From NCBI RefSeq assembly GCF_019059575.1, contig NW_024882202.1, positions 310,001 to 374,000 of the forward strand: a stretch of DNA of 64,000 nucleotides, in the 5' to 3' direction. The position numbers and the translations under genes were made by a program. Positions 1-64,000 of this stretch are shown here, in pieces. The first letter of the stretch is position 1, and each line of letters begins with the position of its first letter. This stretch comes from Amphibalanus amphitrite. Its lineage: Eukaryota > Arthropoda > Thecostraca > Balanomorpha > Balanidae. Below the pieces are notes generated by a model, which was not told the origin of the DNA, ran no database searches, and saw only the letters and a list, made by a program, of their open reading frames with translations.

Positions 1-3000
1 GTTACCATTTATATATTTTTCTTTTTAGTTAAAAAAAATCATAGTGTCAGGGCTGTGACGAAAAATAAGTGGCCTAAATCCGATGAGAAAACAGGATTTG
101 GGGGTACCCTAGGTTTGGCTCCTGCATGAGTTGGCCCCCCCCCCCCCCAAAACGCAAGCCTGGATCCGCCAGTGCACATCTTCCATCAAAGAACTGGTTT
201 CTGGCTTGGAAGATGAGCTCCATCTTTGCATCCGAGTCGGTGCTGTCAGGAATCAGCTGGTCTAATGGAGTGAGAGTAGTGAGACGACTAGCTATTGTAT
301 CAGAGCTGCCTGGTCTTCGTAGCATTTGCACCGATTCTTCTCGATCGGACTCTGAATTCTGTTCCTCCTGCGTATTACTTGAGGCATTGCTATGTAGCTA
401 AGTCTTTGGCAGAGTTTCATTATCCATACTTTGCAAACAGTGCCATAACAACACAGTTAATTAATCACCAAGCTTCTTTGCAAGTTCCAATACAGTTGAA
501 TCGCACGCGATTTGAGTGCAAAAATCAAGAAAAGTGCCAACTTGTTCCCGTAAAATATTTTGAATATTGACCTAAAAAAATGAGTAATTTCCAGATAAAA
601 TAGCAGCGAAATCAGTTTTCGCTTGCCAATAAAACTCACAGATATTGAAGCTCCATTATTAAAGGAACATTTTAGTATATGCCATTCTTGATAAAACTTC
701 TTAGCCACGCAATACCAGCGCAAAATAAAGAGACACTGAAAACACGACCAATCACTCCGATTTACCATAGGAAAATACATAGAAAATGTATGTCTCAACT
801 GCGCCATATATACAGACAGTTATATACCTACATGTGACGTCATGATTAGCCCGACCAATCAGAAGCAAGTTGTTTTCAGCCACAAATAATTAATTTCTGA
901 ACTAACTAGGCATTTTTTTAACAAAGTGATTTTAAATTAAATCATTAAAAATTCTGAGCTTTTTTATTTCACCAAAACATACAGAGCATGCAGATAGGTC
1001 CCAACCCTATTCGACTCGGACACTGCACTGTGGCGTAGATCAGTGATGATATAATGCTGTGGATCGCTGACAGGCCAGTGGCTTAGCTCACCGTCAACAG
1101 AACTTACATTAGTCACGTCTTCGCACGCCACACCGCACTGATTTGTTTTTGAACAGCGAAAGTAAGCGTTTACTTTGATTTCTGGCTCTTTGATACTGGG
1201 AACGGGCCAAGCTGCTTGGCCAATGCAACGATGCGACATTTGGATCTGGAATTACGGCACTAAAACAGGAACGTCTACCAAAATACAAAGTTTTCTGATC
1301 GTAGCCACTACCGCATTTCGACAAACGCTCTTGTAAACTTCAAGCGTTTTTTCAATGCCGTAATTGCTGAGCAGCACGTGGTGTGGGGTTGCGGCTGAAG
1401 GGGACAGGGGAAGGAGTGAGTCGGACCCATTCACGGCCCCACCGTGACGCCGGGGTGACGTTGTGACGGTGGCGGTGTGACGGTGTGGCGGTGCCGTCAC
1501 GTCTGAGGGCGCGACTGACTCAGACTCGGGCCGACAATCTGGCCCGTGTGTTCCGCCAGGCCCGCCCCCATACCGAGTCACGCAGGGTGCCTCGGCGGAA
1601 GTCACCGCGGTTCCACCCGGCGTAACCGAATGGATGATACAATACCATGGACTCGGCTACCATGAATTGGCTTCTGTTTAAATTGTTGTTAGCTGTACAG
1701 AAAGATTCGAACCCATGACTTTGCAAGCGTGTCTGAAGCAGGAATGCAAGCAAACAGGGACTCCTAGTTGCGACGATGGTTGATGCAGCTCGGAAAGTTT
1801 CGAAGTATACAGTTGAAACTTCGATGGATAAGCTCAAGTGGTGGAAAATGAAACGAGTTCTTGAATTTTGAAGCCGAAGAATGTGCAATTACATGATGTT
1901 TTGTTATTGGAGTTTTTGAGCCTCAAGAGCCACTAATCATCAATTGAAGACGGCCAGACAGGTGACTGCGGCGGTGACGGCGGTGACGGTGGCGTCGTCG
2001 TCACGGTGTGCCGGTCACGGCCGCAGGGTCACGCCGACCGTAACGAAAACAGCCGTCACAGCCGAGCCGCGCACGTGGCCGGCTCGCGCCGCGTCACATT
2101 GACCGTCACAGCGTTACACTGGCCGTTACACCGTCTCACTGGCTGTGACAGACTGCCCGTTACTGCATCACACTGGCTGTCACAGTGTTACACTGACCGT
2201 TACTGCGTTACAGCACTTGCAGCGTCACGAAGATCTTCACAGTGCTACTGCTGTTGTAACAGAGGACAGATTAATTATTATTCGAGCCAGGTATGAGAGA
2301 GAGACAGAAGACAGATAAGTTATTATATGACCCAGGTATGCATGCATTGTCACATTAACGGGTATTTAGGGATTGTAGTAAGAATTAATGTTAATCTGGT
2401 TCTCATAACTATAGGAAGCTAAAAACAAATCCACATCCTTTAGTTATGAACAAAAGGCTATCATTAATTCTAACTACAATTATAGGTAATTAAAATCATG
2501 CTAAAAACGTTTTAAACCATTGTAACGACTAACGAGCACCTAATGTAATTTTCAAAGTCTTTTTGTTGACCAATGGTAGCTGCATGACTGACACACGTGT
2601 AACACAATCTGGGGGTTGAATTAGTCTCTGTACTCCAAGTTTGATACGGTTATCGGCTCTTTGTTTGTAGGCTCAATCGCTTGCTGGCCATGTCTAGGGT
2701 TATGATTCAATCGCATTTTACCTTTAAAAGATTACTGTGCGATATGTGTAACTGTTCCAAGACGTACTCAAGAGATATGTAGCTTTAAACGGCTGCAAAC
2801 ATTAGTATGCAAATATACGGGACTTATTCATCCTTCAGGGGCCTCTGAAGGTGAAGTTACATGACACACAATCCAAACACAATGGTTGGCTGTCCCGCAG
2901 TGCAAGCGCGCCTCGCCACTTAGACTGTCCCGCAAGACACAGCCAGTAATACTAACACGTGTATTGGCACGACACAGCTAACACGTGTGTGACTCAAACG

Positions 3001-3304
3001 CGTAATAGATGGCTGCACACATTTTGAATAATATGAACGACATTCCGTATAAAGCATGCACTTCCGAGCGTTATCAGTCCGTCTTGGTTCGACCGGTACA
3101 AGCGATTGAAAGCATGAGAAGTAGGTATAACGTCACGTCATAAACCACGTTCCTAATATTTAGCGTCTTTCATCTGCTGTACTTGCGACTGATTCAAACA
3201 GCTATAAAGCAATCGTATCGTGTCCTCTGCCTATATGTAGCTAATTAGGTGCCTCATGACCTCCCCTAAATGCACGCTGTGGGCGTTATGTTCTCCCGTT
3301 CCAG
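1..3304. other. Upstream region without a recognised gene
   Basis: I find no convincing exon on either strand here. Open frames are short and of low complexity. The part before 3305 should be an intron of the bark-type gene, because the first recognised exon opens in mid-protein behind an acceptor AG (3303-3304). The missing signal peptide and the start of the first repeat are therefore upstream of the window or in an exon I could not recognise. A run of C at 129-148 and GTGACGG-type simple repeats occur inside. Low certainty that it is completely non-coding. Confidence 0.5.
1436..2225. repeat. GTGACGG / CACTGGCTGTCACAG-type degenerate simple repeats
   Basis: Two GC-rich blocks (about 1436-1520 and 1960-2225) consist of degenerate repeats of GTGACGGTG and of GTTACACTGGCCGTTACA-like units. 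They produce short open frames without protein features. Probably satellite-like intronic DNA; no function is suggested. Confidence 0.5.
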
Positions 3305-6300
3305 GGCGGCAGCCGGGATCGGATCGTTCTGACCACGGCCGAGCCGTCCGTCGGTCCCCTGCCGCACCCCTCCCTGCGACTGGTGGACGGGCCGACACCG
3401 TGGGAGGGCCGGGTGCAGATCTTCCACCGACACCACTGGCGATCCGTCTGCACCAACTCCAGAAAGTGAGAATGAAGCTGAACGAGTACCATTGATGCAT
3501 GCATTATTGTGATTTAATTTACCTGCAATTCAACATTCCCCAGCGATTGTAGATGTCAACAGCGCCACATGTTCCAATTATGTGCTCATTATGGCTGCAA
3601 TGGGTATCAATGCACTATCTGCGATCGCTCCACGGTATTTGCACTGTTCAACAGACGTTGCGGGCGTTGCAGGTAGCGACCGTAACTGCTGTGAGGTAAT
3701 ATATCCGGTCTGAGCGGCGTGCCAACTGCCAGCAACCATGAACGACCTCTCCCAACCGTGACTGCGTTCACTTTCTGCAGCTGGACGGAGGCGGACCGAG
3801 GGGTGGCCTGCTCACAGCTGGGCTTCTCCGGTGGCGAGTACGCCGACTGGTACCCGTGGCTGAACGGTACCCGCCGCCTGCTGTACCCCAAACCGGACTG
3901 TACCGGGACAGAGCGCCGCCTGCAGGACTGCAACTGGCAGTACCGCGCCATGGGGGCCGGCGTCTGTGGTGAGGCTCAATAGATCGTGGCAGAAGTTTAA
4001 CGCCCTGCCTTTTGTCCTTGCCTGCTTATTATTTTTTCATAGTCCGTCTCCGTTGCGTAAAATTATGAGACTCTTCCGAATGCCCTTCACTGACATCAGC
4101 TGCAGCATGCAATTCTTCGTTCTATTGGTTTTCTTGATTCCGATACATTTACGCGAAGGCCCAACTTTCCTCAAGGTCGCGTCCCGTCTCTCAGCTGATC
4201 CTTGTGCTTTACCCGCAGACGAGCACGCCGACCTGGCCATCCGCTGTGAGCCCGTGTTGGGGGCCGGCCGGCCTCTGACCCACTGGCGGGGCCTGAGGTT
4301 CGAGCATGCCTCCTACGTCAAAATGCTCACCGCCGGAGACACCCTCTACGAAAAGTTTTCCAATTCGAAGCTCTACCATGTGGATGTGCTGCACGCCGGC
4401 ATGGGACCCAATAAAGAGGTAGCGTGCGATACCATACCCATGAAGTGGCATTGAATGAAATGCAAAGTCCTTGCCTTCCTACTAGGCCCACAGCCCTACT
4501 TACCGTGAAACGAAGTTTTCATACTGTTAGCATTCAGCAATCATTGTAGTGCCGAGTCACTTTGCCGAACTTAATTTGCCGAACTTAATGCTGTTTGCCG
4601 AATTTCGCGACTATGAACCACAAAGAAAGTTGTATCAGTAATGTTTGTCCATCTCGCTCCCAGGTTCAGGCGGCCATTGAGAGTGTGGGCGTGCCTCCTC
4701 GGATGTACTCGCTGACGGTGAGGGACTCGGTCTCCGGCGGCATTAACGTCACCCAGCCCGACTCCCTGGTGGCCATCAACAACTGCACCGTCAGCGACAA
4801 CGCCGGTCAGTGGATGAAGTGTCAGCAAGGGTCTACCGTCTATGGGAGGCGAGGAATTCGCGCACTAAAGGGTTTTGGTGACGGGATGGCTCATCACAGT
4901 GTCTGCTTCCCTGATTAATTACGCACTTCGAGAAAGTTCACTTGACATATTAAAGTTCGACATATTTCGTATCCAATGTCATTGTATGTTGTTCAAAGTC
5001 ATGAACAAAGTCATGAACAGCAGCGATCTTCTTTAACACTTGTCAGGCATCGGCATGTACTTCAACACGTCCACGGGCCTGGTGCACGTGCACGACTGTG
5101 ACGTGCACGGTAACGGCGCCGACGGCCTGAAGCTGGTGCAGCACGAGCTGCAGATCCCGCGCCGGGAGGTGGACGGCGCGCCGGTCTCGGATTTTTGCAG
5201 CTCGGGTACCACGCTGGAGTCGGTGTACCCCATCTTCACGGCGGCTCAACAGTACCGCACCAGCTACCTCTCCAAACGGTGTCAGAAGGTGAGAGAGAGT
5301 CACAGAAATGTCGCCTCTAAAGCTTGGGTATGTTCAGGTAACTCCGATAGCTACGGTACTCGGAGTAACTGCTGTGATAGCTACGGTATTCGGGTCGATA
5401 TCGTTTTGTTGGTCTTACAGACTTCGGTGTGATAATGTCGTCTTAATGAGACACGGTGTGATGCGGACCTTAATCTCTTGAAGCTGCCGCAACTAGTGCA
5501 TTTCGTCTAAAAGCTGTCACCCACCCTCTTATCGACAACCAAAATATTATCATCTGTGCTGTCGCCAGCGTCACTTTACCGTCTGATTTCTGTGACCTAC
5601 TGCAGACGTTCCGCTGCCGGCCCGGCCTGGTGATGACGGTCAACTTCCTCTACCTGGCCAACGACATCGACGACTCTGCCACGCTGAGCTTCTACGACGG
5701 CACGGCCGTGACCTCGCCGCTGCTGGGCACCTTCCAGGTCAGTCCCGGAACGTTCCGCACCACACGCAGAAAAATATTAACACCGTTAGCGGTGTAATTG
5801 CACAGTACATATCTGAGCACTTGAGGAAAGTTAATTTAGTCCCTTCCCCGCTTAAATTACTCGCGCTTCCAAATGAACACCAGGAAGAAGGTAATAGAAC
5901 ACTGTTAGGAGGGTTGGGTGTTTTACTACATGTAGCAAAACACCCAACCCTCCTAACAGTGTTCTATTACCTTCTTCCTGGTGTTCATTTGGAAGCGCGA
6001 GTAATTTAAGCGGGGAAGGGACTAAATTAACTTTTCTCAAGTGCTCAGATATGTACTGTGCAATTACACCGCTAACGGTGTCAATATTTTTCTGTGTGCA
6101 CATTCTCTACGACAGTCGGGTGTTCTTAACGGTGTGTGATTGCTTTGTTCGTTTTTAGATTCGGATCAAATCTACCTGGAGGGCATGATGTATCCGGTTT
6201 GTTTTTACTGAAAGGACATTGCTTTGTCATGTGTTTTTACAAAAGTATGGCAGTGAAGTAACTCATCATGAGACACATTTGTAATATGGCACCAGTCTTA

Positions 6301-8038
6301 CCCTCTGAGTGGTCTCGACAGATCCGTAACGGCACCCGACCTCAGAGCGTGGTCACCACGAGGAACAATCTGCTGGTGACGTTCAGCGCCCGGAACGAGA
6401 CGCAGACCGAGGTCCTGATGGCCATCACCGCCGGCGACGGTACGCTGCGTCTGCCGGCTCTGTTGTTCACTTCCTGAACGCTATTGGGAGCGTTACCTCT
6501 TGAACTGGTTTCTTCTTCAAAAATAAAAGCTTTTAGCTAGAATAAATAGAAAATTGCCGTTATATTGTGCTATTATCTGGGTCGCAATACCTCATCACTG
6601 CTCTCTGGGGGACAACATATAGACAGATAAAAGAGTGACAATGATGGCCAGAGATGGTGCGCTTTGTTTGTTTGTATAGCAAGTTGATCAATGATCAGTG
6701 GTCATTGCTATAAAGATTATCTGGAATTAACGCTCCTTAATATCGTCTCTCCCGCAGGAAAGGCACACGATCTGAACGTCTCCAGCTCCGTCATCGCCAA
6801 CAACAACGGCCGTGGCATCGCCATCGAGAATATCCGCTCCTTGGTGCACATCCACCGCACGATCGTGGCCAACAACTCGCACGTGGCCGGCGTGCACGTG
6901 CTGGGAGGCGCCGGTGACGTCAACATCACGCGGTCGCACATCAGCGGAAACCTGGGCGATGGAGTGAACGTAACGTACGCGGGCGGAAACCAGAACATCT
7001 CGTGGTGCGACATCCGCGCCAACTCGGGACGTGGCGTGTCCGTCTGGTTCAACGAGACCCGCGAACGGGTGGCGTTCGCTCAGGAGCTGGTCCTGTCGTA
7101 CTCAAACATCTCTGCCAATCTGCAGCAGGGCCTGTTTGTCGGTAACTACTGCCGCTCTGCCTTCGTCAACGTCAGTGGAAATGTGTTCTGGAATGGCAAG
7201 GGGGACGCCGTGGACATCTGGTCCTGCTGGAACGAGACCTACGATCCGTTGAAGCTCCAGATCGGTCACAACCGCTTCATTGCCAACGAGAAGCTTGCCA
7301 TCAACATGGCCCCGGTCGCCAACATGGTCGGAACTATCGAACATAACTTCTTCTTTGAGCAGCGGAAGGCCACGATGCGTATTTTCAGCGGAGACGCACC
7401 GGAGGTGGAACTTCTCCCAGTGCGGCTGAAAATCTCCGACAACTACTTTGAAAGGAATCGTGGAATCTACGTCGTCAGCATTGGAGCATCTCAGTTTGTT
7501 CGCTCATCTCGACAGAACATCCTCTTCACTCGTAACTTCCTGCTGCGAAATACTGTAGCCGAGCCTTTCCCGAGCCTGAACCCACGTAACCGTGTATCCG
7601 CAGTCGTCACCGTTTCGTCGGCCTCAGCGATTGTCTATCGAAACATCCTGCAGAACCCTGGCTCTCGCTACGAGCTCGGTGTTCACTTTGAGGATCAGAG
7701 CTCCAACGCCAACGCCTCCCACAACTGGTTTGGCTACAAACGCTCCACAGACGTGTACGACCGCATCTTCGACCGCAAGGACCGCTACAACTTGGCCAGG
7801 GCAGACTTTGAGCCATTCTTGCTGAGCGAAAACGATCCGGACTCGTCTCTGCTGTCTCTGAACGAGCAGTTTGTGCCGAGTTTTGGGCCGAACGAGCAGG
7901 GAGAGATCGGCGGCGAGATCGACGGCCAGGTGGTGCTGCCTGAGGGCACTCTGAAGGTCACACGGGACATCTTCGTCCGTCCCACAGGACGACTGACCAT
8001 AGCGTTTGGTGTTCGCCTGCTCTTCCCGCATAGCGTCG
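3305..8038 (+). other. bark: bark repeat 1: SRCR, CUB-like, beta-helix exons
   Basis: Exons 3305-4418 encode an SRCR domain: the motif RLVDGPTPWEGRVQIF, then W-x-SVC, a VACSQLGF block, and the closing ADLAIRCE. Exons 4664-5288 encode a linker with N-glycosylation sites (INVTQP) and the first beta-helix-like coils. Exons 5606-5737 and 6322-6439 encode a CUB-like fold (SFYDGTAVTSPLLGTF, then NNLLVTFSA). The long exon 6758-8038 holds a right-handed beta-helix: many short strands of the type SxVIANNNGRGIAI or SHISGNLGDGVNV, with several NXS/T sites. Its end (LPEGTLKVTRDIFV...) already begins the next repeat. Confidence 0.85.
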
Positions 8039-11000
8039 GTAAGTTCTTAGCCTGAAGCATACGGCAACTATTAAATGGCAGATACCTATTGGATTATTTT
8101 ACTCGTGTTCGTTTTGTAAGTTGTCAGTCATTCTTGTCTGTTGCACTGTAGCAGGCGGCAATGCTTTCAAATCCGTATCTTGTTACTAAAAAAAGTCATG
8201 ATCCTCGTTTCATTGTTGAGCTGAAGGAGTGTTTCGATGTTCATGTCCTATCGGTATTTGTCTCCTTGAACGCTGATATCTCACCCACTCTTAAGGCCGC
8301 CCCACACTGGACCTCGCATGCGGGTTGCGAGTTTGCGGGTTTTGAGTTTGCGGGCATAATACTAATTCATAGAGTGATAAGACCGTTCCCATATGGTAAC
8401 TTCATGAATGCAGTGAAGCCGGTACACCTTCAGAAAATTATATATAGTCGCAATACCAGCGCAACGAACCAAAATTCGACTCCAACTCCTAAAACCCGCA
8501 AACCTCGCAGAACACGCAGACCTCGCAGCGAGGAAAATCGAAAGTTGACTCAAAATCAACTTTTGGAATGCGATGCAAGGTGGCTCACAACCTAAAAACA
8601 TGCAGACTCGCTTGTTATATAGTAGTGTGGGTCACTCAGCTTAGATTGTATTATTTAATTTTGAAGAAACCCGAAAACCCAAAAACTCGCAACCCGCATG
8701 CGAGGTCCAGTGTGGGGCGGCCTTTATTCACGAATCTCGATCTCCCAGGCATGATGGTGGCCGGGCACCTCCACGCTGAGGGCTCCTCACTGGCAGAGGA
8801 GAAGCGCATCACCTTCGGCCTGCAGGAGCGCGGCATCCGCAGCAACGTCAGCCTGGCGCCGGTCCGGCTGGTCGGCGGCAAGACGGATCGTGAGGGACGA
8901 CTCCAGGTACGGAATGGGACACGACCGTGCAGTCACAGTGGCTTGTAGAGCTTGTGCGAGGCAAGCCCGGTGTGCTTGTATGTCATCGAATCTAGGGAGT
9001 ATATTTTCATGGCGTGCGACTATTTAACGTTTTTACCTTCAGTACTTTTGTGTCTTTAACAGAAGGCGAGCAGCAGGAGTATCATGGCTAGTGGCTACCC
9101 GATCCACTGGACAGAAAATCTCTACTACTCTCAGGGCACTCATCTTACGCACGTATGAATTAGATCTGTAGGTAAATCGTGGCTCACTCCGACATCCATC
9201 ACGCAGGTGCTGATCGGTAACGAGTGGGGCACGGTGTGTGACCACGGCTGGAGCCGCCTGCCGGCCTCGCTGGCCTGCCAGCAGCTCGGCTGGGTGCTCA
9301 ACCCCGCCGACTGGACCGTCGATCCGCACGACCTGCCGCCCGACGACAACCTCGACACCCGAGTCCTCATGAGGTGAGCGAGAGTCAGCCGCGGCTTCGC
9401 GAACTCTTTTTAATATGGATAGCTTGAGTCTAGAGGTTATAGTGGAAGGTATAGAGGATACATGTTACATGTCTCCCAAGGTTTCGTTAGAATAGTTTTA
9501 TGCATGTGCGAAAAACAACACCTAAGAATAGCAATCCAGTCGATTATCTGACCTTTGTTGCAGCTTTTGTGACCTCTGACGTTTGATGACAGCGGTTTTC
9601 CGACATTGCATTGTGTCTACCTGGCCCACAGTTCGGTCCAGTGCTCCCCGACGGACACTGACCTGACCCGATGTCAGTTTGAGGGCGCCGATGACATCGA
9701 GAACACCTGCTCCCACCAGCGTGACGTCACTCTCCGCTGCTATGACGTCACGTGGGCGGGCGTTCGGTTCGGGGTGCCCTCGAAGAAGAACATCCTAAAG
9801 AATGTTCAGATGGAGAGGGCGGGACTGGTAGACTACTCCACCTATACATTTGGGCCCGGTGAGTGATAACTGACCGCATAATGACCTATCGCAAGAGTGC
9901 ATCGGATGACGGTTCCTAGCATTTACCTTTTGGGGGTTGATGATAAATTATCAATTTATTATACCTAATCGTAGTCCATATAACTAACATAATGTGCTAG
10001 CAGGAAAATGTTGTAAGTAACGTTATATAAGTAAATAATTTATTGTCAACTGCTAAAAGTGCGGCGGTGGCTCATTATGAACCGCGCGCGCACGATGTAG
10101 GAAAATGTGTGCCGACTGAAAGTTTGGGTCGGCTGGTTTTGTCGGTCTCGAGAGTCTCCAGCGCTAGATATGGCTTGGAATTTGGTTTAGTTCTTGGTTG
10201 GTTGGTTGGTTGCGGACCCACGGACTGGGCCACTGCCCAGTAAGTGGTTCGTTGTTTGGAATTCTTTCATGTTTGCTTCATGTAGTTTGCATGAGACTTA
10301 CGCCAACCTAATAACAGATATGTGGCCGAAAATATTGTGTTCATTTTTAATTAAATACTGAGTTAGAGTACTTCGTTTGTCATGTGACATCCGTGGCGGG
10401 TCGAAGACGAGATTTGGCGCTCACTTTCAACCTGGTTGTCTGATCTTGCAAGCCCCTTTTATCGACTATCTTGATCACTGCGCTGCTGTGCAAGGTATTT
10501 TCTTTCATGGGCCGGGAGAAAAGCATCGCTGGACGACAATTTCGTATTAAATGACTATGTTAATGATGTTCTCTTTTATATCATTTTTGAAGCACGCAAG
10601 CAAATCTCATGCTGTTTTGAATTTCAAGAACGTGACGTTTTGAGCTAGACACCTTAGATTATTCGGAACATGTCTCGATCACCCAACAGTACTTCAAAAC
10701 TGAGGAGTTCGATGCATGAAAACATTCGATAAAATGAATCTGACTTTCTGCCTGCACTGCTATTAGCGTTATGAGCGACGAAACACTTATCTCACCAGAG
10801 GATGGACGCGCAACAATGGGTGGAAGCACACCTCGCTGTTGCAAGTGCGTATCTAACCCGTGTAGAACCTGCCGCTGCGTGAAACTGGGAAGACGGTGTG
10901 CCACCTGTCGATTCGGAGACAACTGTCCGAATTCAGTACCGAAGCTCACACAATTATGCGACATTGCTACAGAAATCGCTACTTTGAAGCAAAACAGTCG

Positions 11001-14000
11001 GGTTCTACCGCACATCCCAAAAGGAGCGCGTATCGCGGTAGCAGACGAGCTTGCTCACCTTATCAACGACGCTGTCGAACAGGGCACTGAGGAAGCGTGG
11101 CGCAGGCTCACGTGCTTTGGATACTCTACGCTCAGTATCAACAGAGAAGCGCGAACAGCAGACAAGACCTCTTTGGCCACACAAGTGCGCCTAAACCTAT
11201 CACAGAAAAGTGACACCAACAAGGTCCGTCCTTCCAAACCATCCAAACGCTCACATGCACATCGCCCGGTGGGCGAGATGACAGCGATGTCACGACGCGT
11301 GGCCTCAAAACTGACGGACGGCGATACCCGGGGAGCGCTACGAGCTCTGACCTCAGATGACTCCTTCGCATCTCCAACAGAAGAAGTCATCAAAAGGATG
11401 CAAGAAAAGCACCCAGAACCGCCCACTGACCTGCGAAACGTTCCGCCACCTGACGACATCCACGTGCCGTTAGTGGCTTCCGAGGCCGACGTTTTGAAGG
11501 CGATCAACTCCTTTCCGCCGAGCTCCAGTGCAGGTTTGGATGGGATTCGCCCCGCCCACCTGCGCTCCCTCCTCACTAAACACACCGCCGAGGCTGGAGC
11601 TCGCCTACTCACAGCTCTGACAGCGCTCACGAACTTGGCGCTCAGCGGCCGTCTTCCGGAATGCGCAACACCAGCTTTCTTTGGCGCGTCGCTGATTGCC
11701 CTTCGAAAGAAGGACGGCGGCCTGCGTCCCATCGCTGTCGGCAGTGTGTATCGCCGAATCACAGGCAAGGTCGCCGCCACGGCCGTCTCGGCGGCCATCG
11801 GAGCTCAGCTGCGACCAGTACAGCTTGGTGTGGCCACGAGGAACGGCTGCGAGGCGGCAGTACACGCCACCAGAGCATACATCGACGAATGCGAAGCGTC
11901 CGAAAACAGCAGAGTTATCGTGAAGCTGGACATCTCCAATGCCTTCAACACCGTGCGCAGAGATGCGATGCTGGAAGCTGTGAAAACTCGTGCGCCAGAG
12001 ATATACCCGTTTGTATGGCAGGGCTACAACAACGCCGCGCCACTTTTCATCGGCGACAGTAAAATCCTTTCTCAGACAGGAGTCCAGCAAGGCGATCCGC
12101 TGAGCTCCCTGCTGTTCTCTCTGACAGTGGATTCTGCCACCAGGGCTCCAGACACAGAAATAAACACCTGGTACCTGGATGATGGAACGCTGGCTGGCCC
12201 ACCATCTGACGTCATCTCCAGTATCAAACAAGTGAAGGCAGAAATGAGCGAAGTGGGGCTCGCCATAAACGCAGGCAAGTGTGAAGTCACCTTCCTGGGA
12301 GGCTTCACCGACGATACCAAGCTCAGCGCCCTGCACATGCTGCAAAGTGTTCTTCCCGACATCCGGGAAGTCCCCGTGGATGAGTTAGAGCTGCTTGGTG
12401 CGCCTGTACATGACGCTCAAACAAGACGTGCGCTTCTACAAGGCCAGCTCCTGGTAGAGAAGCTTATCAAGCGCCTTCAGGCTCTGGACGAGGCACATCA
12501 GGCGTTCTTCCTACTGAAGAACTACGTGTCCCTTCCTCGCCTGTTGTACCTTCTTCGAAGCTCTCCAGCCTACCGCCACCCCGCCCTGCTCAACAGGATT
12601 GACGAAGCAGTTCGCCGTGGCATGGAAGTGATCACAAACGTCCAACTGCGTGACATTTCATGGCGACAAGCGACATTGCCAATCAGCCTTGGTGGGCTAG
12701 GCGTAAGGAGAGTAACAGACGTTGCCCTTCCTGCTCACCTCGCATCTCAAATAGCATCCGCTGACACGATCGCATCCATTAACGGCTCCGCCGCTAATCG
12801 CGTCAGTGAGCTAACGAGGTGCTTGATCTCAGAGTGGGAGCGTCGCACAGGCTTGCCTCCACCGGAAGCGCACAGGCGGCGCTACCAAAGAGAATGGGAT
12901 CGAGCTGAGACAGCAAGAATCAGTGAACGGCTGCTGGAAGACAGCAAAACCGATGTTGACCGAGCCCGACTCCGAGCTGCCGCACAACCACACTCTGGTG
13001 CCTGGCTGAACGCCTTCCCAGCCGCCAGCGTGGGCACGCTGCTCGACCCTGACACCCTGCGGACGGCCGTCGCCCTGCGGGTGGGAGCAGATATATGTGC
13101 TCCTCACCGCTGCCGCTGTGGAGCCGACATTGACGAGCGAGGCCTGCACTGCCTGTGCTGCCAGATGAGTGCTGGCCGGTTCCCACGCCATGCGGAACTC
13201 AACAGCGTCATCAAGCGTGGACTATCAACCGCTGGAATGACGTCTGTTCTCGAGCCGGCCGGCTTAGACCGCGGAGACGGACGTCGCCCTGACGGCATGA
13301 CGACCTTCCCCTATGCAGAAGGGAAGTGCCTCGTCTGGGACGCTACCTGCGTCGACACGTTCAGCGCTTCGTCAGTCAAGGCATCCGCGGCCCGTGCGAG
13401 CTCAGCTGCAACCGTCGCCGAGAGGCGTAAGCGCCATCGCTATGCCGACATAAGTCGACGCTATCTGTTCCGCCCTGTCGCCGTAGAGACATCCGGAGCG
13501 CTCGGCCCGGACAGTTACTCCTTCTTGAAGGAGCTCGGCCGCCGTATTGTGAAGACCACAGGAGACCGACGGGACTTTGAACGCCTCATGCAGCGCGTGT
13601 CTGTGGCGGTGGTGCGCGGCAACGCCACAGCCGTTCGACTTGCGAGCGTCAATGTAAGGCCGAGTCACAGAGCCAACATTGAGCCAAAAGCACTTCCATG
13701 GCCACCCACAAACTCAACTGGCACCGAAGCAAAGCTCCCACCGGAGCTACCAACCACCACGTCTCCTACGACCAGACCAGCAGAACAGGAGATACTGGAT
13801 CCATTGAACATGGGACTTCCCAACAATGGTATAAGCATGTGCCAGCACGTGGGCAAGAGCGTCAGTCTGGTTGACATTAAGCGGCAGCTGAAGTCGAACC
13901 GGCGGATCGGCGCCTGCGACAAGAAGGTGCCGACCCCGTGCACGGCACCCGCGGATGGGGAAGAGCGGCCGGTGCCGTCGGGCGCGCAGCTGCCGCACGG

Positions 14001-17000
14001 CGTCTGGCTGTGCATGCAGTGCGGCCACCAGGGTTGCGCGAGGCACGCCACGCAGCACTTTAACACGCCGCGCTCCGACTCGCACACGCTGGCCGTCAAT
14101 GCCGCCGCCGACTGGGGCGTCTGGTGTTTCACATGTAACGAGAAAGTGTCACTGAAGAGTAATAAGAAACTTCACGAAGCTGTGCAGTTTGTCAAGAAAA
14201 AGCAGGGAACTCTACGTCCCGGGGCCACGCCATCCAAGGAGGACACTCCGCCTCCCAAGTCTTCCAAGGGCGCCTCCGCTAAGGAGAAACAGGCTCAAGC
14301 GGACTGTGATAACGAGTCACTTCCGAAGGTCAAGGGTCTGATCAACCTGGGCAACTCGTGTTACCTGAACTCGGTGCTGCAGTGTCTGAGCCAGTGCCAC
14401 TACCTGACGCACTACCTAGACATCAGCAGCCGCCCAGGACGAAAGGTCACAGTCAGCGCTGACGGCGAGACCATGGAGCTGGTGCTGCCGGAGGGCGGGC
14501 CCATCACCGCCTCGCTGTGCGACTTTCTCAAGAAGATGCATATCACGGGCACCGGCTCCACCGTCTCCCCCAGTCATCTGCTCAGAAAGATCGCCCTGAA
14601 GGTGCCCCAGTTTGTGGGCTGCAACCAGCAGGACGCACACGAGCTGCTGCGAGCGCTCATGGAGCAGGCGCGGCTTGAGGATCTCGGGCGGCACCAGAAG
14701 CAGATCCTGCTCGGTCTGGGGCTGCCGGCCAAGGCCGACCCCAAGGAAGTACCCGACGACATGAAGGCGCGTGCCAAGGCGCTGGGCCACCAGGTATCGC
14801 ATACGACCATCGACTCCATCTTCAGCGGCCAGCTGGTCAGCCTGGTGGTGTGTCAGGCCTGCATGGCCTGCACACACCGCATGGAGCCCTTCCTCGACCT
14901 CTCGCTGCCCGCCGCCGAAGATATCATCTTCAGCCTGCTGTCGGAGCTCGACCCGCCGCCGGCCTCGGTCAGTGGGGATTCGACGGAAGACGAGCTGAAC
15001 GAACCGCCGGCCTCAGTCAGTCCGGACCCGCCGGCTGACGAGCCGCCCGCCTCGGTCAGCCCCGACCCGCCGGCCGACCTGGCCGCGGAGGAGCCCTCGG
15101 AGCGGCTCAGCGCGCTGATTGTGGACAGCGCCGGCGCCGCGGCCGCTGCGGACTCGTGTGGGGACGAGCCGGGCCCGCTGACGGTGTACGGCCGGCCGTC
15201 GTCACCGGTGGAGGCGGACTCGGCGCCGGCCGGGCTGGTGCCACTGGTCGGGGAGAGTGCTGACAAAGCCCCGAACGGTGCGCCGGAGACGGCGGGAGCG
15301 GACCAGGTGGGGGAGAAGCAGAGCTCTGTGCCGGCGGAGAACTGCGGAGAGGCTGTGGAGGCGCGTGAGAACAGTCTGGGCGCTCCGAACGGTCACTGCG
15401 GAAGGGCAGCCGAGGAGGCCCCGCGGGAGGGCCAGTCGCCGTCACCCGGTGAGGTGCCGGGCGGTGTGCCGACGGAGGCAGTGGCGAACGGCCAGAGCTC
15501 AACGGCAGGGGTGGCGGACGGCGGCGAACTCCAGTCTGCGCCGAACGGCGGGACCTGCGCGCCAACCGAGTCTGCCCCGGCCGAAGGGACGGGGACCCCC
15601 TCACCGGCGGCCGATCCCTCGGACGGCCCGCCGCCGCCGCTGAGCCGCTGTGAGTGGCTCAGTCGAGCGCTGACCACCCTGGCGCCGCGCTACCAGGCGG
15701 CCGCTGGCGAGTGCAGCCTGCTCACCTGCCTTAACCAGTACACGGCGCCCGAGCTGCTCACCGGCAACAACAAGCTCGGTTGCGACAACTGCACCGAGCT
15801 GCGCAACAAACGGCTCACGGCGGCTGAAAAAGCAGCTGAGAAGAAACTCGGCACAGTATACAGCAACGCCAGCAAGCAGCTGCTCATCTACAGTCCGCCG
15901 CCGGTGCTGACCATCCACCTGAAGCGGTTCGAGGTGTGCAGCTTCAGCCTGCGGAAGGTGAACCGGCACGTGCAGTTCGGCGAGCGGCTCGATCTGGCCC
16001 CCTTCTGTTCCTCCATCAGCCAGGACCTGCCTCAGATGCGGGCCGGCCAGCGGCGGGTGCTCTACTCGCTGTTTGGTGTCGTTGAGCACAGCGGTCGACT
16101 GACCAGCGGCCACTACACAGCCTACGTGCGCGTGCGCCGCCGTCACGACCAGCTCACCGTCAACCCTGCGCGACTCACCACACTCGTCACCGACGCGTTC
16201 GCCGTGGCGTGTGAGCGGGCGAGGCAGCGCGCCGAGCAGACCCGACCGGAGACCACGGACGGACCGTCCCCGGTCAGGCCCGCAGAGGAGGGCCGGGAAG
16301 ACGGGGAGGGCGAGGACCCCGCCGCCGCGCCACAGGAGTCACAGACGGATCAAAAACAGCCCGCCCCGGAGCCCGAGGCGGAGCCGGAGCCGCAGCCGGA
16401 GGCCGGGCGGTGGTTTTACGTGAGTGACACGCACGTCACAGAGGTGACTCTGGACAAGGTGCTCAAGGCGCAAGCTTACATGCTGTTCTACGAGCGAATT
16501 GTGTAAGCGACTGCGGTAGCTTGGGATGGTGCTCTGTGCACGGGGCTGTGACGGCGCGCGAATCGTGTCCCTCAGTCTGACCGAGGTGTGATTTCGGAAA
16601 GGTCGTTTTTTGAATTTGCTTTAATGTGTGTTCATATGCTAATAAAAGGTTATTGTTTTGGAAGTTCTTGGTTTGAAAGTTTGTGTTTTGCTCTGAATAC
16701 CAAACATTTTTTATTCATTGTGTTTCAATCCCCCACAAGCTATTTCGGCGTTATTCGTAATTTATCATTTAATTCAAATATCAAGCGAATAGCACAGTGA
16801 GCAAGAATGGCTTCACCTAGCTTCGACATCAGGTTAATACCGGAATTTGACGGGTCAGGTGATGTCGTAGATTGGCTGACCAAAGTCGAGATGGTCTGTA
16901 ATCTACAGACCCCGCCGGCTGAGGAACTGATTGTCATCCCTCTGAGACTGAAAGGTGGTGCGTCTGCAGTATACCAGCAGCTCTCTGTAGAAGAAAGGAA

Positions 17001-20000
17001 GGACGTGACAAAGGTGAAAACTGTGCTGAAGCGTGCGTTCGCAGCGGACAAATTCATGGCATACGAGAAGTTCGTTGACAGAAAGTTGAGAGATGGAGAG
17101 TCGGTAGATGTGTATCTAGCAGAACTCAAGCAGCTGTCAACACTGTTCGGAGGTCTCAGTGAAGAAGGGCTAGCGTGTGCTCTTATGGCGGGCTTACCGG
17201 ATGCGATAAGGCAGATCATGCGCGCCGGCGCTCGCATGGAATCGCTGTCATTGACAGAGATAGTGGCACGCGCGAGAGCAATTCTCTGTGAAGAGCAGAC
17301 AGTACCAAGCGCATCTGCTTTCCTCGGACAGACTCCCCGTTCGCAGGGCGTCTCTGCGATGCGAGGTCTCAACCCCTCGAGTAGGGTGGTGTCCAACCGC
17401 TCTCAGAATAACAGGTCAACCGTGTCTTCAAGGAACACGGGCCGCGGAAGACAGAGTATTCAGTGCTACCGATGCTCCGGATGGGGTCATATCGCCGCTG
17501 AGTGCCCGAGCCAGCCTCGCTCGGGAAACGAGCTGCGAGGAGAGGACTCAGCGCCGGCCTCTGCTCGGAATTGAAGTGGATGGGCGCGCTGCCAGTGCGA
17601 TCACTGGAAGTTTGCGGAAAACAGTGCAATGTTCTTATTGACACAGGATGCACCCGCAGTATCATTCATCTGTCTGTCTGCCAATCATGGGAACGGCAAC
17701 TTGTGAACGTTGCCACTGCAAGCGGCCACAATCTGTTGTGCATCGGAGTCGCGGACGTCAGTGTGCTCATTCCGGGGCTGAAGGTTGTGACAATAAGCGC
17801 ACTGGTAGCGGAAGACAGGCCTCTGGGATTCCACATGGTGCTTGGAATGGACGGTGTGCAGGCGCTTGGTGGTGTCTCCGTCCGGTCTCCAACCGAGGTA
17901 CTCTTCTGTAGCGAGAAGAACACCTGCGCTGGACTCCGAGAACAGAGTGTGTCGACATCGGGTGCGGCTGCAAGGTCACGCCAAGGCGCCTCGGCCCAGT
18001 CTCCGACTGAAGAACTCTGTCGCAGCGAGAAAAGGCCGCGCACTGAACTCAGTGAAGAGGCTCCTGACTTGACGACTGGCGTAGATGTGAAGCCACAGCT
18101 GTCCGTGGAGAAAGCTGATTTCCGGGCTTGGTTTGATGAGCGCCAAAGATGTTGGATCGTGTCCTGGAAGTGGTCTGATGGCAAAGCACCTGGAGTGCTA
18201 CAAAACTGTGTGGCTCAGTATCGCATCTCAGCTGAAGCCAAGGCGGCATACGAACAGGAAGTGGCCCTTTGGATAAACAATGGATGGCTTCTACCGTACG
18301 ATGAAAGTGAGCTGGGTCCGCCAAAGGGATTGATCCCCATGATGGCTGTCGTGCAACTGAACAAACAGAAAGTCAGACCGGTGATGGACTTTCGAGAAAT
18401 GAACACCCACGTGGACACTTTCACGGCAGATGCGGACGTGTGCAATGAAAAGTTGAGAGAGTGGCGCAAGCTGGGGAGAGACGTGGCGCTTTTGGACCTC
18501 AACAAGGCCTATCTGCAAATTCACGTGGAAAAGGAGATGTGGCCGTACCAAACGGTTATCGTCGGTGGCGTGCGATACTGCCTGACGAGGATGGGCTTTG
18601 GCCTCAGCGTATCGCCCTGCGTCATGAAATCCGTGCTGGATCTGGTCGTCAGCCAGGACTCGGACGTGCAGCGGGCAGTGTCGACGTACATTGACGACGT
18701 GCTGGTTGACGAGGCCGTGCTGCCGGCTGAGAAGGTGGCCGAGCACCTGAAGCGCTTCGGTCTGGAGTGCAAACCGGCAGTAAAACTCAAGGACGGAGGC
18801 AGAGCTCTGGGGCTGAGAGTATCAGCGGGAACAGACGGACTCAGATGGAGACGTGATAATGAAGTCACGGGGATCGAGCTGCCACTGACAAAGCGAAAGA
18901 TATTTTCATTCTGCGGACGTCTCACAGGGAATCTGCCCGTATGTGGCTGGCTCCGACCAGCTACCTCGTACCTGAAACGACGCGCGAGCGCGCTATCCGA
19001 GAGGTGGGACGATCCCATCGAAGACAGTGAGGTGAAGAACATGGTTCAGGACCTGTTGGAGAAGGTGGCAGCAGATGACCCAGCGAAGGGCAGATGGGAC
19101 GTGTCTGGAAGAGATGTCACAGTCTGGACTGATGCAAGCTCGTTGGCCCTCGGGGTAGCACTGGAAGCAGACGGCGAACTGATAGAGGACGGCTGCTGGC
19201 TGAGGAAAGACGATGGGACGCACATAAACGTCGCAGAACTGGACGCAGCTATCAAAGGAGTAAATCTGGCGATATCATGGGGAGCCAAGAAGGTTGTCCT
19301 AATGACAGACTCCCGCACCGTATATCACTGGATATCAAACTCACTGAGCGGAAAGATGAGGCTAAAGACGAAAGCCGCGTCTGAAATGCTCATCCGAAGA
19401 CGTCTCTCAACTCTGCAGATGCTGGGTGAGGAGTACAGACTGGACATGTCTGTGCGAAGTGTGACCTCTGCTGCCAATCGTTCCGACAATCTCACAAGGG
19501 TGCCACGCAAATGGCTGAGTCCAGAAGTGAAGACCAAAGCGCCAGGTACTCCGCGAGGCGCCACTGAAACCAGAGATCCAGAAGCAGGGAATGACAAGCA
19601 CAGAGCCCTGTGTGCCGCGATTGGAACGACAGCGAGGAGTGATTCCTGTCAGATCGCTGAAGCTGCTGTACAGCGGGAAGAGGACGGTATCTCTGCGAAC
19701 GAGCTCGGTGTGACTGGTGTCGCAGCCGTGGCAACAGCCGTGCAGTGTGAACAGGACCGCGTCGCTCAGATTCATGCTGATGCCGGCCATCCCGGAATCA
19801 GAAGAACGCACTTCTTCGCTAAACGTGTCATGCCCACGGTCACAAAGACCTGTGTCAGGAACGTCGTGACGAGCTGTCAAGTCTGCCAGTCGATCGATCC
19901 TGCCCCTGTCAAGTGGAAGAAAGGCGAACTCAGTGTCAAGCAGGTCTGGACAAGACTTGGGATCGACGTCACAGAGTACCGCGGCAGATCATACCTCACC

Positions 20001-23000
20001 ATCATCGACTGCAGCCCAAGTCGATTCACCATTTGGGGTCCACTGAGACTGAAAACAAGTTCAGTTCTAGTGGCCGAGCTACGCTCCATCCTGTTGGAGA
20101 GAGGAGCGCCGGATGAAATCCTACTGGATAACGACCCAGTGTTTCGAAGCAGGCGTTTTGGTGCATTTGCTGCAGAGTGGGGCGTGCGACTGACGTTCCG
20201 CTGTGCCTACGTCCCGTCCGGAAACGGTGTCACCGAACGCGTCCACCGCACCGTCAAGACCATAGCAGCAAGGAAGGGATGTGATATCTCAGAAGCTGTG
20301 TACATTTACAACATGACCCCGAAAGACAACAAGACAGACAACTCGACGCCAGCGAACCAGCTGTATCGCTACAACTGGAGGACGAGTCTGCCACACTCCG
20401 ACCCTTCAGCGCAGCAGGAACCGGCTGGCGGGTACCGCCCGCCAAAAGAAGCGTACGAGCCCGGAGATGCTGTCTGGGTGAGGCCACCCGGCGCGCGCTG
20501 TCACACACAGTATGAGCAGGGCGTGGTGACACGCACGCTCTCGGAACAGGCCGTGGAGGTGAACGGAGTGCCCCGCCACGTCCGAGAGCTGCGACATCGG
20601 CTCCAACAGGACCATGAAGCTGAGGATGACAGTGACTCAAGTGAGAAAGGACCCATGCTGGTGTCCCTCCCCGTCAGACAACCAGAAGTGACGCCACAGT
20701 CCGAGACCGCCCCGGTCACAGGTCGAGACCGCCCCGAGACCGTTTTGCGGCGATCAGAGAGGCTCCGAAGTCGTGCCGCTCGTGAATCACAGGTGTGATA
20801 TATGATTTGATGTGTCTTGAAAGACAGGGTGAGGTGTGCTAGCAGGAAAATGTTGTAAGTAACGTTATATAAGTAAATAATTTATTGTCAACTGCTAAAA
20901 GTGCGGCGGTGGCTCATTATGAACCGCGCGCGCACGATGTAGGAAAATGTGTGCCGACTGAAAGTTTGGGTCGGCTGGTTTTGTCGGTCTCGAGAGTCTC
21001 CAGCGCTAGATATGGCTTGGAATTTGGTTTAGTTCTTGGTTTGAAAGTTTGTGTTTTGCTCTGAATACCAAACATTTTTATTCATTGTGTTTCAATCCCC
21101 CACACATAATGTCAAGTTCTACGAATGCGAATGATACTACGAATACGAATGATAACTAAGACTTGTGTTCGCGCCCAATTAACCCTAACTTTTGTTTCAG
21201 CGCTCCGTCTGGATTTCAACCACCACGTTTTGGAGCATGTGACGCTGAGTGACAATGACGGTGACGGACTGGGCATCATGTACTCGGACATCTACAAGAT
21301 AGACGACGTCAACCATTTCAAGCACGTCGAGTCTCGCTACAACCGCGGCCACGGGATTTCAATGCGAACCGCCTGGCTGGATATGACCGGTTAGTTTTCG
21401 AGACCCTCTGGGCCTGGGGCGCTCTTTGGGGCTGTTGAGGCTGGGTCAATGAAGTGTGAATGGATCTGATTGGTTATTTGGTGATACTTGGGACGAATGA
21501 GCGGGGACGTCTCGAATCGGAACGTCTTGAAAGCCCTCCGAAAACTTTATGTCAATGCATTAAGCAGCCTCTTACTTTGTAACCTCTATGGTACCTCAGT
21601 ATGTATGTCCGATGGGTACTAGAATACATTCTCATGGCTGCCTCGTCTGTTTCAGATTGTAGGCTGATGGGGAACCAGCAGTCGGGTCTGCACTACGAGC
21701 CGTCCCTGAGCCGCTCCGAGCAGAGGGAGCTGGTCAGGTGGATTGCAGAGGCACCCGAGAGGAAGCTGCTGCTGCCCTCTGCCGACAGCAACATCGTGCT
21801 GAAGCAGGATGAGCCGGTCTACCTGATCACCATGGGCGCAGAGCGGGCCACGGACAAAGTCTTCAATATCAGGGTGAGACTGTACCAGAAATTTCTGTAA
21901 TATTTCTTGGAAGGTATGACAAATGTATCTTCTGACAATGCAGAGGAATGGGACTTTCGCGAAACCCACGCTGTTTGACAGACACGTACATATATCTCGT
22001 TTTGCATTGTGTTGCCACTTGCCACATATTGCGGTATTCTATAACAAGCATTAACAAGCATGTATTTATTCCTGTGAATGTCTCCTCTTGCAGACTGCCC
22101 GTGAAAACGTCATCGGAATCCAGGTGTTGAACCCGGGTGCCGAGGAATCCACCGAAGACGTGCACGTTTACGACTACTACAAGATACAGCCGGATGTCGA
22201 GGTATCGTTAATATTGTCTGGGAGATGATTTTTCAGTTGTGAATCTCGGTTATAAACCCATTGAAACAAACCTGACCTGTTGGATTGAGGTGTTCTTACA
22301 GTCCTGTTTAGCCGCTGGCAGTGACGCTTTGCCGACCCGACGCAGGTGTGGCAGCTGCGAAGGGACTTTTTGGCCTTCCCGGTGAGCTCGTCCAGTTACC
22401 AGGTGGTCATACGCTACCTGGCGCCGGGGAGAACCAGGGGAGGAGCCGTCCTCCTGCTCACCGCCGTCAGACGTGAGTACCTACAGCTGGTTCCCATGCT
22501 TTGTGTTCTGTCCCGTTTCCCTGCGCACATTGTAATCACGTGCCCCTTAGCAGATGAAAGTTTGCAACTCGTAACGCAGGCGTCAAGTTTGGTCAAGCAA
22601 ACCTTCTTTTGTTGCGCAAGTAAATTTTAATTAACGGTGACGAAATATAAATGGAGTTCACTAGGGTTACCCGCGTGCTCCGCAACGCAAAGGGGGGATT
22701 TTTTGACCCGTGGGTATTGGGTTGGTCTGTGTCGATTTGGTTGGTAGATATCCATTTCGTTCGATTGCTTTTTGACGGCCAAGCATTTTGTAAGAAAACA
22801 AAAAGATACATCGCATCGAGGTGCCCGTGTCGTATTATCATGCGTTCTACTTTAGAATGATTCGAAAACTGGCGTGAAGTCTTTTGAGGGCCATCGATGA
22901 ATTTCGTTAAAAATGACAATGTAATGGTTTGGAACATTTACATTTTTAAGGATACTGTTGCTAATCATGCAACAATGAAGAGTGAATATTGGACAGAATT

Positions 23001-26000
23001 GAATGCTCTATCCAATGGTACCATATTCAATTGCCAAAGGCATCAGGTTATGCAGCAAACCCCGTGTGATTAATAAAGTGGCACAAAATTGACAAACACC
23101 ATTTTCTCCTGTGATTTGCACCACCTTGATTTGGATCAATCAGCTTTTCACAATTTTCATATGAGAGGCGGTACCTTTCTCTTGCCAACAGGCGTTGTTC
23201 CAACTCGCTCCGTTTAACGGTCACCTAAAAAAAAAAATCAATTCCAAAATCCGTCCAAAACGTCAATTTTCCACATAAAAGTGCCCTCCTCGGTGCACGT
23301 GGCGCGTGCCATCCTCTGCATCGTACACCATTCGATAGCCCGTTCAATTATCTACACGATGCTGTTATTCCCGTGCCGGTCGGACCCCTGGTCACCAAGA
23401 TATTGCACGGGAACTGGACCCGTGTCGGCCAAAATTAGCCGTTTTCGCCCGATTTCGCACGCCGATTTATACATGTAAAGTCTATGACGCGAATTTGCAC
23501 TTTTTGAGCACGCGCCACGCGCTCCCTATCACTCCGATCGAGCTGAGACCCCTCAAAGGCACGTCGCGCATCCTTGATCTATAAGTTGTGCAATTTTCAC
23601 CGGGCTAGGTGCAACGGTCTGGCCTGTAGTCCACGCAAAGCACCATCAAGTCGGGACCTCGGTAACGGACAGACGCACCCTCCTCAAATAGTAATATAGA
23701 TTATTTTGAGAAACTCACCTAATCGCTGTTTAATCCTGGACTTATCCCTGTCCCGGAGACTCGGAGTGTGGCGTTCCAGTGCGATCACATGGTTGTCTGT
23801 CTCTGCAGGCTCGGACGTGCTGAACGAACGTCCAACTTCCCTGCTGCGTCGGATGGTCATCCCGGGCAGAACGCCCCGCATCAGACTCTTCAAGTCAACC
23901 GTGGAAAACAACAGACGCGGCATCTCAGCGCATTTCTACGACAGGTGGGCACGGTTTGGGGGCGCGTGGCGTAGCTGATGTCCGTCGTATCGTGGACCTG
24001 ACGCCGTTCGGCATGTGTACGCTGCTGCACAAAGCTTGGTTCTTAGTCAGCTGGTTACGATTATTTTACTGGCTCGTCGGACACTCATTTATTCGGAATA
24101 GTCCCCACGGAATGTCATGAACCATGGACATTTGACAATGAGGCACGTCACAGATGCCCTGTAACATGGCGTTAAGTTCAAACGGCATATGTTCAAAGGA
24201 AAATGTGGAATACACTGTAAACCATGCTTAAGAACTCATGTAAGTCGTAACAATTAGTTTCATAATTGAAAACGCTCAAGAAGATATTTCCCGGCTGCTG
24301 TCTTTCCTCTCTACAGGCACCTTGGTCTTTGACTTCAGCGTCTCATAGGCCGCCAACTTTTATGTCGAAGGCAAACAAGCGACTCAGGTATAAATGTTCC
24401 TTTCTCCTGCCATGATCTTGCTGGCTTGACTCCACTTGCTCTAAATGACCTGGCCCTGACACCGGTCTACAGTTGAGCTGGATCTGGCTGACCTCTGCTG
24501 GCCCTGGGCCATGGCCTGACCTTTTCGTGGTTCATCCGGATAATTGGGCTGTTCTTCCTAACTTATCTCCAGGCACTACTCTGTGTAGTTGGCCTGATCC
24601 TTGCTTGTCTCTCCTTCGACCTCCCGGTCCGCCTAGCCTACGTCGTATCCTCGATCCTTCTAGATAACCTGTTCGTCGTGGCGCGTTTCGTCGGTGGCCG
24701 GCAGCAGCTCTCCGTCATTCCCTCTGCGGTACATGGGTCCTCCGCTGCGGGCCGTGTTGTATGAGCCGCACTGGGCGCACTTGAGACCCACCACGTGGAA
24801 CGGCGCCACGCTGGTGGCGTGGCAGTCACGGCACAGCACGGACGCCAGGAGGTGTCGGTACTGGCTGGGCATCGCGGTCTGCTGCACCGCCTTGTCCAGC
24901 TCCCGCCAGACGGGCTGCATCTCCAGCATGGAGACGTTGCACAGCGGACAGGAGAACAGTCCGTGCTGCAGCATCTGCTGGCGGCAGGCCTCGTGCAGTC
25001 TGTGGCCGCAGGTGTTGACGTGCACGGCGGCCCGCGAGGAGTGCAGGTCATCCAGGCAGACGGCGCAGTCGTCCAGGGCGGCCGACGGCCGACACTGGTG
25101 GCTCTGCCGCTCGAAGAGGGGGTAGCAGCTGCCGCACTGCGCACAGTGGAACGTCTTCTCACGGGGACCGACGCGACACAAGCCACACTCCTCGCAGTGG
25201 TACTGGTCCCGGGACTTATCATACAGCCGGCAGATGGAGCAGAAGTACTCCCCGAACTGAACACCACAGCGCTCGCAGGCGCGGCTGACACCCTGACGAA
25301 GGTCGCACGCGCCACACTGGATCTCCGACACCTCGAACCGGTTCAGCGTGTGCACCTCGGCGGCGTCATGGCAGAGACGGCACCAGTAGAGTCGGCCGCA
25401 GCAGGGGGCCACCAGGCGTGCCCTCCGACGGTAGTGCTCGCAGCCGAGCTGCTGCAGGACGTCCGTCTGCGCTGTCACAGAGTTCACAGAGCGTACTTCG
25501 GCCATGTCCAGATGATTCTGATAAGACGATATTGGAGATCTTATGCCACCAGAAACGTTCCCACCAGCGTGACAGTGCCACTAGTGACCAGACAAAAGCT
25601 GAACGTTCCACTCACTTGTAGAGACTCTCTTGGACTGGCGTCGTTGTGGACAAGGGTGCGCCGACCACCTCGGCGTCTCTTATCTTCTCAGGGAGCCGAC
25701 CGGGCGCCCGCTATCGGCTGGAGGGTGTCTGTGGCACGAGGCATTGTGCTGGAGTTCGTTTGAACCTTGCCCCGTCCACGAGTCAGTTGTTATCGGGCGT
25801 CCATTTGCATGCTATGGAGATTGGAGACCTTTGGATCGGATAATGAGAACCACGGATGGTGGTCTTTGGACTTCGTTCGAAAGTCGAAACTTTTGCCAGC
25901 TCAAGTTATGGGTGATTTAGACTCCCGTCTCTTCAAAATGCTGCAGCTGGGCAATTGCTGCTTGTTCGTTGATAAACGGTCTAATATTTTCCTTGGTAAT

Positions 26001-29000
26001 TTCCTATGAAATAAAAATACGTAAGTGTTACCTGACTTCTTTTAAAAAGCAGATGTTTCAAATGATTAGGACCTGATGGAGATGCCAGGTTCTTTGTATT
26101 AGGCTGCTAACATGTATGACATTGCACCTGAGCCCATGGAACACATATCCACAATTATTGCAGACCACCTTTTGTTTCAACTCAAATGCCACATCATTTG
26201 TTATGTGCATCCAGTAGCGGCGGAACACCTTCAATTAAGGGGGGGGGGGGGGCACTGCCGACTTCTGGTCCCATTCTTTCCATGCAACGTCCATAGGGCT
26301 AATGTTAAAATGCCAAAATCAAAGGGGGCACGGTGCCCCGGTGCCTTCCCCGTTCCGCCGCCTATGTGTGCACCCACCCCTTGCCGTTTTTTATTGACCG
26401 TCCCGCTCCCCCGTTACGCAGGTACCGCGGGGACCTGCACGAGCTGCGTCTGAGACGGTCCAACCAGTCCATCGAGGTGTGCGACTGCACCATCACCGGT
26501 AACCGGGAGCAGGCGGTGCTGCTGCGCTCCCCGCTCCGCGAGGTCACCTCCTCCAACATCTCCGAGGTCACCGTCATCGTCAACCGCACCACCATCGACG
26601 GAAACGGGGCCGGCCTCCAGCAGATCTCCAAGTTAGTAAAAGGTTTTCAGAGCTACGAACCTAACATTTTTGCCCGGTGCCGGCGTGATCCTGGAAGGTA
26701 CTTTATTTATCATGAGCTCAGGTACCCAGCGCTGATTCGTGTTTTTTTTTTATACTTTTACGATCTTTGGGTATTGCAAACGACACGATCATTTTGCTGA
26801 TGAAACTACGACGGAGCTTCAGTGAATGCTGACGTTTCGCTACAAAAGTGTGCGCTACTTTGTAGATTCTTGCCGTTTAGCAGTGTTTATCCGAGCACAC
26901 GCAACAAGCTCATCTCTTTTTCCGCAGCAACCTGTGGCTGTCCAACAATCTCTTCCACTGGGTGTTGCACAACAACACCATCTCCTCCAGTGGACGGGGC
27001 GGCGTCGAGCTGAGCCTGCCGTACGTCTGGCAGTACAACGAGAACTTCACCCACTCCATCTACATCAGCGACAACGCCTTCAGACACAACTCTGAGCTCC
27101 GGCTGTCCGTCAGCGGACACTTCTCTCGGGTACAGCTCAGCGGCAACAGCCTCACAGACAACACCGCCGCGGGACCCATGATCGCCATCTCTGGCATGGA
27201 GAAGGAGTTTCTCATCACCGACAACACCATCCGCAACAACCGGGCTCCCACAGTCGTCAATATACACTCCGATAGCCAGACAGCCGTCATCGGGAACGTC
27301 AGTGCCGAGGTGACGCGCAACGTCATCCGCGACAACTCTCCGCCGCTGACGTCAGGCGAGGAGGTGGACCTCGCCAGCTACGTGGTGGCCGTGCGCGGCG
27401 TGCAGCCGGTGAATGTGACAGACAACGTGCTGGCCACGAACGGCATGCGCTACGTGCTGCTGGCCGGCAGTCGGGTGTCCGGCCTGGGTACCGCCATGGA
27501 CGCGCGCCGCAACTGGTGGGGTACCCGCGAGCCCACGGAGATCCGCCGGCTGATCGTCGATTTTGACGACCGGGCCGGGTACGTGCCGGTGACATTCAGT
27601 CCGTTCCTGACGCAGAGCTACGTGGGCGCGCCTCAGCAGCAGGACCGCGGCTCGGACGGCCCGATGGATCTGGACCGACTCTGCGGCAGACTCACACAGA
27701 ACCTGACGCTCAGGTGGGTACTTAGTACTTACAACGGACATCTTGGATTCAGGTTGGGGAGCGTGCGCCCTCAGGCACCTAGATAAAAAATGTGTTCACT
27801 TCTGTGGCTGTTCACTTGGTTGTTGTCTGAAATGGCCTCAAACGAAGCTGTGTTGCACTTCTTCTTAGATTTCATTTCTCTTTCACTGGGTCTACAGTTT
27901 ACATCCAACCACTTTCTCTTGTGCCTTGGATCCGTTGTCCATTTTACGGCACTAAATAACTATATTACCAGCCTTTTCTGATGCTTACAATTTATTTTAG
28001 CATCGGTATCTTCCACACCCCAATGACCTGCCGTTCTGTGTCCCCAGGTACCGTCCGGAGCCGTACCTGGTGTGGTCGGACCTCACCGTGATGCCGACAA
28101 GCACACTGCACCTGGAGCCGGGCGTCATCCTCGAGTTCCACCCGGGAGTAGGACTTCTGGTGCTGGGAAGACTGATGGCCATCGGCAACGAGGAGCGAAG
28201 GATTGTGATGAGGCCGGTGTCTCTGCGAGGCGATGGTGAGGGTCGGAAGAGGAGCTTGCCGCCGGGTGTGACGAGGTTGAGGGCCTCGAGTGAGGTGTTG
28301 GAGAATCGTCGAGGCGGAAGAAGTTCTCGTGACTTGTCACGGAACTCACGAGCTGAAAGAGACACTCGTGAAGTCGCCCTGGGCGAGGCGGAGGAGCAGT
28401 ACGGCGGTCCGGTGGGCCAGACCGCTCCGGAGTGGCGCAGCCCACCGCCCGGCGCGGCCATACGCCAGCCGCTCCCCGTCCGTCTCTGCACCCCGGGCAA
28501 CTGCACGGGCTCCAGCGGCTTCCTGGAGCTGTTCAACCGCACCACGCGCCAGTGGGTGCCCGTGTGTGACCGGCACTTCTCCGACCGCAACGCCGAGGTG
28601 GTGTGCCGCCAGCTGGGCCTCAGCGACGTGCACGTGCACGTGGCGCTCGGTCAGAGGACAGAGTTCACCGAGCTGACGCTGCGCTGGGTCACCTCCTGGT
28701 CGGAGCCGATCCAGTGCTCCGGCGAGGAGCGCCGCCTCGGCGACTGCCACCTGCGGCAGACCGGCCGCGAGCCGGACCCGACCGGCGCGCCGTACGTCTG
28801 TGACTGGCTCGATCCGTTTGTGTTCGTCGACTGCGGCTCGCCGGTTCCTGTGGAGGCCGCCCGCGCCTGGGGAGGGATCCGCTTCTCTCCGGGCCGGCTG
28901 GAGGAGGCGCTGCGCCGTCCCGAGGACGCGCCCCTCTCCGTGATGCGTTACGTGGATGTGGTGGGCGCCGGCCGGCAGCACGGCCTGCCGTCTCCAGCTG

Positions 29001-32000
29001 TCCTCTCCGTGCGCCGCGCGCCCGACGTGCAACACATCCGTGTGACCGACAGCCTCGACGACGGCGTGGCGGCCGTCAGCCCCGAGCAGTCCATGGAGCT
29101 GCTGTACCTCAGCGTCAGCGGCAGCCTGGGCGTCGGCGTGAGCATGGCGATGCTGACCGGGGAGGCGCGCAGCGCGGGCCACAGCTCGTTTGTGCCTGTG
29201 CAGAACGTGACGCTGCCGTACAGCGTGTTCGGCATGCTGGACGTGTGCGACTCGGTGAAGGAGGTGGTGGTGCGGGAGCGCGTGCTGCTCCACTACAGGT
29301 ACGACGACAGACCGGTGGACTGCGTGAAAATCTTCAAGTCGGCCGCCGAGGTGAAGACGCTGGGATTCAGGTGAGTACTTACCAACACTCAATGTTTGTT
29401 TGTTTGTTTTGTTTGTTTTGTTGGGTTAGGCCCTTTCGGTCCAATGAGACCATTTCAGAGCCGGGAGGATGATAGGATATAGGGGGAGACATTGGTCTGG
29501 GCAGGCACCCTAGTGAGTCGCCGGGGCTGAGCCCGTCCAGAGGACAGGCCACCCAGCCCCAAGGCACTCACTGCACCCGGCTACGGGGTGCGCTCCCTCG
29601 GGAGCAGCGGTGCCGCTCCAAGGGAGCAGCCCGCATGAGATAAAGTTGCCTGTCCAGCCCGGAGGGGGGTTGCGGCGTGGAGGAGAAGGATTTCAGTATC
29701 CTGAGGATAGAAGCACGGAACGGTCGAACACTCAATGTGGTTGGCTTGGACTTTTGCATTGGATACCAGTTGACATTTTATAGCTGCTACGATTTTTCTA
29801 CTTTTAAAATGCTTATCGCAGATATATTCCCAACCTTGCATGTGCGTCTTTTTATTCACTTTTTCTGCTCTCACATGATCGTATTCGCCTTCAGACTGCT
29901 GCAGTTCAACCTGGCCAACTCGAGCGACTTCCCTGATCTGGCTCCCGACTCGATCCGACTGTTTGACGGCGACATTTGGAACGTGACGTCGATCCTGATG
30001 TCGGAGCTGACGTACGCCAGCGTCGCCGACAGCGTGCTCTTCCACACGACCAACGAGACGACGCTGAGCGTGCAGTGGCACTCGAGCGGCGGTCACAGCC
30101 GGCACGGCTTCATCGCAGAGGTCGTCACCCTGCCCGTCTCCTCCATCGGATTCAGTGAGTGTGGAACGCGAGAGCTGCGGGGATGACGCGATCCCTGAAC
30201 CTGATGCGACGAGAATAGAGTTGATTGCTAGTGCTCACTGTCTCAGGCAGTTATGATTGCAATGTGTGGAAACTAAGTAGCGTGTCAAAGGTTTTTATTA
30301 TTTGTATTTGTTATATTCTGACATACCAGATAAAAATAGTTGTTACCGTTGCGTGCTTCGTTCCAGGTCGTGAGGTGATGCACAACATCTCCTTCTCGGA
30401 GATATACGATAACGAGGGCGGCGCCGTGACGTATGTCGGTGCCGGCGAGATCAACCCCACCGTGACCATGGAGTGGAACCGGATCACCGGCAACGGCAGG
30501 CACATGTACGGCAACTTCAGCACGGCCAGCGCCGCCGTCAGCATGGACGTACAGAACATGCAGTACCTCTACTTCACGGTGAGGGAACGGATCGTGGAGT
30601 GCCACGCATTCTGTGGTAAGACATCTTAGCACTTGTCGGTAGCCTTGCTGTCACCACGAGACATGTTTTAGGTCCAAGAAAAAACATGATGAATGATGAT
30701 GATGATTGAGAAACTGTGCTTGCGTTATTCATAACTATAAAGCAACCGACAAAATAAGGCAACCGAAATAATTTTTGGAGAAGTCTTCCTTTCTTCCTGT
30801 CGATGATTTGATGTACATTTCCGTATCCTCCTCTCACGCGTTCCGTGATTGCAGAACAACCTGTTGCGGTACAACCAGGGCGGCCTGCGTCTGCTGGCTG
30901 ACTCCAGTGGTCTGGCCACGGCTCTGAAGGCGCACATCAGCCACAACCTGTTCAGCGACACCCGGCAGCACCCGTCACTGCTGGTGGAGGGCCGGCGTAC
31001 ATCGCCCTACCAGGAGGCCATCGTCTACTATAACTACATCACAAGGGCCGACTGCTTTTACCGAGAGGTCATCGAGTTTTCACAGGTGCGCGGATGATAA
31101 ATGTTACCTGTTAAAGCGTTATTCGACAGACAGTGAATTCCACAGCTCGTTTGTGGCAAGATCATGAAGTTATATAACGTTATAACGTTTATATCGCGCA
31201 TGACCTTTTGCTCTTTCGTAGCTAACGTCTTACTGGTTGTTTCTAATGACAGACACATTCCATACACCTGATTACTCTAATGTATTTTTGCAGGTTGTTA
31301 CCAATTTTACTCACAACCTCATCTATAACAACAACGGCTTTCACACGATGAAGGTGACTGGCTTTGAGCGCGTCCATCTGCCCATCTACCAGAGCTTCGT
31401 ACGCAACAGCTTCTACGAGTAAGTGCCGTTCGTTATAAGTGGATCCATTGAGGACAAAATGCTTTTAAAACGGTTTTTAGATGATTTTAGATATGATTTT
31501 GCATGACATTGCGGGAAATAGTTGATTTCAATCAACTTCTCAATGATCAACAACAACAACAACCAACTATTTACAACATTAACTAATCAGCATCGCGGGA
31601 AAATGTTGATTTAACTACTTTCTCAGTAACCATTTTTCGACTAATATACAACTGCTGTTAGTTATTTCGCTCAGCACCCACAATTCACACATGGCCGTTT
31701 TACCTACGCGCCGTTTCGCCCCTTCAGAAACTACGCGACTGACGAGGATAACCGTACCACCATCCTGGTGAGCAGCGCCGGCCAGCGGTACGCCGAGAAC
31801 GTGCTGGTTAACGAGGACAACGACTACGAAATGGCCACCATCAACCGCACACAGTACGTACTACGTACCATCTTAAAACCGAGCTGAAGATACGATAAAG
31901 TAGGTGATGTGCAAATTTACGCACACTTCAGTAACAGGTCATTGGGTACTTGTCATGATGCTTATTTGGAATTTTGTGTTCGCTGACGATTGTTTCTTTA

Positions 32001-34715
32001 TTTCCAGGGAGGAGCTGAAAATGTCCAACTACAGGTCAGTTTCTGGCGTAAATCGCTGATCATATTTGCTTTTAGCTGGATATAAATTTGCCTGCAGCGA
32101 TGGATATCGTAAGATAATTTGCTATTTCCGCATTATTAATATATTATAAACTTAGCATGCTTGTTTTATATGGCACAAGCAATGTTTATGCATGTTTATA
32201 TGTAGATATGTAACGCGAATCGTTTGAAATATTTTTGAGTTTCTGTTCGTTATCTGTTCAGGTACGAGATCTGGAAGACGCCGCTGGACGCTCGGAGTAA
32301 CTGGTGGGGCTACAACGAGACTCGGGCCATCCAGGGACGAATCAAGGACAAGCTGGACTTCCACGGTCTGCTACGGATCGACTTCAGGTAGTGTGCTGAG
32401 AGACAGAAGTACAATAGCATTGTCCTGTCGTAATTCTTGCTGACTATCAACGAATTCTGCTTTGAGATGTCCGCACCAGCCTCCAATTTTCTGCTGTGCG
32501 CTCCATCCACACGCATTCCGTCACCAGCCTATCGTTTCTCCGCCTGCAGTCAGTTCCACATGAACAACTTCTCGCTGCTGAGCGACAAGTGTCCGCCCGG
32601 CTGGACGCTGGTCGACACCACGTGCTTCATCTACGTGCCGGCGCCGATGACGTTCGCCGAGGCCAAACAGTTCTGTCAGGTGAGCGCGGCCTGGGGTCCT
32701 CCGCCGATCGCCTCTCTTTGGGAAGTGATGGATGTTAGATAGCCTCGTTGTTAGATCCTCGTCGTACTGAAGTGAGCTGTATGCCTGGAGATTTTGGCAT
32801 GATTATGTGTGGCTTAATGATCGTCATCGATTGATTTAGGTAGCTATAGCATATGATTGGTGCGACTTAAAGACGTTTATTACGATAGGAGGCTGGCGAA
32901 GTAACACCGCATCGACCAACCGTTTCCATTACAGGGCGACAACGCGTCGATGCCGTACCTGCAGCGTCACACGGGCGAACTGATCGGCTTCATCCGCGGC
33001 CAGCAGCCGTTCTACAACTGGCGTCTGGACCGGGTGTGGATGCAGCACCTGGACATTGTGCAGGGCTGCAGCTTCTTCGTGCAGCAGCGGGTCGTCAGCG
33101 GACCGTGCGACCTGCACCTGCCCTTCCTCTGTGAAATGGGTGAGTTTGGGGGAGGGGGTACTGACCTGCACCTGCCCTTCCTCTGTGAAATGGGTGAGAG
33201 GGGGGTACTGACTACTGACTTATACCTGCCCTTCCTCTGTGAAATAGGTGAGCTCGGGGGGTATGGTACTGACCTGTACCTGCCCTTCCTCTGTGAAATG
33301 GGTGAGAGGGGGGTACTGACTACTGCCATGCACCTGCTCTTCCTCTGTGATTTCATCCGTGCAAGGCTCATCAAGTTTCGAAAGTGTGTAGAATCGTACC
33401 ACCTGAGACCATGTTTTTTTTTAGACCAACAGGGTGAGCACTCCGAGTATGCGTACCATTTTACACCATCTTTGCCTGTTTCTTCCTGGACACACCCGAT
33501 GGTGTGCTAACCTCTACGCTCTCTGCCGTCAGACCCGATGGTGTACGCGGACCCGCTCTCCTGGTTCCGCGACCCGGCGGTGATTGGCGTCATTGCCGGC
33601 GCCTCGATCGCGCTGCTCGTCCTGATCATCCTGCTGATGCTGTGGGCGTTCAAGTCGCGCCACCGGCGCTCCGAGAAGCTGATGCGCCGGCGCAGTGTGC
33701 GCAGCAGCGCGCGCAGCACGCGCTCGCTGGTGGCGGCCAGCAGGTCCGGCAGCGCGTCAGATGTCAGCAGCGTCAGACGCACCAAACAGGCCGTGAGTTG
33801 GGTGACAGGGCGAGGGTTTTGGTAGAGGAATGGGTGTGAGTTGTGTGTGGAGTGATTAATGGATTTGGTAGACAATGGTTTGGAAGGTGGGTGCAGGGGA
33901 ATGAATGGTTCCTGACCGTTATCTCTGTTGGAGTAGATTTCTTTTTCTCATTATCGTTAGAGTTCATATGTCTATTAGAGATAATATGTGTTTTAGAGAT
34001 CTTCTAATCAGATTGGATCCAAACTACTCTCACACTTGACTGTTTTCGTAAGCTGTTTGATTTCCTGTCTGGTCTGACTGACCTGCTGCGCTCTGCCGGC
34101 CGCCAGATGAGCCAGGGCTCAGATGTCGCGTCGAGCGCCGGTCCGGTGGTGCTGACCTCTGCCGGCACCGACGAGGAGAGCTCCACTGCCGAGTACGACT
34201 CTCGGTTCACCCCTCAGAGGACGGCGTTCCAGCACCCCTCCCTGGACACCCCGCCGCCGAGCGAGCCCGACTCTGACTCCGACTCGGCGCCGCTCTCCGA
34301 TCCTGACTCCACGGACTCACCGCCCAGATTCGAGCCGGCCGCCGCTCCGGTCTCGCGCCATCCTGCCGGCGGCTACCCTCGCCAGCCGGTCTCCGAGACC
34401 TCCACCGAGTCCGAGTGTGCCGACAGTGGGAGCGGTAACTACACGGCCGTCCTGCCGCCCTACGGCCGCTCCCGCCGACAGACGCCCGGCGTCGACCCCG
34501 TCTACCAGAACATCGGACCCGTCTATGAGAACATGAGCGAGGTGCGGCGGCCAGCGTCGCCCGGCTCGCGCGGGGTGCACGCGGCAGTGTCGATGGGCCA
34601 TCTGCCGCGCGGTATGAGTGTGTACGCGGCCGGCGCGCCGGGACCTGACGAGCCGTTCCTTCAGGGCAGGACGCGCTCTCAGCCGATGCTGGACTTTCTG
34701 GAGACAGCGATATGA
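3305..34715 (+). CDS. bark: Bark beetle/Anakonda-type tricellular junction protein (5' partial, 30 exons)
   Basis: Large single-pass membrane protein. The Drosophila homologue organises tricellular septate junctions of epithelia. Exons: 3305-3465, 3781-3968, 4219-4418, 4664-4805, 5047-5288, 5606-5737, 6322-6439, 6758-8038, 8749-8906, 9207-9373, 9632-9858, 21201-21389, 21656-21873, 22094-22201, 22346-22472, 23809-23944, 26422-26631, 26928-27713, 28048-29370, 29895-30154, 30367-30578, 30855-31085, 31294-31418, 31728-31853, 32008-32034, 32262-32387, 32550-32679, 32935-33139, 33533-33792, 34107-34715. All junctions are GT/AG and phases agree; the sum is 8424 nt (2807 codons plus stop). Order: three SRCR + CUB-like + beta-helix repeats, C-type-lectin-like domain, transmembrane helix, tail ending TAI. 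The size fits the family (about 3000 residues). The start is missing. The 11.3-kb intron 9859-21200 holds an LTR element and intron 23945-26421 holds an antisense RCHY1-like gene. Family assignment is confident; individual exon ends are manual predictions. Confidence 0.9.
5761..6100. mobile_element. Foldback element, near-perfect inverted arms of about 170 bp
   Basis: The two halves are reverse complements around a centre at 5930/5931 (core TACATGTA), with very few mismatches (for example a missing base and GAGG against TTCTC near 5823/6038). The two open frames inside are the same peptide read from each arm and are not genes. It sits in the bark intron between exons 5606-5737 and 6322-6439. 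No target duplication could be fixed. Confidence 0.85.
8294..8723. mobile_element. MITE with long terminal inverted repeats, TTA target duplication
   Basis: Ends AGGCCGCCCCACACTGGACC... and the reverse complement ...GGTCCAGTGTGGGGCGGCCT form terminal inverted repeats of about 40 bp. The flanks are TTA (8291-8293) and TTA (8724-8726). A 3-bp TWA duplication fits the PIF/Harbinger superfamily. There is no transposase inside. The right end lies only 22 bp before the acceptor of bark exon 8749-8906. Confidence 0.75.
9993..10199 (+). repeat. 5' LTR, first part (before the nested insertion)
   Basis: Matches the first 207 bp of the 3' LTR (20835-21041) as far as I can see. It contains TATATAAG near 10024, a plausible LTR promoter. 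It ends with AGTTCTTGGTT (10189-10199), the left copy of the 11-bp target duplication of the inserted element. Confidence 0.93.
10771..16506 (+). CDS. Fusion protein: reverse transcriptase + restriction-like endonuclease + USP16/45-type ubiquitin hydrolase
   Basis: 1911 codons without a stop; an in-frame TGA at 10741 precedes the first ATG. Residues about 23-52 form a Cys-rich cluster (CCKC, CRCVKLGRRCATC). Residues about 230-560 are a reverse transcriptase (SSSAGLDGIRP, LDISNAFNTV, VQQGDPLSSLLF, catalytic YLDD at 468-471). Residues about 781-860 are a zinc knuckle (CRCG...H.L.C) and a PD-D endonuclease of the R2-like class (RPDG at 839-842, WDAT with Asp857). Residues 950-1022 are a Pro/Thr-rich linker. 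From Met1023 comes a UBP zinc finger (MCQHVGK, LCMQCGHQGC, WCFTCN), then a USP domain: Cys box NLGNSCYLNS (Cys1197), GCNQQDAHELL, a long Pro/Asp-rich insert (about 1390-1625), HLKRF, LTSGHYTAY (His1781), VSDTHV (Asp1886), ending LFYERIV as in USP16/45. All catalytic residues are present. USP16-type enzymes remove ubiquitin from histone H2A. A fused activity is inferred only; the insertion is so young that intactness is not evidence of selection. Confidence 0.9.
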   Translation: MSDETLISPEDGRATMGGSTPRCCKCVSNPCRTCRCVKLGRRCATCRFGDNCPNSVPKLTQLCDIATEIATLKQNSRVLPHIPKGARIAVADELAHLINDAVEQGTEEAWRRLTCFGYSTLSINREARTADKTSLATQVRLNLSQKSDTNKVRPSKPSKRSHAHRPVGEMTAMSRRVASKLTDGDTRGALRALTSDDSFASPTEEVIKRMQEKHPEPPTDLRNVPPPDDIHVPLVASEADVLKAINSFPPSSSAGLDGIRPAHLRSLLTKHTAEAGARLLTALTALTNLALSGRLPECATPAFFGASLIALRKKDGGLRPIAVGSVYRRITGKVAATAVSAAIGAQLRPVQLGVATRNGCEAAVHATRAYIDECEASENSRVIVKLDISNAFNTVRRDAMLEAVKTRAPEIYPFVWQGYNNAAPLFIGDSKILSQTGVQQGDPLSSLLFSLTVDSATRAPDTEINTWYLDDGTLAGPPSDVISSIKQVKAEMSEVGLAINAGKCEVTFLGGFTDDTKLSALHMLQSVLPDIREVPVDELELLGAPVHDAQTRRALLQGQLLVEKLIKRLQALDEAHQAFFLLKNYVSLPRLLYLLRSSPAYRHPALLNRIDEAVRRGMEVITNVQLRDISWRQATLPISLGGLGVRRVTDVALPAHLASQIASADTIASINGSAANRVSELTRCLISEWERRTGLPPPEAHRRRYQREWDRAETARISERLLEDSKTDVDRARLRAAAQPHSGAWLNAFPAASVGTLLDPDTLRTAVALRVGADICAPHRCRCGADIDERGLHCLCCQMSAGRFPRHAELNSVIKRGLSTAGMTSVLEPAGLDRGDGRRPDGMTTFPYAEGKCLVWDATCVDTFSASSVKASAARASSAATVAERRKRHRYADISRRYLFRPVAVETSGALGPDSYSFLKELGRRIVKTTGDRRDFERLMQRVSVAVVRGNATAVRLASVNVRPSHRANIEPKALPWPPTNSTGTEAKLPPELPTTTSPTTRPAEQEILDPLNMGLPNNGISMCQHVGKSVSLVDIKRQLKSNRRIGACDKKVPTPCTAPADGEERPVPSGAQLPHGVWLCMQCGHQGCARHATQHFNTPRSDSHTLAVNAAADWGVWCFTCNEKVSLKSNKKLHEAVQFVKKKQGTLRPGATPSKEDTPPPKSSKGASAKEKQAQADCDNESLPKVKGLINLGNSCYLNSVLQCLSQCHYLTHYLDISSRPGRKVTVSADGETMELVLPEGGPITASLCDFLKKMHITGTGSTVSPSHLLRKIALKVPQFVGCNQQDAHELLRALMEQARLEDLGRHQKQILLGLGLPAKADPKEVPDDMKARAKALGHQVSHTTIDSIFSGQLVSLVVCQACMACTHRMEPFLDLSLPAAEDIIFSLLSELDPPPASVSGDSTEDELNEPPASVSPDPPADEPPASVSPDPPADLAAEEPSERLSALIVDSAGAAAAADSCGDEPGPLTVYGRPSSPVEADSAPAGLVPLVGESADKAPNGAPETAGADQVGEKQSSVPAENCGEAVEARENSLGAPNGHCGRAAEEAPREGQSPSPGEVPGGVPTEAVANGQSSTAGVADGGELQSAPNGGTCAPTESAPAEGTGTPSPAADPSDGPPPPLSRCEWLSRALTTLAPRYQAAAGECSLLTCLNQYTAPELLTGNNKLGCDNCTELRNKRLTAAEKAAEKKLGTVYSNASKQLLIYSPPPVLTIHLKRFEVCSFSLRKVNRHVQFGERLDLAPFCSSISQDLPQMRAGQRRVLYSLFGVVEHSGRLTSGHYTAYVRVRRRHDQLTVNPARLTTLVTDAFAVACERARQRAEQTRPETTDGPSPVRPAEEGREDGEGEDPAAAPQESQTDQKQPAPEPEAEPEPQPEAGRWFYVSDTHVTEVTLDKVLKAQAYMLFYERIV
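16641..16646 (+). promoter_or_regulatory. Polyadenylation signal AATAAA of the RT-USP insertion
   Basis: AATAAA lies 16 bases before the insert end at 16662, the normal distance to a cleavage site. This supports an origin of the insert from a polyadenylated transcript. Being on the bark sense strand, it could also end bark transcripts early. Confidence 0.7.
16663..16737 (+). repeat. 5' LTR, second part (after the nested insertion)
   Basis: Begins with the second copy of AGTTCTTGGTT (16663-16673), continues TTGAAAGTTTGTG as in the 3' LTR, and ends CCCCACA. Joined to 9993-10199 with one target copy removed, it gives 271 bp, against 270 bp for the 3' LTR. Confidence 0.93.
16807..17574 (+). CDS. 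gag: Gag polyprotein of the LTR retrotransposon
   Basis: 255 residues. The retrotransposon gag core is recognisable (FDGSGDVVDWLTKVEMV at the start, DRKLRDGESVDVYLAEL in the middle). One CCHC zinc knuckle, CYRCSGWGHIAAEC, stands near residue 219 and would bind element RNA. The start is the first ATG after the 5' LTR (70 bp). The gene overlaps pol by 73 bp, with pol in the -1 frame, which suggests programmed -1 frameshifting. Confidence 0.88.
   Translation: MASPSFDIRLIPEFDGSGDVVDWLTKVEMVCNLQTPPAEELIVIPLRLKGGASAVYQQLSVEERKDVTKVKTVLKRAFAADKFMAYEKFVDRKLRDGESVDVYLAELKQLSTLFGGLSEEGLACALMAGLPDAIRQIMRAGARMESLSLTEIVARARAILCEEQTVPSASAFLGQTPRSQGVSAMRGLNPSSRVVSNRSQNNRSTVSSRNTGRGRQSIQCYRCSGWGHIAAECPSQPRSGNELRGEDSAPASARN
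17502..20798 (+). CDS. pol: Pol polyprotein of the LTR retrotransposon (protease, RT, RNase H, integrase)
   Basis: 1098 codons from the overlap with gag. Protease active site LIDTGCTRSII; reverse transcriptase with VMDFREMN, LLDLNKAYLQI and YIDDVLV; RNase H with WTDASSLALGVALE and MTDSRTVYHWI; integrase with an H-H-C-C zinc finger (HADAGHPGIRRTH, C..C) and D-D-E residues (GIDVTEY, LDNDPVF, TERVHRTVK). No stop or frameshift breaks it. The order PR-RT-RH-IN excludes Copia; the motifs fit Ty3/Gypsy better than BEL/Pao, and I do not assign a lineage. The true translation start is probably by frameshift from gag rather than at 17502. Confidence 0.9.
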   Translation: MPEPASLGKRAARRGLSAGLCSELKWMGALPVRSLEVCGKQCNVLIDTGCTRSIIHLSVCQSWERQLVNVATASGHNLLCIGVADVSVLIPGLKVVTISALVAEDRPLGFHMVLGMDGVQALGGVSVRSPTEVLFCSEKNTCAGLREQSVSTSGAAARSRQGASAQSPTEELCRSEKRPRTELSEEAPDLTTGVDVKPQLSVEKADFRAWFDERQRCWIVSWKWSDGKAPGVLQNCVAQYRISAEAKAAYEQEVALWINNGWLLPYDESELGPPKGLIPMMAVVQLNKQKVRPVMDFREMNTHVDTFTADADVCNEKLREWRKLGRDVALLDLNKAYLQIHVEKEMWPYQTVIVGGVRYCLTRMGFGLSVSPCVMKSVLDLVVSQDSDVQRAVSTYIDDVLVDEAVLPAEKVAEHLKRFGLECKPAVKLKDGGRALGLRVSAGTDGLRWRRDNEVTGIELPLTKRKIFSFCGRLTGNLPVCGWLRPATSYLKRRASALSERWDDPIEDSEVKNMVQDLLEKVAADDPAKGRWDVSGRDVTVWTDASSLALGVALEADGELIEDGCWLRKDDGTHINVAELDAAIKGVNLAISWGAKKVVLMTDSRTVYHWISNSLSGKMRLKTKAASEMLIRRRLSTLQMLGEEYRLDMSVRSVTSAANRSDNLTRVPRKWLSPEVKTKAPGTPRGATETRDPEAGNDKHRALCAAIGTTARSDSCQIAEAAVQREEDGISANELGVTGVAAVATAVQCEQDRVAQIHADAGHPGIRRTHFFAKRVMPTVTKTCVRNVVTSCQVCQSIDPAPVKWKKGELSVKQVWTRLGIDVTEYRGRSYLTIIDCSPSRFTIWGPLRLKTSSVLVAELRSILLERGAPDEILLDNDPVFRSRRFGAFAAEWGVRLTFRCAYVPSGNGVTERVHRTVKTIAARKGCDISEAVYIYNMTPKDNKTDNSTPANQLYRYNWRTSLPHSDPSAQQEPAGGYRPPKEAYEPGDAVWVRPPGARCHTQYEQGVVTRTLSEQAVEVNGVPRHVRELRHRLQQDHEAEDDSDSSEKGPMLVSLPVRQPEVTPQSETAPVTGRDRPETVLRRSERLRSRAARESQV
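20835..21104 (+). repeat. 3' LTR
   Basis: Intact 270-bp LTR, starting TGTGCTAGC and ending CCCCACA, followed by the target copy CATAA (21105-21109). It is the reference that shows where the 5' LTR was split. Confidence 0.95.
22473..23808 (+). other. bark intron without recognised features
   Basis: AT-rich intron between the bark exons ending at 22472 and starting at 23809. It contains only short open frames. I see no gene or clear transposon. Confidence 0.5.
24660..25505 (-). CDS. RCHY1: RING finger and CHY zinc finger ubiquitin ligase, RCHY1/Pirh2-like, intronless
   Basis: 281 residues read without interruption. The CHY zinc finger covers about residues 20-90 (CEHYRRRARLVAPCCGRLYWC...H, QCGACD, CERCGVQFGEYFC), followed by the CTCHY segment (YHCEECGLCRVG, FHCAQCGSCY). 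The RING-H2 finger (CAVCLDDL, NTCGHRLHEAC, CPLC) lies near residues 145-190, and the C-terminal zinc ribbon (VLCRDCHATSVAPFHVVGLKC) near 225-250. Length and order equal the family's. Such enzymes ubiquitinate p53-type and other substrates as E3 ligases. It lies wholly in the bark intron 23945-26421, antisense. The lack of introns suggests a retrocopy, but I see neither a poly(A) tract nor a target duplication; an ancestral single-exon nested gene is the alternative. It is intact, so possibly functional. Confidence 0.93.
   Translation of the reverse strand: MAEVRSVNSVTAQTDVLQQLGCEHYRRRARLVAPCCGRLYWCRLCHDAAEVHTLNRFEVSEIQCGACDLRQGVSRACERCGVQFGEYFCSICRLYDKSRDQYHCEECGLCRVGPREKTFHCAQCGSCYPLFERQSHQCRPSAALDDCAVCLDDLHSSRAAVHVNTCGHRLHEACRQQMLQHGLFSCPLCNVSMLEMQPVWRELDKAVQQTAMPSQYRHLLASVLCRDCHATSVAPFHVVGLKCAQCGSYNTARSGGPMYRRGNDGELLPATDETRHDEQVI
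26205..26350 (+). repeat. Dispersed repeat, copy 1
   Basis: The stretch from the G-run (26237-26252) through the motif CACTGCCGACTTCTGGTCCC and AAATGCCAAAATCAAAGGGG is found again, reverse complemented, at about 49745-49895. The copy lies just before the acceptor of bark exon 26422-26631. No coding capacity. Confidence 0.75.
28048..32387 (+). other. bark: bark repeat 3: SRCR, CUB-like, beta-helix exons
   Basis: Exon 28048-29370 (441 codons) opens with TSTLHLEPGVILEFHPGVG, the motif that starts each repeat, followed by a low-complexity Arg/Glu-rich stretch and the third SRCR (WVPVCDRHFSDRNAEVVCRQ, CSGEERRLGDCHL, FVDCG). Exon 29895-30154 is CUB-like (SIRLFDGDIWNVTSI). Exons 30367-32387 encode beta-helix coils and end with the recurrent RSNWWGYNE motif. 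Exon 32008-32034 is only 27 nt but keeps the phase and has good splice sites on both sides. Confidence 0.85.
29400..29680. repeat. Possible dispersed repeat in a bark intron
   Basis: A GC-rich island (GAGTCGCCGGGGCTGAGCCC and CCCGGAGGGGGGTTGCGG) stands out from the AT-rich intron around it and resembles an interspersed repeat. Only one copy is seen in this window, so the call is weak. Confidence 0.25.
32550..34715 (+). other. bark: bark C-type-lectin-like domain, transmembrane helix and tail
   Basis: Exons 32550-32679 and 32935-33139 encode a C-type-lectin-like domain (CPPGWTLVDTTCFIYV, TFAEAKQFCQ, closing CDLHLPFLCEM). Exon 33533-33792 encodes a transmembrane helix (VIGVIAGASIALLVLIILLM) followed by a basic stop-transfer region rich in Arg and Ser. 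The last exon, 34107-34715, encodes a Ser/Pro-rich cytoplasmic tail with tyrosine motifs (VYQNIGPVYENM) and ends in TAI, a class-I-like PDZ ligand. That agrees with the cytoplasmic PDZ-binding end described for Anakonda. The stop TGA is at 34713-34715. Confidence 0.88.
33109..33345 (+). repeat. 54-bp tandem repeat of the bark exon end with its splice donor
   Basis: The last coding bases of exon 32935-33139 (CTGCCCTTCCTCTGTGAAAT plus GGTGAG) recur four times downstream at about 54-bp spacing. The copies are at about 33163, 33217, 33271 and 33325, the last one diverged. All copies stay in the exon's reading frame (18-residue unit LPFLCEMGE...). Three copies keep a GGTGAG donor, so splicing could take place at several alternative 5' sites. 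Confidence 0.9.
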
Positions 34716-35820
34716 CACTGTCGAGCGATATTGTTGGCCAGTAGAGGCCTGGAAGTGGTAGTCCGTTGTGGTAAGGCCGTGAGATTGTTCGTCTGGGACT
34801 CAGGACACCGGAGGCGTTTTGTAATGATTTGTGGTGAGCGCCGGGTGCCAACGATCTTGAGCTGTCCTTAGGAAGTGCTGAAGTATTGCGAGATATTGCT
34901 GAGAATCGAAACTGGGCAACGAAACAAGTGTTTGTTGGGCTGAAGAGCAGCGACGCTTCAGTCATTAAAGATACTCTCGTTGTTACTTTTTCATGTTTAT
35001 CAACGCTTATGAAGTCGTGGCCCTTCATGACATCACCAACGCCTTTGAACCACGAGCCCACCGCGCAACTACAGCGAACTTTCGCCAGCGTGTGATCAAA
35101 TTCATTTATTCATTCCATAGTGCAGCAATTTCCAGTGTGTTTCCAGCGTGTGTGTTATTTCCAGCGTGGCCTGACACGGGCGATCTACGCTGTGCTTGTA
35201 TCGAACATTGATGTGCTGATATAGCGAGATTCCGGAGGCGAGACTGGCCAAAGACTGGTTATTCCTGGGCTACTCTTTACCAGTACTTTTATACCAAGAG
35301 CGCGTGCGAGTTTATGGTAGTGTACCTGCCCGCTTTTGAGTGTTTGGAGTTGAGTGGCCAGTGAGGATCGTCCGGTACTTCAACCTTGTATTATACATTT
35401 GTAGAAGGGTGTATAAGTCAGTAACGTGCTTGTCATAAACGTTACTACATGAAGTGACACTGTATTGTGTTATAGAAATGTGGACGGCATGACAATGGAT
35501 TGACGTCTGTTTACTTAGTGCATAATGAATATGCCTTTTGACATGTGCTCTGATGTCTGTGAGGCTTAGGCACTGCAAGATGATGCTATGTAAATATCGA
35601 TTATCATTCAGCCTTTAGTTGCCCCAAACTATGATCAATCATGACAAGTCATTGTTAACTCAGTCACAAGGAGAGCTTGAATAAGATGTTTTTTCCGTAT
35701 AAGTTGCGTTTCATACATCGCACTGTGTGTGTTGATGGATGTATTTGATTGATATAGGAATACTGGAAGTGTCTTACTCTTTAGTGACGTGTAACATCGT
35801 AAAAAACAGTATAACGCCTT
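34716..35820. other. Probable bark 3' untranslated region and downstream DNA
   Basis: AT-richer DNA after the bark stop. The only near-canonical polyadenylation hexamer I noticed is ATTAAA at 34964-34969, about 250 bp after the stop. No gene seen. Confidence 0.4.
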
Positions 35821-36500
35821 TTGGGGCGACTAACGGAGCGAGCGAGGGGGTGGGCCTTGCACGTGCGAAATTGCGAGGGGGTACCTCTAACTGACTTGTG
35901 CACGGCACCCTACTAACTGGTCTCTAGCGATGTGCCAAATTTGGGCACAATCGGCCCAGCCGTTCTCGAGATCTGGAGGCGGCACCCTGCACGTGCGCAC
36001 GTGCAAAATGGGTCCCAACTGACTTGTGCACGGCACCCTACTAACCGGTCCCTAACCGTGTACCAAATTTGAGCGCAATCGGTCCAGCCGTTCCCGAGAT
36101 CTGGAAACGATCCCTGCACGTGCGCACGTGCAGCAGCACCCCAACTCTGGCACATGTAGGTATATGCAGTGCCTAGTGGGTGCCTACCTACATGCCAACT
36201 TTCAGCGCAATCGGCCCAGTAGTTACCGAGATATTGCAACAATTACAAAACTGACACCTCTTCGTTTTGCACGTGGCACGTGCATAAGGGGTCACCCACA
36301 TGCATAGGGAATAGTCCAATACTTGGTAGAAGGAATGAAGCTACCCTACAAAAATTACCGCGTGTAAATCGGTCAAGTGGTTGCTGAGATATAAGCCTCG
36401 CAAAAGCGTGACCACGGCCGGCCGGCCGGCCGGCCGCTCATACTCAGAAATTTCCGTTAATCTAAGGAAAGACTACGCTCGCTTCGCTCGCTCCGTAACA
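35820..36500. repeat. Repeat block with inverted GGAGCGAGCGAGG ends and internal about 110-bp repeats
   Basis: Near 35834 the sequence reads ACGGAGCGAGCGAGG, and near 36474 CGCTCGCTTCGCTCGCTCCG, which is an inverted repetition. Between them a unit of about 110 bp is repeated in degenerate form (CTGACTTGTGCACGGCACCC at about 35891 and 36009; CAATCGGCCCAGCCGTTCTC variants). A GGCC-type palindromic run stands at 36416-36437. Non-coding transposon-like block, superfamily unknown. Confidence 0.6.
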
Positions 36501-36599
36501 ATATTTGCGTGTAAAAGTATAAGTCATTCTGCTTCACCAGCCCATCTCCACGAAACCTGAAGAGGCAATAGACCTTTTCACGACGGACTATCCGGCGAG

Positions 36600-37031
36600 C
36601 AGTGTTCGCCGCGGGCCGCAAAATCCCAGTCCAGCCCAGCCCAGGCCCATGGGTTCACAGCCCGGCCCAGCCCTAGCTTATTCATGGTAAAAGCGTCAAA
36701 TCCCAGTCCGGCCCAGCCCGTTAAAAATGAATAGATTAAAAATTATTGACACCACACAAGTACCCAAAGGAAGCAAAGGACCAATCTTTTGCTAGCAGCA
36801 TGTACAATGCACAAAGCATGCGTGCTTTATTAACTCGCTTTTGTGTCTTGCAAAGTAATAAGCTAGGTAGTTATAGTTTTTCTCTCAGTTGCGAACCCCT
36901 GACTCCACTTTACAGTTCTTGGCCCAGCCCATCCACAGCCCATTGATCCTTCATATTTGAGGGCCCAGCCCAGTCCGTAGCCCAGCCCAGCCTATGGCCC
37001 ATTGGGCTGGACCGGCCCATGGCGAACACTG
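36600..37031. mobile_element. hAT-type MITE with 8-bp target duplication
   Basis: Terminal inverted repeats CAGTGTTCGCCGCGGGCC and GGCCCATGGCGAACACTG. Perfect 8-bp target copies CCGGCGAG flank it (36592-36599 and 37032-37039). The CAGTG start and 8-bp duplication are hallmarks of hAT. The inside contains many CCCAGCCCAG repeats on both ends and no transposase. Confidence 0.88.
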
Positions 37032-37496
37032 CCGGCGAGTGCACCTAATTTGACCAAATCTACACCTAATCTCTTTTACAGCAAATATATTTATTCTATA
37101 CATTTATTTCAGTGTTTTAAGCGATGATACTCTGATAATATGACAAAGCAGGCATATAAGCAATTAGTGCAACCCTAGCTGTTAGCTACGAAGAGACACA
37201 CTGAACCTAATTTGACCAAATCTGCACCTAATCTGTACCAAATATGCACCAGATGTGTACCAGATGGCCGTCCTAAAAACGGCTATTGCCTATACTTGTG
37301 TCATAACTCGTTCAGCGCTGCCGTCTCCGGTCGAACTCGGAACGGTACATAGCTTCTAGCGGGATACAACCGTCATCAGCAAAGCCCAGCATTCCCCGCA
37401 GAGAGCATACGCATTAATTTGACATTGCTGCGACCATCATGCACATTTGTGCACTGACCTGACTTCCAAACCTTTCAGCTGAAGCTAATCACAGCT

Positions 37497-37755
37497 CTAC
37501 TGATGAGCTGCGAGGGGAGGGGAGGGGGAGGGACCCTGATCGGGGTCAGTGGGGCAGCGCTCTGTGCGGGTGGGGAGCGGGGGGGGGGGGGGGGGTGAAC
37601 GGCAGGGGAGCGGCAGGAAGCGCCGCGAGACTCCGCCGCCGTCGGCGCGGCCGGCGCCCAGGGTCAGCTCAGAGGGCTCCGCCCGCCCCGCCGTCGCCGC
37701 TTCCCACACCCGTCCCACGCATGGACGGGCGTCTGTTGCCTGGTGCGTTCTACAG
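37497..37755. other. GC-rich island with a run of about 19 G
   Basis: Contrasts sharply with its AT-rich surroundings. It holds a G-run (about 37578-37596) and CpG-rich sequence (CGCCGCCGTCGGCGCGGCCG), and ends with a donor-like ACAG/GTAGAG at 37752-37761. It could be a promoter or a non-coding first exon on the + strand, but no downstream exon could be linked. Confidence 0.3.
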
Positions 37756-39308
37756 GTAGAGATCGATGATAAAAGCCACCGTAGGTGCAAAGAAGATCAG
37801 ACGAATGTCGCTTGTTCAGTGCATGTAAGAAGATATGATCTATCAGCGCTTAATGAGCATTGAGCAGGTCGCTGCCGTATTGATTTTGAATGAGATGCAA
37901 AGGCCTTCGCCCTTCAAACATCGTCCACAGCGGCAACGGCTAATCGTTTCGGTTTCATTGTTTTGGATGATAGCAAGATGATAGTCATACTCGTACAAGC
38001 TCACAACCCAACCGAAATAAGCAGATTTTCAGCGAACTGGTTGTCCAGTAGTCAACTATCAACCTAGTGCTGATTAAATAATTCGATAAAAGCTTTATTT
38101 CTCTGTGGTAAAAGACTCGACAGGAAAACATCGTAAACTAACGCGATCAAACTAAACCACTAGTATAGCAACAGGTAGCACGGGCGGTGGCCAAGGCTGC
38201 ATTCCAGAGAACGGTATAGGCGGAGTTCTGTCTGGCCGCGAACTGTCCAGGGTCGACTGCAGGAAGCCGGCGGGAGTCTCCGGGATGTCCAGCTCGCCAA
38301 GGTCCTGAGGCAGGAAGGAGGCGTCGCAAAACATGAGCTTTGCGCTGATAAACCCGTGGAAGTCGGCAGCTGTGGTCAGCTACACTGCAGACTCAGCTTT
38401 TCTGCAGAAAGGCCAGTGGCGAGATAGCCTTCAGATTGTCAGCAGCACCCGAGGAAGACGAAACTGGGGCATCCGGGCAAATCGCCCTCAAATAAAGCTT
38501 TGCAACGTGCTAGCATGTTAACGCGAATAGGTACGTTAGAAAGAAGTTAGCGTAAACGTATACATAGGCGCAAGTTATAAGAATGTATGCTGTATTCTAA
38601 GTCATAGCAGTGAGGAAGTAACTCCCAGCGCACGCATTAATTATGCATTGTTAGTGATCACATTTTATGCCGCTTTTATTCTGAAATGAAAACTTGTTAA
38701 TAATCCCAGTAATTTTCTGCATACGTGCCTATCAAGCCGATTTAGGCTGACGTTTTGCGCATCACAGCTTACACAACGGAATATTAACCCAGTTTAGCGG
38801 CTCTCCATCCATTATGTAATGTTGCATCACTCGTCAGAGATCGTTGTAATATGTCCCCTTTGTACAGTGCCCTTTGTAAATGACATTGAATGGACTCTAA
38901 ATCTATCGGGAAACTAAGATGACTGTTTGTACGCATTTATGTATCAGAAGTCAGGACCTAATCGCTCGCAGCAGCTCGACATGCAATATGTAAATTCGAA
39001 CGTATTCCGTTTTCACCAGCTCCACGATAATGAATGATGGGCTCCGTCTGGGCCCGTTTCTGCATGCGTCGGGTAAAGGGTTAGATAAAAATGGGCAGCG
39101 AAATTTATATCAGGGAAGAACTCGTTTGCCACTGCATCTTTTACGTACCTAAGCATGATTTATGTATGAACGGTTTGCGTAGCATCAGCGCTTATTTCGC
39201 CTTTTGATAGGTAGCTTATGCCTATCGTTTTCTTTTTATTGTTCACCCTCATTTTTATATGTATAGGATCTACGCTACTCCGCAAAATTACTTCAATGTT
39301 TGTACCAA

Positions 39309-39605
39309 ACACTGAAAACAATTTAACCCAAAGCCGGCGAGTAAACCGGTGTTTCGCGGGTACCCCTATCCGCAACCATTTTTACTACCCTCCCAGGAGT
39401 ACAATAAGGTGCAGTGTAGTCGTCCCTGCTCTCAGTGGATATGTTCGCTGACAGCGGTTATATCCGCTCCGCTCAGAGCAAGTACGACTACACCGCAATG
39501 GGACCTAGCACTACTCCTGGGAGGGTGGTTAAAAATGGTTGCGGATAGGGGTACCCATGAAACACCGGTTTACTCGCCGGCCTTGGGTTAAATTGTTTTC
39601 AGTGT
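39309..39605. mobile_element. Foldback element, arms of about 145 bp
   Basis: Begins ACACTGAAAACAATTTAACCC and ends with the reverse complement at 39605. Almost the entire 297 bp folds on itself with small mismatches, including the inner part AGTGTAGTCGT/ACGACTACACC. No protein coding and no clear target duplication. Confidence 0.8.
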
Positions 39606-39725
39606 ATCCTTAGGGGTCACGATTTAGTACCTATATAAATGTTATTATTATTATATCGTTTATTCCACTAACCACGATTATCGGGTGGGCGTTACAGTGG
39701 AACATTATATAGGTATAATTACCTA

Positions 39726-40619
39726 GGGGAAGTTGGGGCAATGCCGGAGTTGGGGCAAAGCCGAAATTCGAGATATTTCGAAAACCGTACGACATGGATG
39801 CCACCTGTCAGTGATGCTCTGAATCTTAACTGACTACAGTTATCGCATGTTTGTTACGAGTCGTCATTCGGAATGCTTCGGCTGTGAGGGCGCCAAGAGC
39901 GTTTTCAAGGTACGTTTCCCTTGTACTACATGCGCCTTTGAAGCTGCATTTCTCACTCATTATGCTACCGTTTGTCTGGCCAATTCGGTCAAGTAATCTT
40001 CAGCATGTCTTTGCATAAGTGTGCTGCCTATTTGAAATTTATACAGCACGTTGAAAAGTAATAGGCCTGCAAATGAAAGTATGGCTGGCTGGGGTAATGC
40101 CGAAAATGTGCAATTACGCACGTTAATTAAAGCACGCTACGTGGACTTTACTGCTGTAGAATAACTACGCGTATTTTTAGTCACACAAATTACACTTTCA
40201 ACCGACACAACGGCCTGTTACCTATAAGGAATGATGTACCTGGCATTTTCTTATTTTATCACACAATTATAACTTCCAGTGTGCACCAAGCATCCTCAAG
40301 ATCTTAAACGCGTGTAAACTTTGATGAATTCTGGATAAAGTTTGAGATAAAATGGCAAAACATCAATGACAGCATTCCCCGTAGATCCTTTCTCCCATTT
40401 TCGGCTTTCCCCGCAGTCCGGGGCAACGCCGAAAAAGTCACTTCTTTGATATTTTTAGTTTTTGCGCTTAACGGTATGCGAATTCATCGAATGCGCCTGG
40501 TATGTTTGAAAGGCAAAAGACTGGCCTCTCGAATGACGCCAACAAGAATTGCTTATGTTGTCTTCCTTGCGTGCTACGGGCGTCAGAAAAAAAGTCTTCG
40601 GCGTTCCCCCAACTTCCCC
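39726..40619. mobile_element. 894-bp non-autonomous element with TA target duplication
   Basis: Ends GGGGAAGTTGGGGCAATGCCG and CGGCGTTCCCCCAACTTCCCC are inverted repeats, flanked by TA on both sides (39724-39725 and 40620-40621). Inside, the phrase GGGGCAATGCCG recurs in degenerate forms. TA duplication suggests a Tc1/mariner-like mobiliser. No transposase ORF. Confidence 0.8.
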
Positions 40620-40800
40620 TATATACCTATAAAAAGTAAATACTTACATACATAAATATATGAATTGTGAATCTAATAAATAGCGATTAGCGAAGCAAAG
40701 TGACTTGAGCTACATTTGTTTGTTTTGTTTTCACTTGACGCCGCGTCCCTCCTGGAGCACCGATCACCATAATAACATTCTGTCCTGTCGGGTGTGATTG

Positions 40801-41274
40801 GCGTAAGGAATGGAGGAATGGACATAACGTGAGAGGGACGGCCGGCCGATCATCAGCCAATGTAACGTTCGAGCAGAGTCTGTGCGGCGCTATAGTTAAC
40901 GGAAGATAACGTTCGTTATATGTTCGTTAACGGGCTAGCGCCGGACAGCGGCGAGACGGTCCTCCGAACAGCCGCGCCGCCGCCCGGGGCGGCCCCGCCG
41001 GCGGCGCGGCCCTCTCGGACGGGACGGGACGGGACGGGCGACGCTTCCCCAGTGCGTGGGCGCTCGGCGCGCGCGGCGGAGATGCGCTCCCGCCCTGAGA
41101 GGAGCGTCCGTCGGGGTCGTTTTTTTTTCTCTTTGTTTTTCAGCTCGTCGACCGTCCCTCTCTCATTGCGTAAGGAATGGAGGAATGGACATAACGTGAG
41201 AGGGACGGCCGGCCGATCATCAGCCAATGTAACGTTCGAGCAGAGTCTGTCCGGCGCTAGCCCGTTAACGAACA
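40801..41274. mobile_element. Inverted-repeat element (40921-41274) beside a partial second copy
   Basis: A 27-bp perfect terminal inverted repeat starts TGTTCGTTAACGGGC at 40921 and ends at 41274. About 92 bp of the inside right end (41168-41260, GCGTAAGGAATGGAGGAATG...) is repeated directly at 40801-40893, just before the element. This looks like the truncated right end of another copy in the same orientation. (GGGAC)n lies at about 41021-41037. Because of the inverted ends, both strands give the peptide start MFVNGLAPD; this is not a gene. Confidence 0.8.
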
Positions 41275-41463
41275 TTTAGTAACGGCGAGTAACCTCATTG
41301 AGCTACATGATCATGTGGACAATAGTACCTACCCTACCTATAGGTACCTAAGCATGGCGCATGGGTAAGCTAAGTTCATTCAATTTGTCGCCTACCCAGA
41401 TAGAAAGTAGTAAACAAACGGGCATGTTGAGCAGCAATGGACAAATATATGTATAGGTACCTA

Positions 41464-41629
41464 TGAGACGGATAAAACAGCACTATAGGGTAAACGTGTT
41501 TCGTCGAGTTATGACTTGATCAACACCCTTCCGCAAATAATTGTATTGCTTTTATTTCCGAAAGGGTGTTGATAAAGTCACAGCGACGAAACGCGTCCAC
41601 CCTATGTGCTGTGTTATCCGTCTCAGTAA
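41464..41629. mobile_element. Short foldback element, arms of about 70 bp
   Basis: TGAGACGGATAAAACAGCAC at the left pairs with GTGCTGTGTTATCCGTCTCA at the right. The arms (GTGTTTCGTCG/CGACGAAACGC, AACACCCTT/AAGGGTGTT) enclose a short loop. Target duplication not resolved. Confidence 0.8.
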
Positions 41630-42291
41630 ACGGGCATGTTTATCAGCATTAGCATTAGCGCAGACTCAAAACCATCAGCACATTAAAACGCATTTTGCTG
41701 TCGTTCATTTCGTGTCATGATTGTGTTTTTGCTGCCTCATGTCAGCACTATACATGGCTGTTACACGCATGTGCGTAATACGGAATACCGACACAATGCT
41801 TGTCCTTGGACGATGGAACCATTCACATCAACCTGACCCATCTGTCCAACACGGGTCCATACAATGTAAAAACCTGGGCCTTTACCTGCCACTATAAACA
41901 AACAAGCAAGCCCGGCCAGCATAGGACGCTTCCTGATCAGAGAACAGAGGGAAAGGACAGAGAACCGAACGAGCCTGCGTTACGCGGAAGAGGTCACCAA
42001 GGTCACGCTCTTGACACGCGCAGAGTGACTCGGCGTTCCATGAAAAACAGCGACTGACGGAGGCTCCCGTGCCGTACCGACACTGAGTGACGGGGGGGGG
42101 GGGTAAGACGGGGACGGTCACGTGCTGTGGGTGGCCTTGCAGGACGGCAGGCGTGTAGAGAACCGTCAGCGGCATTTAAGAGTGGGAAGTATGGGGCACA
42201 CTGCAGAGTCGAGCGTGTTGTGGTGGTCGTGCCCTGCCTCCCGCCGTCGGTGCGACGGTGGTTCCAGCGTGGAAAAAGAGCGGTGATTAGA

Positions 42292-45200
42292 ATGGTGGCG
42301 AAATCAAGACAAATCGTGTCGTTGGTGACTCTTTTGGTGGCTGCTTGTGAAGTCGATGCACTTAACCGTAAGCTATACCTACCTCGAAGGGCTTATTTGC
42401 AGTTGAGACGGTAACTTAGAACGTGTTTATTGCACAAAATCACTTGGCTGAGTATTCAGTAATGAATCAATTGTTTTTGCCTTATTTTTTATTGGAGATA
42501 TTCCCTGAGCAGCTGCGGCATTACATAAATAAAGGGAATGTCGGATGTAAACGTTCTTCACGTTCTTCATACGCAAATGGCGCATGAAAGACCTGTTTGT
42601 TACTCGTCCTACTTTTGCTCCCGACGGAAGCGTCATTCTTGACTTCGAAGTAAATAAGGCTTCATTTTTTGGGGACTGTCATTGCATATCCTACAGCTTT
42701 GAAACTGGTTATGTCCATCAAATATGCTCAACCGGGCTCTCCATCCATCTTGCTATGCTGCATTCTGAAGAGCATTTACATGAAAAGCGCTTCAAAATCA
42801 TGCACTTGGAGAGGCTGACCTGCACGATTTACATCCTTCTAAGTCCTAAGATGAGCTGAATTGTGAATTCGTCTTCAGCCTACACCTGAAATACCTACAC
42901 ACATCAAAGTACTCAAACATCACATTATTCTATCTAGCGTTACCAGACAGCCTTTCTAACGTAGTGCTTGCCAAGACACCTATAAGAGACTGTTTGCCGT
43001 GTTCCGTTGATGAACCTCCCACGAGCTGGCCGCTGTGCGCCGACAGTGGCGGATGTACCCTGCGGCCAGCGTCAGCTCCTGGCGGCGCGTTTCAAGGTGG
43101 TGGGCGGCAGGGAGGCCTACCCGGGCCAGTACCCGTGGGCCGCCTCTCTTCAGATGAACGGCCGACACGTGTGCGGCGCGAGCATCGTCAGTAGCCGATA
43201 CGTCGTCACGGCCAGCCACTGCCTGCACGGGTCAGTGCCCTGCGCGACCGACGGCTCAGGGGATTATCGCTGAATCGTGATGTTATTCATACCGGTTTAT
43301 GCAGTATGGCACGTTTCGACATATATCAGATGTTAAGTTTTGATCCAGCCCGAAGAACGAAAGCATAATACACGGCTTTCGCATATTATCTCCTATCTAG
43401 CCAGAATTTCACGGCACCCGCACTTCATTAGCTGTAAGGGAAATACCTTATTGTAGGCACTTATCAAGAGTATTGGTCGTTACCAAGGCATTGCTAATCA
43501 TATTCGCAGACATTTGAGTCGTCTATCGTAAGTAAATGCTTTTCTTAACGCCAGCATCAACGGGAGGCAACAATGTGTTGTAGCGATTCATTTCTCGCGC
43601 ATCGTTGCTCTGTCGTCTACAACTATAGTTTTTCAGCTTAATTTTATGCATAACAATAGAGTCGATAAGCTTGAGATCAATTCCTGTAAGCATTGTGATC
43701 TCAAAAGTGGCACGTTCATGCAAACTGTCAATCGGTGACCAGTCCCTTAAATGTCTGGACAGTCAGTCCAAAGCATGTCCCAGTTCCGTTTATAAGAAAT
43801 GTTCAAGGTCTATAGCTCAATATAGCCATGGTCTTAGTGTTTGTGGTTTTGTAAGTCTCGGGAAGGATCACTTTTCGCGGTCATGTCGCGTGTAAAGTCA
43901 GCCTTGGAAAATCACGGTCAAAGCGTCTGTAAGTGCACTATGTGAAAATATCCGGTATTACACCAGCTAACTTCAGCTTGGACCACAAATGTACTAACAG
44001 GAGTTGATAATGAACGTAGAAAGGCTTGAAATGTGGAATGTGCTTTGGCAGTGGTTTATTTCATTCAATTACCTTACCTACCCTAACTTGTTATACGCTA
44101 TTCGTAGGCCTGTAACTTAATTTCCTTGGCCTGTTACCGTAGATAATTTCAATGAAGACGGCAAATTTCGTCTGTGTCGTTCTTCAATCCCCGTCTAAAT
44201 AATCACTAAATCCTAAAAGACTTATAACGAATGGACTTTGCTATGCAAAAAATAAACGTCTTTAAATTAGTTGACCGTAACTAATCACTGCTCCTCGCCA
44301 GCCGGCCGCAGCCGAGCCTCTCCGTGGTGGTTGGAGAGCACACCCTCAGCAAACAGGAGAGCTCTGAGCAGCGCCTCCCGGTGGTCAGGACGTTCCCGCA
44401 CGAAAAGTACCGCTACCCCAGCTTCAAGAACGACATCGCCGTGCTCGAACTCGGAGGAGAGGTAACCGGGCTTTGCTCGGAGTGGAAACATGGATCACAT
44501 TGGAGAATCCAGCACACAGGAGGCCGGAGGGAGATCCTTGCGATCACGAGTAGTTGTCACATGCTTATCACAATTGGCTATGCACTATTGATGCACGCTG
44601 TGCATCAGCTAAAATAGTTAAACTGCATAGTGCTTCATGGTAGTAACGTTGCCGACACACATATCCCGATGTTCTTTTTTTGTGAAAACTTTCTCTTTCG
44701 ACCCTGGTGTGTGTTTTCAGATCGGCTGGAACCAGTACCGTCAGCCGGTGTGTCTGCCCGACGTCGGTCAGGCGCCGTCTCACGGTACTTCGGCCACCGT
44801 GGCCGGCTGGGGCTGGCTCGGCGAACATCTCAAAGGTCAAACTTGGGACGTGATAAAGCAGTACTAATTGATGACATTACACTTCAAATAGACGGTGATT
44901 GTTGACTGTGGAAAACTGTGGCTACTGAGCACTATTTGGGCTGTGGTTACATTGTATTTATTTGACTTATATTCAGAGCGCGTGATCAAACATGGTTCTT
45001 TGTGTTCACTGTTCAATGTTCATGTAACATTCCACACGTGGCTGTGTCGATTCTCCCACAGGCGGGAAGCAGGCGGACGTGCTGCAGCGCGTGCACGTGC
45101 CGCTCGTGGCGCCCGCCACGTGTTCCGGCTGGTTCAGTGAGGCGGGTCGGCGCGTGCACATTGGTCGTGGTCAGATCTGTGCCGGCTTCAAGGCCGGCGG

Positions 45201-47205
45201 GAAGGACGGCTGTCAGGTGAGGACTCAGTCTGGTGTGACTGTCATCTCACGACTGACTCCAGTTGGCACTAAGGGCTATAAAAGCTCGCCATATAAGCTG
45301 CACTACCGATACAGTCCAGCGTTATTTTGTCGATCTGGAAGTGAATATGGACGGCCGTGGTCAAATGCTAAACGTTTTGCTTAACCCGCGCGGGGCTGGG
45401 GTCTCCAGCCGAACGCGCGGGGCTGGGGGGGGGGGTAAATTTTACCCCCCCCCCCCCTGTTATCTCCCGAACTAATGGTCCGATTTGGAAAAATCAAACG
45501 CCAATCGAAAGATCTCATCACGAACTACTAAAAACATGTACTTAATTTAAAGTTTGAGGTCAAGGTCAAGGTCAGGTCAAGGGTACAAATTGCAAGTTTC
45601 TACAGTATCGGCCTTGTACCGTAGTTGCCGAAGAATGAAGTCATCGACTGAGACTGATTGCCCAAAACGTGTTCTTAGGCTACCAAGACAATATTTGTTG
45701 CATACAGTATCATTCAGTGGTCAAGGTCAAGGTCAGGTCAGGTCAGGTCAGGTCACCAAAAAACAAAATATAGAAAAGGGCATGTGCGACACATGTTTTA
45801 TGGGTCATTTTACTCATAGAATTCGATAGGCACACTCAATAAGTGATATGGACCACCTCTGGATGAATTTCAGGTCGAGGTCAGGTCAAGGTCAGGTCAA
45901 GTGAGGTCAACTTTTGAAGTTGGTTGTTAAGGCCTAAAAAGGTGTCTATCTCTGATGCAGTTTTTCACGGCAAAACGAATGGTGCTATTTTTGTTTCCGT
46001 ACGAGGTCTAGAACTTCCAAAAAATTCATTTTTTTCAAAAATTTTGTGTGACGTGACGTCATAAAATCTTGAATAACTCCCACATTTTTGAACCGATTCT
46101 TCTAAAAATTGGTATGTAGGTGCACATAGACCACTTCTCTGACATACATATATTCCGGTTTTTTCGATACACTCAACATTTTGGATTTCATAATTATTTT
46201 CCCAAAAAAGTCAGTTTTTTGAAAAAAAATTTGGGCCAAAATCCAAAATTTTCAAAAAAAAAAAAAAACGAGATAGCCATTTGATAGACAAAGTAGAATT
46301 ACGTATAACCTTTTATGTTACGTCTTGATTCCTTTAAAAATGAAGATGTTAGCGGCGTTTGAACTTTTGCCGTTTTTGAGGCGAAAATGGCGAACATGAC
46401 GTCACTAAAACGTCAATTTCTCAAACATTTTCCGACGGATTTCGCTCATATTTTCAGGAAACGTGTCAAATTGATGTAAGAAAAGGTACTGAAAGTTTGG
46501 CGGCGCTGCGCGCCGCCGTTTTTGAGATATTGCAAAAATTCGCGAGGGGGGTAAAATTTACCCCCCAGCCCCGCGCGGCATACTGTGTATGCAATCTATG
46601 CAGATTGCAGGTGTAACATCTCCGCACTACACCGCCAGGCTACACGTTTCCACTTTCCAGTGAAGGCAGTGATACTGTGCCGCAAGACATCCTTATGTCA
46701 TATTTTGCCCCTAGATGGCACTAGTTACCAAAGCGCCTGCAGCTATGCTGTGCCGCAGTGATTGGTAAATAAATATTTCGCCGACAGATGGCACTAGCAG
46801 AGCGCCTGCAGGTATGCTGTGCCGCAGACCTCTTTTATAAAGCAAACGCCATCTGGTTTCAAGTTATAAAGTTATACATTTTCAACTAGGTACAAATTTT
46901 AGACAACCGTTGGTCTTCTCAACTTGTAAACCACAGCCACTCCTCTGCATATACTTACATCTAGCTCCTGCGGGACAGTCCGGAGCCGGTTGTGACGGCC
47001 CTCCGTCTCCGTTCAGGGTGACAGCGGCGGCCCGCTGGTGACCGATGAAGGCGGCCACCACACGCTCGTCGGGGTCGTGTCGGCCGGGATCGGCTGCGCC
47101 CGACCCAACCTGCCCGGTATCTACACGGACGTACACCTCTTCACCGAGTGGATTGTCAGCAAGACGCGGGCGTCCAGGGGCGGCAGGGGCGACCGGCGCA
47201 GCTAG
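42292..47205 (+). CDS. Secreted trypsin-like serine protease 1
   Basis: Exons 42292-42367, 43047-43230, 44302-44461, 44721-44835, 45062-45216, 47017-47205 give 292 residues; phases agree and sites are GT/AG. A signal peptide ([16 protein letters not shown]) is followed by a short propeptide with one Cys (VPCGQR). The activation site lies before [15 protein letters not shown]. Catalytic residues: His in TASHC, Asp in NDIAVLEL, Ser in GDSGGPL. Asp six residues before the Ser (KDGCQGDSGG) predicts trypsin-like specificity for Lys/Arg. The protein ends in a basic Gly/Arg-rich tail. It is the paralogue of the next gene; four of five introns agree in position and phase. The long fifth intron contains a TTAA-type element (45385-46578). 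Digestive, immune or cuticle-related roles are possible; the sequence does not decide. Confidence 0.9.
45385..46578. mobile_element. TTAA-associated (piggyBac-type) element with AGGTCA arrays, copy 1
   Basis: Begins after TTAA (45381-45384) with CCCGCGCGGGGCTGGGG. It ends with the inverted counterpart CCCCAGCCCCGCGCGG at 46578, where the second TTAA is missing. Inner inverted repeats GGGGTAAATTTTACCCC frame the ends. The inside has tandem AGGTCA motifs in one direction (about 45557-45590, 45719-45757 and 45871-45909) and GACGTCA motifs. No transposase; about 1.2 kb. It is the relative of 61232-62415 and 62769-63766. Confidence 0.75.
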
Positions 47206-47574
47206 TTACGGCCGCTGGGAGGGCAGAGGGGACGACAGGGAGCAGTCACTGGGGTGGACAGAGAGAGGATTTGTTACGCCGCCGCTGTGGTGAAAGTCGC
47301 AAGCAGTTCCGGTTTAGGTGGCTTGGTTCAGGTCATGATGCGTTTAAAGGGCATTGAGAAGTGAGGACTGCTTATCAGACTGCATTTCCAAGGTTATGAG
47401 GTGCGAAGAGGAAAACAGGAAAATGGCAGCGACATGTGCATTGTGGGGTCATTACGAAATAAGACATATAATGAGCAAAATAATTGTAATTTAATGCTTT
47501 GTATATAAATTCATGGATGGATGCAGGTGTATGTATGCAGGTATATGCATGTGCATTAATGCTGAATGCATGAA

Positions 47575-47580
47575 AATAAA
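47575..47580 (+). promoter_or_regulatory. Polyadenylation signal of serine protease 1
   Basis: AATAAA, about 370 bp after the TAG stop at 47203-47205, in AT-rich DNA; the first canonical hexamer I noticed downstream. Confidence 0.5.
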
Positions 47581-48372
47581 GTGAATTCGACGTGACATCG
47601 CCCTTGACTCCATGCGATTGATCTAAAGAGCTCTAGACTTGCGTATTGCTGCAGGAATAGGTATGCTCGGTGAATCAGAATAGACACTTTTCAAAAGTGT
47701 CTAAAATAAACTGCCTACCTACATCAGAACGCCATGATTTCTGCCAATGTATCGGGGAATATCGACGTTACCTAATAATAAGCCAATATTTAATTAATGG
47801 ACAGAAATTATTTTCATTTAGTGCCAGTCTAAATAACATGACGTACAATCCGACTTACTATAAACTGCCACTCCCCCATCCCATTCACACGCACAGTTAC
47901 CGGAAATAGTGTCCTCCACTTCCGTAAACACAGAGCCAGACGGGCATTTCCGCCGGCAGAGCGGGCCAGACGGCTGGCTTCCGGTGCGGCTGACCTGGGC
48001 TGACCTCTGCCCTCCCCCACCTGAGGTTTCACGGCCAGTTCAAGGTCACAGGGGTGCCATCAGCCACCTGCTGCTGCGCAGAGGCGGGGCATGGTGACGG
48101 ACGGACCACGGCGCAGTGGAGAGTCACCCCTCTGCGCCCCCCCCCCCCTCCCCCTCCCCAGCCGGAAGCACCGGAAGCCACTGCGCACCGCTGCAAAACG
48201 ACTTCCAAATGGATCGGAAACGACCTTGAGTCAAGTCCTCGATGCAAACGCGGTGTGATGCGGGCCTGTTTAAAAAAGGGTGCGATGGTGTGAGGTTGTC
48301 ACTTGGCCGAAGGACTCTGGGTGCACAGGACACTGAGCTCGCTTTTGAAGGAGTGGTGACAGTGCGAGAGAT
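47581..48372. other. Intergenic region between the two protease genes
   Basis: About 0.8 kb holding the promoter and leader of the second protease gene. It contains a C-run at 48138-48148. No TATA box at a fitting distance was recognised. Confidence 0.4.
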
Positions 48373-50081
48373 ATGAAGCGATTTGTGGCATTTCTATCGG
48401 TGGCAGTGATGTGTCTAGCTGGAATATCAGCAATGAACCGTGAGTATACGACCCAGTATCTACCTTAACTAACGTATGGTATACAAAACGTTTTGAAGCT
48501 GAAAAGCAATATTACATGCACCTATAGTTCGTTGGTATAGTTATTTGGCAGTGTTTGCATAGAATATATACTGTTTTATATTTTATAGACGGCGGCAATA
48601 TTTATAACTAAAAATGTTGCTAATGGTTATTAAGACGGTAGGTTAATTGGCTAATTTTTGGTAAATCTATTGCTAATCTTACGCCGGTTTGTGACCGACC
48701 ATTTTACGGCCGTCTTGCAGTGGCTAACGTGCCGTGCGGGGTGCGTCAGTTGTCTGGCCGCCGAGGTCGGGTCAAGGGCGGTCAGGAGGCGCACAGGGGC
48801 CAGTTCCCGTGGTCGGCCTCCGTGCAGGTGAACGGCGCTCACTTCTGCATGGGCGCCGTCATCAACAACGAGTACGTGCTGACGGCAGCGCACTGCTTCG
48901 TCGGCAAGCCGAGTGGCGCGGTCACGGTCACCCTGGGAGGTCATGACCTGACCGAGGTCGAGCCGGGTCAGGTCACCATCGCCGTCGCTGAACGGATCAT
49001 TCACGAGGGGTACCATCCCGGCACGTTTGATAACGACATCGCTCTTCTCAAGCTGGAGAACAAGGTTAGTCACATGGTGTTCGGTCGTGAGGCAGAAATC
49101 ACAGATTTTGTTTGAATTACTACATATATAGCACCGTTATTTGAAATGCTATTTGAATATCACCGTTTGAACATTGTTAAGAAATTAGATTTCGTTGAAT
49201 GGTTAAAATGACTTTGGGCACATTGGCGTGCTTAACAGGACTTTATCATATAGAGCTTCTGTCGTCCTTCGATGTCATACAGATCTGACTCTTCAGATCA
49301 GAACTGTGGCGACGAATTCGATCAGAGGATGTCTTGCAAGTGAAGTGGTTCTTATCGTTACCGATGTTTTTTTAAATAAGTAAGCGTATTATTTGCTTGC
49401 CTATTGCAGATAAGCTGGAACGGTGCAGTTCAACCCGTCTGCCTGCCATCAACTGGGACGAAGAAGTTCGTCGGCATGAAGGGCACTATTGCCGGATGGG
49501 GCTACCTCGACGAATGGAGGGATGGTAAGCTATTTTTTCATTTATTGATGTTTGAGCACGACCTCCGGTTGACTTTGAATCATTGAATTGAGTAAAGCAT
49601 TAGTTACCCTGAACTTGATTATCAAACAAATGCTATTTATCAAACCGTTTTGATGGATTGAAACGTTATTTACATAGCATTTCCACGAGGATTATGTACC
49701 TAGTTGAATGAAAAAATGATGTTTGAACTCGCTCCCACTCCCGAGGAGGGCACCGGGGCACCGCGCCCCCCTTTGATTTTGGCATTTTACATAACATTAG
49801 CTTTATGGGCGTTGCATGGAAAGAATGGGACCAAAAGTCGGCAGTGCCCCCCCCCCCTTTAATTGAAGGTGTTCCGCCGCTACTGTTTCTGACCGTTTCT
49901 GTGTGCCGTGTTGCACCTCAGGCGGCGAGCGTCCCGACACGCTGCACTGGGTTGAGCTGCCCATCCTATCCCCCGAGACGTGCCAGCAATGGTTCACCGA
50001 GGCCAAGAAGAAGATCAAGGTGGCCGCCGGCAAAATCTGCGCCGGGTACAAGGAGGGCGGCAAGGATAGCTGTCAGGTGAG

Positions 50082-50178
<97 letters not shown>

Positions 50179-50607
50179 AAACAAGCGATAAAATAAGAAA
50201 GATAGAATAATCAGCTGCGTACCGATTGGTGATTAAAAGTCATACACGTGTTCAATGTCGTGCTCGTGACGAAGAAAAAATGACGGCACCCCATTGCTAG
50301 GTATAGTAAAGTTAAAATATAGGTAGAGGTTGCTAGCCAAAGAGGCAGCTAACCGCTCCAGGCGGACAGCGGTGGTGCCCTCACCGTCGAGCCGGAGTCC
50401 ACAGTTGACCTTACGATGACCTGTGTGTATTTCCAGGCGGACAGCGGCGGCGCCCTGACCGTCGAGCGGGGCGGCGAGGTGCAGCTGGCCGGCGTGGTCT
50501 CTGCCGGCATCGGCTGCGGCCGACCCGGACTGCCCGGTATCTACACAGACGTCACCAGCTACACCAAGTGGATCGTGGGGGAGATTAGTGCCCGCACCAC
50601 CTTCTGA
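48373..50607 (+). CDS. Secreted trypsin-like serine protease 2
   Basis: Exons 48373-48439, 48721-49064, 49410-49524, 49922-50076, 50437-50607 give 283 residues with consistent phases. Signal peptide (FVAFLSVAVMCLAGISA), propeptide with one Cys (VPCGVR), activation probably after Arg in GRVKGGQEA. Catalytic His in TAAHC, Asp in NDIALLKL, Ser in ADSGGAL; the usual Gly before Asp-Ser is Ala here. Asp in KDSCQ predicts trypsin specificity. Exon 2 (344 nt) corresponds exactly to exons 2 + 3 of protease 1 (184 + 160), so one intron differs between the paralogues. The last exon has an in-frame duplicated beginning at 50362, with its own acceptor (see finding). A (GA)n tract follows the donor of exon 4. 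Confidence 0.9.
49745..49895 (-). repeat. Dispersed repeat, copy 2 (inverted relative to copy 1)
   Basis: Reverse-complement copy of 26205-26350 (GGGACCAAAAGTCGGCAGTG, CCCCTTTGATTTTGGCATTT), also immediately before an exon acceptor, here exon 4 of the second trypsin gene (49922). The shared position may be chance. Confidence 0.75.
50085..50174. repeat. (GA)n microsatellite
   Basis: About 45 GA units, starting a few bases after the splice donor of serine protease 2 exon 4 (50076). Likely length-polymorphic. Confidence 0.97.
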
Positions 50608-51164
50608 GCACCAGCTCAGCCAGTCACCAGAGCTGGTGACTTGGTGATGCCGTACGGGTACCAACTGCCAGCTGCCGTTCAGCCCATAGTTCGGGCTGAT
50701 GTCGCGAGATATATATTATCAGTGAGCTTTGGTTGGTAGAGTGACCGAGGAAATGGTTTGAATGGAAGTGCTGAAGCATGTTTTGCAGTGCGGGATTTGG
50801 ATACTACGTCGACATACTGATCTCATGCTGCGAACCTCTCGACGGGTAAACGATGCTTGCCATGAAGTGTTGTTCAGCTAGTAGTGTGTATAGTTAAGTG
50901 CAGGTAGACAGGGCAGTGGACACCCATACGAGTGAATTATAGTTGTCTTAATACACCTCATACCACGTGGAAGATTTTTATAAAATAGATTACGAACTCC
51001 TACGCTCCTAAGGTAGACGGGGTTGAGGCTGTTGAACTTTTGAGTATGGTTCAGACCTCACCAAGTTTCTTTGTTTACCACTCATTCCAGGGCTGCTTAG
51101 AGCCTGTCAGTAGCATTTTATGAGGTTATGTGACAAAATGATATGCGTTATTCTTTGAATGAAA

Positions 51165-51170
51165 TTTATT
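51165..51170 (-). promoter_or_regulatory. Polyadenylation signal of the minus-strand SRCR protein gene
   Basis: TTTATT on the + strand (AATAAA on the minus strand), about 300 bp after the stop codon at 51472-51474. Confidence 0.45.
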
Positions 51171-51471
51171 GAAAAGCGCAACTTAGTCATAACACTATGT
51201 ATTTATGCATCACCGTACATTCATGCTCCTACCATCAACATCCCAATTTACTGGACTGCACTTCCAAAGTGTGGACGACAATGCCATTGAAACCGCACCA
51301 TTAAAAGAAATAGCCATCCAAAAGCCTATTTCTCGCTGGTCAATACTCCAAATGAACACAAAAATGTCAAATGTGCTACTTGATTTTTAGCACAACGATG
51401 CACATCGAATATCAGTGCGCAAAGAACAGAAAGGCAATAGAACTCAGACCGAGGATGCAGTGTCCGTTTCC

Positions 51472-53349
51472 CTAGTCCCCGCACTGAACCCTTGCCAGCT
51501 CAGTGGCGGCACAGTCGCGGCGGCCGTAGACCCGCCGGCAGCCGGACAGGCTGCGCTCCGAGCCGCCGCACACGTAGTCCTTCACCGAGAAGAAGTTGGG
51601 TTCGGCGGCGGCCGTGGTGTTCCAGGGCAGCGGCCGACCGCCGGACAGGCCGAGCGAGCGGCACGCGACGCCGGCGTCGGCGGCCGTCCAGTCGCTGTCG
51701 CAGAGGTACTGCCACAGCTGGCCCGAGTTGAAGGTGAACTGCAGCAGGCCGTCCGAGCACGAGTCGCCGCCCACCAGTCGGTACTGGTAGGAGGAGCCGC
51801 CGCTGGGCGAGTCGCAGGTGCGCACCGCACACGCGCCGGCGGCGCACACCAGCCCGACCAGCGTGGGACAGTCGGCGTCCCGGTGGCACGGCTCGCCGAT
51901 CCCCAGTCCGGAGCGGCACTCGGTGCCGTTGAAGTTGAAGAGGCCGCGCGGGCAGCCGCAGAGGCCGTCGGCGCAGACGGCGAGCTCTGTGGCGCCGCGG
52001 CAGTCGCTGGTGGCGCGGCACGGCTCGGTGAGCCGCGGGTACGGCCGGCACGCCTCCCCGGCCACCGGCTGCAGGCCGTCGGCACACCGACACCGGCCGT
52101 CACTGCCGCACACCGTGTCCGACCGCAGCGCGCCGCAGTCGGCAGTACTGCGGCACGGCTCCCCCAGCAGGCGGCCCGTCACCAGACTGGGCCGACCCGA
52201 GGGCACCGGCGTCAGCGCCACCACCTCGGCCACGGAGGTCAGACGGGCCGACAGCGCCTGCTGGAGCTCCCTCTGCCACTCAGGGAAGGACGACAGGATC
52301 CCGCCGATGCTGGCCAGGGCGCTGGAGTGGTCGGGAAGGGACGACTGCTGGCTGGTGATGGCTGCCAAGGATTCCTGGACGTCGCTCAGTCGTCCAGAGT
52401 GAGCTGACAGCTCCTGAAGGGCCTTCTCCTGACCGGTGACCAGCTGCTCCAGCGGCTCCATCCGGTCCCTCTTGCTGGCGAGCGAGGCTATGTTCTCCTG
52501 AAGATACTTCCTGGATGGAAGGCCGGTTAGCGCAACTTGAACGTCCCTTTGGTGGTCAGAGAGGATGGCCAGTGAATCGGCCAGGCCCTGCAGCCGCACA
52601 CCCTGCTCGGAGACAGTCTCGATCAGCGCCTGCTGGGTCTGTGAAAGGGAGGTCAGGACGCCCGACAGATTGGGATCCTGTCTGCACTGCGAGGCGAGAC
52701 TCTGCTGCACCTCCTGTCGCGTGGGAACAATGTCCAGCAGGTACTCGACGCCTTGCGGCGGCTGCTCGGAGAAGACCTTCAGCTGTCCCGATAGTGTCGT
52801 CAGTTCGTCAGTCATGTTATTCTGCTGCCTCTCGAGAACTTGCAGTGTCCGTTGAGCTGACTTTTGGCCTTCGGAGAGGTCAGTGACGGCTCTTTGGAGG
52901 GCCTCCTGCCTGGCGATAACATCTGAGAGAGACGTCTGCAGGCTGTCCTGACGGTCGGATATTGGGGACAGGGTCTCCTGCAGGCTCTCCTGGCAGGCTG
53001 AGGCGGCTGCAGGGGACTCTCGCAGGCCGTTCACCAGGCTCTCCATGGCCTCCAGACGCGCGGTGAGTCCTGCCACCGCGTCCAGCGAGCTCTGCACCCT
53101 ATCCAGTCGAGACAGCACCTCGGCGTGCGTGTGTGCCGTGATGTCTCGGACGCCGGTATGGAGCATCTCGGCCACAACATCCAGCACCTCCCTCATGGAG
53201 TAGTCGCTGCGCAACTCCAGGTTGGTGAGGCCGGCCTCCTCGGGACTGAGGTCGCTGCCGGACACTCGGGAGCAGTGCAGCGTCAACAGCTGGACGGCCA
53301 GTGTCCAGCCGAGCAGCACACAGCGCAGAGACGGAGAACGGACGGCCAT
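51472..53349 (-). CDS. Secreted coiled-coil, EB-like and SRCR domain protein, intronless
   Basis: 625 residues from the Met at 53349. I chose this start because a signal peptide follows it directly (VLLGWTLAVQLLTLHCSRVSG); the 62 codons upstream look like untranslated leader. Residues about 50-390 are rich in Gln, Leu, Ser and Asp heptads (LQETLSPISDRQDSLQTSL, VLERQQNNMTDELTTLSGQ) and form a long coiled coil that probably oligomerises the protein. Residues 397-510 contain three Cys-rich EB/EGF-like modules (GEPCRSTADC, TEPCRATSDC, GEPCHRDADC). Residues 511-625 are one SRCR domain (YLCDSDWTAADAGVACRSLG, CGGSERSLSGC, VQCGD) that ends at the C-terminus. The layout resembles scavenger-receptor-like pattern recognition proteins, but there is no transmembrane segment. 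I know no named orthologue. Convergent to the protease 2 gene. Confidence 0.85.
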   Translation of the reverse strand: MAVRSPSLRCVLLGWTLAVQLLTLHCSRVSGSDLSPEEAGLTNLELRSDYSMREVLDVVAEMLHTGVRDITAHTHAEVLSRLDRVQSSLDAVAGLTARLEAMESLVNGLRESPAAASACQESLQETLSPISDRQDSLQTSLSDVIARQEALQRAVTDLSEGQKSAQRTLQVLERQQNNMTDELTTLSGQLKVFSEQPPQGVEYLLDIVPTRQEVQQSLASQCRQDPNLSGVLTSLSQTQQALIETVSEQGVRLQGLADSLAILSDHQRDVQVALTGLPSRKYLQENIASLASKRDRMEPLEQLVTGQEKALQELSAHSGRLSDVQESLAAITSQQSSLPDHSSALASIGGILSSFPEWQRELQQALSARLTSVAEVVALTPVPSGRPSLVTGRLLGEPCRSTADCGALRSDTVCGSDGRCRCADGLQPVAGEACRPYPRLTEPCRATSDCRGATELAVCADGLCGCPRGLFNFNGTECRSGLGIGEPCHRDADCPTLVGLVCAAGACAVRTCDSPSGGSSYQYRLVGGDSCSDGLLQFTFNSGQLWQYLCDSDWTAADAGVACRSLGLSGGRPLPWNTTAAAEPNFFSVKDYVCGGSERSLSGCRRVYGRRDCAATELARVQCGD

Positions 53350-55483
53350 GGCGGCGGCGACCTGCGACACAGCCACACTGGCCCCGACTGGCCGCGGCCA
53401 GCAGCCTGATATCCCACGCCGCCCACCGGCAGCGGATGCCACTATCTGGACACGGGGCGTCCCGCAGAGGATGTGGCAAGCTGCGCCTCGTGGTGGCGAT
53501 GTTCCGGAAAGGACATGATGGTACGCACCTACCACTCAGTTCTCTGCTGCGTGGGACTTTCCGACGTCAGGAGCCAGCAGCTGGACGGGAAACCACGCTG
53601 ACCACTGGTCAAGGAAACAGTGATGTGAGGAGTCAAGAGTGTTGCGTCTTAGACCCGACGGAAACACAAAATTCCGCCGGAACTAGGACTTCAAGCCATC
53701 ATAGCTATCGTGATCAGCTCGACAGACGCCAATGTTTATCGTGCTTCTTCATTGAATTGAATTCAATGCTGTATGATTTCAACTGATATACCTACCTACC
53801 TAACCGCCAACAATCCATAACTTACTGCAACGCTAGTAAACCTAAGACATTCTTCGTCAAAACAGGTCAATGCATCATTCACATGTCGGACGTCCATGTA
53901 CCCGTTGACCTTTGACCTGATGCGTTACATTATTGAAATGCATGCAGACTGGCTCTACGCGGTGTCTAAGCCCTGCTCTGGTTTCTGAAACGGGTAACGC
54001 CCCGCCCACCACGACCGGTCTGTGCAGACAGGGCTCAGCGCAGACAGACAGTCAGTCAGGCAGGGCTCACACGGATGGCTGCCGAAGTGGTACAGCGTGG
54101 AGGACCGTCCTCACTGCAACAGCAAACGACCAGGAACTCAACACCGCACGGAACTTGTGATGTTCAATGGCATGTGCAGAAAGTTAACGGCTGACCGGAT
54201 TTCACCCATGAAGTTTCGCAACAGTCTAGCAGTCCGAGCAGTCTTATTTGTTGTGACATGAATTCCCATTATCCTGGGCACGAGTGAAAGGCAATAAAGC
54301 ACGATTATTGCTTACCTAGGCATTTAGTACGGAGGATTAGCAGTATTACTACGCTGTTCGTTGCATTGAGTAGCCACCAGTTGCCGTAACATATCCGTCT
54401 GCCAAACCGGTCTCTTACCTAGTCAGTGGCGAGGCCAGTAGATTTGACATATATTGATGGACATAGATATTCGAGCTTCCTAAAGAAAGATACATTTAAA
54501 AGGAAATCACACACATACTGGAAAGGAAAATATGCATTGGGACTACCGCACAATCGCAGATACCTAGATATATCATCAGAATATGCGTTTACACTGCCGA
54601 GTAACTCATGTTCGTGGCGTTTTCGACTTTTATTTAGCTCAACTACCTATGATAATTCCTCCATTTCATTTCATAAAATTAAGGCCTTTTTCATTAAAGA
54701 GCTTAATTGGAATATCTGTCATAAGCTAAGACTTCTGGCTAAACGCCAATAAACGGACTTCAAATGAGTGAATGGCAGGACGAAGTAACGTAAGAATTCA
54801 TACAGTGTATCGTGACAGTGGGGACGGACGGGACGGGGCGGGACGGGGCGGACCGGCGCCGGTCTTGGTCTGCACGGGCGTCAGACAAGAGTCTGGACTG
54901 TGTCACGTCGCGCGCGAGCCGCCCGCCCGCCGCCAGTCACAGTGGCCCCGTGTCGCCCAGTGGTGCGTCTGACGCCGCGTGGACCCTCCGTCGGCGCCGC
55001 CCAGGGACGAGAGGAGCCTCCGAGAGCGACTCGGCCAGAGAGCGAGTGCCGCGCGGAGGCGTGACCGGCCGCGTGGGTCGTGGCCGAGGTCACCGTGTGT
55101 GTCTGGGCAGGCCGGGAGGCGGTGGTTTCAGGTAGACGGTGACAGGGATACCTAGTGGAGCGGACTGGAGCCGATCGGAGCTCAGTGGGGCCGGGCGGAG
55201 CTTAGTGGAGCCAGGTGGAACTGGGCGGAACTGAGCGGAACTGCTCGGAGGTCGCAGTACAGGTAAGACGTGACCGCCCTGGCCTCTCAGTATCGACATG
55301 CAGCTAATCGATTTAAATGTTAGTTATGTCATCCGGTGCTCATGAGCTGCATGGTTGATGCGCGTAACACGATGTTTGCCTGTTTCAAAAAAGTTTTACG
55401 ATCACTTACGTAATGAACTGCTTAATGATTAATTGCCGATTTTGTGATCAAATTTCCCTGGCCGAGCTGGTATCCATTCCGCC
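53350..55483. other. Intergenic region with a GC-rich possible non-coding exon
   Basis: The first part is the leader and promoter of the minus-strand gene. From about 54812 to 55262 the DNA is GC-rich with CpG and GGGACGG repeats, followed by GGAGC-type repeats ending in a good donor (ACAG/GTAAGA, 55262/55263). This could be a non-coding first exon, for example for the + strand gene at 59658. That is only inference from composition and one splice site. Confidence 0.3.
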
Positions 55484-55628
55484 AGACAGGCCGGTGGGGT
55501 TAGCTCCAGAAAGAGCACACCCTTCCGGGGCGAAAGCAAGTGGCGGGCTGGCCTGTTTCACCGGATACCATGACATCCCAGTGGTAGGTACGGACCCACT
55601 ACCCAGTCACTGCAGCACACCAGTCGGT

Positions 55629-55683
55629 GCTTGCGTTGTGAACACCAAACGTCCTATAGCATGCGTCCATTATAGTAACTAAC
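55629..55683 (+). repeat. 55-bp sequence repeated at 58478-58530
   Basis: TTGCGTTGTGAACACCAAAC ... TATAGT(A/T)ACTAACC occurs here, in the loop of the 55.5-kb hairpin, and again at about 58478-58530 in the same direction with one difference. The second copy shows that the sequence moves independently of the hairpin. Confidence 0.8.
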
Positions 55684-56072
55684 CTGGAGCACCGACTGGT
55701 GTGCTGCAGTGACTGGGTCCGTACCTACCACTGGGATGTCATGGTATCCGGTGAAACAGGCCAGCCCGCCACTTAAAGGTAGTGTGCCAGCTTTCCTGGA
55801 CCGTATGGAGTTAATGGCCCAGATAAGGAGAACCGGATTTTTAGAACTTATCCATACCTTCAAAACTCATGGAAACGTCTTAAATTCTTCAAATTTTGAG
55901 TACCCCAGTGCGAAATTCGCCCCGACGGGTTGTCGGTCGTACCCCAACCACATTTCACACCACTATGAACAATAAATGCACACACTGAAATCGCTATTAC
56001 CGATATGCTCATCCAATCAAGTTTCGATAAACCCGTTCATCATCAGCTCCTGCGGTTTCGAACACGCCTGTT

Positions 56073-56320
56073 AGGTAGTGCGGTAGACCGCGCCCAAAGC
56101 CAGGGCCCCGGTAACGTGAGGTAGCCGAGTCAGGGCAGCGTGCGCTGACCCAAGCCGGAGCCGCGCGTCCTCCCGGTGTCATGTGATAGCCCGGGGCTGC
56201 CCGCGGGGATGCGGTAGACCGCGCCCAAAGCTGCGGCCCCGGCTTGGGTCAGCGCACGCTGCCCCGACTCGGCTACCTCACGTTACCGGGGCCCTGGCTT
56301 TGGGCGCGGCTTTTGCTCAT
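56073..56320. repeat. Inverted repeat with GC-rich 75-bp arms
   Basis: GCGGTAGACCGCGCCCAAAG occurs as a direct start of both arms. The segment GCCCCGGTAACGTGAGGTAG...GGGTCAGC pairs with its reverse complement at about 56240-56310. Arm GC content differs strongly from the surroundings. It lies inside the 55484-56911 element. Confidence 0.7.
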
Positions 56321-57199
56321 ACTTTGTGGTGCGGTGGTGGTGCGTCGGGCTGCGCGCTCTGACTTCGGCCAAGAAAAATGCGTCAGCTGATCATTGTCAT
56401 TTCTGCCACTTGCGTGTGGTGAAATGGGGTCATAACTTATGAGACGGCTTTTTCATATCATTATTTTACATAAAATCATATTTCAAACCATAAATAATGT
56501 TCGACAGCCAAATAAAAGAAACAATACCAATACAGGCTTACAGTTTAAGGCTCGACATTGTGTTGTCTACGATTAGACAGCTGATAACTCATTCCCGTAC
56601 GTCGTATGGTCGTAACACTATAATGACCTTTGCTTATTGTCACATGTGCGCCGCATTCGCGATTGTTGCCGACGCCTGTTTGCAGGTGAGCCCACTACAG
56701 TTGTTATACATATCTAAAAACCGATAAACTTTTAGGCGAAAAAGGCACTATTCCACGCCCATTTGATTTTTTTTTTTTGCGATATTAGGTAAAAACAGAA
56801 GCTTCTTATCCTAGGAAAAATAAAATGGGAAATCTTTCAAAGGTGGCACACTACCTTTAAGCTTTCGCCCCGGAAGGGTGTGCTCCTTCTGGAGCTAACC
56901 CCGCCGGCCAGTCTCAACAAGTCTCATCAACTTCTAAGATTGTCTCAACAAACTAAAAGAATCTACCCACAAAAAATAAAAATGGTTGGCGTTGAGCTTG
57001 CGGAGCATGTGTTTATGCGTAGAAAGATATGAGAAACAACTCTAATAAGTTAGTAACACTTCCCATCGTCGTGTCAACCGCTTCAACAGCCACTCTTACC
57101 TGACAAAGCTGGTCATTCCAATAAGACGATCGGAAGAAATTACTGCTGCAAATCAAATTAGGTAAAGAGAAGGTAACCAACTTGGCATGTATGTATGTA

Positions 57200-58008
57200 G
57201 GGGAGAGAGGTCATATTGCGCCACCTTAAGGATATCGGCCTATTGCGGCTAAAGTTGACCAGCTGTCATGCTTGATGATATCTCAAATTGTACCTCAGTT
57301 ATTTTGGCATCAAATTACAACTCCTAATTTGTATCATACCCATAAAAATTAACAAGAGAAAAGTTTTCCGACACACCTGCAAAGGGCGCATTTACGGACT
57401 ACCCCATCAAAAAGCGCCCATGCCTCTCATGTAAAAGCGCCCTATTAAAAACAACGGTTTGCCACCTAACTAAGTAGCCTATTTGAACGTGTCAGCCCGT
57501 TAACCATTTATGCTGTGAAGGCTAAGGTAATGGTAAGGTGAGCGCTCTAATAATCAAAGTGTTCAATGAAATGTGTCCCAACCACCAGATGCTGTTTCTC
57601 TGGGTTGAAGAATAGGGCGCAAATAGGGTGGGCGCAATTACGAATGGAACACATTTTTCATGAGCTTCAAATATGGCGAGGACAGCGAAGCCACGGTGGT
57701 GATAAACTTACAAAACTACCATTAAACGAGCAATTGACAATGATTATTAGTTGAATCACTATCTCTAAGATAAACCATGACACTAGCAAAGGTCGAAATA
57801 GACTGTTTCGCGTAAGAAAATAGAGGAAATCACAAAAAATGATCTGCGAGAAAGCTGAGACACCTCACCTGCCCCCGTGGACCGGAATAAGAGCGAGTTA
57901 TTGGTGGTGAAGTAAATGCACACATTCGAGCATTCATTCGAATCGAATTTTGGACAGGAGGAAGGTGTGGCGCATTTAAGAACATGGCGCAATATGACCT
58001 CTCTCCCC
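57200..58008. mobile_element. 809-bp non-autonomous element with TA target duplication
   Basis: Ends GGGGAGAGAGGTCATATTGC and GCAATATGACCTCTCTCCCC are perfect inverted repeats, flanked by TA (57198-57199 and 58009-58010). Repeats of GGGCGCA/GCGCC are inside. No transposase. The general style equals the element at 39726-40619 (GGGG start, TA duplication), and both may use a related mobiliser. Confidence 0.85.
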
Positions 58009-59657
58009 TACACTATGTACGTATGGCTTAACTTCACAAGCTTTCCACATACAGCGAGGCGATTATGGCTTCACAGTTCACATTCACATCAATGTTCGGA
58101 AGTGCTAGGTGCTTATGTCATTATCGCTGCACCACATTAACCGTCACATCGACTTTTGATCCTGCAAGGGAACATGATCCTGATCTAATCCAGGACCATG
58201 ACAGTGATCCAACTTTAGGATGACTCAGACCGAAATCATCTTTAAATCATTATCGATGCCAGTGAACGTTGGCCACGTCGCTAAAGATATGATACGTGTA
58301 ACTGTGCCCACATCTGTGAACTCAGGATGGCGGTGATCGTGCGACGTTAAGGAAGGCCGTGCGACGATAAGGAAGGTTAAAGGCGAGGCGAGGTCTTAGA
58401 GAAGGGAATGCAGATTTTGCTTAGCTGTCGTTTGAGCTAGCAACGATTGTCGATTCCCATCGTTGGGGTAGGTATTTGCGTTGTGAACACCAAACGTCCT
58501 ATAGCATGCGTCCATTATAGTTACTAACCGATGTGTCCTAGGGAGCATTTGGGGCAATCGCACCTACGGTTTCGTTTTATTCTCACCGGAAAAATATAGA
58601 AAAGACGAAACATTTAATTGCAGTCCAATAAACCCTTTGCTGTTTCACAAATAACATGTTTTTTATGCAACAGTGTCTTTTAGTAATAAGGCGCGCTGCA
58701 ACTTCTCTTGCCCCACGGTTTTCTTCGCCGCCGCCAAGTCCAATGCCACTGCCCATACAAGTCACTCGACCACGTCAACGCAAACGGACCGCACAACTCG
58801 CGTTTACGCTCTGGCGGCCTCTGCTGAACTGGCCTCTCTACACAGCATACAGCTTGCCCTGAGCCTCGCTACCGCTCCATCTTAATATTCAGATCATACA
58901 TACATACACACACACAAACGCATACACATACATAAACTATCCTATGTCCATTGCAGAGTCGGAAGCCATCGAGAGGAGGTTTTGTCTATAGGCTAGTTCC
59001 TTGCCTCCTGATCCAGACATATCCGGCTTTGATCACCAGACAATTGGCACGCGGCACGGTTGCTCTCTAGCCACTTCAAACAGCGTGAGAGTCCCGGTTG
59101 CCCTCAGGACATGGTACTTCACCCGGAACCAGCCACCGAATGAACCGGACTGACTGGCGCGTGCGGCGTGCCCCGCAACCTCTTAACCCATCTCACGTAC
59201 GGCACAGATTCCTCTCTGGACTGCCGCCTGTGACGTAACTGCCTCGACATGTGGCCGAGCTGGTTTCGCAGACTGGCGAGGGTCCCAGTCCGTGGCGGCT
59301 GATATATAAGCGGAGACCCGGTCAGGTTTTTAAGTACGCGACTCGGCTTGATGGGCGCACATGGTTCAGCTATAAGTGTCTGACCTAGCGGGGTTTCGCC
59401 CGGTGGCGGAGGAAGAGAGAGCAAGGAGAGCAGCGGCAGAGTTCTTTAGAATCCTAGCCTACATCTTGTAAATCCTCTTGTACATCTGCTTCTATCCAGT
59501 ATTATACTATTCCTTTCTATTGTGAAATTTTCATGATGTCCCTGAGATAGCTGCAGTTGCTGCAGCTTTTCAGAGCTCCATCCATTATCTATATGATCAT
59601 TTTTGTTCTATTTGGTCACCTCTTCTTCAATCTGAATCTGTTTGAAGATATACCAAT
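58009..59657. other. Intergenic region and presumed promoter of the Cys-rich protein gene
   Basis: No gene recognised. A TATA-like ATATATAAG stands at 59302-59310, with the ATG of the next gene 348 bp later; an alternative is a spliced leader from further upstream. Simple ACAC/ACAT repeats stand at about 58897-58935. Confidence 0.35.
59302..59310 (+). promoter_or_regulatory. Possible TATA box
   Basis: ATATATAAG in otherwise GC-rich sequence upstream of the secreted Cys-rich protein gene. A transcription start would be expected near 59335. Supported by sequence only. Confidence 0.3.
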
Positions 59658-61157
59658 ATGAAGCTATCCTACGTCATCCTCTTTGCGGTCGTGATAGTTT
59701 CTGTGCGGTGTGCCGCTGAACCAGAAAATACTCAGAGCGAATCGAAACGGCCCGGGCCCAGCCGGCGCGCCCGCTTCCTGTTCGAGGAAATTCTCTCCGG
59801 CCTTTCCGCGCTGGCCAACGCCGGAACCAACAGCGTCAGTAACCCTTTGTCCAGCCTCAGCAATACGCCGGGTGTTGTGAGATTCTCTTCACCCGTCGGC
59901 GTCGCCAGTCCGCCAGTCGTCACCTTCGTGCAGCGCCAGTGTCCGCTGCCGCTCTTCACGTCCGGATGTCCTCTGGGACAAGTGTGCAGCAATGGAGCTT
60001 CGGGAGGTACCAGGTGCGTTCCCCAGAGTGCGGACGGCGTCCCGTGCACCACCGGGTTCCAGTGTCTCAGCGGAGTGTGTCGGGACGGCGTCTGTGGCAG
60101 GCGGGAGGAGTGTTCCGTGACCTCGGAGGGACGCTCCGACTGTCCGCTGGGACAGCAGTGTGTGCTGACCTCCCGCGGCTTCCGCTGCCAGCAGCAGAGC
60201 CCGGACAGCAGGACCCAGACCCAGTGCCCGCAGCCGCTCTCTTCGCTCGGGTGTAACCGGAACCAGTACTGCACCACCTCGTCCACGGGAAACATCTGCA
60301 CGGAAAAGAAACCGGTCGACTCCACCTGCACCGACCCGGTCCAGTGCCTCTCGGGCACGTGCCGCAACAAAAGGTGCAAGCAGGATGAGTGTCCCGCGGT
60401 CGACACGTCCATCGACTGCATGCCCACGCAGTACTGCTCTCCGGGAGAGCGCGGCAACATGTGCGTGGACAAGAAGGCGGAAGGAGCGCGCTGCTCCTCT
60501 TCACAGCAGTGCATTTGGAACGTCTGTGAGCGCGGGTTCTGTGTCAGGGACGAGTGTCCGCAGCCGTACATGTCGACCCGCTGTCTGCCGTCCCAGTTCT
60601 GCAGCCCGGCTCCCCGCGGCAACATGTGCATGGAAAAGCGCAGCAACAGCGCTACGTGCCAGCGAGACATCGAGTGTATGTCCAACACGTGCCGGAACCA
60701 GCGCTGCGTCTCCGACCAGTGCACGACGCCCTTCTCCACTGACGGCTGCAGCGTGATGACCCAGTACTGCACGTCCACCACCAGCGGCAACCAGTGCGTC
60801 ACCCGGCGCGGCGCTGGTGAGCCGTGCCTGGTCTCCATTCAGTGTATGTCCAACAGCTGCGTGGGGGGAACCTGTGCAGCCGCGACACCCATTCTAAAGC
60901 GGAACGGGGTCCCGTGCGACAGCCCGTCCGAGTGCGCCTCCACGTTCTGCGTGCTGGGCAGCTGCGCCGCCACCCAGAACTCTCTGGGTGGCCTGTGCGT
61001 GGCTGCCACCGACTGCCAGTCCGCGACGTGCACCAACATGCGCTGCGTCGGCTTGAACCTGCTCACCACCACCACCGCGGCAACCACCGCGGCCACGACA
61101 GCGGCCACAGCTGCACCCGCCCCGCCAACGGCATGCACCGACGCCTGCACCGCCAGG
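59658..61157 (+). CDS. Secreted protein with about seven 8-Cys (Dickkopf-N-like) repeats, first exon
   Basis: 500 codons from the ATG to a donor AGG/GTACGT at 61157/61158 (phase 0). A signal peptide (MKLSYVILFAVVIVSVRCAA) and a basic RRAR site near residue 36, possibly for processing, come first. From about residue 94 follow repeats of about 55 residues with the pattern C-P-x-P...C...QYC...GN.C....C....QC.S..CR...C. Six or seven copies exist; the second is shortened. A Thr/Ala-rich linker (TTTTAATTAATTAATAA) closes the exon. The pattern resembles Dickkopf N-terminal/EB-type modules; a role in extracellular matrix, adhesion or defence is possible, none is proven. Without splicing the frame would run on to a stop at 61259 inside a transposon, so I prefer splicing. 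Further exons are not found before 64000. Confidence 0.75.
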
Positions 61158-61231
61158 GTACGTACCGAGAACAGAGAACCACAGAGGGGGAGGAGTGCAC
61201 AACCATCTAGCACCGACTGCCTCCTTATTAA

Positions 61232-62415
61232 ACCGCGCCCCACTGGGGTCTGCGTATAACGCGCCCCACTGAAACTAACTCCGAAACTACTGGGCTGATC
61301 GTCAAAATTCAAACGGCGTCTGATAGCTCCGGAAAAACTGTCGAACGAAACCTAATTTAATTGGCCTCAAGGTCACCAATGACGTCACAGGTCAGGTCAA
61401 AGTAAAAATTATCGATAAATGGCTTGTTCACCTTATGGGCTCTGACCGCCGTCTTAGGTACAAGTCAGATCGGGCTCATTTCTGGTTTACACACTCGTGA
61501 GCAGATGCTCATTTCTGGTTTACACACTCGTGAGCAGATGCTCTAGATACCCTGAAGATACGAAACTCGTTCCTTGATTTTCAGGTCCGGGTCAGGTCAT
61601 CACAGGTCACGGAGATCTTTGTCATCAGTCGGTCACGTGACACATGTTTTATGGTCCATTTAGGCCGTAGATTTCGATTTCGATGTCGGTTATGTCATTC
61701 GAGGTAATTGTGAGTTAAATTTAGCTTAGGTCAGACAACGTTCAGGTCAAAAAGGTCAAAGTTTAATGTTAAATTTTTAACAAAAAAGTGTCTATCGGAT
61801 GCAGTTTGAACTCAGGAACACAACGGTGCTATTTATATTGGTGTACGATGTCAAATACGTACTTAAAAATTGATTTGAAAAATTTATAATCGTAGAATTG
61901 TTGCTATAATGCGTAATGTATAACTTGGCCATTTTTGAAGATATCTGGCTAAAACTTGCTAGGCTAAGTCATGAGCATGTGTTCTATCACATATAGGTAC
62001 CTATTCCGTTTTTTTCTCGAAAAGTTAAAAACTTTTTGAAAAAAGATGAATAATAACGTATGAATTTTAATATTTATACTTTTCAAAATTTTCACATTTC
62101 TGAAAATCCGAGATAACAGTTTGATAGCGCAGTCTATTCTGAGTACTTTCATGCAAAGAAATTGGATCTAGCTTAAAAACTGAGCGATTGCCGTGGTTCA
62201 ATGTTTTGCGTCGAAATCGGCCAAACATGACGTCACTCTGACGTCATTTCCGGCCAACTTATAGAAGCTACAAAGTTCATATTTTGACACAAGGTGTCAA
62301 AATGATGCATCCAAAGGTGCAAAAAGTTTGGTGTTGATACGTCAAGTGGTTTAGACGTTATTGGAGAAAAACGGGAGGGGGCTATGAATAGCCCCCGCCT
62401 CCACTGGGGCGCGGG
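61232..62415. mobile_element. TTAA-flanked (piggyBac-type) element with AGGTCA motifs, copy 2
   Basis: TTAA at 61228-61231, start (A)CCGCGCCCCACTGGGG. End CCACTGGGGCGCGGG, then TTAA 62416-62419. Inside are AGGTCAGGTCA and GGGTCAGGTCA groups (about 61389-61402, 61583-61613 and 61740-61770), GACGTCA motifs, and a tandem 33-bp duplication at about 61478-61543. About 1.2 kb, no transposase. Confidence 0.78.
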
Positions 62416-62768
62416 TTAACCCGCTTTTACAGCGTGATTTAACTTCTTAGTCAGGTGTCGGGTTTTAACATGTAAGCACACGTTGTAGGATGCATAGAAT
62501 CCATTATGTCAGCATGGTCAAACAACCAGTTTTTTTAGACCTGACTGTGAGGTCAGGTCAAGTGCCCCAAGTTACGGGTTCGGTTTTTGGAAAACACCTT
62601 CGCCAAGAATGGTCACAGAGCCGCGATTTTGGCACCATCATGTTTGTCATGCTCAGGCGTGTCGAACGGTTACTTTTTGTTTGGGTGAGGTCAACTTTAA
62701 GTGTTGACCTCGGGTCAAGGTCAGATCAGAGCCACTCAGGTCACTAAGTTGTTTGAAGGAGGTCTTAA

Positions 62769-63766
62769 CCCTCGCACCGACGGGGGGCGGATATCCGCCC
62801 CCCTGAGGTTTTTCACGAATAGCGGGAAAACCGCGGCGCGTAGCGCCGCGAAATTTGGTATGACTATAACCTCATCAATTTTACACATGGTGTGCAAGTT
62901 TGAACCTCCTACCTTTTAAGGTCAGGTCACTAGGTCACTTTGAATGACCTAACCTCAAGTCACTTTTTTGCAACTTTGTCACCGTGCCAGAGCTACAGTA
63001 GATGTCGGAGGCCTTTGAAAGTCGCAGGATATTATTAGGTCATTAGTAGCTACAATTTGTATATCTCGGAATTTTGATATCGGTGACCTAAGGTCAGGTC
63101 AATTTCGCGACCTCCCCATTTTAAGTCAATGGGGGGAAAATCAACTCCCTGTTTTTACCACTAAAACGGGTCGGAATGGCCCCATATACCATACATGACT
63201 TCATATACGATCAACCTTCACTACCTTGAGGTCTGTTTCGCTGTTGGGCAGCTGTGAGGTCATGTGACGTCATCAAAGGTCACCAAAGGTTTTTGGCCAA
63301 TAACTCCGTACAGGAACAAGATACAGACGCGTGGATGGTCTCATTGTGTTCAGCTCATCAAGACGCATCGAATGATATACATGATGACCTCGAGGTCACG
63401 TGACCTGAGGTCAACCTTTGACCTTGACCTTTCGAGGTCAACATATATACCATTCGATGCGGATTGACGAGAGGATCACGATGATGCCCTTAGTTTGTTC
63501 CTATCTTGATTAATTGGAAAGTTATTAGAGAAAAACTCTCTCCATATCTAGCGCCGCCATTTTGACTTTTTCGACCCCTGTGACGTCATCTTTGACCTGA
63601 CCTGAAAATGACCTTTGTAAAAATTGTAGATCTTGGCCGTGCGTATCCGATGCCGTTTACCGCTTGTCGCTATCTTGCTTCGTTCTCGAGATCTCAGGGG
63701 GGGCGGTCATCCGCCCCCCCCCCCCCGTCGGTGCGAAGTTGGCGCAGACCCCCGTCGGTGCGCGGG
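62769..63766. mobile_element. TTAA-flanked (piggyBac-type) element with AGGTCA motifs, copy 3
   Basis: TTAA 62765-62768, start CCCTCGCACCGACGGGGG. End CCCCCGTCGGTGCGCGGG, then TTAA 63767-63770. Inverted inner repeats GGGCGGATATCCGCCC and GGGCGGTCATCCGCCC are at the two ends. AGGTCA in both directions recurs at about 62917-62965, 63075-63105, 63254-63290 and 63385-63440. No coding. Confidence 0.8.
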
Positions 63767-64000
63767 TTAACACATGTCCATCATTTGATTTGGCAGGTCT
63801 TTCCGAGTCCAGTGCAGTGGTGGCTTTCCCGAATCTCTAACTCAAGCTGATCAGAGGTTATTTTCAAAAAACTCGTATGAACTTAGTGACGTTATAAATG
63901 ACGTCATGCAGTTAATATATTGCGAAAGAGATACAGCGGACCTTGTCGGAGTGCATGAAATCGTGATTCCATGCGATTGATATATGTAGTTTTAGATCAG

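Follow-up and report, generated by a model that had tools for sequence, protein, structure and literature searches.

A mobile R2-type retrotransposon lineage with an exchangeable, selected USP deubiquitinase tail, found at a locus of Amphibalanus amphitrite

The window, the whole stretch of 64,000 nucleotides analysed here (contig NW_024882202.1, positions 310,001 to 374,000), contains a young LTR retrotransposon whose two LTRs differ solely by one 1-nt indel. Inside its 5′ LTR sits a second element, flanked by an 11-bp target duplication, which encodes a reverse transcriptase (RT), a restriction-like endonuclease (RLE) and a USP deubiquitinase in one protein.

9993..21104, +, outer LTR retrotransposon, by LTR comparison; flanked by CATAA at 9988-9992 and 21105-21109
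10189..10199, +, left target site duplication, AGTTCTTGGTT
10200..16662, +, RT-USP non-LTR retrotransposon, a complete insert of 6463 bp without poly(A) tail
10200..10770, +, 5′ UTR of the RT-USP element
10771..16506, +, ORF for the RT-RLE-USP fusion protein, 1911 aa, no stop
10837..10932, +, N-terminal Cys-rich motif, residues 23-54, from sequence
11704..12321, +, reverse transcriptase domain, residues 312-517 (Pfam RVT_1, 6e-20)
12172-12183, +, YLDD, residues 468-471
13111..13161, +, CCHC-like knuckle upstream of the endonuclease (C781, C783, H793, C797; alignment A2)
13285..13350, +, restriction-like endonuclease core RPDG...WDAT, residues 839-860, by motif and fold match to R2
13798..13830, +, scar DPLNMGLPNNG, the first residues of a different USP domain carried earlier
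13831..16597, +, segment derived from the spliced mRNA of host USP16/45, with coding sequence and ~90 nt of 3′ UTR
13996..14154, +, UBP-type zinc finger, residues 1076-1128 (Pfam zf-UBP, 1e-10)
14335..16503, +, USP catalytic domain (Pfam UCH, residues 1189-1789, 1e-48)
14359-14361, +, catalytic Cys1197
14923-15687, +, long disordered insert of the USP domain
16111-16113, +, catalytic His1781
16426-16428, +, catalytic Asp1886
16598..16662, +, 3′ terminus, absent from the contiguous host USP16/45 gene (second junction 16597/16598)
16663..16673, +, right target site duplication, AGTTCTTGGTT
16807-17574, +, gag of the outer LTR retrotransposon (gag CCHC)
17502-20798, +, pol of the outer LTR retrotransposon (protease, RT, RNase H, integrase)

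A first-pass annotation had described a single uninterrupted frame of 1911 codons with YLDD at residue 468, RPDG at 839 and a C1197/H1781/D1886 triad; the frame does run from 10771 to 16506 on the + strand without a stop, and each of these residues lies where it had been placed. The catalytic residues fall in the boxes NLGNSCYLN (C1197), SGHYTAY (H1781) and WFYVSDTHV (D1886), and the four knuckle residues C781, C783, H793 and C797 are invariant across the 40 sequences of alignment A2. The Pfam matches of the window protein are RVT_1, zf-UBP and UCH, with a sub-threshold UCH_1 and nothing else, and no N-terminal Ulp1-like peptidase was found by this search. The UBP zinc finger and USP16/45-type USP that had been proposed are thereby recovered, with human USP16 as the top solved relative of the USP half (312 bits, against 92 for the second-best USP); this nearest solved structure is the USP16 complex with an H2AK119ub nucleosome. 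A PHD finger is precomputed for 12 relatives among the matches listed. The AlphaFold2 model of the RT half has a mean pLDDT of 93 and its first seven PDB matches are all R2 proteins. A YxDD reverse transcriptase with an R2-like fold is followed by the knuckle and endonuclease motif of an RLE non-LTR element. The USP half gave a weak model overall (mean pLDDT 54.6, and 70 or higher at 330 of 891 residues), despite which it superposes on USP16 with a TM of 0.81 by target length; Cys and His boxes, triad residues and USP fold are all recognisable in sequence or model.

Related copies are spread through the genome. Residues 1-1436 were found at eight loci besides the window, seven of them at 99%, and in seven of the nine loci carrying these residues in one stretch (window included) the frame stays open for 1912-1933 aa and no stop was reported. 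Of 16 loci examined for the RT-USP junction (window, L009-L023), 13 have it in identical form and the remaining three start 3′ of it; since the 13 lie across different contigs, an assembly artefact is ruled out. The ends were surveyed in 14 copies, with L017 and L018 left out. Five begin within 6 nt of one common base, LINE-like 5′ truncations are also present, and a candidate target duplication of at least 9 nt flanks four, the other ten having none of 7 nt or more. The copies are intronless, in part 5′-truncated and in part flanked by target duplications, in keeping with mobility by reverse transcription. No specific insertion target was seen, as the flanks of the 14 loci differ save for a 3′ flank common to C565 and C129, and some copies may therefore be one insertion present on two contigs. 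An Rfam scan at gathering score (rRNA, tRNA and snRNA included) gave no match in the 14 loci. All 14 other USP16-bearing copies in the alignment have a 39-nt repeat unit, which is missing from the window copy. L031, L032 and L041, considered as candidate host loci or 3′-end donors, are 5′-truncated copies, as L040 probably is, and L033 and L034 are intronless pieces ending at 16544. An RT-USP35/38 family is found in this genome too, as is a second RT-USP16/45 (L038), whose capture lacks the zinc finger.

The intron-containing USP16/45 parent that the first-pass annotation had suggested looking for was found in the genome. Its introns are of the GT...AG type and five are precisely missing from the element; host DNA was compared from 14380 on, and before 14380 the comparison was with the host protein P0002. 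From 14380 on, passage of the USP half through spliced RNA, as had been proposed, is borne out. The half is identical to P0002 at 840 of 910 aligned residues and lacks its residues 394-500 (107 aa) together with shorter stretches. Exon skipping was rejected for the 107-aa loss. A splice donor is found no more than 3 nt from the left edge, but the host exon runs on across the right edge (...GGGCCCG|ATCATC) without an AG there, which makes a deletion or a jump of the reverse transcriptase likelier. A contiguous host 3′ UTR was likewise rejected as the source of the entire 3′ end, because the host match stops at 16597. The 3′ terminus beyond it contains an AATAAA (16641-16646), and it is here that nine of 14 copies stop aligning. 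No strong structure was seen in the 3′ UTR of the window element (fold z-score 0.59), which matches that of L024-L028 at chance level only.

The 5′ UTR is 75% similar over 524 nt to that of a sister element (L025). This sister (L024/L025) has another USP at the same point, and there the scar of the window junction continues as GLPNNGNSCYQN; the scar is a remnant of the catalytic-Cys box of the L024/L025-type USP. Its presence at the junction indicates that USP16/45 replaced that USP. The USP16/45 of the window was joined onto the first residues of the earlier USP, and the fused form then multiplied.

Comparison of diverged copies, which had also been suggested, revealed purifying selection on the USP core. 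In five pairs the core dN/dS was 0.19-0.33, against 0.55-0.83 in the disordered parts of the same pairs, where no value was significant. The strongest case is L019-L009 (0.19; 24 synonymous and 15 nonsynonymous changes, p=7.7e-7), followed by L022-L009 (0.25), L023-L009 (0.27), L019-L022 (0.29) and L019-L023 (0.33). Two further core comparisons were non-significant (L023-L022, 0.60; L016-L009, 0.32); L018 was left out of the alignment. Between the window and near-identical copies the entire USP half gave 0.50-1.06, and 1.85 with L020, as drift after insertion would give.

Relatives carry USP2-, USP8-, USP30- and USP35/38-like tails behind the same RT-RLE core, at least four other USP families in all. 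Tail types recur in separate parts of the RT tree, requiring at least 17 changes (10 states, minimum possible 9), and trees placing each type in one clade were rejected for USP16 (p=0.0005), USP2, USP38 and B. The 111-row tree was built after removal of P0077 and P0172 by name, of 10 too-short rows and of 17 rows with distant RTs. Into the 45-row tree went 34 labelled rows (without P0142, P0166 and P0029) and 11 of the unlabelled ones. The catalytic Cys is present in 21 of 21 USP tails and, among tails that reach them, the His in 13 of 13 and the Asp/Asn in 12 of 12. Pfam found a tail domain above cut-off in seven of 13 lineage proteins, each time either a USP domain or a UBP finger, and none in six. 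No recognised USP is found in tail types B and C and many members stop after the RLE, so that a USP is not a fixed requirement for belonging to the lineage. A length-limited homologue search with 188 candidates, aimed at the host origin of tail B, returned only the query P0018 and P0019. One crab homologue carries the source label SLACS. The RT-USP protein P0023 was deposited under the name ‘Ubiquitin carboxyl-terminal hydrolase 38’ and the gene model P0172 took in pieces of the element, both of them a warning for annotation.

The lineage is mobile and bears a USP tail that is exchangeable and under selection; the fused RT-USP unit moves as a whole, and the USP16/45 derives from a spliced host mRNA. 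The first-pass annotation had weighed capture of a USP by a mobile element against a chimeric mRNA copied a single time. Capture is supported by the whole-unit insertion with its target duplication, the multicopy identical junction, the common 5′ end, the LINE-like truncations and the selected core. The intronless USP part would also be expected of a one-off chimera copied by another LINE, which is nevertheless excluded because the unit is multicopy with a common junction (13 loci, a shared 5′ end, several copies with open frames, diverged subfamilies) and its core is under selection; RT-USP relatives with other USPs exist besides. On balance we consider the window element to be an active-looking R2-type non-LTR retrotransposon whose C-terminus is an exchangeable deubiquitinase module, probably acting in cis. 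During target-primed reverse transcription the RT would have left element RNA for host USP16/45 mRNA near 16597 and returned from the host mRNA to element RNA at 13830. Acting in cis, the tethered USP may deubiquitinate the protein or RNP of the element itself, or alternatively ubiquitinated neighbours at the insertion site, by which the RNP would evade proteasomal or ubiquitin-signalled restriction until integration. The interchangeability of USPs whose natural substrates differ widely points to proximity rather than native specificity as the decisive property.

The USP might instead act on chromatin, deubiquitinating H2A K119 as USP16 does, to open silenced target chromatin or to reactivate silenced copies of the element. 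The nucleosome-bound nearest solved relative, the retained UBP zinc finger and the PHD finger, a chromatin reader, in 12 relatives among the matches listed are in its favour, but we think it unlikely given the USP30-, USP8- and USP2-like tails of relatives, from USPs for which histones are not usually the main substrate, and the second USP16/45 capture without a zinc finger; tails from such varied families would fit generic cis deubiquitination better than a histone-only role. It is more improbable still that the tails are passengers, host mRNAs joined by frequent template switching and useless to the element. Although the whole-half dN/dS values between near-identical copies and the members without a USP are as this would predict, selection on the core between diverged copies, catalytic residues in every tail long enough to include them and Pfam-recognised tail domains that are exclusively USP-type in the 13 lineage proteins all argue against it. 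Least credible of these three is a self-processing peptidase, since USPs cut after the C-terminal Gly-Gly of ubiquitin and no ubiquitin-like domain was found by Pfam in the window protein or in two sets of 7 and 6 proteins. Such a use would resemble that of proteases in other retroelements, a cysteine peptidase does sit at the C-terminus of the polyprotein, and a Ulp1-like peptidase is described for nematode NeSL and for Utopia-1_TSP in passages of PMC4640811.

R2 elements target 28S rDNA and are not known to carry a peptidase. They share with the window element the RT, the C-terminal zinc knuckle, the endonuclease and the RT-RLE fold, whereas here a USP follows the RLE and the flanks are varied. 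In its account of RLE clades, PMC4640811 gives a single specific insertion target as common in CRE, R2, R4 and NeSL and less so in HERO. NeSL and Utopia-1_TSP, presented in part of the same source as RLE elements with a Ulp1-like cysteine peptidase, are similar in combining an RLE element with a peptidase whose substrate is, for Ulp1, a ubiquitin-like modifier; their domain is N-terminal, in contrast to the C-terminal, host-derived USP of changing family seen here. Mobile elements bearing ubiquitin or SUMO hydrolases also include, in passages of PMC2836005, Ginger1 with OTU or Ulp1 domains and a Trichomonas transposase with a Peptidase C19, USP-type domain. These are DNA transposons and not retrotransposons, and repeated swapping of different host USPs is not reported in those passages. 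For the ubiquitin-like hydrolases of other mobile elements, roles are only proposed where these sources discuss them (PMC4640811, PMC2836005). Host USP16/45 deubiquitinases have the same UBP zinc finger and USP domain; the window USP differs in being fused to RT-RLE, intronless where compared, 107 residues shorter, multicopy and mobile.

More tentatively, and at somewhat less than even chances, the lineage may keep a standing slot behind the endonuclease, refilled repeatedly by template switching with USPs of different host families, as an exchangeable counter-defence module against ubiquitin-dependent restriction, with the short B and C tails as possible alternative solutions. The window element is a case of host-gene capture in an animal LINE, probably by double template switching. 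One RT lineage is seen with several host USPs in the same slot, a replacement scar, a known parent gene and a selected catalytic core, and with such a lineage the question why mobile elements need control over ubiquitin can be put to a direct test. Jumping genes, by this evidence, would benefit from control over the protein-tagging (ubiquitin) system of their host.

An open reading frame at 10771-16506 had been proposed to join a reverse transcriptase (RT) to a USP16/45 deubiquitinase, and this frame is real: its 1911 codons encode the RT, the RLE motif, a UBP zinc finger and a USP domain, with Cys1197, His1781 and Asp1886 each at the place claimed. The RT half has a high-confidence predicted fold (pLDDT 93), with R2 proteins as its first seven PDB matches. 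The USP half, whose closest relative by sequence is USP16, is a USP by predicted fold, although the model as a whole is weak. The RT-USP unit (10200-16662) interrupts the 5' LTR of another element, whose two LTRs account for the direct repeats seen at 9993 and 20835. Features of the window include:

9993-21104: outer LTR retrotransposon that contains gag and pol and is flanked by a duplicated CATAA (5 bp)
24660-25505, minus strand: protein with CHY zinc finger, RING and zinc ribbon, an uninterrupted 281-aa ORF

Removing 10200-16662 and one AGTTCTTGGTT leaves a 5' LTR equal to the 3' LTR apart from one 1-nt indel, so the unit, with a 571-nt 5' UTR and a 156-nt 3' UTR, inserted recently and in one piece; it duplicated 11 bp of its target and lacks poly(A). 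Elsewhere, the product of 24660-25505 is, by domain order, presumably an RCHY1-like E3 ligase, and 5763-6098 is a 168-nt inverted repeat with arms abutting without a spacer (98% complementary).

A search of the genome that holds the window (807.55 Mb in 2644 contigs), in which the best 25 of 4715 candidates were scored so that counts are lower bounds, gave at least 40 stretches matching the element. It is multicopy, with residues 1-1436 in one stretch at no fewer than nine loci including the window (seven others at 99%, contig C16 at 95%). Of these nine, seven are open, with frames of 1912-1933 aa and no stop reported (the window, C22, C565, C752, C1163, C138 and C129; the C752 match reaches residue 1887 only), while C87 and C16 contain stops. 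Among 14 measured loci, five start within 6 nt of a common base and nine are 5'-truncated; AATAAA is the end point in nine; a candidate target duplication of at least 9 nt is present in four and none of at least 7 nt was found in the other ten. Their flanks are unrelated except for a 3' flank common to C565 and C129, which may therefore be one insertion seen twice. Since some of 36 matches to the element 3' end stop earlier, AATAAA is not the end point of every copy. At 16641-16662 the window carries about 16 copy-specific bases past AATAAA, where many copies (loci L009-L023) end; bases of this kind could represent short 3' transductions, which would name a copy's source. Two intronless USP16/45 pieces, L033 (C861) and L034 (C879), match element positions 5569-6345 at 98.5%, are cut on both sides and, unlike other copies, end at the equivalent of 16544.

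The parent gene sought by the first-pass annotation, an intron-containing host USP16/45, lies on C614 (L037). Its introns, at about 14469, 14589, 14688, 15830 and 16023 in window positions and with GT...AG ends, are all absent from the element, bearing out passage of the USP half through spliced RNA from 14380 onward, where the element was compared with host DNA; 5' of that the comparison was with the host protein, P0002. The element and P0002 are identical at 840 of 910 aligned residues. A 107-residue stretch of the host protein is missing from the element, and plain exon skipping is ruled out as its cause because the stretch ends within a host exon. The match extends into the host 3' UTR to 16597, and the last 65 nt of the element are absent from the contiguous host gene (about 100 nt beyond that point covered).

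At the other end of the USP, the sister element at L024 and L025, which carries another USP (USPx) at the same point, is 97% identical to the window across 432 nt up to the junction, and 89% and 86% identical over the shared 2.9 and 3.6 kb, respectively. It reads ...DPLNMGLPNNGNSCYQNAVLQ..., a catalytic box that belongs to a different USP and recurs in proteins P0027 and P0028; at this place the window reads ...DPLNMGLPNNG-ISMCQHVGK.... This scar shows that the window's USP16/45 replaced an older USP, of which the first residues still precede it. L024 and L025, whose USP is frameshifted, share 99.9% identity over 6458 nt, as far as the compared sequence reaches, but differ upstream; they represent one or two insertions. 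The exact window junction is found in 13 of 16 RT-USP16 loci (the window and L009-L023), L020-L022 beginning 3' of it. P0003, an A. amphitrite 'Sphingosine kinase 1' model, starts MGLPNNGISMCQHVGK, inside the scar; its USP is 95% identical and agrees with the window rather than the host protein at 34 residues. Another RT-USP copy has very likely been merged into this gene model. As the host-mRNA segment lies between the USPx scar and a non-host terminus, the simplest reading of the capture would be double template switching in the course of target-primed reverse transcription.

The proposed comparison of copies gave, for the USP core of L019 and L009, a dN/dS of 0.19 (24 synonymous and 15 nonsynonymous changes, p=7.7e-7). 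Values were 0.25-0.33 in four more pairs among L009, L019, L022 and L023 (all p<=0.0011) and 0.27 for the window and L019, the pairs having sequences in common and so not being independent. The core values of L023-L022 (0.60) and L016-L009 (0.32) were not significant, nor were the values of 0.55-0.83 that the first five pairs gave in their disordered parts. Over the entire USP half, the window gave 0.50-1.06 against near-identical copies and 1.85 against L020, values expected for drift after insertion. The fused junction is present in L019 and L023; L022 is truncated past it.

In this RT lineage at least 20 other proteins carry USP tails after the RLE, making 21 with the window's. All 21 tails retain the catalytic Cys; the His is present in each of the 13, and the Asp/Asn in each of the 12, that extend far enough. 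PDB searches gave as nearest USP2 for P0009 (369 bits, next 281), USP8 for P0013 (307, next 257), USP30 for P0016 (167, next 58) and USP35 for P0023 (168, next 73), and no USP family for P0028 and P0135; the remaining tails were placed with these by similarity, and one group we take to be 'USP10-like'. In other members the RLE is followed by a short tail, B (shared motif DPELARYL) or C (WGELFGARP), or by nothing. The 34 labelled rows of an RT tree with 45 rows need 17 tail changes (10 states, minimum 9). Five sister pairs with 95-100% support have unlike tails: window/L025 (USP16, USPx), P0010/P0011 (USP16, USP2), P0013/P0143 (USP8, B), P0022/P0135 (B, USP10-like) and P0019/P0028 (B, USPx). 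Trees placing USP16, USP2, USP38 or B tails in a single clade were rejected in one-clade tests. Tail and RT similarity also disagree, at 82% for the tails and 49% for the RTs of P0078/P0101, and at 60% and 82% for those of P0009/P0025.

A second A. amphitrite family, RT-USP35/38, matches the whole 1390-aa P0023 at 99-100% at six or more loci, one with a stop (best 34 of 4194 candidates scored). The open frames of four loci, each read to its full length, are 1757-1795 aa long; in L042-L045 AATAAA lies a few nt past the stop and the sequences diverge soon afterwards. L038, with a 1706-aa open frame, is a second RT-USP16/45; its RT and that of the window are 40% identical, and it has no zinc finger.

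Tail B (P0004, P0007, P0018, P0019, P0022, P0078, P0080, P0091, P0101, P0143; L026-L028) consists of a short conserved DP(E/D)LA(R/Y)YL motif and LxxYxxLxxEM in variable order. We take the former to resemble the ubiquitin-binding MIU pattern DxxLAxxL, and by this likeness tail B may also be concerned with ubiquitin. Tail C (P0020, P0021, P0096, P0127) has the motif DFxxPWGELFGARPK; no Pfam domain scored above cut-off in P0020 or P0021. In P0174, a very distantly related RT protein of 1599 aa from a Logan contig (about 25% identical), the USP is N-terminal to the RT (Pfam: USP 74-293, RT 669-885) and is probably an independent acquisition in another lineage. P0056-P0063 are long RT proteins (1787-2285 aa, 27% identical) in which some 370-870 aa follow the RT-RLE-aligned part.

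Proteases are known from other elements: a Ulp1-like peptidase is N-terminal in NeSL and Utopia-1_TSP (PMC4640811), and Ginger1 carries OTU or Ulp1 and one Trichomonas transposase Peptidase C19 (PMC2836005). The word 'ubiquitin' is absent from the text of PMC4640811 and of PMC6338049. Searches of the open-licence PubMed Central literature, with Repbase outside their scope, listed no report of a USP in a non-LTR element, which does not prove absence.

What a tethered USP would do for such an element is suggested by the variety of the tails. A histone-specific role seems unlikely, since the tails derive from USPs whose natural targets differ. We favour cis-deubiquitination, to which we would give an even chance: the USP may act on the RNP of the element itself or on what lies immediately around it.
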